Shown one piece after another: positions 1 to 37,090 of a stretch of 37,090 nucleotides of DNA. Below the pieces are notes generated by a model. That model saw nothing but the letters and a program-made list of their open reading frames with translations, was not told where the DNA came from and did no database searches. The DNA lies in IMG/VR virus record IMGVR_UViG_3300037504_000106, positions 1 to 37,090 of that record. The stretch is one strand, 5' to 3'. Position 1 is the stretch's first letter; each line of letters opens with the position of its first letter. The DNA is from a virus. Made by a program: the position numbers and the translations under genes.

Positions 1-51
1 GTGCGCGCCCTCCAAGGTGGTATGACCCGAAGGGGTATGGTTACACAATTG

Positions 52-456
52 TTACCCAATCCAATCCAAATCGCTTTCATCCACCCCGGTTGTCGGCCTC
101 CCGAACCCGCCATCCTGCGTGGCTGTCTTACGATTGTGGCACCGAGCACACAACGCTTGCCAGTTGCTCCTATCCCAGAACAACCGTCGGTCTCCCCGGT
201 GTGGCTGGATGTGATCAACCACCGTAGCAAGCACCCCGCACTTCACGCAATGTTTGTTGTGCCGCAAGTATTCCGCCCGTGCCTTCCGCCACTGGGGACC
301 ATACCCTCGGTCTTTTGCGCTGCCTCGTGGATTCCGCTGCTCGCGCCGCGCGTTCCGGTCAGCGTCAGCCTCCCTCTTGCATTTTGAGCACTTGAATCCG
401 GTTGCCTGAAATATAGCACCGCATTGTACGCATATACGTTTAGGTCTCGTCGGCAT
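52..456 (-). CDS. HNH endonuclease next to the terminase genes
   Basis: The 134-residue protein has an N-terminal zinc ribbon (CVQC near residue 9, CSKC near residue 23) and a C-terminal HNH/ββα-metal nuclease core: HCVKCG, VVDHIQPH and the CARCHN segment with following K and T. In HK97-type phages, HNH proteins encoded beside the terminase assist DNA cleavage at cos. If the window is circularised, this gene lies directly upstream of the small terminase gene, which supports that role. The start has no clear Shine-Dalgarno; it sits one base after the TAG of the upstream gene, so translation is probably coupled. The nuclease family call is firm; the packaging role is inferred from position. Confidence 0.9.
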   Translation of the reverse strand: MPTRPKRICVQCGAIFQATGFKCSKCKREADADRNARREQRNPRGSAKDRGYGPQWRKARAEYLRHNKHCVKCGVLATVVDHIQPHRGDRRLFWDRSNWQALCARCHNRKTATQDGGFGRPTTGVDESDLDWIG

Positions 457-457
457 G

Positions 458-601
458 CTAATACAACAATATGCCTGAGTTTGCGAGATGTCTACCGCGA
501 CAACCGTGTGTGCATTCGCTCATTGTACCAGCTTTCAATTCTCGTGGATGTTTCCGACAGCTGTACTTTGCATCCCACGCCCGAAACTTAACCTCTCTCA
601 T
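458..601 (-). CDS. Short YopX-like N-terminal fragment (47 aa)
   Basis: The ATG is preceded by GGAGGGG five bases upstream and overlaps the stop of the upstream gene in an ATGA arrangement. The first ten residues (MREVKFRAWD) match the typical opening of YopX-family phage proteins, which are usually well over 100 residues. After that start the sequence diverges, gains four cysteines or histidine pairs (CTHGC) and stops. I read it as a truncated or remodelled YopX-like protein of unknown function. The tail of the gene is translationally coupled to the HNH gene. The short length makes the family call tentative, although the ribosome site and overlaps argue that it is translated. Confidence 0.6.
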   Translation of the reverse strand: MREVKFRAWDAKYSCRKHPRELKAGTMSECTHGCRGRHLANSGILLY

Positions 602-1026
602 CGCTTCCCCTCCCGCTTCCGCCGCGCCTTCGAAAGGCGCTCGTCGTAGCCGGGATTCCCGGTCTTCCCCAGGCTCTTCGCGAGGAGGTTGTGGTACGTC
701 TCGATGTAGGCGAACCCGCAGTGCGGGCAGGTATCCCGCGTACCCTGCAGGTAGCTCCACTTCGCCTCGCAGCACTCGCACTGAACATCGAAACCCGACC
801 GATTGCCTGCGGTCTTCAGCGCCGACCCGGTAGCACGCGCCGCCTCGTAGAGCGTGTTGACCCCGACGTACTGGCCCGGCGAGCGGTTGACCTGCAGCCA
901 GTGCTTGATCTCTCGCAATGCCGCAGGCGGTGCCGTGTCGACGGTCGCCTCGATCTCAGCGCCTATCGCGGTTGTGACCTTGCTAAAATAACTCTCGACC
1001 CACTGCACAAACTCACTCGGACTCAT
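598..1026 (-). CDS. Zinc-ribbon protein of unknown function (142 aa)
   Basis: The product has a helical N-terminal half and a C-terminal four-cysteine zinc ribbon (CECC near residue 83, CPHC near residue 100), ending in a very basic tail (KARRKREGKR) that suggests nucleic-acid contact. The ATG is preceded by GAGGAGG seven bases upstream and overlaps the stop of the replication-type gene as ATGA; its own stop overlaps the next start the same way. It therefore belongs to the replication block. I do not recognise a named family. A DNA-binding accessory role is an inference from the ribbon and the basic tail. Confidence 0.8.
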   Translation of the reverse strand: MSPSEFVQWVESYFSKVTTAIGAEIEATVDTAPPAALREIKHWLQVNRSPGQYVGVNTLYEAARATGSALKTAGNRSGFDVQCECCEAKWSYLQGTRDTCPHCGFAYIETYHNLLAKSLGKTGNPGYDERLSKARRKREGKR

Positions 1027-2009
1027 GTGGCAACCTCCTCGCCGTAGCGCTCGGGATACATCCGCGCGAGGTATGCCTTACGCGCGGCCTCGCGGTCCTC
1101 AGGCGTAGGGGATGCTATCGCGCCGTTTGCAGCGAGCTCGTTGACGTGTCGGTGAAACTGGCGAATGGAATACTGCCCGTCCTCGGTGAACCAGTACTCG
1201 CCGGTGTAGTAGCGCCTGAGTCTGGTCATAGCCTCGTCGAACCCGAGCTTCTTGCGGACCTGCTGCAAGTGCTTCCCGTCCTCGCCGCTGAACGCGTACG
1301 GCGTGCCGGTAGCCTGCTGGTGCAGCGACATCGCCGCGTCGACGAGTTGCTGGTGCTCGCTCGGCGGTTTGGCTGGCGCGGCCTGTGGTTCCGGCTCGGG
1401 GTCGTCGTGAAACAGCTCAGGTGTCGAGTCTGCGTTATCCACAGAGTTATCCACAGGCTCATCATGCCGGTGACCGGAATCGGTCACCACTAGCGAAGCT
1501 AGTGTCTTATTCTTATCTCCTAGAGTATCCTGTTCTATTCTAGCTACGTTTTGCTCTGGCACCGCTTTAGCACTGCTAGGTTCTGCTATAGCACTGCTAT
1601 CCTCTTGCTGTAGCACTGCTTTAGCACTGCTACGTCCTGCTTTAGCAAGTCCACCCTTCTGCCCTGCCGCCTGTTTGGCTCGCTTTTTCTCTTCCCAAGC
1701 CTCCATTCGACGGTTGAGAGACTCCGACCAGAAATGCTCTCCGTCTGACTGGAATAGGTCGAACTCCTCTATGCACGCCGTAACGAACTCCTGCGACTGC
1801 TCGGGCGTACACATCATCTTTTTCGCGAGTGCCGACCAGATGTACCCTTTCGTCTTGAGCTTGTAGCCGTCCGTGCGTCTGAGTACCTCGATGACGATCC
1901 AGAACATGCCGTAGCCAGCGACGCCATACCGCAACATGAGCGCTTCGATCTTGATGTCGGTGTGCGCTCCCGCATCGTGTGTAAACCAATAATCGTCTTT
2001 GTTTGTCAT
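1023..2009 (-). CDS. DUF4373-type replication initiator-like protein (328 aa)
   Basis: The N-terminal ~90 residues carry the DUF4373 (Lin1244/Lin1753-type) pattern: HDAGAHTDIKIEAL, GVAGYGMFWIVIE and a conserved tryptophan/tyrosine-rich core. Such proteins occur in phage replication modules, often beside DnaD-like parts. The middle (about residues 110-215) is low-complexity, rich in A, S, E and D, and is encoded by repeats and DnaA boxes that look like an origin. The C-terminal third is helical and resembles the DnaD/DnaT-like tails of phage initiators. I chose ATG 2009, which has GGTGAGG directly upstream; the longer open frame runs through the tmRNA-like element and is not coding. A role in replication initiation is inferred from domain and origin, in analogy to lambda O. 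Confidence 0.85.
   Translation of the reverse strand: MTNKDDYWFTHDAGAHTDIKIEALMLRYGVAGYGMFWIVIEVLRRTDGYKLKTKGYIWSALAKKMMCTPEQSQEFVTACIEEFDLFQSDGEHFWSESLNRRMEAWEEKKRAKQAAGQKGGLAKAGRSSAKAVLQQEDSSAIAEPSSAKAVPEQNVARIEQDTLGDKNKTLASLVVTDSGHRHDEPVDNSVDNADSTPELFHDDPEPEPQAAPAKPPSEHQQLVDAAMSLHQQATGTPYAFSGEDGKHLQQVRKKLGFDEAMTRLRRYYTGEYWFTEDGQYSIRQFHRHVNELAANGAIASPTPEDREAARKAYLARMYPERYGEEVAT
1435..1632. other. Candidate replication origin inside the initiator-like gene
   Basis: Read on the plus strand, the region contains two perfect DnaA boxes TTATCCACA at 1435-1443 and 1447-1455. These are followed by an 8-bp inverted repeat (1469-1476 with 1481-1488, loop GAAT) and a 7-bp inverted repeat (1488-1494 with 1498-1504, loop GAA). 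Next comes an AT-richer stretch at about 1504-1556, then four iterons (1568-1632). This combination within a replication-initiator gene mirrors the lambda ori arrangement inside gene O and iteron plasmid origins. Individual elements are seen directly; origin function is inferred. Confidence 0.65.
1568..1632. repeat. Four phased iterons TAGCACTGCT(A/T)
   Basis: The palindromic 11-mer TAGCACTGCTA occurs at 1568-1578, 1589-1599 and 1622-1632, with a one-base variant at 1611-1621. Start-to-start distances are 21, 22 and 11 bp, close to whole helical turns, so bound proteins would lie on one face of the DNA. Partial copies (TGCTTTAGCA near 1637-1646) flank the array. In the protein the repeats encode alanine- and serine-rich, poorly conserved sequence, as expected if DNA function constrains this part of the gene. 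Confidence 0.75.
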
Positions 2010-2021
2010 CCTCACCCCTGC

Positions 2022-2099
2022 TGGACGCGCCGGGATTCGAACCCGGGTGCGCCGCGTGCCGCGTGCGGCCTCTCGCGACGTCGAAACCATCCCACGCCC
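2022..2099 (-). ncRNA. tmRNA-like tRNA-like domain without an mRNA domain
   Basis: On the minus strand, GGGCGTG (2099-2093) pairs with CGCGTCC (2029-2023) as a seven-base acceptor stem including a G3-U70 wobble, with A73. The T arm is perfect (CCGGG, loop TTCGAAT, CCCGG). There is no U33 and no possible anticodon loop. Instead, the segment after the acceptor reads GGATGGTTTCGACG, with the spacing and sequence of the tmRNA 5' end. The remaining bases can form one long stem (GTCGCG with CGCGGC, capped by GCCG-CACG-CGGC) where tmRNA would have helix 2 and its mRNA-like domain. No CCA is encoded (GCA follows A73). The tRNA-like fold is well supported; the tmRNA derivation is inference. Confidence 0.6.
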
Positions 2100-2258
2100 T
2101 GATGCTGCCGGACGCCTCTTTACCGCCCGGCAGCCAAGTCCACTGTTGTACGAGTCTATGCATGGCGGCGGGCCGTATGCCCACCTATACCCCATTACGT
2201 CGGTCAATACCGCACGTCCCGCGCTATATCTGGGGCGCGTACCCGTGTTGTCACCCGT

Positions 2259-2392
2259 GCCCATACGGGCCGAGTTGGCTGGTTAGGCCAGCCAGTCCCC
2301 CAGGTCCAACCTTCAGCACACGTTCAGACGTATTTGATGGTGCCCCTCTGGGTGCGGGGCTGCCGCTTGTGCGGCGACGGGTCAACGACCCG
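2259..2392. other. Array of five tandem hairpins in noncoding DNA
   Basis: Five perfect short stems follow one another: 2259-2270 (GCCC/GGGC, loop ATAC), 2277-2293 (6 bp, loop TTAGG), 2342-2360 (5 bp), 2362-2375 (5 bp, loop TTGT) and 2378-2392 (6 bp, loop AAC). They lie between tRNA-His and the tmRNA-like element, with no credible gene on either strand. On the minus strand they would be transcribed directly after tRNA-His. They may be part of a structured RNA, processing signals or a DNA-level site. I recognise no known family. Confidence 0.5.
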
Positions 2393-2394
2393 AG

Positions 2395-2468
2395 GGTGAC
2401 CGGCGGGAGTCGAACCCGCCGCCTCCGCGTCCACAGCGCGGCGCTCTACCACCTGAGCTACAGCCACC
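2395..2468 (-). tRNA. tRNA-His (GTG)
   Basis: The cloverleaf is complete. The acceptor GTGGCTG pairs with CGGTCAC (two G-U wobbles). The D stem is GCTC/GAGC. The anticodon stem CCGCG/CGCGG holds the loop CTGTGGA (anticodon GTG), and the T arm is GCGGG/CCCGC with loop TTCGACT. The extra G at position -1 (2468) and C73 (2395), the histidine-specific pair, are both encoded. CCA is not encoded. It lies downstream of the early block in the noncoding 2010-2626 region and probably supports late translation. Confidence 0.95.
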
Positions 2469-2510
2469 ATATCCCCACCGACCCTACTGGTGATCAACGA
2501 CGCGCGTTGA

Positions 2511-2621
2511 CGTTCAGGTCGGCAGGGCGCCGGGCTTCCACCGGCCGCATCCTAGTCGCTTAGGATTCTTGCTGTTTTAGTACGCCAAACAACGCACAGC
2601 AAATCGTTCAGGTCGGTAGGA
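2511..2621. repeat. Two 17-bp near-identical direct repeats (CGTTCAGGTCGG...)
   Basis: CGTTCAGGTCGGCAGGG at 2511-2527 and CGTTCAGGTCGGTAGGA at 2605-2621 differ at two positions. A shorter copy of the core (CGTTCAGACG) is at 2321-2330. The copies lie upstream of and beside tRNA-His on the transcribed minus strand. Between them is a 6-bp hairpin ATCCTA/TAGGAT. They could be protein-binding sites or relics of a duplication; nothing identifies the partner. No gene is seen in 2469-2626. Confidence 0.6.
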
Positions 2622-2626
2622 CGTGA

Positions 2627-2959
2627 TTACTCTTCCTGCCCCCTCGCGCGGATGGCGTCGGCTATCTCCTCGGCGGCATCGCTAGCTCCGTCGTAATATG
2701 GGCGACGACCGACCTCGTCTGGATCTGTTCGCGATTTGTCGTACTGCGTCACGTACCGAGTCGCCACTCGTCGAGCAATCGCCGCGCACTCCTCCCGCTC
2801 GTCCCGCCTGGCAATTTCGGCGCGGGCCTCGGCGATGTCGGCGCGTACATATTGAGAGCCGCCGCGCGTGATATGGGGTTGCTTGTATGTGCTCCAAAAC
2901 CGGAGCCCTTTGCTCCCGCCACCCCGCATGCCGTACGCCCAAATCATCTCGGGCATCAT
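2627..2959 (-). CDS. Hypothetical protein (110 aa)
   Basis: I chose the first of two adjacent ATGs (2959), which has GAGGAGG seven bases upstream; that ribosome site is encoded by the end of the upstream gene. The product begins with a glycine- and aromatic-rich segment (MMPEMIWAYGMRGGG, then GLRFWSTYK), which resembles the start of small phage proteins that bind or mimic nucleic acid-binding partners, but I cannot name a family. The rest is charged and helical, with many alanines, arginines and acidic residues. It is the last gene of the block before the 617-base noncoding region with tRNA-His. Function unknown. Confidence 0.7.
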   Translation of the reverse strand: MMPEMIWAYGMRGGGSKGLRFWSTYKQPHITRGGSQYVRADIAEARAEIARRDEREECAAIARRVATRYVTQYDKSRTDPDEVGRRPYYDGASDAAEEIADAIRARGQEE

Positions 2960-3171
2960 CGCTCTGCCTCCTCGGCCATGCGATATATCCACTGCGCGAC
3001 GTCATTGTGGAGCTCAGCGTCCATGGCGAGTAACTGCCTGCCCACCTCCCGCAACGTCTCCGCACGGCACAGGCGCAGCTCGGTCTCAATTACACTGATA
3101 GCACTCTCATACGCTGCTAACGACGACGTGTACATTAGCTTGGCGATGGCCCTCTTTGCTAGGTCAGTCAT
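2956..3171 (-). CDS. Small helical protein (71 aa), EEA-tail family
   Basis: An ATG with GGAGG six bases upstream opens an all-helical, charged protein starting MTDLAKRAI and ending RMAEEAER. Both ends are shared with the 27-residue product encoded at 3360-3443, so the two are paralogues with different middles. The C-terminal EEA codons supply the GAGGAGGC ribosome site of the next gene, and the stop overlaps that gene's start. Function unknown; the gene appears to be a member of a small-gene cassette series. Confidence 0.75.
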   Translation of the reverse strand: MTDLAKRAIAKLMYTSSLAAYESAISVIETELRLCRAETLREVGRQLLAMDAELHNDVAQWIYRMAEEAER

Positions 3172-3382
3172 CGTCGGCCTCCTCGGGAACCGTTATGTCA
3201 CCCCGGTAGTTAGTGCCATCACCGGTGATTATAAGACACTCTGTATCGTCATCGCTCCAAGCTTCGACCTTAGCACCGGACCCTTTATTCGCGGCTCGTA
3301 TTATGTCCTGCTCGACTCGTGTCTCGGGGTAAAGTTTGAGTCTCCACGATCTATCTGTTTCAAGTATCATTCTCGCTTTCAT
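3164..3382 (-). CDS. Hypothetical acidic protein (72 aa)
   Basis: The ATG at 3382 is preceded by GAGGAGGCAGAGA from the coding sequence of the upstream mini-gene. The product is a mix of short beta-like and charged segments and ends in a very acidic tail (PEEADDD). The codons of EEA once more provide GAGGAGGC for the following gene. No family is recognised. The start overlaps the upstream 27-residue reading frame by 23 bases in a different frame, a compact arrangement typical of phage early genes. Confidence 0.7.
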   Translation of the reverse strand: MKARMILETDRSWRLKLYPETRVEQDIIRAANKGSGAKVEAWSDDDTECLIITGDGTNYRGDITVPEEADDD

Positions 3383-3443
3383 TCTCTGCCTCCTCGGCCA
3401 TGCGGCGTAGATAGGTGATTGCCTCTTTCGCTCGGTCAGTCAT
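3360..3443 (-). CDS. Mini-protein (27 aa), shortened paralogue of the 71-aa protein
   Basis: The 28-codon frame has ATG 3443 with GGAGG six bases upstream and ends in TGA at 3360. It reads MTDRAKEAITYL joined to RRMAEEAE, matching the first twelve and last eight residues of the 71-aa protein encoded at 2956-3171 with the central region missing. A 21-bp stretch (3384-3404) is identical to 2962-2982. It may be an expressed mini-protein or the relic of a duplicated gene that now serves to carry the ribosome site of the next gene. Confidence 0.55.
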   Translation of the reverse strand: MTDRAKEAITYLRRMAEEAENESENDT

Positions 3444-4113
3444 CAAACTCCTCCCCTCGCTTGTGCTCTCTGCCGGTGAACCAGTCGCGCGAAACACATG
3501 TGCCATCCGTGAGGCTAAACGCATCTACATCATCGTCAGGATCGTATCTATCAACGGCGTACCACAGTCCATCGTCCAACCACCATAGCTGCCGGTCCAT
3601 TATGGTTGACAGCGGCACTTGCTCGGGCTCGGCGTCGCCGGTGATTTTGTAGCGGTGGATAGAGACTAACAAATCCCAACGCAAGAGGTCGAAATTGACC
3701 TCAGTGCTTTCGTAATCCCAGCACCCGAGCTTCCCCCGAGTCTCATCGGGTTGACCCTCTCCGGGCGTCCAGTCCCGCCAGCCGTCGTCAACGCCTCGGT
3801 AGGCGATGATGTCCCAGGCACCCCCGTTGTGATGCCATCGCTGCTCAGCCGCAGATCCGTGCGCAGGTAATGCCCCGCTACGATACACAACCTGTACGAC
3901 GGTATCTCGACCTACGGGGCACTCCCCGCTTTCCCATACGGTCCAGCCGTCGTCGACGCCGAGGGTCCAGTCAGGCGGGATAGTGCGTATCCAATCACCG
4001 TACTTGTCACCGAGTAGTATATTTACGTACTCGTCACGGCTGTATTCCTCGACCTCATACGGCCCGCTGTACCTGTCGTTCCCGGGCCATCTCACGTAGC
4101 ATTTTTTCACCAT
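3436..4113 (-). CDS. Tryptophan-rich repeat protein (225 aa), function unknown
   Basis: ATG 4113 has AGAGGA seven bases upstream; a TTG two codons earlier is too close to that site. The protein contains two copies of a tryptophan-rich motif (GVDDGWTVWESGECPV near residue 53 and GVDDGWRDWTPGEGQP near residue 108), with GECPV and a following beta strand as in phage proteins of the 'DGW...GGECPV' type. It is acidic and rich in W, D and G. No enzymatic motif is visible. It lies in the early block between small genes and its start overlaps the previous stop. It is a conserved-looking but unnamed phage protein. Confidence 0.75.
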   Translation of the reverse strand: MVKKCYVRWPGNDRYSGPYEVEEYSRDEYVNILLGDKYGDWIRTIPPDWTLGVDDGWTVWESGECPVGRDTVVQVVYRSGALPAHGSAAEQRWHHNGGAWDIIAYRGVDDGWRDWTPGEGQPDETRGKLGCWDYESTEVNFDLLRWDLLVSIHRYKITGDAEPEQVPLSTIMDRQLWWLDDGLWYAVDRYDPDDDVDAFSLTDGTCVSRDWFTGREHKRGEEFDD

Positions 4114-4376
4114 ATCCAATTCCTCTTCTCCGATCTTGGTCGGTATGTTTCGATGCGTTCCGCGCCGTAGCGTGGCAGTGTTGGGCGCGGCAGGGGTCGA
4201 GCGCGTACGATGGTGTCAGCCTCGCCGACCCCGACAATGTGCAGCAGCCACAAAACGAGACGTAGCGGCCACATCAGCCTGAAATCTACGACGTTGTGGC
4301 CGTCGACGACTGAGTATGTGTAGCCACGGATGTACCAAGGGAGTCGGTACCAACAGCCGTGCATCTCGACTCTCAT
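4107..4376 (-). CDS. Small protein with one hydrophobic segment (89 aa)
   Basis: ATG 4376 has GGAGGG seven bases upstream and overlaps the upstream stop as TGATG. The product begins MRVEMHGCWYRLPWYIRG, contains a hydrophobic stretch around residues 35-52 (LMWPLRLVLWLLHIVGV) that could be a membrane helix, and ends in a basic tail with PRPTLPRYG. No family is recognised. A membrane-associated early protein is a guess from the hydrophobic segment. Confidence 0.65.
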   Translation of the reverse strand: MRVEMHGCWYRLPWYIRGYTYSVVDGHNVVDFRLMWPLRLVLWLLHIVGVGEADTIVRARPLPRPTLPRYGAERIETYRPRSEKRNWIW

Positions 4377-4732
4377 CACGCACCCTCCTCCGCGACCGCG
4401 ATCGCGCTGTAGATCGCCTCGTCGGTCGTCAGGCACTCCGAGCCGGTCCACCGGTCGTCCAGCGTCGCGATGTATCCCGACCATGCGCCTGGCTCGATGT
4501 ACAGAGAGCCGTACCGGGACAGTACGTCCTCAAGGCGCTTTAGTTGCGTGCGTGGCTTGCGCCTTGTCTTCGGGTACTTCGGTCGCGCTCGCCATCTCCC
4601 AGCATTGCCGGTCTGCTTCATCACGTTGTGGATCTGCCACTCAGGCACCCCAAGCCGCTCGGCGATCTCCTTGCATGACTGGCCCTGCTCGCGCCATGTC
4701 AATATGTCTACGATGTTTTTGCTGTGCCTCAT
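4376..4732 (-). CDS. Helix-turn-helix protein (118 aa)
   Basis: The N-terminal 45 residues form a helix-turn-helix of the Hin/homeodomain-like kind: DILTWREQGQSCKEIAERLG, then VPEWQIHNVMKQTG. This is followed by a basic linker (RARPKYPKTRRKPRTQLKR) and an acidic C-terminal region. The gene is preceded by GGAG eight bases upstream, overlaps the stop of the VRR-NUC gene, and sits within the early block. It could be a transcription regulator or a DNA-recognition subunit working with the neighbouring nuclease; the sequence does not decide. Confidence 0.75.
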   Translation of the reverse strand: MRHSKNIVDILTWREQGQSCKEIAERLGVPEWQIHNVMKQTGNAGRWRARPKYPKTRRKPRTQLKRLEDVLSRYGSLYIEPGAWSGYIATLDDRWTGSECLTTDEAIYSAIAVAEEGA

Positions 4733-5031
4733 CGCGCTAACTCCATCTCCATGATCTCGACCACCTCGTCGAGTGACCGCGCGACAAACGCGCAGCAGCC
4801 GGCGGTCATCGCGCGCTCAATCCACTCGTCCTGCGCCTGACTGACTACGCCGCCCCGAGGTCGTTTGACCTCGATCGCGAGAAACCGCCCGCCGGGTAGG
4901 TAGCCAATGATGTCAGGAGCCCCGACTCGACCGACGGTGTACCGCCGCCGGTCGATGTGGTTCTTCCATGCCTCGACACCCCGGATTTTGAGGTAGTCCA
5001 GGATGTCGCGCTGGATGTCTTGCTCGGTCAC
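4729..5031 (-). CDS. VRR-NUC domain nuclease (100 aa)
   Basis: A complete minimal VRR-NUC (PD-(D/E)XK-type) domain is present: an N-terminal helix with the conserved E and Q (EQDIQRDILDYL), then GAPDIIG with the catalytic aspartate, the AIEVKR motif with E-x-K, and a downstream QxxW region (SQAQDEWIERA). Members cleave structured DNA and often accompany phage helicases. The start overlaps the stop of the helicase-methylase gene as ATGA. Its first 28 residues are repeated almost exactly in the truncated frame at 7526-7759 on the other side of that gene. Confidence 0.92.
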   Translation of the reverse strand: MTEQDIQRDILDYLKIRGVEAWKNHIDRRRYTVGRVGAPDIIGYLPGGRFLAIEVKRPRGGVVSQAQDEWIERAMTAGCCAFVARSLDEVVEIMEMELAR

Positions 5032-7526
5032 GCGGTGACCTCTTCCAAATCGAATAAGGTGGGATGGTTCACCTCATCCTCTATCATGCGGAGGTAGCTC
5101 ACGCCGTCCTTGTACGATTGCTCATTGAGCTCTATACCGTAGCCACGACGACCGAGCTTTACCGCCATGTACGGTACAGTCATAAGCCCGCCGAATGGAT
5201 CAAGCACAAGCTCGCCTGGATTCGAGAACCTGTTAATAATCCGCTCGACGATGTCGAACTGTAGCGGGCAGACGTGCATCTCAAGCTCTTTTCGTGCTTG
5301 TTCACCGTTGAGCGTTCGCATCCGGTTGATGTTATCCCATACGTCCGGATGCCACGATCCAGGGGCCACGACCATGAACGAGGCCGGTAGTTTGTTCTTG
5401 ACTTCTAACGTCTTCGCGAGCTCGACATGCTCACGGTAGTTGTACACTCCACCCCTACTGTACTGCCGGTAGACTGCCTGCAAATCCGATACTGCGACGT
5501 TTTCCAGTTCATCGCCCTCGAGTAGTCGATCACCGGACGACCGCCAGAACGCGTGCGCATCGATCTGCCACTGCGCTCGCGTGTATTCAGTTTTCGTTTT
5601 CACGACCGGCTCATCCGCATAGGCACGGCTGGTATCTGTCGGCAGTTTGCGAAACAGGAGGATGTACTCTGGGCACCCTACGCCCATCTTCGTGCCGTCT
5701 TTTGTCTGCTCTGTCCATCCAAGCCGGTACGTCTGGTTGTTCTCGCGGACCACATCGGTCACGACGGTGATGCGCCCAAAGAACTGGAACCCGTGCTTGA
5801 TCATGTGTGCAGTCGTTAGGTCGCTGAATGGGTCTACCGTCGGCATCCCGGTGCCTGTTGCGTTGCCGAACAGAATCCGGTCCTTCACATGGATAGCCGC
5901 TACCCTGCCCGGCTTTAGAACCCGCATTAACTGCGGCGTGAGGTAGTCCATCTGCTCGAAAAACCGATCATTGTCACGGTTGTGTCCGAAGTCGTTGTAG
6001 GTCGGCGTGTACTCGTAGTGGTTGCTAAACGGTATCGAAGTATGGATAAGGTTAACACTGTTGGTGTCCATGCGCTCGACCTCGAATACGTTATCACTGA
6101 GCACGGCAGTCCATTTGGCGCCGTTTTGCTCATGGCGCCCGTCGACTATCGAGCGTGAAAGCTTAGCTTTGACGTCGGTCGATGCAAGCCCATGTCGCCG
6201 AACTATCTCAGTCATCTGCGACACAAGCTTGTCATGCTGCACCCACTTTGCTTTCAACGCATCGAGGATCGCCTGCTCGCTCTCGGTATGGATGATATGT
6301 ATCTCGACCTGCCCGGTTTGCAGGTATCGGTAGATGCGGTGAATAGCCTGAATCAAGTCATTGAACTTATAGTCGATGCCGAGAAATACCGCTTTCCGGC
6401 AGTGCCGCTGGAAGTTGCACCCAGAGCCGCTAATCTCCGGTTTCGTCGCGAGGTACTGGATTCGGCCATCGGCGAAGTCGATAGCATTAGCTGCCCGCTC
6501 TTCTTCATCTTGCGAGCCGTAGATAGGCTTGGCATCCGGGACCGCTTTCTTGATCGCTGCCCGCTCTGCTTCCAGGGTGTGCCAAATGATGTAGTGCTCT
6601 CCGGGGTCGCCATCGAGGATTTCGCGCATCTTCGCGACTCGCGCCGGTATGCTGTCGCGCTTCTCCCTCGCAGCATCTTTGAGCCCGGTCGCAGCGTCGC
6701 GAAACATCTTTACCTGACCATCCTGATCCTGACCCGCGGTGTTGTGGTCGACGGATACCTCATGGTAGTGGACCTGCAACGGTGGCAGGTCGTATCCGGC
6801 ATCATCGTACCCGAGGTCGCTTGGTCGCGTGATGAAAAGCGCCCATGTCGAGAGCCACAACCAAAACTCCTGCTCTTTGTGCGGGTAGATCGTCAGGTTA
6901 TTCGCCTTCGTGCTGTCCCGTTTGAAAAACCTGGTGAGTGCCTGGCCAGTGTCCATAACTCCGAGATAGCCGGCGTAGTGAATCAGCTCTTTGTATTTAT
7001 TCGGGCTGGGTGTCGCGGTGGCCACGAACCTGAACCTGGTGTGTGCAAACTTTGCGAGGAACGTTTGGTATGTCTTGGTGCCGTATCCGCGCAGGATACT
7101 TGCCTCATCCAGTGACGCCGCAACAAAATACGCCGGGTCGATGTCACCGTCCCGCACGCGCTCATAGTTAGTAATGAGTATAGGCGTATCCGTCGCTCGG
7201 ATCTCATCCATGGTGCGGACGTACTCAATCTCCACGTCCAGCAGCTTTTGACCGTCGCGCACAAACTCATGCCGGACCTCCAAGGGTGCGACAATAAGCG
7301 CTTGGCCGCCCTCGTGCTTCGTGATGAGCCTGAGGATCTCAATCTGCTGGATAGTTTTGCCAAGCCCGAACGACTCGAACAGCGCCCGCCGTCCACCCTG
7401 GACCGCCCACACCACCGCGTCTTGCTGGTGCGGTTGTAGAGCCGGGTGTATTTCGTCCCGGCTAATATTTATGCCTTGCTGGTCTGCTACGACCATCTTG
7501 CCCAATAGAAAGTCTCGATATGTCAT
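5028..7526 (-). CDS. SNF2-type helicase fused to a DNA methylase domain (832 aa)
   Basis: The N-terminal half is an SF2/SNF2 helicase. It has Q-motif region HPALQPHQQDAVVW, Walker A FGLGKT near residue 53, DEAS box near 140, ATATPS motif III near 170, and motif VI QAIHRIYR near 393. The C-terminal third is an N4/N6 methylase-like domain with a catalytic-position motif SIPF near 497 (expected form (D/N/S)PP(Y/F)) and an AdoMet-binding motif LDPFGG near 775 followed by GRRGYGIELN, in permuted order. Helicase-methylase fusions of this kind are found in phage genomes; proposed roles are modification of phage DNA or replication-linked remodelling. GGAGGG lies eight bases upstream. The variant SIPF raises doubt about catalysis. 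Confidence 0.9.
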   Translation of the reverse strand: MTYRDFLLGKMVVADQQGINISRDEIHPALQPHQQDAVVWAVQGGRRALFESFGLGKTIQQIEILRLITKHEGGQALIVAPLEVRHEFVRDGQKLLDVEIEYVRTMDEIRATDTPILITNYERVRDGDIDPAYFVAASLDEASILRGYGTKTYQTFLAKFAHTRFRFVATATPSPNKYKELIHYAGYLGVMDTGQALTRFFKRDSTKANNLTIYPHKEQEFWLWLSTWALFITRPSDLGYDDAGYDLPPLQVHYHEVSVDHNTAGQDQDGQVKMFRDAATGLKDAAREKRDSIPARVAKMREILDGDPGEHYIIWHTLEAERAAIKKAVPDAKPIYGSQDEEERAANAIDFADGRIQYLATKPEISGSGCNFQRHCRKAVFLGIDYKFNDLIQAIHRIYRYLQTGQVEIHIIHTESEQAILDALKAKWVQHDKLVSQMTEIVRRHGLASTDVKAKLSRSIVDGRHEQNGAKWTAVLSDNVFEVERMDTNSVNLIHTSIPFSNHYEYTPTYNDFGHNRDNDRFFEQMDYLTPQLMRVLKPGRVAAIHVKDRILFGNATGTGMPTVDPFSDLTTAHMIKHGFQFFGRITVVTDVVRENNQTYRLGWTEQTKDGTKMGVGCPEYILLFRKLPTDTSRAYADEPVVKTKTEYTRAQWQIDAHAFWRSSGDRLLEGDELENVAVSDLQAVYRQYSRGGVYNYREHVELAKTLEVKNKLPASFMVVAPGSWHPDVWDNINRMRTLNGEQARKELEMHVCPLQFDIVERIINRFSNPGELVLDPFGGLMTVPYMAVKLGRRGYGIELNEQSYKDGVSYLRMIEDEVNHPTLFDLEEVTA

Positions 7527-7759
7527 TAGAACAACCCTCCATCCGCTGCGTCCGATTTCCCTAAAGTTCCCTCAGACTCGCCTACTCCGATCTCCGTAAC
7601 GTCAACACGCTGCTCGATCATGTGCTGTAGCTCGCTCTCCCGGTGTGCCGCCTCCATAATCGCGAGGTAGCGCCTGCGATCGATGTGGTTTTTCCACGCC
7701 TCGATGCCTCTCGCTTCGAGGTAGTCGAGGATTTGCCGTTGTATGTCCTGCTCTCTCAC
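7526..7759 (-). CDS. Truncated VRR-NUC N-terminus joined to unrelated tail (77 aa)
   Basis: A GTG start (7759) has GGAG six bases upstream and overlaps the upstream stop as GTGA. Residues 3-30 (EQDIQRQILDYLEARGIEAW and onward to DRRRY) match the first residues of the VRR-NUC at 4729-5031, but the catalytic GAPD and EVK motifs are absent. The remaining 47 residues are charged and unrelated. It is therefore probably not a nuclease. The gene may be a duplicated, truncated copy left when the helicase-methylase gene entered, or a small protein with a new role. Confidence 0.7.
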   Translation of the reverse strand: MREQDIQRQILDYLEARGIEAWKNHIDRRRYLAIMEAAHRESELQHMIEQRVDVTEIGVGESEGTLGKSDAADGGLF

Positions 7760-8049
7760 AGCTCGCTCCGTATCGTGTCGACCAGCCTGCGCTCTCGCTC
7801 TCGGTCTTGGCCGATCGCCACGTCCGAGTTGCACCGGAGGCTGCACACGAGCCTGAGGTTGCGCGGGTCATGCAGCACCCGATCGCCGTACTTACGCCGG
7901 TTGCACCGTGACTGCGGGATGATGTGCGCGATCTGCACGTGGTCATCCCACAGCCTCATCCGTCCGTCACACGCAGCACAGCGGCCCTCTTGTCGCATCC
8001 ACAGCAGCATCGCAGCGTCGTGCATTTCCAGGCGTTCGCGCTCAGTCAT
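7756..8049 (-). CDS. HNH endonuclease, small (97 aa)
   Basis: The protein contains one HNH zinc-finger nuclease core: CAACDGRM near residue 24, AHIIPQS with the first histidine of the motif, HDPRNLRLVC, and CNSD, followed by a basic helix. It is unrelated in detail to the HNH beside the terminase. It lies in the early block between a hypothetical gene and the truncated VRR-NUC frame and could act in recombination, DNA degradation or as a free-standing homing-type enzyme. GGAGG is present somewhat far (nine bases) from the ATG, and the start overlaps the upstream frame by eight bases. Confidence 0.85.
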   Translation of the reverse strand: MTERERLEMHDAAMLLWMRQEGRCAACDGRMRLWDDHVQIAHIIPQSRCNRRKYGDRVLHDPRNLRLVCSLRCNSDVAIGQDRERERRLVDTIRSEL

Positions 8050-8431
8050 CGCTCATGCCCTCCAGGATGTCGCTGATGTTGACAAACGCCTCGTGACACC
8101 GCGCGATGGTGAGCTCGAGCAATGCCGACTCTTCGCTCGTCGAGTACGCGCCTTCGCTTTTCATAAACGCGATAGAGCCCTCCGGTTCCTCCTCGTAGGC
8201 CTCGTTGAGATCGACGAACGCACCGCGCCAGCCCGGTATTGGCGTCTCGCCGTATAGGAGCATCGCCGCAGGTATCCAGAGGCCGGTATCGTATTTGAGC
8301 TGCAGTTTCGTTCTGCGGAACGTCTGGCCGAGCGCCGGGGCGAGGCGCTGGATCATCGCGTGAACCGCGCCTTGCTGCCCGGCGGTGCGTGGCCGCTCAG
8401 TGACCACACATCCGCACTGCGGACAAATCAT
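8042..8431 (-). CDS. Hypothetical protein with N-terminal zinc knuckle (129 aa)
   Basis: ATG 8431 overlaps the stop of the Gp157-like gene as ATGA and lacks a separate ribosome site, so translation is likely coupled. The N-terminus has CPQCGC, half of a zinc ribbon, followed by an RPRTAGQQGAVHAMIQRLA helix and a mixed alpha/beta body with an acidic C-terminus. Placement after ERF and Gp157 suggests a DNA recombination or replication accessory (a NinB-like role was considered), but no diagnostic motif is seen. Function unknown. Confidence 0.75.
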   Translation of the reverse strand: MICPQCGCVVTERPRTAGQQGAVHAMIQRLAPALGQTFRRTKLQLKYDTGLWIPAAMLLYGETPIPGWRGAFVDLNEAYEEEPEGSIAFMKSEGAYSTSEESALLELTIARCHEAFVNISDILEGMSDD

Positions 8432-8925
8432 CGTACGCGTACCGACTCGTCCTGGACGAGCTCGGCCCACTCAATCGCCTCGCCCGATTTCAGCGCGTCG
8501 GCAATCCCACGCTTGTCGACCTTCGGCGGCTGCGGCAGGAGGTACTCATCCGGCACCATCGCCTCGTCAATGTTGAGCTTCAGCCGAGCCGGGTTTTTCT
8601 GTAGCGCTACGGTGAGTACTCCGTCGGATATTTTGCGCTTCCCCGCCTGCTCCATCTGTTGCTTGGCGTAGCGCTTGAGCCACGCCGCCGCGTTCTCGCG
8701 AGCACGACGCTTTTTCGCAAGGCGCCGCTCCTCCTCGCGGAGCGCCTCGATCTCAGCGTCGTAGTTGCGCAACACGCGCGCGATGCTCGTTAGCTTGGCG
8801 TCGATCTGCTCATCGACTGAGTCAATCAGCGCCTGCCGCTCTGCCTCGAGCGCCGGGTCCTCGGCCACCGCGTCCGCGTAGTCCTGTAGTTTCTGGTATG
8901 CCTCAGTGAGTTCGTAGAGGGTCAT
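8428..8925 (-). CDS. Siphovirus Gp157-like protein (165 aa)
   Basis: The protein has the layout of the Gp157 family: a start of MTLYELTEAYQKLQDYAD, a long central coiled coil of acidic and basic residues (about residues 40-90), then ERRLAKKRRARENAAAWLKRY and the beta-rich end with ISDGVLTVALQKNPARL and LPQPPKVDKRGIADALKSG. Family members are encoded next to single-strand annealing recombinases, and streptococcal examples were linked to phage-resistance phenotypes. The start has GGAG eight bases upstream and overlaps the ERF stop. Assignment is confident; its biochemical role is not settled. Confidence 0.9.
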   Translation of the reverse strand: MTLYELTEAYQKLQDYADAVAEDPALEAERQALIDSVDEQIDAKLTSIARVLRNYDAEIEALREEERRLAKKRRARENAAAWLKRYAKQQMEQAGKRKISDGVLTVALQKNPARLKLNIDEAMVPDEYLLPQPPKVDKRGIADALKSGEAIEWAELVQDESVRVR

Positions 8926-9569
8926 GATAGTAGCTCCGCCTTCGCGCTCCGTGCTCGATCGAGGATCGTCCTCAGACGGTCCACGTCCTCCATCTTCCAC
9001 GCCGCCCGCGCGTCGCTTCGATACTCCTCCTCATCCGGGAGGCCGGCGACTACGTCGTTGATAGCAGCCGCGAGCTCGCGCTTGTCCATCGTGCCGGGGT
9101 CCCTGCCGCGCAATGCCGCAGCGTCCGGAGGCGGCGTCGGCCGCTCGCGTTTCGGCGGCTCGCTCTGGCGGTGGCCGTTGTGGTTGCCGTCTGTATCATC
9201 CTCGCTCGCGATGCCAAGCACCGCCGCGAGAGCATAGCGGCGCAGGTAGGTGATAATGCTCCCTGCGACCTGCGCGTCGCTTTTGCCTTTCTCGGATTCG
9301 GGTTGCATGGTGATGCTATCGGCGATATATTCACCGCTCTCGTGCATGAGTACCGTGGTCACGCCAGCCTGACCCTGGCCGGTGGGGAGTTGGGTGACCG
9401 CGAGCTTGTGCTTTGCTAGCAATGGCCGCACCTCGTTGAGCATGTCGTTCAGCGGTGCATATCGGTTTTTTAGGAACGGGTTGACCGCTGTGTTTCGTGG
9501 GTTTTCAACCTCGCGCTCAAACGCGACGAGCGCAGGCGCTAGGTTTGCAAGGCTCTCACTGTGTTGCAT
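8922..9569 (-). CDS. erf: ERF-family single-strand annealing recombinase (215 aa)
   Basis: The N-terminal 125 residues carry the ERF domain: LANLAPALVAFEREVENP, KNRYAPLNDMLNEVRPLLAKH, a QLPTG turn, LMHESGEYI, and KSDAQVAGSIITYLRRYALAAVLGI, the typical YxRRYxLxxxLG signature. The C-terminal part is a proline-rich linker (PPKRERPTPPP) and a small helical domain. ERF proteins anneal complementary single strands and support phage recombination and circularisation of the genome. The gene sits upstream of Gp157, as is common, and overlaps its upstream neighbour by 14 bases. Confidence 0.95.
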   Translation of the reverse strand: MQHSESLANLAPALVAFEREVENPRNTAVNPFLKNRYAPLNDMLNEVRPLLAKHKLAVTQLPTGQGQAGVTTVLMHESGEYIADSITMQPESEKGKSDAQVAGSIITYLRRYALAAVLGIASEDDTDGNHNGHRQSEPPKRERPTPPPDAAALRGRDPGTMDKRELAAAINDVVAGLPDEEEYRSDARAAWKMEDVDRLRTILDRARSAKAELLS

Positions 9570-9756
9570 CGTTGCTCTCCTGTGATGCGATGTGCAGCAT
9601 CACGTCCGCCTCCTCGAGACCTGAGAGCATCCCGCGCACGTATGGACTATCCGGCGCCGTATGGCGGAGCTCCTCCATGCGCTCGATGATGTGGGTCCGC
9701 ACATCCCGCAGCGCCGCCTCGACGACCTTGTTGACAAGCTTGTTCGTGGCTGTCAT
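9556..9756 (-). CDS. Small helical protein (66 aa)
   Basis: ATG 9756 has GGGAGG eight bases upstream and overlaps the previous stop (ATGA). The product is all-helical and starts MTATNKLVNKVVEAALRDVR, with IIERMEELRHTAP and GLEEADVMLHIA. No motif or family is recognised. Its position directly before ERF suggests a recombination or early regulatory accessory, without direct evidence. Confidence 0.7.
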   Translation of the reverse strand: MTATNKLVNKVVEAALRDVRTHIIERMEELRHTAPDSPYVRGMLSGLEEADVMLHIASQESNDATQ

Positions 9757-10151
9757 TGCGTCCGCCTCCCGTAGTACTCGTCGTGCTCCTCCCGCGTGTC
9801 AAAGAGCGTCCGCTCCTGCTCCTGCACCGACTCGATCTCAGAGAGCGCCGCTTGCCAAAACACCGGAGCCTCGCGCTCGATGGCCTCGGTCACATCGATG
9901 TTGCCGAGGCTCACGCGCACGTCGTCGCCGTCAGAGTCGACGTCGAACATGACGTCAATACCTTCGAGCTCCGCGTGATAGGTTGGGAAAATTGCCGGTG
10001 TGTCGAGCTCGCCGATAGCGTAGTCGAGCAGTACCGTGCATCGACCGAGGAGCTCGGCCGTCCGCATCATGTCGGCCGCTTTGGCCCTGCGCAGTACATC
10101 GCGCACCGCGCTGACGGTCTGTAGGACCGTCAGTCTCTTTGTCTCGTCCAT
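9753..10151 (-). CDS. Hypothetical acidic early protein (132 aa), first gene after a structured leader
   Basis: The open frame extends further upstream, but ATG 10151 has GGAGG seven bases before it and the extra codons form the two arms of a strong hairpin, so this start is preferred. The protein has a helical N-terminus (LQTVSAVRDVLRRAKAADM), a beta-rich acidic middle (GIDVMFDVDSDGDDVRVSLG) and a helical, charged end. No family is recognised. It is the first gene of the ERF/Gp157 block, and its ribosome site is covered by the leader stem, suggesting translation control. Confidence 0.75.
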   Translation of the reverse strand: MDETKRLTVLQTVSAVRDVLRRAKAADMMRTAELLGRCTVLLDYAIGELDTPAIFPTYHAELEGIDVMFDVDSDGDDVRVSLGNIDVTEAIEREAPVFWQAALSEIESVQEQERTLFDTREEHDEYYGRRTQ

Positions 10152-10153
10152 CC

Positions 10154-10236
10154 TGCCCTCCGTGGGTATGGGGGAAACGCAGCAGGCGGGGCCGCTCGGG
10201 CCCCGGACCCCCTGCTGCAACCGCTGACGGAGGGCA
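10154..10236 (-). promoter_or_regulatory. Leader hairpin covering the ribosome site of the 9753-10151 gene
   Basis: A perfect 10-bp outer stem (10154-10163 with 10227-10236) contains GGAGGG, the ribosome site of the downstream gene, in its 3' arm on the transcript. Inside it are an 8-bp stem (10179-10186 with 10211-10218) and a 7-bp GC-rich apical stem (10187-10193 with 10199-10205, loop GCTCG). There is no U-run, so it is not a simple terminator. The nested pairing suggests a translational switch, bound by protein, ligand or opened by the ribosome. Pairing is seen directly; control is inferred. Confidence 0.65.
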
Positions 10237-10277
10237 GCGGAGCCGACCGGGTCACGTCCGCTCCACTGCCCTGTAAC

Positions 10278-10646
10278 TCAATTGCGATACTCCGGGCGGT
10301 GCCGGCACATGATCGCCTCGCGACGACCGCGTAACCGCGCCCGGTGCCACATAACAGCCAGAAGAAAAGCCCGGCGCGAGGAGCCGGGCATGGAAACAGG
10401 AAGGCAGGCGGGACAAGGAGGGGAACCCGCCCGGCTGTGATTGGCGCTACCTCGCATCGCGCCACTTGCGGAGGCGGGAGTCGAACCCGCGACCTCGTGG
10501 GCATGAGCCACGCGTGCTACCGCTGCACTACTCCGCGCCGATCGCGTCCGGCGCCACTCCGCCACTGCAGAGATAATGCCGCCGAGTACGAGGGCGATGA
10601 TTGAGCAGTCTATGAACGCTACGCCGGTGAGGATGCTATCGCTCAT
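10278..10646 (-). CDS. Small membrane protein, frame running through a tRNA gene (122 aa as open)
   Basis: ATG 10646 has GGAGGT six bases upstream. The first 30 residues form a membrane segment (SILTGVAFIDCSIIALVLGG and onward to AEW) followed by arginines. From about residue 37 the open frame reads through the tRNA-Met gene (10466-10537) and then the terminator, with composition typical of non-coding sequence. I take the N-terminal membrane part as a genuine translation start. The C-terminal two thirds are probably an accident of a stop-free frame, or the result of a tRNA inserting into a small holin-like gene. Confidence 0.4.
   Translation of the reverse strand: MSDSILTGVAFIDCSIIALVLGGIISAVAEWRRTRSARSSAAVARVAHAHEVAGSTPASASGAMRGSANHSRAGSPPCPACLPVSMPGSSRRAFLLAVMWHRARLRGRREAIMCRHRPEYRN
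10361..10389 (-). terminator. Rho-independent terminator after the leftward regulatory operon
   Basis: On the minus strand a 7-bp stem GCCCGGC/GCCGGGC (10389-10383 with 10375-10369, 7-base loop) is followed by TTTTCTTC. It lies downstream of the initiator-like tRNA gene and would end transcripts begun at 12974. The following block then needs its own promoter or antitermination; no clear promoter was found in 10237-10360. Confidence 0.75.
10466..10537 (-). tRNA. tRNA-Met (CAT), initiator-like
   Basis: The cloverleaf is complete: acceptor CGCGGAG against CTCCGCA, D arm GTGC/GCAC, anticodon stem CGTGG/CCACG with loop CTCATGC (anticodon CAT), and T arm GCGGG/CCCGC. Position 1 is C and position 72 is A, the mismatch that marks bacterial initiator tRNA for formylation. 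The anticodon stem has only two of the three G-C pairs usual for initiators, and base 37 is G rather than A, so it is atypical. No CCA is encoded. An elongator Met or lysidine-type Ile tRNA is less likely because of the C1-A72 mismatch. Confidence 0.9.
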
Positions 10647-10977
10647 AGCTCGACCTCCGGTCTATCTCCGCGAGCACATCGCTTCGACGCCAGCGCAACG
10701 GCTTCGGTGCACTTAGCGCCATCGAGCGCAACTGCGCATCGCGTCGCACCGTATCAACTGACACGCCGATAAGCCTCGCGGCCCCCCTCGCGTCCACCGT
10801 TTGCGGTACATCAATCGATTGCTCAAGGCTTTCCAGTCGTCTCGGTATCCGCTCTATCTCTCGCCGCATTGCCGCGAGCTCTTGCGCCATTCGCGCGTTG
10901 TCCACGCGCATCGCGTCGACGGCGCACTCGAGTCGAGCAAACTGGTCAAATGTCATCGTGTCCGCGTAGTCGCTCAT
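10636..10977 (-). CDS. Coiled-coil protein with MerR/HTH_17-like domain (113 aa)
   Basis: Residues 10-50 form a heptad coiled coil (LECAVDAMRVDNARMAQELA, then REIERIPRRLESLEQSI). Residues 58-105 form a helix-turn-helix typical of excisionase/MerR-type proteins (VDARGAARLIGVSVDTVRRD, later PKPLRWRRSDVLAEIDRR). The gene lies in the leftward regulatory operon and overlaps both neighbours. A DNA-binding regulator that dimerises through the coil is a reasonable inference; the target is unknown. Confidence 0.8.
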   Translation of the reverse strand: MSDYADTMTFDQFARLECAVDAMRVDNARMAQELAAMRREIERIPRRLESLEQSIDVPQTVDARGAARLIGVSVDTVRRDAQLRSMALSAPKPLRWRRSDVLAEIDRRSSYER

Positions 10978-11237
10978 CCTGTCACCTCATCTACCGGCAT
11001 GAGTGCCTCAATCACGAGGCACAGCAATTGACGCTGGCTGTTTATCCCGAGCTTGTTGTACGCCCTCCATGCGGCAGCGGCGACTCGCTCGCGGGTGCTG
11101 CCGATGCGCGCGGCGATATCAGTCTGCGAGAGTCCAGCGAGCATCAGGTCCACGACCTCGCGCTCGGCGTCGGTGAGTTGCTCCACACCCGGCAGGTACT
11201 CACTCGGGAGTTTGCTGGTCAGTGGGTAGACGCTCAT
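10974..11237 (-). CDS. LuxR/GerE-type helix-turn-helix protein (87 aa)
   Basis: The protein is little more than a GerE/LuxR C-terminal DNA-binding domain: LTDAEREVVDLMLAGLSQTD, then IAARIGSTRERVAAAAWRAY and the K-LGI-S-R-Q-L ending. There is no receiver or ligand domain, so it resembles stand-alone sigma-region-4-like regulators of phages. It overlaps the ParB-like gene by four bases upstream (GTGA/ATGA-type) and the next gene downstream. It probably regulates phage transcription. Confidence 0.85.
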   Translation of the reverse strand: MSVYPLTSKLPSEYLPGVEQLTDAEREVVDLMLAGLSQTDIAARIGSTRERVAAAAWRAYNKLGINSQRQLLCLVIEALMPVDEVTG

Positions 11238-12031
11238 GCAGAAGCCTCCTGATTCATACGGACCGACAGCGCCCGCAACCGCTTTATGACTGTGTTCACG
11301 ATCTCGTGCTTGACAGGGTTAGACTCAACGCCTTCCAGGACGCGATCGACATAATCAACGATGAGAAAGACCGGACGCTCTGAGGAGTCGAAGATTGGTC
11401 CGGTCACTGCTGACTTCCTCGCCGTCGGTTGCCCTTCTCGCTGAGGTTCCGGCTTGCTCGGCTCCGGCGCATCTTCCTCGGCGTCGTACCATGGCTGTTG
11501 CGCCTTTGGAGGTTCCTGCTTCCGCCCGATGTTCCTGGTCTTCATCGTGGCCGTGGTGCCGTGCTTGGTGGTGTAGGTGCGGGGCTCACTGTCGCCTGTA
11601 GACAGTGACGAACGGATACGGCTGACAAATGAGTTGTGCACCCCACACCGCCGCGCTATCTCCCTGTCGCTCCACTGCCGCCACTCTTCATCGTTGAGTA
11701 GTGCCATCACAGCCCGGCGCTTATCTGCATTCGTCCGGCGTAGGCCATGCTGAGCATTCGCCCCTACTGAGTGGAGGATTGCGTCGCGACGGGTTCCCTG
11801 GCGGATCTCCGCCTCGAGCTCGACGGTACCGATTCTCTTCGCAGCAGCGACGCGGTGGAACCCATCGGCCAGCCAGTAGTCCGATCCGTCGTAGTAGACG
11901 GTCACCGGCGGGAACGTTGCTCCCTCGGCCATCGCCTCCGCGTATTCCCGAACCACGTCCATCTTGATAGCAGCTCGCGGTTGCGTACCGCCGTCCGTTC
12001 TAATGTCGACGGCAAGGATCGTCTCGGTCAT
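11234..12031 (-). CDS. ParB-like protein without a ParA partner (265 aa)
   Basis: Residues 1-95 are a ParB/sulfiredoxin-fold domain: GTQPRAAIKMDVVREYAEAM, TFPPVTVYYDGSDYWLADG and the GFHRVAAAKR box. Residues 95-150 carry a ParB-type helix-turn-helix (WSDREIARRCGVHNSFVSRI). The rest is linker with a helical end. Chromosomal and plasmid ParB proteins bind parS and use CTP; stand-alone phage homologues act as regulators or, in phage-plasmids, in partition. No ParA-type Walker ATPase is visible in the window. It lies third in the leftward operon after a ribbon-helix-helix protein. Confidence 0.88.
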   Translation of the reverse strand: MTETILAVDIRTDGGTQPRAAIKMDVVREYAEAMAEGATFPPVTVYYDGSDYWLADGFHRVAAAKRIGTVELEAEIRQGTRRDAILHSVGANAQHGLRRTNADKRRAVMALLNDEEWRQWSDREIARRCGVHNSFVSRIRSSLSTGDSEPRTYTTKHGTTATMKTRNIGRKQEPPKAQQPWYDAEEDAPEPSKPEPQREGQPTARKSAVTGPIFDSSERPVFLIVDYVDRVLEGVESNPVKHEIVNTVIKRLRALSVRMNQEASA

Positions 12032-12768
12032 CCGAACAGCTCCCGTTGCGTCTTGCGGTCATTCTCAGGATAGATTCGGCGCATGTCGTCGAGAATCGTT
12101 GCAAGGGAATCGGCAAGAAGGCCGAGGAGCTGGTTCTTCTCGAACCACTCGAGCTTTGTTTCGTTCTGTGCCTGAAAACTCCACCAGCTCGGATCAGGAG
12201 GACCGACGAGAGCGAAGAATCGCTGGTACACCTCCGTCCACCCGGTCTGGTAGTCGAGTGTCTCGGTCCGTGCCGCAATGAACCCGGCGACGGTCTTGCT
12301 TACGCGACGCCGCGCCCCGTTCGGCGCTGGTAATTTCTCCAGTTTTCGGTCCCCGTAAGTCCGTTTTCTTATGTCTTGATCCCGCATTAGTCGCTCGACA
12401 TCGGCGCGCAACTGACTAATCTCAAGACGAAGATCATCGACGTCGGCTGGTTTGATTCCCAACTCGCTATTCTTTCTCTTGGACACAACTACCGCGGTCA
12501 GGGTAATGTCCTCGAGGCGGGGCCGACGGTGATTGTGCTTGTCGAGCCATTCGCCGAACGAAGCGCGATTCGGCGAGTTAAATTGCCCCGGCTCGAACCG
12601 ATACTGGCGCATCCAGTAGACGAAGCGCCCAAGGATTGAGTATCGGCCGACTGGCGTCACATCGAACCGGCAAGCCTCACGAACCCACTTATAAACACTC
12701 GACGGTCCGCACTGGCAGACAGTGCAAATCTCTTCGGTTGTGTAGCGCGCCTTTTTATCGATGGTCAT
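12028..12768 (-). CDS. HTH and coiled-coil DNA-binding protein (246 aa), function unknown
   Basis: The N-terminal 55 residues form a winged-helix or MerR-like domain (YTTEEICTVCQCGPSSVYKW then VGRYSILGRFVYWMRQY). A short coiled coil follows near residues 115-130 (DDLRLEISQLRADVERLMRD). The C-terminal 90 residues are aromatic and helical (PDPSWWSFQAQNETKLEWFE). TGAGGG is seven bases upstream of ATG 12768. It is the second gene of the leftward operon and overlaps both neighbours by four bases. Integrase and transposase motifs were looked for and not found. It may be a regulator or origin-binding protein. Confidence 0.75.
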   Translation of the reverse strand: MTIDKKARYTTEEICTVCQCGPSSVYKWVREACRFDVTPVGRYSILGRFVYWMRQYRFEPGQFNSPNRASFGEWLDKHNHRRPRLEDITLTAVVVSKRKNSELGIKPADVDDLRLEISQLRADVERLMRDQDIRKRTYGDRKLEKLPAPNGARRRVSKTVAGFIAARTETLDYQTGWTEVYQRFFALVGPPDPSWWSFQAQNETKLEWFEKNQLLGLLADSLATILDDMRRIYPENDRKTQRELFG

Positions 12769-12974
12769 GATTCAACCCTCAGTGCTTCGCGCCGGTCGTT
12801 CGCCGCGATCTCCCGTTCGAGGTACTGCGACACGGCTATCGAGACCACGTCAGAAACGACTGGCCGAGGAAGCTGGCTGTACACGTACTCCTGCAATCTC
12901 CGATGAACGTCCTTGCGTATTCCCACAGTGGTCAACTTAGGACGTTGGTCTTTCGCGCTCTTATCTGTACTCAC
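12765..12974 (-). CDS. Ribbon-helix-helix DNA-binding protein (69 aa)
   Basis: The sequence fits an Arc/CopG-like ribbon-helix-helix: a strand KLTTVGIRKDVHRRLQEYV, a turn, then VVSDVVSIAVSQYLEREIA as the second helix. Such proteins dimerise and bind short operators. The start is GTG 12974 with no ribosome site. A strong promoter ends seven bases before it, so the transcript probably begins at the start codon (leaderless). As first gene of the leftward operon, divergent from the XRE gene, it is a good candidate for one arm of a lysis-lysogeny or copy-control switch. Confidence 0.82.
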   Translation of the reverse strand: MSTDKSAKDQRPKLTTVGIRKDVHRRLQEYVYSQLPRPVVSDVVSIAVSQYLEREIAANDRREALRVES

Positions 12975-12980
12975 GCGTTC

Positions 12981-13009
12981 ATTATCGCTGTATAAGGTTA
13001 GTATGTCAA
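12981..13009 (-). promoter_or_regulatory. Strong sigma70-type promoter of the leftward operon
   Basis: On the minus strand TTGACA (13009-13004) and GATAAT (12986-12981) are separated by exactly 17 bases. The expected transcription start falls at about 12974, the G of the GTG start of the ribbon-helix-helix gene. An A-T-rich run (13011-13020) lies just upstream of the -35. Confidence 0.85.
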
Positions 13010-13040
13010 CTACTTTTTTTCGCCGACTATTGCAGAGAGC

Positions 13041-13053
13041 AACGTAATACGTT
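13041..13053. promoter_or_regulatory. 13-bp perfect palindrome, probable operator
   Basis: AACGTA-A-TACGTT is a perfect inverted repeat in the gap between the divergent XRE and ribbon-helix-helix genes. It overlaps the spacer of a weak candidate plus-strand promoter (TTGCAG at 13030-13035, TAGTTT at 13053-13058) and lies about 30 bp upstream of the leftward -35. It is a good candidate binding site for one of the two flanking regulators. Confidence 0.55.
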
Positions 13054-13096
13054 AGTTTTATGGGTGACCTACCTGGGAGGGAAGGATGGAACGGCG

Positions 13097-13324
13097 GTGC
13101 AGTCCGTATTCGAGCGCTTGATTCACGCTCGGAAAAAACGCGGAATTACCCAGGAACAGGCGCGGAAAGTCGCTGGCGTCAGCGCAGCGTCATTTGGCCG
13201 AAAAGAGAAGAGCAAGGAAGGTGGTCTTGGTCCTGAGGAGATACAGGGACTGATCGACCGTGTGGCCGCTTTGTCTAACTCATTGCTGTTGCTGTACTTA
13301 CGCTATCGGGCTGGGCGGATTTGA
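13097..13324 (+). CDS. XRE/Cro-type helix-turn-helix regulator (75 aa)
   Basis: The core is an XRE helix-turn-helix: FERLIHARKKRGITQEQARK then VAGVSAASFGRKEKSKEGG, followed by a helical end. I prefer GTG 13097, with AAGGA upstream; the same frame opens 33 bases earlier at GTG 13064, also near GGAGGG, so the start is uncertain. It faces away from the ribbon-helix-helix gene, as cI/cro-type pairs do. It is short for a repressor and has no protease domain, so a Cro-like role fits. Its last codons overlap the antisense tRNA-Pro-like sequence. Confidence 0.78.
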   Translation: MQSVFERLIHARKKRGITQEQARKVAGVSAASFGRKEKSKEGGLGPEEIQGLIDRVAALSNSLLLLYLRYRAGRI

Positions 13325-13384
13325 ACCGCCGACCTCACGGTCCCGAACCGTTGCGAGACCCCGCCGGTGCGTCTGATACAGCCG
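13306..13384 (-). tRNA. tRNA-Pro (CGG)-like sequence, aberrant 5' half; possible attachment site
   Basis: The 3' portion is convincing: anticodon loop TTCGGGA (anticodon CGG, 13345-13343), a four-pair anticodon stem, T arm GGCGG/CCGCC with loop TTCAAAT, and acceptor strand CAGCCCG with A73. These features match bacterial tRNA-Pro(CGG). The 5' half fits poorly: CGGCTG can pair only with a bulge and the D arm (AGAC/GTCT with an 11-base loop) is misplaced, making it several bases too long. It is either a degenerate phage tRNA or the 3' end of a host tRNA-Pro gene carried as attP. Confidence 0.6.
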
Positions 13385-13531
13385 CAACTCGTTACCCGCT
13401 ATGGATATAGTCGCTCCTGCCGTATCGTGTGCGTGCAGACGCTGGCCGATGCAGTTCAAAATCCGTTCAAAATATATAGGTGCGGACCGTGTGGTTTTTC
13501 GCGTTTTTTCTGCATTTTCGCGCATATTCCC

Positions 13532-13560
13532 TTGACGTATTGTGCGCCACGGTGTATATT
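13532..13560 (+). promoter_or_regulatory. Strong sigma70-type promoter of the rightward genes
   Basis: TTGACG at 13532-13537 and TATATT at 13555-13560 are separated by exactly 17 bases. Transcription should begin near 13567, leaving a leader of about 20 bases with AAGGAG (13575-13580) before the ATG at 13588. The upstream stretch 13493-13520 is T-rich. Two copies of GTTCAAAAT lie at about 13446-13465 further upstream; no gene is seen in 13385-13531. Confidence 0.85.
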
Positions 13561-13587
13561 AAGTACATCAAGTTAAGGAGAGACGAG

Positions 13588-14154
13588 ATGAAGACAGCGA
13601 CGAGAACGGTTGAATGGGAAGGACAGAGCGGACATTGTGTAGCAGTCATTACCGCCGAAGCAGGCACGAATCGCACAGAGATCAACCTCGACGGCCATGC
13701 TACCGGCATGTACGAGACTACGCAGGTATCGCGTCACTCCTGCAAGCTCTACATCAACGACACGGTAATGGCAAGCGGATGGTTCCTCGGTGCCGACGAG
13801 ATCACCGACGCGCCCGCCGGTGCCGCAGCCATGATCCACGGCCTCCGCGTCGACCGCATCTATGTCAAGGCAGACGTATGGGCGATGATCAAAGAGGCGC
13901 AGGAAGCTGTTGAGGCGGAAGTCGCGGAGGAGATCGCAGAAGAAGACGATGAGGCGCAGGATGTGGTAACTGAGTCGGCAAAGCGCACCATCGAAGCTGC
14001 TGAGCACGGCGCTCTCGTGATGCCCGCCGCAGAAATCGCCGGCTGGGTCGAGCGGTACAACAATGTGTACAACGAGGGAGGCGAGGGTTATATCCCGACC
14101 GTCATCGCAAAAGAGGCACTCGACAAGGCCCGGTCGCGCATCGCGACCAAATAA
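13588..14154 (+). CDS. Hypothetical protein (188 aa), strongly expressed by its signals
   Basis: ATG 13588 has AAGGAG seven bases upstream and a near-consensus promoter 28 bases before it; the longer open frame starts before that promoter. The N-terminal 95 residues are beta-rich (TRTVEWEGQSGHCVAVITAE and LYINDTVMASGWFLGADEI). The middle is an acidic coiled stretch (EAVEAEVAEEIAEEDDEAQD), and the end is helical with WVERYNN. No family is recognised. The strong promoter on the minority strand beside a regulator suggests a lysogeny-expressed or early host-interaction protein. Confidence 0.75.
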   Translation: MKTATRTVEWEGQSGHCVAVITAEAGTNRTEINLDGHATGMYETTQVSRHSCKLYINDTVMASGWFLGADEITDAPAGAAAMIHGLRVDRIYVKADVWAMIKEAQEAVEAEVAEEIAEEDDEAQDVVTESAKRTIEAAEHGALVMPAAEIAGWVERYNNVYNEGGEGYIPTVIAKEALDKARSRIATK

Positions 14155-14168
14155 CAAGGAGGAACGAA

Positions 14169-14348
14169 ATGGAGATGAGCGACCGAGCCATCAAGGCAAG
14201 AGCGACGAAAGAAGAAGAGTCGCGAGTATACGACAACATGAACCTCCCGCCGCGCGATATCTACGCCGAGTGCTCCGACGGTACATGGATTCGCCGCGCG
14301 TGGACGGCTCCGGGCCGGTTTGGGTGGGACCGGTGGGAGCGAGTGTAG
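14169..14348 (+). CDS. Hypothetical small protein (59 aa)
   Basis: ATG 14169 has AAGGAGG seven bases upstream, directly after the stop of the 13588 gene. The product is charged at the N-terminus (MEMSDRAIKARATKEEESRV) and tryptophan-rich at the end (GTWIRRAWTAPGRFGWDRWE). The next gene starts within its stop codon (TAGTG), so the two are co-translated. No family is recognised. Confidence 0.7.
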   Translation: MEMSDRAIKARATKEEESRVYDNMNLPPRDIYAECSDGTWIRRAWTAPGRFGWDRWERV

Positions 14349-14542
14349 TGATCTACACAACCACCGAGGCGGCGCGCGAGCTGGGAATCGCGCGTCGCAC
14401 CGTGCAAAAGTATTGCGGGGATCTCGGTATCAGGAAAGCCGGTCGCGACTATCTGATAGACGAGCCATCAATGCGACGGCTGCGGGTAGCTGTTGCAGCC
14501 GCTACTCCAGGACGTCCCAGGTCCAAAGCTGATAAAGATTAG
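14348..14542 (+). CDS. Excisionase-like helix-turn-helix protein (64 aa)
   Basis: GTG 14348 overlaps the previous TAG. The product is a minimal MerR/excisionase-type domain: YTTTEAARELGIARRTVQKY, then CGDLGIRKAGRDYLIDEPSM and a basic tail (GRPRSKADKD). In integrating phages such proteins can be excisionases, but no integrase is recognised here, so a regulator is equally possible. The gene ends one base before the convergent end of the late operon, with no terminator visible between them. Confidence 0.75.
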   Translation: MIYTTTEAARELGIARRTVQKYCGDLGIRKAGRDYLIDEPSMRRLRVAVAAATPGRPRSKADKD

Positions 14543-14543
14543 T

Positions 14544-14921
14544 CTACCCGTTGACTCTCAGATTGCCTGGTCTGCTCGGCCGGTAGAGGATCACAACCGA
14601 CAACCTGGCCTCTTCTGAGGTCGCCACGTCGCCTGATGCGCGGGTTAGTATGGTACGGACAGAGAACGTGTGTAAGCCCTGGCCCGGTAGCGTGATCGGG
14701 TATTGCAGGCTGTCAGTGGTCCCGAGCACGTCGCCATCGAGACTGACTGTGTAGCTCACCGTGTCGCCTGCCGGTATCGGATCGCCACCCTCGAGCGTCG
14801 TAACTGCGTCCCACTCAAGCACCACCTCGGGGCCAGCGGTGAGCACGACTGACTGGGCAGTGAGCGCTACGATTACCGCGATGATAGCCACCGCTATCGA
14901 TACTTTTGTCAGTGTCTTCAC
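14544..14921 (-). CDS. Membrane-anchored fibronectin/Ig-like protein (125 aa)
   Basis: GTG 14921 has GGGAGG five bases upstream and overlaps the holin stop by one base. The N-terminus is a membrane anchor or signal (VSIAVAIIAVIVALTAQSVV), followed by one beta-sandwich domain of fibronectin III type (VVLEWDAVTTLEGGDPIPAG, SYTVSLDGD, GLHTFSVRTI). It is the last late gene, after the lysis genes. An envelope-located protein, such as a lysis accessory or a superinfection-exclusion factor, is an inference from anchor and position. Confidence 0.75.
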   Translation of the reverse strand: MKTLTKVSIAVAIIAVIVALTAQSVVLTAGPEVVLEWDAVTTLEGGDPIPAGDTVSYTVSLDGDVLGTTDSLQYPITLPGQGLHTFSVRTILTRASGDVATSEEARLSVVILYRPSRPGNLRVNG

Positions 14922-15325
14922 TAGTGCCTCCCTTGTGTTCCGTTGGATTTCTCGACGGTCCGATACCCAGCGAGCCCGAGCATGCCGAGAATGATCGGCC
15001 ATAGCGCGGCGGTGTCTACCGTTGGCATCTCGACGCCGAACGCCATGACTACCGGGCGAGCAATGTAGGTGTATGCAATCGAAAGTACGATCACCCAGCC
15101 GAGCGCCGGGCGCCAGCCTGCTACGAACAGCGAAGCATGCTGAGCCTCGGTTTTGTTGATGTCAGCCTGCGCCTCGAGCAACCGCGCGTCGATCTCCGCG
15201 AGCTTCCTCTGGTGCTCCTCGCCGGTGATGGCGTCGCGGACGCCGGAGACGAGCCCGCGGGCGCTGTCAATAGCAGTACTAGCGACGGCATTGCTGCCGC
15301 CGCTGAACCAGTCACGGATACCCAC
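14921..15325 (-). CDS. Holin of the 3TM/GTA type (134 aa)
   Basis: The protein matches the 3TM holin family found in phages and gene-transfer agents: an N-terminal amphipathic part (GIRDWFSGG), a charged helix (EEHQRKLAEIDARLLEAQAD then INKTEAQHASLFVAGWRPAL), then membrane segments around residues 75-95 (GWVIVLSIAYTYIARPVVMA) and 105-120 (LWPIILGMLGLAGY). Holins form inner-membrane lesions that release the endolysin. The gene lies downstream of the M23 peptidase gene, completing a lysis cassette. Confidence 0.85.
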   Translation of the reverse strand: MGIRDWFSGGSNAVASTAIDSARGLVSGVRDAITGEEHQRKLAEIDARLLEAQADINKTEAQHASLFVAGWRPALGWVIVLSIAYTYIARPVVMAFGVEMPTVDTAALWPIILGMLGLAGYRTVEKSNGTQGRH

Positions 15326-15331
15326 GACTGC

Positions 15332-15535
15332 CTACCCTGTTCCGCGGGTGGAATTGCTTGGCTTCTTCGGCGGTATCCACTCGATGCCAAGCCAGGTATC
15401 GAGCACGATCGCGACAATCAGACCGATCGGCCCGACCCATCCCATGCCCCATCCAAAGATCTCGGCGAATCCGAGGATTGCCGCGAACACGAGGTTGAGC
15501 ACGAGTACTAGAACTCTCTTTGCTACGTCTGACAC
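15332..15535 (-). CDS. Small two-helix membrane protein (67 aa), possible second holin
   Basis: I chose GTG 15535, with GGGAGG seven bases upstream; the longer frame lacks a ribosome site. The product has two hydrophobic segments, residues 4-25 (AKRVLVLVLNLVFAAILGFA) and 30-48 (GWVGPIGLIVAIVLDTWLG), and a short basic tail. Its size and location between the peptidase and the 3TM holin suggest a holin or antiholin. No family is recognised by name. Confidence 0.7.
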   Translation of the reverse strand: MSDVAKRVLVLVLNLVFAAILGFAEIFGWGMGWVGPIGLIVAIVLDTWLGIEWIPPKKPSNSTRGTG

Positions 15536-15582
15536 TGTTGTGCCTCCCTCTATCGATATCTCCTCCGGGCAACGCCCGGTGT

Positions 15583-16143
15583 TTACGACCACCCCTCGGG
15601 GTTGATCCGCTCATCGTGCGGATACCACCGATCCCCCGGGTGAATTTCCCAGTGCGCATGCGCGCCGGTAGAGTACCCGGCGTTCCCTACATAGCCTATC
15701 AACTCACCCTCGTCGACTATCACCGGCTGTGTGTGCCAGTAGCACAGCGGCCACCGCTCATCATCCGGCGACTCAGTGTAGACCTTATCGCGCTCGTCGA
15801 AGACGTCATTGAACAGCTGGTTGGCATAGCTGTGCGTTATCACGTGCAATCTGGTCCCGGTCTCGGCGCGCAGCACGATCACGCCGCCAAACATATCGTA
15901 GAAATAGTTGCAAAACGGATTCGGCCACCGATCGACTGTGACCAGATTTTCCCACCGACGGGTTGGGTCATTGCGTAGAGATTGTTGCGGAAATACGACC
16001 CCAGCTTCGGGGGCATAAATCGGAGTACCAACGGGAGCGGCCATGTCAAGAGCTCCGTGGATGTGTCTTCCGGGATTTGACAAAGGTCGAGGGTCGCTAT
16101 ACCGCCCCGTGATTTTCGCGGATGATGAGACTACCGGCCTCAT
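15583..16143 (-). CDS. M23-family peptidoglycan endopeptidase, probable endolysin (186 aa)
   Basis: The LytM/M23 metal site is visible: HIHGALD (the HxxxD motif near residue 29) followed by GTPIYAPEAGVV, and HAHWEIH (the HxH motif near residue 165) preceded by VGNAGYSTG. An insertion of about 80 residues between them is longer than in small M23 domains. No signal peptide or cell-wall-binding repeat is seen, so export would depend on the holin. These enzymes cut peptide cross-links of peptidoglycan; role in host lysis follows from the adjoining holin genes. Confidence 0.88.
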   Translation of the reverse strand: MRPVVSSSAKITGRYSDPRPLSNPGRHIHGALDMAAPVGTPIYAPEAGVVFPQQSLRNDPTRRWENLVTVDRWPNPFCNYFYDMFGGVIVLRAETGTRLHVITHSYANQLFNDVFDERDKVYTESPDDERWPLCYWHTQPVIVDEGELIGYVGNAGYSTGAHAHWEIHPGDRWYPHDERINPEGWS

Positions 16144-16412
16144 TGGGGTTTATTCCTCCGCGTGTGAAGATGCTTTTGTAGCATAGAGCGAACCTCCGAC
16201 AAGAGATTTTCGATATGCGTAAGCTTCTCCTTTTGCGCCGCTTCTACCTGCTCGAGGCGCGCAATACGAGCCTCGTGATTTCGGGCGATCTTTTGCAGGT
16301 CGCTGATTGGTTGCTTGTTGCGATTCGCGGCCATCGTGATGATGGCCGAGAGGAAGATTCCTCCAATCCCTATGAGCCAACCGGTAAGTGACAGCCAGTG
16401 TATCTCGATCAT
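16140..16412 (-). CDS. Membrane-anchored coiled-coil protein (90 aa), possible spanin-like
   Basis: A single N-terminal membrane segment (residues 8-28, LTGWLIGIGGIFLSAIITMA) is followed by a long charged coiled coil (residues 37-82, DLQKIARNHEARIARLEQVE and onward) and a basic tail. GGAGG is ten bases upstream. The topology is like an inner-membrane spanin (Rz) or an XhlA-like lysis accessory. It overlaps the M23 gene by four bases, which supports a lysis role. The exact family is not determined. Confidence 0.75.
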   Translation of the reverse strand: MIEIHWLSLTGWLIGIGGIFLSAIITMAANRNKQPISDLQKIARNHEARIARLEQVEAAQKEKLTHIENLLSEVRSMLQKHLHTRRNKPQ

Positions 16413-16732
16413 GGCGTGCTTTCCTCCGTCGGCTCTATTATCTTGGTATGGTAGACATCCGTAATGTCGCTCGGAAACAGCCCCGGAACCCGCGTGATCG
16501 TAGACGGAAACAGCCGGCCAATAAAACCGACTTGCTCAAGCTGCTGCAGCCTGGCACCGATTGACTCACCGGCCGATCTGTCGATTGGAACGGTCAATAT
16601 CCCATTGTGCAAATCGAGCCAGCGCCGCTCTTGCCTCGGCCCATCGACGGTGTCGACTGTCTCGTAGTACTCGATGTATGTCTGGGTGTACCCTGGCGTG
16701 TCGCGTGTCCATTGCAGTTGATAGTATTCCAT
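16409..16732 (-). CDS. Hypothetical protein downstream of tail-spike gene (107 aa)
   Basis: Two ATGs are adjacent; the second (16732) has GGAG five bases upstream and is preferred. The product starts MEYYQLQWTRDTPGYTQTYI, is beta-rich, contains LDLHNGILTVPIDRS and ends in an acidic, proline-containing tail. It is probably a small virion or chaperone protein associated with the tail tip, based only on position between the beta-helix protein and the lysis genes. Confidence 0.7.
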   Translation of the reverse strand: MEYYQLQWTRDTPGYTQTYIEYYETVDTVDGPRQERRWLDLHNGILTVPIDRSAGESIGARLQQLEQVGFIGRLFPSTITRVPGLFPSDITDVYHTKIIEPTEESTP

Positions 16733-16740
16733 CATTGCTC

Positions 16741-18618
16741 CTATGATGTTTCGAAAGCGGCTGTCGCATCGGTGTTTGTGCCGTTGTCAGTATAATCCGT
16801 GCCGTTGTTATGAGTACGGCCACCGATAAATTTAGCTCTGTCTGATCCACTTCTTACTATCACCCCGGTACCAGAGCAACCTGATACCTCAACATTCGTG
16901 AACGTAGTGCGTGTACCAGACACGTCTACCCCGAAACTATTCGCGGCGGTACCGTTATCTACTTCCTTGACAATAGCATTTGACACATATACATCTGTAG
17001 AGGTATCGCAATAGATCCCGCGAATGTCGAAGCTCGTACTTGCTACATTTAGCGTGTCAATATTTACTCCCGACACGACTATATTCGACCCAAAAAATCC
17101 TATACCAGACGGGGTTGATGCGTTTATGTCGAAATCAATATTCCGAATGACAACGTCACTGATAGAGACATTGTCTCCGGTTATCCTGATACAAATTTTC
17201 ACATTGTCTACAGATACGCCCGTGTTGTCTATTGTTACACCACCCACAACTACGTCGTCAGTATTCGATAGATCAATGGCGCGTTCAAAATCACTATCCA
17301 ATATAGAGACATTTTGAATAAGTATTCTTTTTGAAGCTCCGCCTTTTATGACGGTAGCAACACCCGTGACGTCGAATGCCACATCCTTGATAAACACATC
17401 ATTTTGCCCAGATGTGATTGTGATTACATCAGGGAGGGTTCCGCTTGCGCGATATATCCCAACTGAACCAATTCCTGAGTACCCTTCCATGGTTATCCCG
17501 GCAATTGATGTCAGGCTGATAGTTGTGGACCCGCGTCCGGGACCAAGAACCAAGACATTTTCTTCGATTGAAAGTGAAGTTGATATATTAAATGTCCCAG
17601 GACTCAGAATTATATTTCCTCCCCCCTGTGCCGCCATTCGGTCAATCGCGGCTTGAATCTGCACGTCGTCGTCTGTTCCATCACAGTAGTAGTCTGCAGT
17701 ATCCGCATCTGTTGAGCTCGACACTCGCAGAACGCCACCGCGCGAAAACGTTCTCTGAACTGCGCCAATCGAGTAAAACTTCCCCGCAACATTCCACGTC
17801 GGCTGGAAGTTTTGGTAGACCTCTTGAAACGTAATCACCGTTGTCGAGATCCGGTCAACCGGAGCGTCGATCTCAACACCAATACACTCCACGACACTAT
17901 CGATGTTCTCCTCAAACTTAGACGCGGGTCCTGCAATGTCCAGCGTGTACCACTCGCCAATCTCAAACCAGTCTTGCGCGCCGGTCATAACGACGGAGTA
18001 CATGTGGCGCCCCTCAAAGTTCCACTTCGCGTGGTACTCCGCGAGCTCGTCAACTTGGCTCCGGGTGACGATCATGTTGTTGCCGATCTCGAGCACGTTC
18101 TCGCCGTTCTCGTAGATGTCCTCAAAGTCGATGAACTCGTCGTTGAGGAAGCCCTCCTCTCCCGACAGCCTCGTGACGAGCTTACCGCGGATGACGTGGC
18201 CTCTAAGGTCGGCACTCGATCCCGTGCTATTTGTGTAGAGGAACTCGATACCCTCGGAGAACGACGTGGAGTCAAATGTCGTTTCTGTCAAGGCGACGCC
18301 CGGGTCATCCAGCACAATGATGGAGTACGGCGTCTGCTGTACTCCTATGATCTCCTCACTTTCCGCGTTCGGCTTGTATTTGTCCCGCTCGCGGAGTTGC
18401 TCCAGCATGTCGCCGAACGTAGGCCCGCTTTCTTGGCGTGCTGGTCTTCTTCTGGTTGCAGCGCCTTGGGTTCTCCGTCTTCTCCCCATAGCTACGGCGG
18501 GGGCGTTTGCGCCATAGTCCGGCCTTGAACGGCTCTCAGCTATCTCGGATATAGCAGCGCGGTCCTCCCTGCGCTCGTCAAACTCTTCTCGTCGGTCTTC
18601 CGCTGATCGTCTCGGCAT
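16741..18618 (-). CDS. Tail protein with C-terminal right-handed beta-helix, probable receptor-binding spike (625 aa)
   Basis: ATG 18618 has GGGAGG seven bases upstream; the longer frame overlaps the upstream gene. Residues 1-75 are arginine/glutamate-rich and disordered. Residues 90-310 are a tail-tip-like domain with few recognisable motifs. From about 335 a pectate-lyase-type beta-helix begins (CDGTDDDVQIQAAIDRMAAQ, then GNIILSPGTFNIS), with repeating strand pattern V-I-x-I and N-D-V to the end. Such helices bind or cut surface glycans. The beta-helix coding part is visibly richer in A and T than the neighbours, suggesting it was exchanged as a module. Confidence 0.85.
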   Translation of the reverse strand: MPRRSAEDRREEFDERREDRAAISEIAESRSRPDYGANAPAVAMGRRRRTQGAATRRRPARQESGPTFGDMLEQLRERDKYKPNAESEEIIGVQQTPYSIIVLDDPGVALTETTFDSTSFSEGIEFLYTNSTGSSADLRGHVIRGKLVTRLSGEEGFLNDEFIDFEDIYENGENVLEIGNNMIVTRSQVDELAEYHAKWNFEGRHMYSVVMTGAQDWFEIGEWYTLDIAGPASKFEENIDSVVECIGVEIDAPVDRISTTVITFQEVYQNFQPTWNVAGKFYSIGAVQRTFSRGGVLRVSSSTDADTADYYCDGTDDDVQIQAAIDRMAAQGGGNIILSPGTFNISTSLSIEENVLVLGPGRGSTTISLTSIAGITMEGYSGIGSVGIYRASGTLPDVITITSGQNDVFIKDVAFDVTGVATVIKGGASKRILIQNVSILDSDFERAIDLSNTDDVVVGGVTIDNTGVSVDNVKICIRITGDNVSISDVVIRNIDFDINASTPSGIGFFGSNIVVSGVNIDTLNVASTSFDIRGIYCDTSTDVYVSNAIVKEVDNGTAANSFGVDVSGTRTTFTNVEVSGCSGTGVIVRSGSDRAKFIGGRTHNNGTDYTDNGTNTDATAAFETS

Positions 18619-18619
18619 T

Positions 18620-21466
18620 TCACACCCTCCCGTAGCGAGCGATAAACCGACCATAAGTATCAGGGTCAGGGTATGAATCACCATTGGCGATAGTGATATA
18701 CGGCTGCTCGTCTGACTCCGAAACTGCCGCATTTTGGAAAAATCGGCTCCCTTTTGCGGTCCAGATAACCTGGTCATTCTGCGCTTTGACGATCCGCACT
18801 CCATGGACAATGATGCGATTGGCACTCGAGGCGTTAATCGCGGTCGCCACCGATACGTTGTCGTCTTCCGTGATGGTATCAATGCTATCGGGGTCAGACC
18901 AGCCGCCGAGTGCCGAGGTCTCGCGAAAGGCGCCGGCTGCATCAAGCCCGAAAGATCGTGCTCCGATCGCATCGCCGATCTGCTTGATGTGCTCCCATAT
19001 ACTCGTGTTGCGCGGTATGAGCGCCCACGGATGCGTCACGTCAACAGGCTCAGCGTAGAACCCAACCGTGTCGTAGGCGTCCGACTGTGCCGAGTCAGCA
19101 GATACGCTTCCGGATGTACCATCATGAGTTGTCTCAACTATCCAGTTTGTTGGCACCGCCGTCTTGGTAAGCATGACGGAATCCGCGAAAATCTCATCGC
19201 CATTTGACGCGGAGATTTTTATGATTAACCGGTCGCTATCGGCATCCGTGACCGTGTGGGTGACGGAAAACAACTCATAGTAGTCCTGTGCTGCGGCTAT
19301 CGTAGCAACGGAGGTCGTCTCGTCGTTGAGTCCTCCGCTATCATGCTCCTCGATCTCAATGGTGCTGCTTGCTGCCGTTGAGCTTTTGAGCATGACCGCC
19401 AGGGTGTAGGTGTCGCCTACGTTGAGCTTCGTGTCTCCGGTGTAGAGTATAGTCTGCTGGATAGTGCCGGCGCCTCCGGTTGCATCCAAAGAGGCGCACG
19501 CGGCCCCTAAGAACTCGTCAGTTGTGTTCTTGGTGAGAGAAAACCCGGCGCCACTTGCGGTCCACGAATCGCTGATTGTCGTTGTCTCAAAGCCACTGTT
19601 GGCCGCGTAGTTGAAGATTTCGGCCTGCGTCGCCAAACGCGCAACTGTATGCAGAACACTTGATGACTCATCCGAGTCGATGAGCTTGTAGTTCTCGTAG
19701 TGCCGGGCTCGGCGCTTGCGCTCCCTGGCGATGCGCGATACGAAATCAATCGCGGACAAGTTCACTCGACTCGTTGCTCCGGCGCTGCTAACTCGGCTGT
19801 AGCGGGTGTTGTCAAGCTCGCCGTAGAAAACGGTTTCGCGGTCTCCGTCTTTCCATGTCTCGTGCCAAATGCGCGAGCGCTTTTGCAGGTACTTCTGGCT
19901 CACTGTGCCGTTGAAATTGTTAGTCGTCGGGTCGTAGCTTGCATACTGGTCGTCCGAGAATACCCCACCAGAGTTGAGGAGCTGCGTTGTTGCGCGGTTC
20001 GCCATGTAGGAACCGACAGTGTTTTCTTTTTGCTTGCTCCGGGTGTTGCGTTCGACGAAACGCGTCACATCAACGCGTGTGCGCCCCACTCCCTCACCGT
20101 TAAAATCCCACACAATCATCTCGTTGGTTACGTCCGCATAGTCGTTTTGTACATCCGCGTCGGTCGCCACGTAGTCAGGTATGAGCATGGCATAGGCGTA
20201 TTCGGTTTCGCCATTGAACGCACCCGCTTCATCGCCGAATGAGAGACGTGGGAAATTGCTTACCTTCGTGTCAATGGGACCGGACCACGTTTTGTCCTGT
20301 GATGTTTTGTTCATCCACAGTTGACTTCCGACAGTTGTGCCGGTTGATAGGTCAATTGCTACGTCTATAGTTAGCCATTGGTTGAGATCGGTGTAGGTTG
20401 TTCCATCGTCGAATTGTTGTGCTTGTAACACACGAAGCGTACCGCCATCTTGCCAATACGCCTGTATTAGATCGACACCCGCTTGGTAGTAAATGATAAA
20501 TCGATTTGTTGAATCAATATACCATTCTGCAAAGCGATGACTTGTAGCAGAGTCATAATCAAACCACGGCCTGACCACCAACCGCAAGGTAAACTTCTCC
20601 GGCATCTCCACGAGGTAATCAGGCTCGATGTCAGATAGGACATTGGCGCGGACGTTGTATAGATACTCTATCTCCGTCTCTGTCAACGCTCGGTTGTAGA
20701 TGCGGACGTCGTCGATGTCGCCGTCGAACCAGTAGATGCTATTATTGTCGGACCCTATATACAGTGTCCCGCCCGGTGTTGTTATGGTTTTGCCTGTGCT
20801 ACTTTGCGACACTTGGGAGCCATCAAGATAGAGTGTATACCGATCTCCATCGTACACAACTACGAGGTGATGCCATGACGTATCATGCGTAACTGCATGC
20901 GAGTCGACAGAGCTGCTTGATGTTGGGTAATCACCATACACGAAAATGCTCGTCGAATTAAATAGCACACCCCAGCCATTACTAAATGATTGATGCATTA
21001 TTGGTGCGTCAATTGTAGTAGGAGTATTAGTGAATTTATACCAGAATCCCCACGACCACGGCGAAGTTGATGTACTCGGGCCTGAAAATGTAGTGCTTGC
21101 CACATCATCATCCACTCCGTCAAACCGCAGCGCCTTTCCTAACCCCGGAACACCGGCAACCTGAACCGCACCTGAGATAGTCCCGTCATTACTCCCGTAG
21201 TCATCGGTTAACGTAGTACCCGAAACGTTGTCCATGGTGTAGTGAGCTACCAAACCATCAGACGGATAGTTCGCCGTGCCGATGAATGCGGACGCTGATC
21301 CAGGAAAGTTGTACCCCGATCGCGCCCAGTTGTATGCCATGGAGGTCTTGGTTAGTTCAGGATAGTCCTGCCTGCGGAAGTCGAGAAAAACCCGCTCGTC
21401 TCGAGTGTACTGGTATTCGCTTTTCAGCGCGTCTTTGCGAGCTGAGGTGATGTGCTGTATCGCCAT
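18620..21466 (-). CDS. Large tail-tip protein with inserted LamG/concanavalin-like domains (948 aa)
   Basis: After a phage-type N-terminus (KDALKSEYQYTRDERVFLDF), residues 65-275 form a LamG domain: GLVAHYTMDNVSGTTLTDDY, KALRFDGVDDDV, WHHLVVVYDGDRYTLYLDGS, and DGDIDDVRIYNRALTETEIE. A second lectin-like region follows (about 290-470). The remaining half includes RTRVDVTRFVERNTRSKQKE and a carbohydrate-binding-type beta sandwich (about 625-760), then a C-terminal tail-hub-like part. It lies directly after the tape measure gene, where distal-tail and baseplate proteins are encoded. It is probably the tail hub with glycan-binding domains. Confidence 0.82.
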   Translation of the reverse strand: MAIQHITSARKDALKSEYQYTRDERVFLDFRRQDYPELTKTSMAYNWARSGYNFPGSASAFIGTANYPSDGLVAHYTMDNVSGTTLTDDYGSNDGTISGAVQVAGVPGLGKALRFDGVDDDVASTTFSGPSTSTSPWSWGFWYKFTNTPTTIDAPIMHQSFSNGWGVLFNSTSIFVYGDYPTSSSSVDSHAVTHDTSWHHLVVVYDGDRYTLYLDGSQVSQSSTGKTITTPGGTLYIGSDNNSIYWFDGDIDDVRIYNRALTETEIEYLYNVRANVLSDIEPDYLVEMPEKFTLRLVVRPWFDYDSATSHRFAEWYIDSTNRFIIYYQAGVDLIQAYWQDGGTLRVLQAQQFDDGTTYTDLNQWLTIDVAIDLSTGTTVGSQLWMNKTSQDKTWSGPIDTKVSNFPRLSFGDEAGAFNGETEYAYAMLIPDYVATDADVQNDYADVTNEMIVWDFNGEGVGRTRVDVTRFVERNTRSKQKENTVGSYMANRATTQLLNSGGVFSDDQYASYDPTTNNFNGTVSQKYLQKRSRIWHETWKDGDRETVFYGELDNTRYSRVSSAGATSRVNLSAIDFVSRIARERKRRARHYENYKLIDSDESSSVLHTVARLATQAEIFNYAANSGFETTTISDSWTASGAGFSLTKNTTDEFLGAACASLDATGGAGTIQQTILYTGDTKLNVGDTYTLAVMLKSSTAASSTIEIEEHDSGGLNDETTSVATIAAAQDYYELFSVTHTVTDADSDRLIIKISASNGDEIFADSVMLTKTAVPTNWIVETTHDGTSGSVSADSAQSDAYDTVGFYAEPVDVTHPWALIPRNTSIWEHIKQIGDAIGARSFGLDAAGAFRETSALGGWSDPDSIDTITEDDNVSVATAINASSANRIIVHGVRIVKAQNDQVIWTAKGSRFFQNAAVSESDEQPYITIANGDSYPDPDTYGRFIARYGRV

Positions 21467-21468
21467 CG

Positions 21469-23604
21469 CTAAAATGCTCCCATGTTCCGTGCCGCGCCGT
21501 TGGCTCCAATTTCCTCGAGGTCACGCTCGGCATGGATGCTTCCCTCGACATTCTGGTTATAGTAATAGACGTTGTAGGTGTTGCCACCGCCTCCGCCTTG
21601 GCCCGTTGCAGCCTCGGGGGTCGAGACTGTGGTTGGCGCTGTACTCGGGGCTGCTCCCCCGCCTCCGCCACCGGGGCCTTGCTGGGCGGCTATAGCACCA
21701 ATTTGCAACGCGCCAAGGGCGCCAACTGCAATAGCCATACCGATTCGGCCGGTCGCAAGCATTTGCGTTACACCAATCGCGGTGTTCATCGCAGCTTTGG
21801 CTATTGCGAGGGCCTTCTCCCGACGAAACTCTTTCGCCGCGCGCTTTTCGTTCGCCGCATCAATCTGTTCTTGTGCGGCCTTGTACTCGTCGCTCCCTCT
21901 TTCATACTGGTCGCGGATCGCTTCCAAACGTTCGATTTCCCGCTCATGCCGATTTGCCGACAAATCCGAATAAGCAGCAAGCATATCCTGTGCCGCGCCT
22001 ATTGCCGGAAGGAGCTCTTCATATTTCTCCTTGATAGCATCCACGAACCCGGCAACACGATCTTGAAACGTCGGCTCTGCAAGTTTTTCCGCTTCCTCTT
22101 TAACCGTCTGAACCGCTGTCGTCCCTGTCTGCCCGAACCGTTCCCACTCTTCGGGGGTATCTACAAGGTTGCCTTTCAGACGGGAGACGTTCTCCGCTGT
22201 TTCGATCAGTGGCATATTTGCCCGTGCCGCCTCAAGTTGCGCGGCTTTGTACTGGTCGGTGAGAATGGCGATTGCCTGCGCCTGGGTTTCAAGCTGTGCA
22301 GTTTGGTGCGGCTGCCACGTAAATGACGCAAAGAACGTGAGTTGATCGGAGAGGCGCTCCATTTCGGTTCGGTTGGAGTCGATGACCTGTTGCATTTGCG
22401 CAAGGCCTTTTTGGTAGCGGCCCTCCGTTATTGCAGCCTGGGCGGCGAGCTCTGCGGTTATCCGCTCTTGCTCGGCAGCTTCTCTTGCTGCCATCTCCGC
22501 AAGCACTTCGGCGGTTCCTGACCGGTCTCTATCGTCTTGCGCGGCAGCCGCGGCGATACGTTGAGACGCAACGCGTAGATCGATCTCCCGCTCAAGGGCA
22601 GCGATAAGCTCGTCGCGCTGATTACCGACAGCGATGTTTTCCCATGCCTGCCGAAACAGCCCAGATTCCTCGGTCAAATCCGCCAGCCGAGCGCGAAGCT
22701 CCTCCAGGGACTGGTCGTCAAACTCTTGATTCGCGACCCCCTCAAGCAGCTTATTAAGGCCGCGAATACTCTCTACCGCCTCCGTAGCTCGTGTCGTAAC
22801 GGTCGTCAACCACTCACGAAACGGCCGGGCATTCTCGGAAAGCATACCACCGATGGACTCTTTCAAGTCTCCAAAGGCGTTCGTCAATTGGTCGCGGACA
22901 CCGGACGCCGTATCAGCGGCAGCGCGAGCAACACCGCCGAACTGGCTTTCAAGCTCAGCAAGAATCAGCCGTTGAGCTTCGGCCATCTCGCCAGCGTCCT
23001 GCATTGCCTTGATCTGGTCTTCCTGCTCCTCGGTGAATTGGATACCAACGCGTCGCAACGCGGTGAGTCCCTCTGTCGGGTCTTGCAGTGCCTTGCCAAG
23101 CTGGATAGACGATTGCTTCAAGTCTTGGCCGAGAGCCTCAGACATGTCGAGAACGGTCTCAAGAGCATCGGGAAAAACGTCCTTTCCAATAGCTTTGAAT
23201 GTGAGAAGAAGCGACTGGGCACCGATAATCGCCTCGTCGCCGAACTTTGTGACATCTTGAAGGCTGGAGGCCATGTCAAGAAGCGCCTGCTCCGAGATTC
23301 CCGCCGCGAATCCGGTCGATTGGAGTGTCTGAGCAAGGCGCGCCTCAACCTGTTCTTGCTCGGCGAATGCGTCCTCGAGTTCTTTTGCAGCTCGAGCAAG
23401 CTGCTGCAGCCCACGGATCGCTGCTCCGATACCTGCCGCAACCACACCAGCTTTCAGCATCTTGCCGAGGCTTTGCATGGACTTGCCGTACTTCTGTGTC
23501 GAGGTCCTCGCGCCTTTCGCGGACTTCGAGTACTGGTCCATGTTCCGAACAGCCTTGTCCACTTCCGCGCGGATTTTGACTTTGAGTTCCTCAGCTATCG
23601 CCAT
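21469..23604 (-). CDS. Tape measure protein (711 aa)
   Basis: The N-terminus shows the usual pattern of tail-length proteins (ELKVKIRAEVDKAVRNMDQY, then MQSLGKMLKAGVVAAGIGAA). A tape-measure domain covers residues 80-260, with FGDEAIIGAQSLLLTFKAIG, LDMSEALGQDL and ALRRVGIQFTEEQEDQI. Long charged helices follow, and a hydrophobic segment near residues 620-650 (AIAVGALGALQIGAIAAQ). A glycine-rich end follows. It sets tail length; with the usual ~1.5 Å per residue this would be a tail of roughly 105 nm. GGGAGA lies a few bases before the ATG. Confidence 0.93.
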   Translation of the reverse strand: MAIAEELKVKIRAEVDKAVRNMDQYSKSAKGARTSTQKYGKSMQSLGKMLKAGVVAAGIGAAIRGLQQLARAAKELEDAFAEQEQVEARLAQTLQSTGFAAGISEQALLDMASSLQDVTKFGDEAIIGAQSLLLTFKAIGKDVFPDALETVLDMSEALGQDLKQSSIQLGKALQDPTEGLTALRRVGIQFTEEQEDQIKAMQDAGEMAEAQRLILAELESQFGGVARAAADTASGVRDQLTNAFGDLKESIGGMLSENARPFREWLTTVTTRATEAVESIRGLNKLLEGVANQEFDDQSLEELRARLADLTEESGLFRQAWENIAVGNQRDELIAALEREIDLRVASQRIAAAAAQDDRDRSGTAEVLAEMAAREAAEQERITAELAAQAAITEGRYQKGLAQMQQVIDSNRTEMERLSDQLTFFASFTWQPHQTAQLETQAQAIAILTDQYKAAQLEAARANMPLIETAENVSRLKGNLVDTPEEWERFGQTGTTAVQTVKEEAEKLAEPTFQDRVAGFVDAIKEKYEELLPAIGAAQDMLAAYSDLSANRHEREIERLEAIRDQYERGSDEYKAAQEQIDAANEKRAAKEFRREKALAIAKAAMNTAIGVTQMLATGRIGMAIAVGALGALQIGAIAAQQGPGGGGGGAAPSTAPTTVSTPEAATGQGGGGGNTYNVYYYNQNVEGSIHAERDLEEIGANGAARNMGAF

Positions 23605-23888
23605 TATCGTCTCCCGCGTTTTGGTGGCGGCTTGCTCTGTTGCTCAATTCTGTATTCTTCGACTGTACGTTGAAAGAGTCGAATTGCCGCGTGCACGTGT
23701 GCCGGTTGTTGCGCCCACCCACCGGCAAAAGGCCATCCGTTATTGTCGAGCCGATACTCGTCCCACCAGCTCAACACCCTGTAGAAATCAGCATTGAAGT
23801 AGTCGGGGATGGTATTACGCTTTATCAGGATACCATCCCCGTTTTCGTCTTTCACGCCCTCCACCGGCTGGACCTTGGAGTCAGGCAT
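23604..23888 (-). CDS. Downstream frame of the tail assembly chaperone pair (G-T frameshift extension)
   Basis: From ATG 23888 this frame encodes 94 residues (MPDSKVQPVEGVKDENGDGI onward), but that ATG has no proper ribosome site. The same frame is open, without stop, back to the slippery site at 23954-23960 inside the end of the upstream gene. I therefore read it as the -1 extension of the 23948-24376 product, giving a G-T fusion of about 255 residues. Such fusions coat the tape measure during tail assembly in lambda-like phages. Independent translation from 23888 cannot be excluded. Confidence 0.85.
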   Translation of the reverse strand: MPDSKVQPVEGVKDENGDGILIKRNTIPDYFNADFYRVLSWWDEYRLDNNGWPFAGGWAQQPAHVHAAIRLFQRTVEEYRIEQQSKPPPKRGRR

Positions 23889-23947
23889 CCCCCGCCAATA
23901 CTCAGCCGGCTTTGAAGCGTAGCCCCGCAGCCATAGACTCAGGGCGA

Positions 23948-24376
23948 TTAGGAGTTTTTTCGCTCTCCCTCCTCAATTCGAGATGCGCTTAGGATGAAGT
24001 TCCCAAACTCGGAGACGAGACGATGATACCCGATACTGTCTCGCATTTTAAGGAGCGTTGCCGGAGACGATATATCACGCTCCTGGCCGTCCTCGCGAAC
24101 GATGATGCCGTGGATCTGTTTCACGCAGTCTCGGAAAATCCGATCGTTGTCCTGCTTCGTCTCCCATGACATCGCCGTTTCCGGATCTTCCCCTTCGGCA
24201 ACAGCCCGAGCTTGCTTCGTCGTAGCGCGAGTGATCACGGACGTGTAGCTGTCCAGTTGTGGACCGGTTGGGAAAACATACTCAAGCCAAACGCGCTCGT
24301 CCTCCGGCTTATCCTGATTCCCAGCCGGCCACGACTTCGGAACAAACTCGCCATGATCTTTGAGTTCGAAAATCAT
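23948..24376 (-). CDS. Tail assembly chaperone, G-like (142 aa)
   Basis: The protein starts MIFELKDHGEFVPKSWPAGN and has a mostly helical body (EVE-like segments, DNDRIFRDCVKQIHGIIVRE, MRDSIGYHRLVSEFGNFILS) as in tail chaperones of phages that use G/GT pairs. GGAG is ten bases upstream of ATG 24376. It lies between the tail tube and tape measure genes, and its last codons form the slippery site. The short form ends at 23948; a fraction of ribosomes should make the longer fusion. It acts in the cytoplasm and is absent from the mature virion in lambda. Confidence 0.88.
   Translation of the reverse strand: MIFELKDHGEFVPKSWPAGNQDKPEDERVWLEYVFPTGPQLDSYTSVITRATTKQARAVAEGEDPETAMSWETKQDNDRIFRDCVKQIHGIIVREDGQERDISSPATLLKMRDSIGYHRLVSEFGNFILSASRIEEGERKNS
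23954..23960 (-). other. Programmed -1 frameshift site A AAA AAC
   Basis: On the minus strand the last codons of the upstream gene read CGA AAA AAC TCC TAA. The heptamer A-AAA-AAC fits the X-XXY-YYZ slippery rule in the zero frame. A -1 slip avoids the TAA at 23948 and continues through CTC CTA ATC into the downstream frame. The position between tail tube and tape measure genes is where such sites are conserved in siphoviruses. Confidence 0.88.
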
Positions 24377-24389
24377 CTACTTACTGCTC

Positions 24390-24782
24390 CTATATGTTGG
24401 TGTACCACTTATCCGCCGCCTCAAAAGACGCGGAGAAAGTTTGCTTGCTCTGGACATCCGCCGCCTTGTCAATGCTCACCGTAGCCTCGCCGTAGTACCC
24501 AGAAGACCCAGACACGTACAGATAGAGCCACACCGCCGCGGGAGTCCCGCCGTCGAGAAACTGCGTCAGAAGAGCATTCTGCCCGTCGGTATCGGATTGA
24601 TCTCCGAACCCGGAGAAACTCCCCGAGGCGTCCTTGAGCGTGTAGCTTCTTTTGCGCGCATCGCTTCCGAACGTCGTAATGTCCTCCGTGTCGGCAGAGA
24701 ATGTCGCATTCCACGAACTGATCTCTGCTACTTGACTTGCGTCAATATAGACGCTCCCTTCATATCCTTGATCAATCGCCAT
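24390..24782 (-). CDS. Major tail tube protein (130 aa)
   Basis: The protein begins MAIDQGYEGSVYIDASQVAE and shows the beta-rich tube fold: SSWNATFSADTEDITTFGSD, ARKRSYTLKDASGSFSGFGD, AAVWLYLYV and KAADVQSKQTFSASFEAADK. This is the pattern of small tail-tube proteins (gp17/TTP-like) upstream of tail chaperones. GGGAGG lies six bases before ATG 24782. It polymerises as hexameric rings around the tape measure. Assignment is from pattern and gene order. Confidence 0.85.
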   Translation of the reverse strand: MAIDQGYEGSVYIDASQVAEISSWNATFSADTEDITTFGSDARKRSYTLKDASGSFSGFGDQSDTDGQNALLTQFLDGGTPAAVWLYLYVSGSSGYYGEATVSIDKAADVQSKQTFSASFEAADKWYTNI

Positions 24783-24915
24783 CGTTTACCTCCCGTTTCT
24801 TCGCCGGTTTCGGCGCCTGTATCTTTTTCATCAGATGCCCGCAATTCGGACAAATGGCTGCTGGATACGGAGAGCTCTTCCGCTCGCCGCACGTCCCACA
24901 CTGTAACGATTTCAT
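24772..24915 (-). CDS. Zinc-ribbon micro-protein (47 aa)
   Basis: ATG 24915 has GGAGG four bases upstream and overlaps the methyltransferase stop as ATGA. The product is one four-cysteine ribbon (CGTC near residue 6, CPNCGH near residue 22) with a basic tail (KPAKKREVNDGD). It overlaps the tail tube start by 11 bases. It forms the end of a three-gene insert with the methyltransferase and glycosyltransferase. Function unknown; it may help these enzymes or bind nucleic acid. Confidence 0.75.
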   Translation of the reverse strand: MKSLQCGTCGERKSSPYPAAICPNCGHLMKKIQAPKPAKKREVNDGD

Positions 24916-25367
24916 GCGCCCTCCGTCTGCTTTTGGAGTTGAAAAAATAGTTGCCCGTCTCTGCGACCAACGTCCTGTATGTGCCACTTACGGTCTGTGT
25001 AGTAGCCGTACTTCTGCCCGTGCATTGTGCGCGGGTCGAAGTAGTTCATGCTATGCTCGCTAAACGCATGATGGTGCGTGATGTCGGTGTAGGCATCGAC
25101 GCTCCGCCAATGGACTGTCTGGATGTAGAGATTTCCCTCCGGTTTGGTTACTCGCCAACACTCGTTAATGAGTCCGAGCACATCGTGCACATGCTCGATT
25201 ACGTCGAGTGCATAGATTGACGAAAATTGGCCATCATCAAACGGCCAAGGCATCCGCGTGATATCCAGTATGGTGTCTACAATCGGAGTCTCTCGGTAGT
25301 CCACATTGATTACAGGTTCGTCAGCACCGGTAATCGGATTGTCTCCACACCCAAGATTCAAAATCAC
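24912..25367 (-). CDS. Class I SAM-dependent methyltransferase (151 aa)
   Basis: The AdoMet site is clear: motif I NLGCGDNP near residue 3, the acidic residue after strand 2 (VINVDYRE near 20), IYALDVIEHVHD near 50 and WRVTKPEGNLYIQT near 70. This is a Methyltransf_11-type domain, somewhat short, starting directly at motif I. It overlaps the glycosyltransferase gene by four bases. The pair resembles surface-glycan or virion-glycan modification modules. The substrate cannot be read from sequence. Confidence 0.88.
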   Translation of the reverse strand: MILNLGCGDNPITGADEPVINVDYRETPIVDTILDITRMPWPFDDGQFSSIYALDVIEHVHDVLGLINECWRVTKPEGNLYIQTVHWRSVDAYTDITHHHAFSEHSMNYFDPRTMHGQKYGYYTDRKWHIQDVGRRDGQLFFQLQKQTEGA

Positions 25368-26368
25368 GCTATAGCCTCCAGTAGTCTCTCAGCGGCATTT
25401 CGCCACGTGTACTGCCGCATCGTCTCGCTTGCTCGCCTTCCTCGCTCAACGGCCACCGGGTAATCTTCCATTACCTCGATCATCCGGTCTATGATGTGGT
25501 CAATGTCCGCGCTCGCGTTATGCGTGCACATGTATTGGTCTTCATCAAACGGGTTGACAAACCGTGTCTCTTTCATCTCGTACCGCACCGGGTAACTATT
25601 CGACTCGTCCGCGAACGCCGGGATCGAGCTCCACGGCGTCACGATACTTGGGAGTCCCGTAGCCATCGCCTCGCACAACGTCAAACCCCATCCCTCGCCC
25701 ATTGTCGGAAGCAGAAAGCCGTGTGCGTAATGATACAGATCCGCAAGGGTCGGCCGGTTCTGGTCTATTGCATCCCGATTCGTCCGGGGGAGAATCCGAG
25801 AATCCTCCCACACGTTCGGGCTGATTTGCCGAAACCGCTCGACGCGGTCGTGACTCGTAAACTTGAGAATCAACCGAGTCTTGTCGCGCCACTCCTGATG
25901 CTTATCGTAGAAATCAACCCACGCCTGCACGACGTGGTTGAATCCTTTCCGGGCGTTTTTAGCGCCGACGTACAGCCAAGTGTAGACACCGTCATCCGGC
26001 TCGCTCCGCTCTTTGTAGTAGTACCGATCGACGTCGACTCCCTCCGGCGCTATGCGAATCGGCACAGCGGTGTACTGTCCGATTACCTCTCGGCTAAACT
26101 CGCACGGCACAACGATAAGGTCCGGCTGCTGGAGCGGGGGGCGAAACTCCTCGGGAATCTCCGCAAACTCCCACATGCTGTACAGCACATTCCGGCGGCC
26201 GAACTCTGGCTTGAAATAGTAGAATGGTAGTAGATGCAAGACGGTTTCTGCATCGTCTACTAACTCAACCCCGAGGTCTACCAATGCGCCGGCGAGCATT
26301 GCCGCGTGCGTCGAATATCCAAAGGCGTTTCCGACACCCGGCGTCGACCCTCTCAACGTCAACTTCAC
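25364..26368 (-). CDS. GT4-type glycosyltransferase (334 aa)
   Basis: The protein has a GT-B layout: an N-terminal half with GVGNAFGYSTHAAMLAGALV, SMWEFAEIPEEF, LIVVPCEFSREVIGQY and PIRIAPEGVDVDRYYY, and a C-terminal half with YVGAKNARKGFNHVVQAW and the EX7E motif in LLPTMGEGWGLTLCEAMATG, then LPSIVTPWSS. GT4 enzymes transfer sugars from nucleotide-sugar donors with retention. The start is GTG 26368, overlapping the upstream stop as GTGA. A complete glycosyltransferase inside the tail operon is unusual and suggests virion or host-surface glycosylation. Confidence 0.92.
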   Translation of the reverse strand: MKLTLRGSTPGVGNAFGYSTHAAMLAGALVDLGVELVDDAETVLHLLPFYYFKPEFGRRNVLYSMWEFAEIPEEFRPPLQQPDLIVVPCEFSREVIGQYTAVPIRIAPEGVDVDRYYYKERSEPDDGVYTWLYVGAKNARKGFNHVVQAWVDFYDKHQEWRDKTRLILKFTSHDRVERFRQISPNVWEDSRILPRTNRDAIDQNRPTLADLYHYAHGFLLPTMGEGWGLTLCEAMATGLPSIVTPWSSIPAFADESNSYPVRYEMKETRFVNPFDEDQYMCTHNASADIDHIIDRMIEVMEDYPVAVERGRRASETMRQYTWRNAAERLLEAIA

Positions 26369-26655
26369 AACTTCGCCCTCACACGATCGGCGATAAGCTC
26401 GGCAAAGGCGTCGAGTACCTGCGCTGACACATCAATCGGATCTGGAGCCGCCACGACGCTATTGTCAGAATGATGCCGGCGCGCCACAATCTCGACTTGT
26501 GTCTCCCAATTCTCCCGTGCCTGACCCATGGTACGAAGATCGACTTTCCGTAGCACAATCTCTTCGATGACGTAGTCCGTTGACTTCTCGAGAGCTGATA
26601 TTTCATCCTCAAGCTGCTCTCGAAATGACTCGAGTCTACGGTCGGACGTATTCAA
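26365..26655 (-). CDS. Hypothetical coiled-coil protein in the tail-completion region (96 aa)
   Basis: The open frame extends upstream within the previous gene; I prefer TTG 26655, which has GGAG seven bases before it (both within the previous gene's last codons). The product starts LNTSDRRLESFREQLEDEIS and is helical, with VIEEIVLRKVDLRTMGQARE and a final VSAQVLDAFAELIADRVRAK. No family is recognised. It is placed between the DUF3168-type gene and the glycosyltransferase gene, so it may be a tail-completion or chaperone protein. Confidence 0.65.
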   Translation of the reverse strand: MNTSDRRLESFREQLEDEISALEKSTDYVIEEIVLRKVDLRTMGQARENWETQVEIVARRHHSDNSVVAAPDPIDVSAQVLDAFAELIADRVRAKL

Positions 26656-27055
26656 TTTCCAACTCCATGATGTACTCGTACCTATCGTCAAGCTCCGTTG
26701 ATTTTGACTCACGAGGGCCGTGGATGAAGCAGTACCGGATCGTAACCCCATCCATGTCACCCTGATACCGCTGAAACAGCGTGATTAGTACGTCGCAAAT
26801 ACTGAGGCCCGTTGCTATCTGATCCCGATTGACGATGACATGGATCTGCATCCGGGGAGACCCGTAATCGAGATTTTCGAACGTGTCCGGGTAGTTGTCC
26901 GCCAGCAACGTCCGATATGTGATGTACGGCAACTTGGTCTCCCCGGCATCTTGCGGCGCATTGATGTAGTAGATCCGGCGGCCGACTAAATCAGTCAACG
27001 ATGATTGCGCAAGCATATAAACCGCTAAGGCCGACTCGATCGTCGTAGACGCCAT
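26636..27055 (-). CDS. Tail completion / terminator protein, DUF3168-like (139 aa)
   Basis: ATG 27055 (overlapping the TAA of the previous gene) has AGAGGT upstream and is preferred over the longer frame. The sequence has the DUF3168 pattern: ESALAVYMLAQSSLTDLVGR, RIYYINAPQDAGETKLPYIT, then PRMQIHVIVNRDQIATGL and a C-terminal pair of strands (YEYIMELEIEYVRP). Such proteins form the ring that ends the tail tube next to the head. Order after head closure and HK97 gp10-like genes fits. Confidence 0.85.
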   Translation of the reverse strand: MASTTIESALAVYMLAQSSLTDLVGRRIYYINAPQDAGETKLPYITYRTLLADNYPDTFENLDYGSPRMQIHVIVNRDQIATGLSICDVLITLFQRYQGDMDGVTIRYCFIHGPRESKSTELDDRYEYIMELEIEYVRP

Positions 27056-27423
27056 TACCTCTTCCTGCGAGCTCGAAACCGCATCGATGCTCGATACCCC
27101 GGGCCGAACAAAGTTTTCATCTCCCGGCGAATGCCCCGCCGAGACAACCAGATCCCCGGACGGAGAAATGGAGCCTGGTGAAACTCGAGAATCGCCGCCC
27201 ACGGAACACGAGTGAAAACCTCCCCAACGACCGCGAGTCGAGCATTAGTTCGGGACGTACGAAGACTCCGCGCGGTCTCCCGCGTGATATGGTTAATCAT
27301 TCGTTCGGCATTATCTCGGATGTGCTCAACGCCAAAGTCGACGAGCTTCTCCGTCTGCTCCCAGACAATCCGGTCGTGTTCTATAAGCCCGAGGTTGCCG
27401 TCGATCTCAACCGGCCCTGCCAT
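27055..27423 (-). CDS. HK97 gp10-like tail/neck protein (122 aa)
   Basis: The protein starts MAGPVEIDGNLGLIEHDRIV and has the features of gp10-type proteins: a helical stretch DNAERMINHITRETARSLRT, a VGEVFTRVPWAAILEFHQAP segment in which the family usually has Y-A-x-x-x-E-F-G, and a C-terminal basic tail (YRASMRFRARRKR). GGGAGG is six bases before the ATG. It belongs to the head-tail joining set together with the neighbours on both sides. Confidence 0.8.
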   Translation of the reverse strand: MAGPVEIDGNLGLIEHDRIVWEQTEKLVDFGVEHIRDNAERMINHITRETARSLRTSRTNARLAVVGEVFTRVPWAAILEFHQAPFLRPGIWLSRRGIRREMKTLFGPGYRASMRFRARRKR

Positions 27424-27745
27424 CTTCGCCTCCCTCGTATTCCTCGGCTTCGAGGATAATCTCTCGCTCTATCTCGTCTGTGCGTGCTACCTCCGTGATG
27501 CGGAAATACCGGTCTTGCCACTTGATACGCATTGCTTGGCTTATGCCTGGTCGGTACCGCATGATGATGCGGTACGTCATCAGTCCGGTCCGTGTCTCCT
27601 GGTCCTGGAGCTCTCGGCCGCGTTGCGGCTCAATCGCCGCCCATGTGTGGCAATAGGTCTCCCATGCGTTCGCATCCGTTACGCCGGCACCGCGCGGCCT
27701 GCGGTACTGCACCGTGACGCGATGCCTGAGTCTTCCGGATCTCAT
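27407..27745 (-). CDS. Head closure protein, SPP1 gp16 / head-tail joining type (112 aa)
   Basis: The opening MRSGRLRHRVTVQYRRPRGA is diagnostic of the phage head-tail joining (head closure) family, followed by WETYCHTWAAIEPQRGREL, TYRIIMRYRPGIS and IKWQDRYFRITEVARTDE. The protein docks on the connector and closes the DNA channel in siphoviruses. The start overlaps the connector stop by four bases (ATGA-type), without a strong separate ribosome site. Confidence 0.9.
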   Translation of the reverse strand: MRSGRLRHRVTVQYRRPRGAGVTDANAWETYCHTWAAIEPQRGRELQDQETRTGLMTYRIIMRYRPGISQAMRIKWQDRYFRITEVARTDEIEREIILEAEEYEGGEDGRAG

Positions 27746-28716
27746 AGTAGGTTCGTCCGGTCTTGGTAGAGTAGTGCAGTCACGCCGACCGGGACGTTGA
27801 ACATCATCCGGTAATCGGCCGTTTCCCTGCGCTCATACATCTCGGCAACCAGCATCATGATGGCATGGCGGATATTATCCGGGACGTTGTTTGCATTACC
27901 ATATCCGGCAATGTACGTCACGATGATGCCGTTCATTGGCCGGAGAACCTCATCCGGCCAATCCTCGTCATACACCGGAGAGATCCGACCAGGCTCGCTA
28001 TCTGTATCAACTTGATACTCCGACGTATCCCAGATAATCGCGGTCTCATCCGTGTCGTAATAGACGACAGATGTAACCGACTGTAACGGAGCTCGCGGCA
28101 CGCTCATTGGCTCGCTCGGCCACCGGTCCCAAGCAGCTTGCAGCGTCTGCGTGATGTACGCTCGGTCCTGATACGCTTCACACCATTTCCGGGCGGCGGT
28201 TATCAGACTCGAGATGTAATCATCCTCAGTAGTCTCTGTTTGGTTGTACGCTACAAGTGAGACTCCGAGGTCAAACGTCGCATCTCCGGTGATCTCGTAG
28301 GCCGCGCGGACATACGCTTTGATTCCAGTGTATTCCACTTCGGTGACACTATCGGCGTCGGCTTCTGTGAGACTCACCGTTGAGAATGTCGTATAGGTGG
28401 TGTCGTCGTCCGACTCCTCAATTGTCACCGTCGCGGTTCGGGTTGTCCCAGCACCTACCGTCCCAACGGTCACATTCGCCAGTATCGTGCTCGCCCCAAC
28501 TGCCAACGCGGTGCCGTCGCCACTGGCTGCGGCTGCATACGTCGACGGCGCAACGCTGATCGTAGTGGACACCGCATCGGATACGGATTGCGAGTCTATG
28601 CGTAGGTGCTCCTTTGCCTCAGCCAAAGTTACTGGCTCGATACTTGGCTCGGCAATTACGGTTACAGATCGAGCGTCTTGGTTGTATCCTGTCCGCTCGC
28701 CACGGTGTCCTATCAT
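27742..28716 (-). CDS. Head-tail connector (gp6-like) with inserted beta domain (324 aa)
   Basis: The connector helices are split: PVTLAEAKEHLRIDSQ near residue 30 and DDYISSLITAARKWCEAYQD then AYITQTLQAAWDRWP near residue 150. The normal gp6 domain is continuous across this point. Here about 110 residues of beta-rich sequence are inserted (TISVAPSTYAAAAS to LGVSLVAYNQTE), containing TATVTIEESDDDTTY, which resembles the decoration-like protein encoded at 29849-30334. The C-terminal part (YDTDETAIIWDTSEYQV, LRPMNGIIVTYIAGYG, IRHAIMMLVAEMYERRE) is typical of the family. ATG 28716 lacks a strong ribosome site; coupling from the upstream stop is likely. Confidence 0.85.
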   Translation of the reverse strand: MIGHRGERTGYNQDARSVTVIAEPSIEPVTLAEAKEHLRIDSQSVSDAVSTTISVAPSTYAAAASGDGTALAVGASTILANVTVGTVGAGTTRTATVTIEESDDDTTYTTFSTVSLTEADADSVTEVEYTGIKAYVRAAYEITGDATFDLGVSLVAYNQTETTEDDYISSLITAARKWCEAYQDRAYITQTLQAAWDRWPSEPMSVPRAPLQSVTSVVYYDTDETAIIWDTSEYQVDTDSEPGRISPVYDEDWPDEVLRPMNGIIVTYIAGYGNANNVPDNIRHAIMMLVAEMYERRETADYRMMFNVPVGVTALLYQDRTNLL

Positions 28717-28717
28717 A

Positions 28718-29032
28718 TCAGTTGTACACAATCTCGAGGCCGTACTGGATGTTAGACCCGTTGGTCCAAGCAAAACTCAGCACGTCACCATCCCGAAAAT
28801 ACAGAGGTCGAGTCGGGAGATATTGGACGTCAGTTACCGACGACATATCCTGTGTGAACAGTACGATGTCGTACTCCGTCGTGCCTTCAGCCGATTGAAG
28901 CGTAACAGTGAAATCGTTCGCGCTTCCAACCGACGCAAGATGTACGCGTACCTCCTCGAGCTGGTACTCGCGGCCCGGAGCGAGTGTCGTTGCGATGTTT
29001 CCGGTGCCCTCAGCATACACGTGATACGCCAT
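28718..29032 (-). CDS. Beta-rich virion protein (104 aa), unknown
   Basis: The short protein is beta-rich throughout: MAYHVYAEGTGNIATTLAPG, YQLEEVRVHLASVGSANDFT, VTLQSAEGTTEYDIVLFTQD and DGDVLSFAWTNGSNIQYGLE. This looks like a small jelly-roll or decoration-type subunit. It lies between the lectin-like protein and the connector gene. A head-surface or neck protein is a reasonable inference; no named family is recognised. Confidence 0.75.
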   Translation of the reverse strand: MAYHVYAEGTGNIATTLAPGREYQLEEVRVHLASVGSANDFTVTLQSAEGTTEYDIVLFTQDMSSVTDVQYLPTRPLYFRDGDVLSFAWTNGSNIQYGLEIVYN

Positions 29033-29037
29033 CGCTA

Positions 29038-29769
29038 TTACCCCTCAAGCTGGAAGCAGCGGACCCAATTTACCTCGACACCGTCGTTCTGCTGTGATCC
29101 TGCACCATTGAGATAGCACAGCGACACTCGGAGATTCACATCGTTTGGGACGTTGGTAGACGTACTGGCGACGAGCGCACCGTCGAGGTACAAATACACC
29201 GTTGATCCGTTCCAGTAGAACTCGGTGACGACGAACGTGTCAGCTAAAAGAGCTGAACCGGTGGTAGTTGCGCTTCCGGTGCCGTCCTTTCGCACGATGT
29301 AGTTCAACGTAGACGATGCGTCGGCCTTGATGAAACCGATCATGTCGTCCGGGTTTCCGGCGAGGATTGTGGTGTCGGTCACCGCAAGCCCGATGAACGC
29401 ATCAGACTCCGTAATCTCTGAGATGTTCCATCGAGCGCCGAAATACAGCTTGTCAGCGCTGGTCATTTTGAACGCACCGTCGTTCTGGATCTGGACGCCA
29501 TCGTTCTCATTTGCCGCGGCATTCAGCCGAATAGCGCCGCCCTCGACATCAGTTTGAGCGACGATGTCAGAGGTTCCGGTTCCGGCCTCGACTGCAGTCG
29601 CTGTCCATCCGAGGAGTTCGCCGCCGGTGATTGGCGGCTGTTGAAAGTCGCTTTTGAGCTCTCGGACGTCAGGACCCTGAGCGTCGAGCCATCGCTGATA
29701 TCCGTCTGCGTCCGAGTAGTAGATCAGGTTCCCGTTTATCCATCGGGTCCGCATCTTTGTAATTGGCAT
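29038..29769 (-). CDS. Lectin/concanavalin-like protein in the head module (243 aa)
   Basis: The first 45 residues (MPITKMRTRWINGNLIYYSD, then GYQRWLDAQG) form a short attachment-like region. The rest is a concanavalin A/LamG-like sandwich: GGELLGWTATAVEAGTG, KLYFGARWNISEITESDAFI, GLAVTDTTILAGNPDDMIGF and TEFYWNGSTVYLYLDGALVA. Its position next to capsid and decoration genes suggests a head fibre or decoration with glycan-binding ability. GGAGG is upstream of ATG 29769. Confidence 0.78.
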   Translation of the reverse strand: MPITKMRTRWINGNLIYYSDADGYQRWLDAQGPDVRELKSDFQQPPITGGELLGWTATAVEAGTGTSDIVAQTDVEGGAIRLNAAANENDGVQIQNDGAFKMTSADKLYFGARWNISEITESDAFIGLAVTDTTILAGNPDDMIGFIKADASSTLNYIVRKDGTGSATTTGSALLADTFVVTEFYWNGSTVYLYLDGALVASTSTNVPNDVNLRVSLCYLNGAGSQQNDGVEVNWVRCFQLEG

Positions 29770-29823
29770 AGTAGCCTCCCATAGCGTTGCTTTTTGCCGC
29801 GGTGGTTCCGCGAGAATTCGTCA

Positions 29824-29841
29824 GTGGGGCCGAAGCCCCAC
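29824..29841. other. Perfect 7-bp hairpin after the decoration gene
   Basis: GTGGGGC and GCCCCAC (29824-29830 and 29835-29841) flank the loop CGAA. It lies just downstream (minus strand) of the 29849-30334 stop. There is no U-run, so it is more likely an mRNA 3'-end stabiliser or processing site for the abundant capsid and decoration mRNA than a full terminator. The 29770-29848 gap holds nothing else recognised. Confidence 0.55.
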
Positions 29842-29848
29842 ATCATGA

Positions 29849-30334
29849 TTAGGTCAAGGCAGACGGTGCGTCGTTCTGCTTGAAGCGGCCGTCGAGGACC
29901 GCAACGATCGCTACCTCACACGCCGAAGCGGAACCGCCCGGATCTACGACGATGCGCACATACGGGTATCCGTCGGTGAGCTCGTCCGCGTCGATCTCGA
30001 TGAGGAAGATCTTGTCGTCATCGGTAGCCGCGACCGTGACGCCAGCAGTGGTGGCCGCCGTGATGTCTCCATAGGCGTCACTGGTGCCGGTTACGCCGCT
30101 CTCACGATACCGGAAGTCGATAGCGGTCGAATTGCTCGGCGTGATGTCGTCGCACTCCTCTACAGTGATTACGGCAGTGTCACCGGTAATCGTGCCGATG
30201 TAGACGAGAAAACAGCCCGAGTGGTTCTTTCCGAGATTGACGATATCGGAGTTGACGGTGGTTGACCCAGTGTCCACTGGGCTGGTCAAGCCGACGATAT
30301 GGTACTTTTCAGCAAAGTTAAGTATTGCTCCCAT
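29849..30334 (-). CDS. Probable head decoration protein (161 aa)
   Basis: Directly downstream of the major capsid gene, this frame has AGGAGGT seven bases before ATG 30334. The product is beta-rich and acidic: FAEKYHIVGLTSPVDTGSTT, GCFLVYIGTITGDTAVITVE, DDKIFLIEIDADELTDGYPY and CEVAIVAVLDGRF. The place, length and strong ribosome site fit a high-copy capsid decoration protein. Its ITVEECDD pattern recurs in the insert of the connector protein. Family name not established. Confidence 0.75.
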   Translation of the reverse strand: MGAILNFAEKYHIVGLTSPVDTGSTTVNSDIVNLGKNHSGCFLVYIGTITGDTAVITVEECDDITPSNSTAIDFRYRESGVTGTSDAYGDITAATTAGVTVAATDDDKIFLIEIDADELTDGYPYVRIVVDPGGSASACEVAIVAVLDGRFKQNDAPSALT

Positions 30335-30346
30335 GGTTACCTCCTA

Positions 30347-31669
30347 TTAGGCTCGCGCAGCGAGCGTGACGAACGCAGAGATCGTATCCGATCCCTTGAA
30401 CGGGGTGATTGCCGAGTTGCGCATGGTCTGGCCGTCAACGCGGTAGATGAACCGAAACGCCATCTCGTCAGTTGTAAACTGTACGTGCATCGATGCCGCC
30501 GACTGGACGCCGCCCTTGTCGATCAGGATGTAGTCGGACAAATCCGCGAGCACGATGTCGCCCTTGTCGCCGAGCGTCGGAGACTGCTCGAGGTACAGGA
30601 TCGGACGGCCGAGAAGCGTCTCGTTCGGCATCCCCTGCGCCTGGTTTGCCGGCAGCCACACCGGAACACCGCCGGTACCGACCGGCATTTCCATGCCCAT
30701 GAGCTCCGACAGCGTGTCGATGTTCGCAAGCCACACCGCATTCGCTCGATTGCGAGCGTGCAGACGCCGGTACATGTTCTTGATGTTCTCCCACTCGATC
30801 GTGTCGGCGTTCTGACCGGTTTCTTTAGACACGGTGACAAGCGCTGGAGACTCGAGGATTCCAAGCGGCTTGCCTGCACCATCGCCGTTGAGGATCGCGT
30901 CCTGGACCTTGAAGTTGAGCTCCTGCGGCACGACGTCCATGATGTAACTTTCAAGCATCGACGCGTCCTGCAGCAATTCATCGGTCGAGTAGACGAGGGC
31001 GAACAGCTTGTTGAGCGTCAAGTCGATCTCGCGAAAGCTCGGCTTGCTCGAGGTGATGGTCGCAGCTTCCGCGCCCCAATATCCCCGGACACCGCCGAAT
31101 CGGCTGCCGTCTGCGCGGCTTGTCTCATCGACGCCGTACATCTTGGTACCGTTCGAGTTTGCTGAAACGGGCATGCGGCGCACTCGACTGATGAGCTGCG
31201 TGTTGTCCTCGTACATGCTGCGAATGAGTTCCTGCGAGAAGTCCGTCCCGACGAGGAACCCGCCGTCAGACGGAACGGCTTCCTGCAGTCCGCTTGCGGC
31301 GCCGAACACCTGCTTGACGTTTGCGACACTTCGCTGCTGGTGTCGATTGAGGCGTGCGGACTTCTCACCGCGGAGAGACGCCTTGGCAACATCCTGGAAA
31401 AACTCGCCGAGTGAATACGGGGCCTCATCCGCGACGTCATGCACATGGATGTTGGGACGCATCGGGTCAACATCAGCCTGCCGCGCGGCGAGCTTCTCCT
31501 GAACCGACAGCTTCTTTTCGGTTGCCTCGATCTCGTCGAGCTTTGCCTCGAGGGCCGTATAGTCCTCGTCGGTGAACTCCTGCGTCGCATCATCGGCTTT
31601 CGCCTTGAGCTCGTCGACCTCGGTCTGAAGCGACGCGATCGTATTCTTCAGTGTGTCTATGATGTTCAT
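30347..31669 (-). CDS. Major capsid protein, HK97 fold (440 aa)
   Basis: The N-terminal 75 residues are a coiled-coil delta (scaffold) domain (TIASLQTEVDELKAKADDAT, then LEAKLDEIEATEKKLSVQEK). The fold body follows: FGAASGLQEAVPSDGGFLVG, YEDNTQLISRVRRMPVSANS, KLFALVYSTDELLQDASMLE, AILNGDGAGKPLGILESPAL, GMPNETLLGRPILYLEQSPT and LADLSDYILIDKGGVQSAAS. These match the phage_capsid family. The protease encoded upstream probably removes the delta domain during maturation. Highly expressed late gene. Confidence 0.96.
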   Translation of the reverse strand: MNIIDTLKNTIASLQTEVDELKAKADDATQEFTDEDYTALEAKLDEIEATEKKLSVQEKLAARQADVDPMRPNIHVHDVADEAPYSLGEFFQDVAKASLRGEKSARLNRHQQRSVANVKQVFGAASGLQEAVPSDGGFLVGTDFSQELIRSMYEDNTQLISRVRRMPVSANSNGTKMYGVDETSRADGSRFGGVRGYWGAEAATITSSKPSFREIDLTLNKLFALVYSTDELLQDASMLESYIMDVVPQELNFKVQDAILNGDGAGKPLGILESPALVTVSKETGQNADTIEWENIKNMYRRLHARNRANAVWLANIDTLSELMGMEMPVGTGGVPVWLPANQAQGMPNETLLGRPILYLEQSPTLGDKGDIVLADLSDYILIDKGGVQSAASMHVQFTTDEMAFRFIYRVDGQTMRNSAITPFKGSDTISAFVTLAARA

Positions 31670-31672
31670 AGG

Positions 31673-32869
31673 TTACCTCTTGATCTTCGTGTAGTTTGCG
31701 GCCAGGAGACGTTTCGCTCGTGACCTTGTGTCCTGTTTCGACTGCTGTGGTTGCTTCGGCTCCTCGTCCCGAGGATAACCACCGGCAAGAATCTGCTTCG
31801 CAAGGCTCGCAGTGAAGCCTGCGTCCCGCAAGGCTCGCTCTGCTCCACGCTTGGTCTGCATCCGGCGCTTCGGTGCCCTCCCGGCACTAGCTCGAGCGCT
31901 CTCATCGGTTGCTCCCAGCAAGTCTACAATCGTGTTATTTCTCTCAGAGTCCGCTTGCACCAGGCCAACGAGCTCGGCCGCAGCATCCTCGTTGAAATCG
32001 TCTCGGCCGATTATGTCGCGCATGATGTCAACCGCATCGGACTTCGACTCTAACAAGCCGTTGACTTCCTCCTGCGTATCTTCGTTGATCTGCGCTTTGT
32101 GGTGCAATTTGTCTGGTACGTGCGCAAATCCGTATTTCTCGAATACGCTCACGTACCGCGCGGCGTTGGCTGCCGCATCTTTGATTGTGTCGTCAACGAT
32201 ATCGACGAAGCCGTATTCCTCGGCTTCGGTCGCGGTCAACCAGGTCTCTTCCTTCATGAGCTCGAGCGCTTCCTCGGTAGACAGGTTCGAGTTTGCCGCA
32301 TAGATGTTCGCGAACTCTCCGGCCATTTTTCGCAGGAGACCGGCAGTTTTCTCCATCTCGTCCGCATCGCCGACAGCCATCGTGTAGGGGTTGTGGATCA
32401 TGAAATAGGTACCCTCGGCCATTGTCAGCGTAGCGCCTGCCAGAGCGACAACGCTAGCTGCGCTTGCTGCGAGGCCCATGATCTCGACATCAACCTTGTC
32501 GCGCCTGGATGCGAGCATGTTGTATATCGCCATGCCGTCGAACACGTTTCCGCCCGGCGAGTTGATATACAGCATGATGCGCTTGTCTTTGTCTATCGCA
32601 GCAAGGTCCTTTTGGAATTGGCTGGCATCGGTACCCCACATGCCTATCTCGTTGAAAATGGAGATCTCGGCAGGTCCGTTAGTGTCGGCTTGCGCTTTTA
32701 TCGTGTACCATTTCTTGTTCATCGTCGACTCTTCTCCTCCCCACTGCCGTTCACACACTGCGAGCCGCTGCTCCTCGTCCACAAAGTCACGCTGCATTGT
32801 GTCATCTGACATGCAGCGTTCGATAAACTCGTCCTCGTTTTCATTCGGCCGCGGTTCTGGCATCGGCAT
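31673..32869 (-). CDS. ClpP-like prohead protease (398 aa)
   Basis: ATG 32869 has GGAGG six bases upstream, inside the end of the portal gene. Residues 1-45 form the short N-terminal domain often fused to these proteases (ENEDEFIERCMSDDTM, RLAVCERQW). The ClpP/S49-type serine protease domain follows, with YINSPGGNVFDGMAIYNMLA, the catalytic serine in GLAASAAS (about residue 136), histidine in MIHNP (about 159) and WLTATEAEEYGFVD. The C-terminal 150 residues are helical and charged and may act as internal scaffold. It cleaves the capsid delta domain. Confidence 0.93.
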   Translation of the reverse strand: MPMPEPRPNENEDEFIERCMSDDTMQRDFVDEEQRLAVCERQWGGEESTMNKKWYTIKAQADTNGPAEISIFNEIGMWGTDASQFQKDLAAIDKDKRIMLYINSPGGNVFDGMAIYNMLASRRDKVDVEIMGLAASAASVVALAGATLTMAEGTYFMIHNPYTMAVGDADEMEKTAGLLRKMAGEFANIYAANSNLSTEEALELMKEETWLTATEAEEYGFVDIVDDTIKDAAANAARYVSVFEKYGFAHVPDKLHHKAQINEDTQEEVNGLLESKSDAVDIMRDIIGRDDFNEDAAAELVGLVQADSERNNTIVDLLGATDESARASAGRAPKRRMQTKRGAERALRDAGFTASLAKQILAGGYPRDEEPKQPQQSKQDTRSRAKRLLAANYTKIKR

Positions 32870-34145
32870 CAGGGGCCTCCGTTTCCTCAGGCGCGGTATC
32901 CGCGATCTGCTGTGCAAGCTCTACCTTCGAGTATTCACGCGCGTCTTTCATGTTTTCCGGCATCCAGTAGACATTACCCTGGTCGCCGGGTAGCTGACTG
33001 AGGTTTTCTCGCTGGCGGATCTCGTTCGCGTTCATCCAGCCGTTGTTCCTTGCGACAGCGTAGGAGTCGTATCGCGTTTTGATGTCTGCGCGGAAAAGCG
33101 CGTCGATCAGATACTCGCTGTATACGTTTGGGTCTTGGCCGAGGAGCTTCACATCGATAATTGCCTCCCACCGCTCAAGCCACGGACGCAGGGTATCGAT
33201 GTAGTAGCTCATCTGCTCGGATGCTATGTTGTCGTATGTCGCCCGACTCAAGTCTTTGAGCTTATGCGGCGGCATGTTCAGCCACCGGGCCACTTCCTGG
33301 ATGTGAAAGACCCGGCTTTCGAGAAACTGCGCGTCCTTGAGTTGCATCCCGATCGACTCAAGCTTCATACCCTCTTCGAGTACAATAGTTCGGCCGGCGT
33401 TGTCTATTCCACCGTACTGTTTCTGCAGCGACTCCTTGAGGTTCGCGCGCGATTGCGGCTTCAGCGTTTCAGGATGCGTCAGCACCTTCGTGATGTGGGT
33501 CCCGTTCTCGTAGAACCTGTTGGCGAACGTGTCTTGAGCTCGGCCGAGGGTCAGCGACTCCCTCGCCAACGTGAGTACGGAGTACCCGCGAATGCCGTCG
33601 AAGCCGAGCCCGGGAATGTGGAAGATCGAGTAGTCCGGGTAGGCTATCTTCCGCCCGCTGTTGTTCCGAAATATGTACGTCCTGTTCCATTCGTCATCTA
33701 CCTCGATTTCAACCGCCGCCGGATTGAGCGGCCAGAGCTCTCTCGGTCTGTTCGCCGCGTCACGGCGGATGTAGCTGTAGTGATTGCCGTAGTTTATCAG
33801 GTGGTTCTGTGCTGTCTCCTTCCAGATGAACGACGGCATCAACGGATTGGCCATTCCGTGCAGCAGATTGTAGACCGGGTGCAACCGGTGCCGCTCCCGC
33901 GACTCGAAACCATCGCCGTCGGTCGTTCGTTTGTAGACGAACAACGGCAGACTGGCGATTGTTTGGCAAATCTGTTGGACACCGTTGAACCATGCACTGA
34001 TGTGCAACGAGCGATCGTCTTGGACCGAAGAGCCGAACGCGCCTTGATTCGCATGGAGCTCCAAGAGTCGATCGAGAGTGTCAATACCGATGTTGGCCTG
34101 GTACGCCTTTCTCGCGGCTCGCAGGCGCTTCATGAACTTCGGCAT
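32841..34145 (-). CDS. Portal protein, HK97 type (434 aa)
   Basis: The sequence follows the phage_portal family: SSVQDDRSLHISAWFNGVQQ, ICQTIASLPLFVYKRTTDGD, HPVYNLLHGMANPLMPSFIW, LINYGNHYSYIRRD, SIFHIPGLGFDGIRGYSVLT, RAQDTFANRFYENGTHITKV, LEEGMKLESIGMQLKDAQFL and HIQEVARWLNMPPHKLKDLS. AAGGAGA lies before ATG 34145. It forms the dodecameric DNA channel at one vertex. The gene is separated from the terminases by a terminator-flanked mini-gene, so it may have its own transcription start. Confidence 0.96.
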   Translation of the reverse strand: MPKFMKRLRAARKAYQANIGIDTLDRLLELHANQGAFGSSVQDDRSLHISAWFNGVQQICQTIASLPLFVYKRTTDGDGFESRERHRLHPVYNLLHGMANPLMPSFIWKETAQNHLINYGNHYSYIRRDAANRPRELWPLNPAAVEIEVDDEWNRTYIFRNNSGRKIAYPDYSIFHIPGLGFDGIRGYSVLTLARESLTLGRAQDTFANRFYENGTHITKVLTHPETLKPQSRANLKESLQKQYGGIDNAGRTIVLEEGMKLESIGMQLKDAQFLESRVFHIQEVARWLNMPPHKLKDLSRATYDNIASEQMSYYIDTLRPWLERWEAIIDVKLLGQDPNVYSEYLIDALFRADIKTRYDSYAVARNNGWMNANEIRQRENLSQLPGDQGNVYWMPENMKDAREYSKVELAQQIADTAPEETEAPDADARTAAE

Positions 34146-34215
34146 TGACTCTCCTTAACGTCACTCTCTGGTTACTTATATGATAACACAGCCGTCAAGG
34201 GTGTTGGGAATAGGA

Positions 34216-34244
34216 CAAAGAAAAAGCCCCTCCGGGGGAGGGGC
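34216..34244 (-). terminator. Rho-independent terminator upstream of the portal gene
   Basis: On the minus strand GCCCCTCC (34244-34237) pairs with GGAGGGGC (34233-34226) around a 3-base loop and is followed by TTTTTCTTT. It lies downstream of the small membrane-protein gene (34288-34428) and about 70 bases before the portal start. Late transcription must read through it or restart after it. Confidence 0.85.
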
Positions 34245-34287
34245 CGCTCAAAGTACATGGGTTTCTTTCAGTCTGTGGCGGACTTCG

Positions 34288-34428
34288 CTACAGAATGACG
34301 CTTCGAATGAGGTCGAGAATCGGACCCGCGTGACCACCTATTGCTGCGGCCACGGCTGTGACTACCAGCGCCGTAAAGATGACCGTTGCGGTGACGAACG
34401 TTACTGTTTGCATTTTCTTCGTGAGCAT
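34288..34428 (-). CDS. Small single-pass membrane protein (46 aa), moron-like
   Basis: ATG 34428 has AGGAGAGG four bases upstream. The product has one membrane segment (residues 8-30, VTFVTATVIFTALVVTAVAA) and a short amphipathic end (GPILDLIRSVIL). It is flanked by two terminators (34478-34547 before it, 34216-34244 after it), the arrangement of morons, independently expressed inserts in late operons. Such small membrane proteins can be superinfection-exclusion factors, holins or antiholins. No clear promoter is seen in 34429-34477. Confidence 0.65.
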   Translation of the reverse strand: MLTKKMQTVTFVTATVIFTALVVTAVAAAIGGHAGPILDLIRSVIL

Positions 34429-34477
34429 AAATCCTCTCCTGTAAAAGTTTGTCGCGACTGCCTTGCCATTTGGACAC

Positions 34478-34547
34478 AAAAAGGCCGCGTCAACGGTGGG
34501 AGCCGAACCGGGTCACAGATGACCCCTCCCACCGCTTTCGCGGCCTT
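34478..34547 (-). terminator. Three-tier stem terminator after the terminase genes
   Basis: On the minus strand a 9-bp outer stem AAGGCCGCG/CGCGGCCTT (34547-34539 with 34489-34481) encloses a 9-bp stem CGGTGGGAG/CTCCCACCG (34534-34526 with 34502-34494), which encloses a 6-bp stem GGGTCA/TGACCC (34525-34520 with 34515-34510, loop TCTG). A run of five T follows the outer arm (34482-34478). A 7-base bulge GGTTCGG lies on one side only. The size and bulge are more elaborate than needed for termination. Bases 34548-34639 hold nothing else recognised. Confidence 0.75.
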
Positions 34548-34639
34548 GCTGCAAATACACCCGGGTTCGGTCGGATGATCTACCTACACTCTAACGCACC
34601 ATCTCACGCCCGTCAACATTTTTTGCGCTAAACCCAAAT

Positions 34640-34870
34640 TCACGCATCAAAGCGCAACCGCAGACATTCCCGATGCACAACGCACCGGGCGAACTGCAAA
34701 TACCAGCTGGTTGTCTTGCCCGGTTCCGTTTTCCCGAGAGCTCCCCATACCGCCGAATACAGCGCGTTGCGGTCTTGCGGTCTCGAATACCTGTGTGTGT
34801 CGATGTACTCGAGTATCTGCCGCTTGAACTCTCGGTCTACCCACAGTGCGAATACGTGTTCGGTGGTCAC
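34640..34870 (-). CDS. Hypothetical protein downstream of large terminase (76 aa)
   Basis: GTG 34870 overlaps the terminase stop (GTGA). The product starts MTTEHVFALWVDREFKRQIL, is helical and aromatic (RPQDRNALYSAVWGALGKTE, TSWYLQFARCVVHRECLRLR) and basic at its end. No ribosome site of note is present, so translation is probably coupled. No family is recognised; it may be a terminase or packaging accessory by position. Confidence 0.65.
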   Translation of the reverse strand: MTTEHVFALWVDREFKRQILEYIDTHRYSRPQDRNALYSAVWGALGKTEPGKTTSWYLQFARCVVHRECLRLRFDA

Positions 34871-36546
34871 AGTATCAGTAGCCCCCGCTCTTCGTAGACG
34901 CTCTCCGTGCCGTTATAACGTACCGCGCGGTCGAGCGCCATAACTGCTGCGACGATATTGTCGATCCGCTTTCGGCTCTTGGTGCGATCGGGTTTGACGA
35001 GACGTACCAGGCCAGTCGGGCCTTGCCACAGGTTGACGCATCCCATCTGCCAGCGAATCAGCGGATTGTCTCCGTGCGCCATCTCGCCGGCGAATGCCTT
35101 ACTCTCAAACTCTTTGACCGCCGGGCTCATGGACTGTGACCCTTGGCGGAACTCGTACATCTCAACTCCGAGCTCAGTCAGGTCTTGCGCAAACTGCTGC
35201 GCTCCCCACGGATCGTAGCACACTTCCTTGAGCTGGTAACGTTCGGCCGCGTCCAAAATGTATTGCTTGATGAACTCGAGGTCGATTATCTCTCCGGGTG
35301 TCGTACTCAACAGTCCTTGCTCGACCCACACGTCATACGGCACGCGATCGGAGTCGATGTGCTGCACAAGCGTATCCTGCGGCATCCAGGCATGGTGTAC
35401 AAATTGAAACGGCTCCCCTTCGCTTTCCGGCGGGAAGCAGAGAGCACACGCGGCTAAGTCCACGCGGCTTGCAATGTCGATTCCGCCAAGGCATACCCGG
35501 TCCTGCAGCGCAGACACATCCACCTCGGTCTCGTTCCGGCGCCACACGTCTATCGACAGCCACACCGTCTCTTGCTGCGTCCAAACATCCAATTTCTTGG
35601 TGAGGAACTCGGTTTGCTTCGACGGCATCTCGATTGCTTTCTGGAACATCTTTCGCATGTCGTCTTCATTGACAGACACGCCAAGATTCGGGTTTGCCTT
35701 GATCCAGACCGACTCGTCCTTCCAGTCATCCTCCTCGTCCAGGGTGTAGATGATAGCGAAGTAGTTCTCGTTCGTGTTCGTGCCGTCCAGGACGCCGGCC
35801 GCGTATTCCATTTCGTCGTAGCACGGGACGGAAATGTCGAGTCCTGCTGTCGTGATAATCCACAGGAGCGGCTGTGTACGCGATCCCATTCCAGAGCGGA
35901 GCACCTCAACCATGCCGGCGCTCTTGTGCGCGTGGTACTCGTCAACGAGAGCACCATGCACGTTCAACCCGTCCTCCGTGTTGGAGTCCTCGCCGAGCGG
36001 CTTGAAGAATGCGGCCGTCCGCGATACGAAGAGGTTGTCCCGGTGCTTGGTTATGAGCTGCTTCAGGTCGTGGGACTTCTCGTACATCTGTACCGCCGCG
36101 CGGTGGATGATGCGCGCCTGGTCGCGTTTCGTCGCGGCAGTGTAGACCTGCGCGCCGGCTTCTTTATCTGCGGCCAGGAGCGCGAGGCCAATTGCCGCGA
36201 GCTTCGTTGACTTGCCGTTCTTCCTCGCTACTTGCTCATAGACCTCGTTGAATCGCCTGTGCCCGGTACGCGCATGCACCCAGCCAAAAACGGAGGCGAT
36301 AATAAACTGCTGCCATGGCTCGAGCTCCAACGGCTCGCCTGCCTTTTCGCCCTCGAAGTGCTTGCAAAACGTCTGAATGAATCTGATTACATGCTCGCCT
36401 CGCTTTTGGTCGAAAATGTAGGGAAAGCCGTCGGTGTCCTGCCGTTGGAGATCCCGCAGGTGTCGCGCTACAGCATTCTGGACGTGCTGGCACGCGACCA
36501 TCTTTCCCTGCTGAATGTCCCTGCAGTACCTATTCCACGGTTTCAC
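34867..36546 (-). CDS. terL: Terminase large subunit (559 aa)
   Basis: The ATPase has a Walker A variant in VARKNGKST (residues 106-114), a Walker B ALVDEY (199-204), and a coupling-motif region LWIITTAGLD. The RNase H-like nuclease half starts at GGIDIASRVDLAACALCF (catalytic aspartates) and includes VCYDPWGAQQFAQDL. This is the Terminase_1 family typical of cos-type HK97 phages. It pumps DNA through the portal and cuts concatemers. It overlaps the small subunit stop by one base. Confidence 0.96.
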   Translation of the reverse strand: MKPWNRYCRDIQQGKMVACQHVQNAVARHLRDLQRQDTDGFPYIFDQKRGEHVIRFIQTFCKHFEGEKAGEPLELEPWQQFIIASVFGWVHARTGHRRFNEVYEQVARKNGKSTKLAAIGLALLAADKEAGAQVYTAATKRDQARIIHRAAVQMYEKSHDLKQLITKHRDNLFVSRTAAFFKPLGEDSNTEDGLNVHGALVDEYHAHKSAGMVEVLRSGMGSRTQPLLWIITTAGLDISVPCYDEMEYAAGVLDGTNTNENYFAIIYTLDEEDDWKDESVWIKANPNLGVSVNEDDMRKMFQKAIEMPSKQTEFLTKKLDVWTQQETVWLSIDVWRRNETEVDVSALQDRVCLGGIDIASRVDLAACALCFPPESEGEPFQFVHHAWMPQDTLVQHIDSDRVPYDVWVEQGLLSTTPGEIIDLEFIKQYILDAAERYQLKEVCYDPWGAQQFAQDLTELGVEMYEFRQGSQSMSPAVKEFESKAFAGEMAHGDNPLIRWQMGCVNLWQGPTGLVRLVKPDRTKSRKRIDNIVAAVMALDRAVRYNGTESVYEERGLLIL

Positions 36547-37031
36547 TACACGGACTCGTTGAGAAACTTGAGGAGCTCTGAGCCTTTATCGTCGTCAGAT
36601 TGCTTGATGTGCAGTTTTTCTCGTACGCTTGGGGTAATTCCGAACAGCGTGTAGTACTGGCGTTTTTCCTTCTGGATCTCGAGCGCTTCCTTTGCGGCCG
36701 GGTTTGGAACGCGCTTGGCGCCGCCGTTTCCGAACTCCTGCCACAAATACCGACCATTTTCCTCGATGTCGGCCAGTGCCTGTTTTTCCGCTGCCTCGAG
36801 CTCGCACAAAGTAGCAAGCGCCTCTCTGTCGCCTGATTGCAGAAGACCTGCGCCGTGCAATTTACCTGCGTACCATCGCCAGTACTTCCGTGCAGCTTTG
36901 GTCAGTGATGCCGGCATCGTCGGCTTGGCATCGCCTATGATCGGGGCATCATCGGTATCGTGGCGATCCGGTCGATAGGTGCCCTCAATCTGATGTACAG
37001 CGGCCGGTTTCCGTGGTCTGCCTTTTGGCAT
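36546..37031 (-). CDS. terS: Terminase small subunit, P27 family (161 aa)
   Basis: MPKGRPRKPAAVHQIEGTYR is the classic start of P27/Terminase_4 small subunits, followed by MPASLTKAARKYWRWYAGKL, GLLQSGDREALATLCELEAA, then a linker and VPNPAAKEALEIQKEKRQYY. The protein recognises the packaging site and recruits the large subunit. GGAGGG lies four bases before ATG 37031. The packaging site should be near the start of this gene, that is close to the window ends. Confidence 0.95.
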   Translation of the reverse strand: MPKGRPRKPAAVHQIEGTYRPDRHDTDDAPIIGDAKPTMPASLTKAARKYWRWYAGKLHGAGLLQSGDREALATLCELEAAEKQALADIEENGRYLWQEFGNGGAKRVPNPAAKEALEIQKEKRQYYTLFGITPSVREKLHIKQSDDDKGSELLKFLNESV

Positions 37032-37044
37032 AAGCCCTCCAAAT

Positions 37045-37060
37045 GTTAGACGCCTCTAAC
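37045..37060. repeat. 6-bp perfect inverted repeat upstream of the small terminase gene
   Basis: GTTAGA and TCTAAC flank CGCC about 14 bases upstream of the terminase start. It could be a terminase-binding element of the packaging site, an operator or a short hairpin in the mRNA leader. The remaining bases to 37090 and bases 1-51 at the other end show no gene; they should contain the cos region if the genome ends are physical. Confidence 0.4.
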
Positions 37061-37090
37061 TCTCCAATTCTGACGGTGAAAAAAGACGAC

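Follow-up and report, generated by a model that had tools for sequence, protein, structure and literature searches.

The linker-coding part of the initiator gene in the phage genome studied here very probably serves as a theta-type replication origin, placed inside the coding sequence of the protein that would act on it. The window is the whole IMG/VR record IMGVR_UViG_3300037504_000106 (37,090 bases), which has genes for terminase, portal, head protease, capsid and tail. Its initiator gene holds a phased iteron array, an AT-rich tract, two hairpins and two DnaA boxes; iteron arrays and purine tracts of this kind are conserved at the DNA level across the initiator's family, and in one related gene the N-terminal domain and the iterons have been exchanged together against a constant C-terminal module with the DnaA boxes. 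By analogy with lambda, SPP1, TP901-1 and pSK41, we infer protein binding, melting, helicase recruitment and origin use in vivo as follows: the winged-helix Lin1244_N domain would bind the helically phased 11-bp iterons to form a nucleoprotein complex, this complex would strain and open the adjacent AT-rich, purine-biased tract, and the C-terminal domain, aided by host DnaA bound to the DnaA-box pair, would recruit the host helicase and its loader.

To delimit the initiator, we took the ATG at 2009 as its start, which places the beginning of the Lin1244_N match at residue 8; the listed open reading frame of 413 amino acids begins further upstream. The protein had been proposed in an earlier note to be a DUF4373-type initiator, and this assignment is borne out by a Pfam match to PF14297 (Lin1244_N, or DUF4373) at residues 8 to 97 (E value of 6.5e-13; 49.7 bits against a gathering cut-off of 25), which places its N-terminal domain in that family, and by a PHROGs match to phrog_2562, "replication initiation protein." An AlphaFold2 model built from 59 sequences is confident for the N-terminal domain (pLDDT above 90 for residues 21 to 120), predicts a disordered linker (pLDDT below 50 over residues 153 to 184 and 186 to 203) and shows a helical C-terminal domain at moderate confidence. 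The N-domain model superimposes on winged-helix DNA-binding domains, namely those of CRP (VIA; 2.1 to 2.6 Å over 64 to 67 residues, Z about 7); given that a Z of about 7 is common for winged helices, these matches show the fold only. The matches are to generic winged helices, that to the N-domain of DnaD having a Z of 6.8 but an rmsd of 6.4 Å (VIA), and a Foldseek search of the predicted structure against the PDB returned no match at an E value of ≤0.001. Nor was a RepA_N domain recognized in the initiator, PF14297 being its only Pfam match at an E value of 0.01 or better; a fold in common with RepA_N is conceivable, the structural matches being to generic winged helices only. The product of the gene directly downstream is a possible replication partner of the initiator.

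Along the direction of transcription, the elements follow each other in the order N-domain, iterons, AT-rich tract, hairpins, DnaA boxes and C-domain (Table 1). All of them lie inside the coding sequence, in or adjoining the low-confidence, presumably disordered part of the protein model; the earlier note had located them in the low-complexity middle of the gene. That note had described four palindromic iterons spaced 21, 22 and 11 bp, and we found these positions and spacings to be accurate (TAGCASTGCTA at 1568, 1589 and 1622, and a copy with one mismatch at 1611), but the count to be understated, given that the palindromes are members of a phased array of nine sites. On the coding strand the units start with AGCA or AGCG at 1642, 1632, 1621, 1610, 1599, 1588, 1578, 1567 and 1556, with spacings of 10, 11, 11, 11, 11, 10, 11 and 11 bp, and in 20,000 shuffled versions of the segment no AGCR chain was longer than three. 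The AT-richer stretch noted before has its maximum (0.64) in 1500 to 1549, directly beside the array, and the two adjacent inverted repeats likewise hold up, with 0/200 shuffles folding equally well as DNA. The two perfect DnaA boxes 12 bp apart are real as well and are the only exact ones in the record, for which 0.13 exact boxes and about 5e-6 same-strand pairs within 20 bp would be expected. The gene combines two hallmarks of an in-gene iteron origin, a repeat array within the initiator gene that is selected at the DNA level and an adjacent AT-rich region, with the two exact DnaA boxes beside the iterons that characterize DnaA-dependent iteron origins.

Table 1 Features of the initiator gene and its putative origin
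Feature	Position	Strand	Remarks
Initiator gene, 328 aa	1023-2009	minus	N-terminal Lin1244_N winged-helix domain, disordered linker with the putative origin, helical C-terminal domain
Lin1244_N (PF14297) domain, predicted to bind the iterons	1719-1988	minus	Pfam, AlphaFold2, winged-helix matches; iteron sharing tracks the N-domain
Iteron array, helically phased, nine AGCR-headed units	1546-1642	minus	Four palindromes (TAGCASTGCTA/AAGCAGTGCTA) are members
AT-rich, purine-biased tract (TAGAATAGAACAGGATACTCTAGGAGATAAGAATAAGACAC)	1502-1542	minus	Degenerate form of the tract with 5-bp period seen in the family; candidate unwinding element
DNA hairpin ACTAGC-GAA-GCTAGT	1489-1503		6-bp arms, GAA/TTC loop
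DNA hairpin GGTGACCG-GAAT-CGGTCACC	1469-1488		8-bp arms, 4-nt loop
Exact DnaA box TTATCCACA	1447-1455	plus	Conserved letter for letter in L002
Exact DnaA box TTATCCACA	1435-1443	plus	Conserved letter for letter in L002
C-terminal module (DnaA-box pair and helical domain)	1023-1463	minus	Common to L002, whose N-domain differs
Downstream gene, 142 aa	598-1026	minus	Directly 3' of the initiator gene, which it also adjoins in L002; no clear family match

The gene that shares the C-terminal module (88% amino acid identity) comes from IMGVR_UViG_3300037504_000138, here called L002. It retains an unbroken block with both DnaA boxes and zero changes relative to the initiator gene, while its N-domain belongs to phrog_1408 and the TAGCA iterons are absent. 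In their place stands an array with its autocorrelation strongest at lags 33, 22 and 11 (P ≤ 4e-4 each), followed by a GGGAA tract (lags 10, 5 and 15) and, preceding the DnaA boxes as in our initiator gene, by a hairpin. Searches with the C-terminal domain recovered only L002 from the viral contigs and nothing from the phage collection, and a search of the viral contigs with the N-domain of L002 found L002 alone. This exchange has a counterpart in a wider set of 91 genes, among which iteron sharing tracks N-domain identity when the C-domain is controlled for (Mantel test, 0/500; the converse gave a P value of 0.13). Judged from these sequences, the iterons follow the N-domain and not the C-domain, which is the pattern to be anticipated for an N-domain that recognizes the iterons and moves together with them.

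The place of the DnaA boxes in this scheme is less firm. They might form a separate element, used for titration of host DnaA or for transcription control, beside an iteron origin that is independent of DnaA, a reading that is compatible with the array as origin and that we regard as unlikely but deserving of some weight. It is favored by the rarity of the boxes, the exact 9-mers searched for having been found in only 2/155 genes of the Lin1244_N family, so that their role rests on two genomes, and by the occurrence of the same tandem pair (TGTGGATAACNNTGTGGATAAC) in at least 120 viral-contig stretches (L170-L289), mostly outside long reading frames. Against it, all 10 codons across the pair are identical between the initiator gene and L002, compared to 75/109 synonymous codons kept in the rest of the module, although this contrast (P = 0.06) is no more than suggestive of stronger conservation at silent sites in the DnaA block. 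In addition, no helicase loader (DnaC), DnaB or primase was recognized among the record's genes, which leaves a job for DnaA; this fits a part for the boxes in initiation but does not prove it. The tandem pair was also considered as a marker of initiator genes and discarded, because its occurrences lie mostly outside long reading frames and never accompany Lin1244_N; a DnaA-box pair with 12-bp spacing seems to be a common phage element.

To see how far the origin elements extend across the family, we collected relatives by their N-domain from viral contigs, genome contigs and phage records and reduced them to 112 nonredundant genes; a search of the genome contigs with the whole protein gave no relative of the initiator. 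The linker was defined as gene nucleotides 300 to 500, and flanking 200-nt blocks and codon shuffles served as controls. By a strict 7-mer measure, repeats occur in the linker at lag 11 in 50% of the genes, at lag 22 in 40% and at lag 33 in 38%, compared to 1.6, 1.5 and 2.2% of 2,119 flanking blocks and about 2, 2 and 4% of codon shuffles, and in 0% of the linkers at lags 13 and 14. About a third of the family genes have no repeat at lag 11, 22 or 33 by this measure. Since a step of 11 bp shifts the reading frame, selection acts here on the DNA; the change of frame at each unit rules out a peptide repeat as well as growth by one unit without a frameshift. The letters of the iteron core vary by lineage (GCAATGC, GCGAACGC, GTTCAAC, CGGAAAA and others), and GCANTGC, the core of the palindromes in our array, is found in 34 of the 77 genes having an array. 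The exact sequence TAGCANTGCTA proved too narrow as a family motif (8/155 genes), the conserved feature being the period and not the letters. A second cluster of 7-mers with 11-bp spacing was observed in the part coding for the N-domain, at gene nucleotides 150 to 200 (27/112 genes at lag 11, e.g., L042, L062 and L068).

Directly after the array, 87 of the 112 genes contain a purine tract with a 5-bp period, typically GGAAAGTAAAG, called at a period threshold of 0.7; among the controls it appears in 2/1,788 flanking blocks and 1/560 codon shuffles. In 60 of the 65 genes having both elements, the tract begins where the iterons end or beyond that point. With a lag-5 score of 0.53, the tract of our record is a degenerate version compared to the 0.7 or more reached in these 87 relatives. 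When PF14297 genes were sampled independently from whole genomes, about half of those that could be read had the tract, and the 11-bp period was seen chiefly in the subgroup with an N-domain similar to that of the 328-amino-acid initiator. It is conceivable, though on balance we doubt it, that this strand-biased tract ((GGAAA/GTAAA)n), which about 78% of Lin1244_N genes have and which recurs in a second initiator family (L002), represents a novel sequence-specific element for unwinding or single-strand loading, comparable to the DnaA-trio but built of pentamers. Together with one-turn iteron arrays, it would then form a general, portable in-initiator origin module recombined between phage lineages.

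The binding sites of an initiator often serve to control its expression as well, and the array lies inside a transcribed gene. It might therefore be an autoregulatory operator, through which the initiator binds its own gene as a roadblock to limit expression, with the true origin elsewhere. We consider this quite improbable, because an operator alone needs neither the adjoining 5-bp-period tract of the relatives nor DnaA boxes, because the segment is the most repeat-rich 200-nt stretch of the whole 37-kb record and no other repeat cluster in it comes close, and because well-studied systems of similar layout use the in-gene site as origin. Still more remote is the idea that the repeats merely reflect a low-complexity linker, arising by slippage or by selection on a charged, disordered peptide: the linker is indeed predicted to be disordered, but neither period (11 or 5) is divisible by 3, so that successive units encode different peptides and slippage by a single unit shifts the frame, both periods are absent from codon shuffles and flanking blocks, and the unit length stays at 11 while the unit sequence varies between lineages.

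The genomic context of the relatives agrees with the proposed origin in the initiator gene. A gene for a DnaC-like loader follows the relatives in Porphyromonas and Enterococcus phages, and one for a DnaB-like helicase follows the relative in a Vibrio phage. Among plasmids, the annotation of the circular 36.6-kb pCT01 showed no candidate initiator besides its Lin1244_N gene; elements of the EF62phi type have entries as Enterococcus plasmids as well, but EF62phi is weaker evidence because it also has a DnaD-like gene. GC skew was uninformative for the record, pCT01 and EF62phi; the detrended minima of the record and pCT01, with nearly all genes pointing one way, do not mark the initiator gene. 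Taken together, the earlier proposal of a phage origin built from iterons and DnaA boxes is supported by the 11-bp iterons and purine tract of the family, the tracking of the N-domain, the loader and helicase neighbors and the plasmid relatives, but has to be amended in that the DnaA boxes do not characterize the Lin1244_N family but belong to the C-terminal module common to L002.

Several other features of the record were observed. Just upstream of the initiator start codon, a tRNA/tmRNA-like piece (2020 to 2102, minus strand) has a GGTTCGAATCCCGGCGCGTCC T-arm, acceptor-like ends and GGATGGTTTCGAC near its 5' end; neither ARAGORN nor Rfam at its gathering threshold called it, cmscan gave only a subthreshold tRNA-like match, and its fold is no better than that of shuffles. 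It is possibly the remnant of an att site. Also on the minus strand are genes for an 832-amino-acid protein in which an SNF2-type helicase portion is joined to an N6/N4 DNA methylase portion (5028 to 7526) and a ParB-like protein (phrog_1033; 11234 to 12031), the latter of which, taken with the putative origin, may point to a phage-plasmid life style. Among the structural genes lie, likewise on this strand, those for a large protein with laminin-G and carbohydrate-binding domains (18620 to 21466) and a glycosyltransferase (25364 to 26368). Genes for an HNH endonuclease (52 to 456) and the small terminase (36546 to 37031), both on the minus strand, lie at opposite ends of the record, and pCT01 has HNH, terS and terL in a row, suggesting that the sequence could be a nearly complete genome in circular permutation.

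If the proposed origin is correct, a large phage protein family labeled only DUF4373 or "replication initiation protein" gains a mechanism and a locatable origin, with the iterons and the candidate unwinding tract of most members readable from the gene. Initiator specificity can be tested directly on the paired swap of DNA-binding domain and iterons next to an unchanged C-terminal module, and the tract with 5-bp period provides a specific candidate unwinding signal that lends itself to testing. The open literature that we searched yielded no origin for DUF4373/Lin1244_N initiators, no one-turn array shared by several phyla and no 5-bp-period tract, and the mentions of DUF4373 concerned only iron in Bacteroides/Bacteroidetes. 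In-gene iteron origins are a known kind, and the Lin1244_N architecture appears to be undescribed in this open literature; the finding is ordinary in principle, and in its details it is wider in reach and more regular than anticipated.

Replication initiators with repeats inside their own gene are found in other phages, including SPP1, TP901-1 and Tuc2009, and the layout described here resembles theirs, the binding being predicted in our case. SPP1 gp38, TP901-1 ORF13 and Tuc2009 Rep2009 are not known to be members of PF14297. In SPP1, the in-gene direct repeats of gp38/oriL are bound by the gene's own product and act as an origin (PMC6316719), and the same holds for the lactococcal replisome organizers ORF13 of TP901-1 and Rep2009 of Tuc2009 (PMC8965321). 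The PF09681 genes examined (Phage_rep_org_N; L297-L310 and L317) differ in having closely spaced copies of other palindromes, such as GTAACGTTAC or GTCACGTGAC, and no 5-bp-period tract at the threshold of 0.7. Their linkers, in which the palindromes are followed by GAAGAA/ATAGAT-rich tracts, are probably in-gene origins too, written in other letters. The RepA_N plasmid pSK41 has its origin centrally in rep (PMC5703833), and for pPR9 (PMC5703833) and for PLE RepA (PMC8263062) a joint exchange of N-domain and origin beside a constant C-domain is reported, as we see in L002. These systems differ from ours in their N-terminal family and, for PLE, in an intergenic origin, and the passages concerned describe no DnaA-box pair that travels with the C-terminal module. 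In lambda, finally, the origin lies in the middle of gene O, with iterons followed by an AT-rich region that unwinds (PMC7466680), the iterons being 19-bp inverted repeats (PMC5043065). Our segment differs from it in the initiator family, in short sites at one-turn (10 to 11 bp) spacing instead of 19-bp iterons and in the DnaA-box pair at the C-terminal edge, and resembles it in the position inside the initiator gene and in the combination of iterons with an AT-rich region; in relatives of the gene, a loader or helicase gene lies downstream, just as O is followed by P.

What the first reader, a model, noticed from the sequence alone, without database searches (positions are those of the whole stretch)
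2022..2099. A tmRNA-like tRNA domain with no mRNA domain, encoded by a phage
Seen: a 78-nt minus-strand element with a full acceptor stem including G3-U70, A73, a perfect T arm, no possible anticodon loop, and the tmRNA-type 5' signature GGTTTCGACG at the right distance from the acceptor. Known: G3-U70 with A73 is the alanyl-tRNA synthetase identity signal and is conserved in tmRNA. Inference: this could be an alanine-accepting tRNA-like RNA whose mRNA domain has been replaced by a closed helix 2. It might compete with host tmRNA, act in ribosome rescue without tagging, or be a relic of ssrA capture at an attachment site.
Basis: partly seen in the sequence, partly recalled or inferred. Interest (0 to 1): 0.88.

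Follow-up and report, generated by a model that had tools for sequence, protein, structure and literature searches.

The report
Phage tmRNA reduced to its tRNA-half
This phage carries a tiny gene for only the tRNA-like half of the bacterial ribosome-rescue RNA (tmRNA); the same stripped-down RNA occurs in many unrelated phages and most likely interferes with the host's own rescue system.

Summary
Window 2022-2099 (-) is a complete tRNA-like domain of a tmRNA (7-bp acceptor with G3-U70 and A73, tmRNA D-region GGTTTCGAC, helix 2, T arm). About 300 nt of mRNA domain are replaced by a small hairpin: Rfam's tmRNA model aligns end to end, with 306 model positions shown as 13 nt. It is not a chance match. 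134 of 139 viral candidates carry G3-U70, although that pair was not part of the selection. Helix 2, also unselected, covaries at all six pairs. The same pattern gave no such RNA among 130 cellular matches; a stricter one gave none in 794 genomes. Nine isolated phages carry one, two of them decayed. None of 30 member records encodes SmpB. The kind is already known from one phage, mycobacteriophage DS6A ('TLD only'); a similar RNA inhibits E. coli tmRNA. So this is a new member of a known kind, but the kind proves to be a broad phage RNA family. Most likely it is an alanine-charged decoy for host SmpB and stalled ribosomes. Universal G3-U70 suggests that charging matters, so tag-less rescue stays open. 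Function was not tested here.

The parts
2022..2099 (-). TLD-only tmRNA gene (78 nt), complete element
   Evidence: R1 model 69.4 bits; Rfam RF00023 aligned 1-374
2093..2099 (-). acceptor stem, 5' strand GGGCGTG
   Evidence: pairs with 2023-2029; G3 pairs with U70
2080..2088 (-). tmRNA D-region GGTTTCGAC, the part of the tRNA-like domain that faces SmpB in tmRNA
   Evidence: matches the tmRNA consensus at the right distance; kept in relatives
2074..2079 (-). helix 2, 5' strand GTCGCG
   Evidence: pairs with 2051-2056; helix 2 covaries at 6 of 6 pairs in relatives
2059..2068 (-). inner hairpin CCG-CACG-CGG in place of the mRNA domain and pseudoknots
   Evidence: conserved in the 75-82 nt subtype
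2051..2056 (-). helix 2, 3' strand CGCGGC
2047..2050 (-). linker GCAC (GGAC in most relatives)
2030..2046 (-). T arm CCGGG-TTCGAAT-CCCGG
2023..2029 (-). acceptor stem, 3' strand CGCGTCC with U70
2022..2022 (-). discriminator base A73; CCA not encoded (GCA follows)
   Evidence: A73 in all 84 distinct sequences of the first scan
2394..2467 (-). tRNA-His(GTG), upstream on the same strand, 294 nt away; possible cotranscript
   Evidence: ARAGORN, Rfam
1023..2009 (-). downstream gene, Lin1244/replication-initiation-like protein; its start codon lies 12 nt after the element
   Evidence: Pfam PF14297, phrog_2562; start site inferred from AGGGGTGAGG-ATG

Best explanation
The element is a phage-encoded tmRNA reduced to its tRNA-like domain (TLD-only, DS6A type). 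Shown by sequence and covariation: the structure, homology to tmRNA, absence of a tag reading frame, wide occurrence in phages, and absence of SmpB from the member phages examined. Inferred: the transcript is trimmed like a tRNA, receives CCA, and is charged with alanine by host alanyl-tRNA synthetase through G3-U70 and A73. It then binds host SmpB and EF-Tu and enters ribosomes stalled on broken mRNA. Having no template, it cannot add the proteolysis tag. The net effect I think most likely is inhibition of host trans-translation, by taking up SmpB and competing for stalled ribosomes, so that phage proteins escape tagging or host control through this pathway is weakened.
For: Rfam tmRNA aligns end to end, with 306 model positions shown as 13 nt; 28 of 30 member records exceed Rfam's tmRNA cut-off over a span of about 80 nt. 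134 of 139 viral candidates carry G3-U70, which was not used for selection, and all 84 distinct G3-U70 sequences of the first scan also have A73, while acceptor pairs 4-6 vary freely by compensatory changes. Helix 2, not used for selection, has both-sided changes at 6 of 6 pairs. No SmpB in 30 member records. Published: the DS6A tmRNA is 'TLD only', and a similar molecule, chargeable or not, strongly inhibits tmRNA, perhaps by titrating SmpB (PMC4131195; PMC11915505).
Against: Nothing here shows expression, charging or SmpB binding. A pure SmpB sponge would not need charging, and the published inhibition did not depend on it, yet G3-U70 is nearly universal in the sequences found, which hints at a function needing alanine. 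Two isolates (Riptide, Alone3) have a changed D-region but keep G3-U70, which fits SmpB binding poorly unless they are decaying. The host of this phage is unknown.
Confidence: 0.55

Rival explanations
1. Tag-less ribosome rescue: Ala-TLD with host SmpB accepts the nascent chain on stalled ribosomes and helps to clear them without adding a degradation tag, possibly with template-free addition of further alanines.
For: G3-U70 and A73 are kept almost without exception, so charging seems to be under selection. TLD fragment plus SmpB supports template-free polyalanine synthesis in vitro (PMC3929946, citing Shimizu and Ueda 2006). Mitochondrial tmRNAs without a tag frame are conserved together with SmpB (PMC11915505).
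Against: The published effect of a similar molecule is inhibition of tmRNA (PMC4131195). No route for release of the peptide is known without a stop codon.
Confidence: 0.25
2. A stand-in tmRNA relative kept as part of the phage's repair or replacement of host translation RNAs, without the tag codons that toxins could cut.
For: 26 of 133 members lie within 500 nt of a tRNA gene, 25 of them on the same strand; several sit in dense tRNA arrays near an RNA ligase gene.
Against: 103 of 133 have no tRNA in the held stretch. Without a tag frame it cannot replace tmRNA's tagging function.
Confidence: 0.1
3. A relic of tmRNA capture at a phage attachment site, or a pseudogene.
For: Cluster K mycobacteriophages integrate at the tmRNA gene (PMC10865867); the Validus record has a 29-nt 3' match beside its integrase. 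Alone3 and Riptide copies look decayed.
Against: Both halves and a covarying helix 2 are present in dozens of distinct sequences. No integrase was found among the window proteins scanned, though not every reading frame was scanned. Typical attachment cores carry only the 3' part of the RNA gene.
Confidence: 0.05
4. A decoy for alanyl-tRNA synthetase or EF-Tu, or an alanine donor for some non-ribosomal reaction, independent of SmpB.
For: Alanine identity elements are kept even where the D-region is altered (Riptide, Alone3).
Against: Most members keep the tmRNA D-region GGNTTCGAC; this was required in the pattern scans, but Jojan60 and phiPsal1, found by blastn, have it too. It would be unnecessary without SmpB.
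Confidence: 0.05

Closest known systems
Mycobacteriophage DS6A TLD-only tmRNA (PMC4131195; PMC11915505; Mao et al. 2009 not held)
   Same: Phage gene that is little more than the tmRNA tRNA-like domain, with no tag frame
   Different: The DS6A sequence could not be fetched, so likeness of the inner hairpin and of sequence was not tested; this is another phage, and relatives span several host groups
Standard one-piece tmRNA (Rfam RF00023)
   Same: Acceptor with G3-U70, A73, D-region, helix 2 and T arm, in the same order
   Different: No resume codon, tag frame, stop codon or pseudoknots; 78 nt against a 374-position model
Apparently CDS-less ~65-bp plastid tmRNAs of Mallomonadaceae (PMC11915505)
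   Same: TLD-only form, similar size to the 60-65 nt phage subtype
   Different: Organelle-encoded; not compared by sequence here
Mitochondrial tmRNA without a tag frame (Rfam RF02544; PMC11915505)
   Different: Usually permuted genes; ours is in standard order
Full phage tmRNAs (Streptomyces phage Forrest; Gordonia phage GMA2; permuted form in Pseudomonas phage SM1)
   Same: tmRNA carried by a phage, sometimes in tRNA arrays
   Different: Those match over the full length of the tmRNA models; a tag frame was called by ARAGORN in Forrest and SM1

Membership tests
tmRNA (functional, tagging) | acceptor stem with G3-U70 and A73 | tested here: met
tmRNA (functional, tagging) | D-region GGNTTCGAC, helix 2, T arm | tested here: met
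tmRNA (functional, tagging) | mRNA-like domain: resume codon, tag frame with stop, pseudoknots | tested here: not met
   306 model positions shown as 13 nt; ARAGORN finds no tmRNA
tmRNA (functional, tagging) | Rfam RF00023 gathering score of 47 bits | tested here: not met
   window 36.3 to 44.9 bits; 28 of 30 member records do exceed it
TLD-only phage tmRNA (DS6A type) | phage-encoded, little more than the tRNA-like domain of tmRNA | tested here: met
   G000 is a virus record
TLD-only phage tmRNA (DS6A type) | sequence homology to the DS6A gene itself | not tested
   DS6A record not held
TLD-only phage tmRNA (DS6A type) | inhibits endogenous tmRNA when expressed | not testable with these tools
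   published for a similar molecule only (PMC4131195, PMC11915505)
canonical tRNA | anticodon arm with 7-nt loop, and D arm | tested here: not met
   ARAGORN and Rfam tRNA do not call it; fold
permuted tmRNA (RF04321) | 3' acceptor piece precedes the 5' piece in the gene | tested here: not met
   order is standard; 13.1 bits against a cut-off of 47

The most novel reading that the evidence does not exclude
A widespread phage RNA family acts as an alanine-charged, template-free ribosome-rescue adaptor: with host SmpB it takes over nascent chains from stalled ribosomes during infection and releases or alanine-tails them without the degradation tag, replacing rather than merely blocking host trans-translation.
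Probability: 0.15. Interest if true: 0.9.

Novelty: new member of a known kind. Interest (0 to 1): 0.66.

Why it matters
TLD-only tmRNA was a curiosity: one phage (DS6A), and only nine standard-order sequences without a coding region in a database of 97,179 tmRNAs (PMC11915505). The scans here show at least a hundred such genes in viral contigs and nine isolated phages on three host genera, and none in the cellular genomes sampled. That makes phage interference with ribosome rescue a likely general theme, testable in culturable Streptomyces and Stenotrophomonas phages, and the near-universal G3-U70 gives a clean single-pair test of whether charging matters.

Tried and rejected
Attachment-site relic: rejected because both halves and a covarying helix 2 are kept and no integrase was seen in the scanned proteins. 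Canonical or odd tRNA: rejected by ARAGORN and Rfam. Permuted tmRNA: rejected by gene order and score. Part of a longer tmRNA: no second tmRNA piece was found in the window. Loci found through neighbouring or marker genes of the window phage (TerL, helicase-methylase, Lin1244) gave no copy of the element by pattern or, for most of them, by model; many of these are partial contigs. Folding energy was uninformative. Rfam at gathering thresholds missed the element, and so did an E-value scan of 1.5 kb; only a 121-nt scan or the genome search shows RF00023. A MAFFT alignment of members with unequal linkers misplaced the acceptor, so the model was built from equal-linker members. A first exact-sequence scan found nothing. 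DS6A could not be fetched and Mao et al. 2009 is not held. Running R1 on five cellular genomes was uninformative because only 150 candidates per genome were scored. Host of the window not resolved (best portal matches below 40% identity, to phages of several phyla).

Full report
What is there. On the minus strand at 2099-2022 the window reads GGGCGTG-GGAT-GGTTTCGAC-GTCGCG-AGAGG-CCGCACGCGG-CA-CGCGGC-GCAC-CCGGGTTCGAATCCCGG-CGCGTCC-A. It has a seven-pair acceptor with G3-U70, A73, the tmRNA D-region, a six-pair helix 2 capped by a small hairpin, and a perfect T arm. ARAGORN reports only tRNA-His and tRNA-Met in the window, and Rfam at gathering thresholds only those two. When the stretch alone is scanned, Rfam tmRNA RF00023 matches from model position 1 to 374, with 306 positions shown as 13 nt (36.3 bits, E 1.1e-13); the whole-record search gives 44.9 bits, E 1.9e-18, just under the cut-off of 47.

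Is it more than chance? Free energy alone says nothing (z = -0.02). Relatives say a great deal. blastn against phage records found unannotated relatives in Streptomyces phages Shaeky, LuckySocke and GiJojo, inside tRNA arrays. I asked only for at least 6 of 7 acceptor pairs and 4 of 5 T-stem pairs. Of 139 viral occurrences that pass, 134 carry G3-U70. In the first scan, all 84 distinct G3-U70 sequences had A73, G1-C72 and G2-C71, while pairs 4, 5 and 6 changed by compensation; because that count was taken on sequences with G3-U70, the unconditioned figure is the 134 of 139. Among the exceptions, L234 looks by eye like an ordinary tRNA and L157 like a damaged copy. Lengths fall into two subtypes, 75-82 nt with an inner hairpin and 60-65 nt with a plain closed helix 2; a few lie between or beyond.

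Covariation. In 20 members with equal linkers, all six pairs of helix 2 show changes on both sides, although helix 2 was not used in selection; 98.8% of cells pair, against 72.7% in shuffles, and sliding the partner by one base drops this to about 48%. A covariance model from those 20 (R1) finds the window element, which was not in the seed, at 69.4 bits and E 5e-16. On 84 matches the picture holds, with the caution that this alignment is fitted to the model.

Where it occurs. A stricter pattern, which 63 of 105 distinct viral members match, gave none in 396 genomes of one phylum and 398 of another. These are samples, not the whole collection. Model matches in isolated phages: Shaeky, LuckySocke, GiJojo, pSt2308, BRock, Alone3 and Riptide on Streptomyces, Jojan60 on Stenotrophomonas, phiPsal1 on Pontimonas. 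Alone3 and Riptide have a damaged D-region and a T-stem mismatch, so those two may be decaying. None of 30 member records encodes SmpB at the search's sensitivity, while the same search rings in ten control genomes. Of 133 members, 26 lie within 500 nt of a tRNA gene, 25 of them on the same strand, and 103 have none in the held stretch, so the gene is not simply part of tRNA arrays.

Context in the window. The element lies 294 nt downstream of tRNA-His on the same strand, and its 3' end lies 12 nt before the start codon of a Lin1244/replication-initiation-like gene. The window is a tailed phage with terminase, portal, capsid and tape measure. No integrase was seen among the proteins scanned. 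The host is unresolved.

What is known. The tmRNA literature already has this kind. [quoted passage not shown] 2009, which is not held). The 2025 database paper repeats this, places the inhibition in E. coli, reports ~65-bp CDS-less plastid forms in Mallomonadaceae, and counts nine 'standard, no CDS' sequences among 97,179 (PMC11915505). I could not fetch DS6A, so membership is argued from form, not from sequence comparison with the prototype. I found no paper describing such genes as a phage family, but the library holds only open-licence papers and my searches were few.

How it most likely works. The tRNA-like domain of tmRNA is where SmpB, alanyl-tRNA synthetase and EF-Tu bind (PMC3929946, PMC3985003). 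The element keeps the sequence marks for all three and lacks the template. Published inhibition by a similar RNA makes interference with host trans-translation the best-supported reading. The new evidence adds a constraint: G3-U70 is nearly universal among the members found while neighbouring pairs vary. A passive SmpB sponge would not need that. So I favour a charged decoy that enters stalled ribosomes, and I leave tag-less rescue, perhaps with template-free alanine addition as seen in vitro for TLD plus SmpB (PMC3929946), as the main rival. Expression, charging, SmpB binding and phenotype are all untested here.

Verdict. Observation confirmed, core interpretation supported, kind already known from one phage. 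The advance is that it is a broad, covarying phage RNA family; ARAGORN and the phage records' own annotation did not label it in the cases checked.

Noticed in passing
L189:5-81 and 1317-1392 (+): Two TLD-like copies 1.2 kb apart in one phage; the upstream one has a changed T loop (43.8 bits against 52.6) and may be a decaying duplicate.
   Followed up: partly
L189:510-690; L003:2215-2625 and 3125-3560: Long degenerate short-unit repeats between genes (ggtcgcggtcgc-like in L189; ggcatggcaaggc-like in L003, a contig whose terminase is 97% identical to the window's).
   Followed up: no
window 2469-2531 (-): Weak match to the DUF3800-VIII RNA family (30.0 bits, cut-off 40.2) directly beside tRNA-His.
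   Followed up: no
L426, L433 (Pseudomonas phages SM1, PA_L9), L427 (Xanthomonas phage Rb1), L428 (Gordonia phage GMA2), L430 (Salinibacter phage SRUTV-1): Full or permuted tmRNA genes above Rfam cut-offs with no tmRNA annotated in the deposited phage records.
   Followed up: partly
L428:1842-1898 (+): Pistol ribozyme (56.8 bits) inside the tRNA array of Gordonia phage GMA2.
   Followed up: no
L423:1491-1568, L424:1479-1555, L434:1477-1553: TLD copies just after tRNA-Val in Streptomyces phages BRock, Alone3 and Riptide with altered D-regions but intact G3-U70: a possible series of functional change or decay.
   Followed up: partly
L359:2976-3318 (+): ARAGORN calls a 343-nt tmRNA whose 3' end coincides with an 82-nt TLD-only candidate; probably a chance extension.
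   Followed up: no
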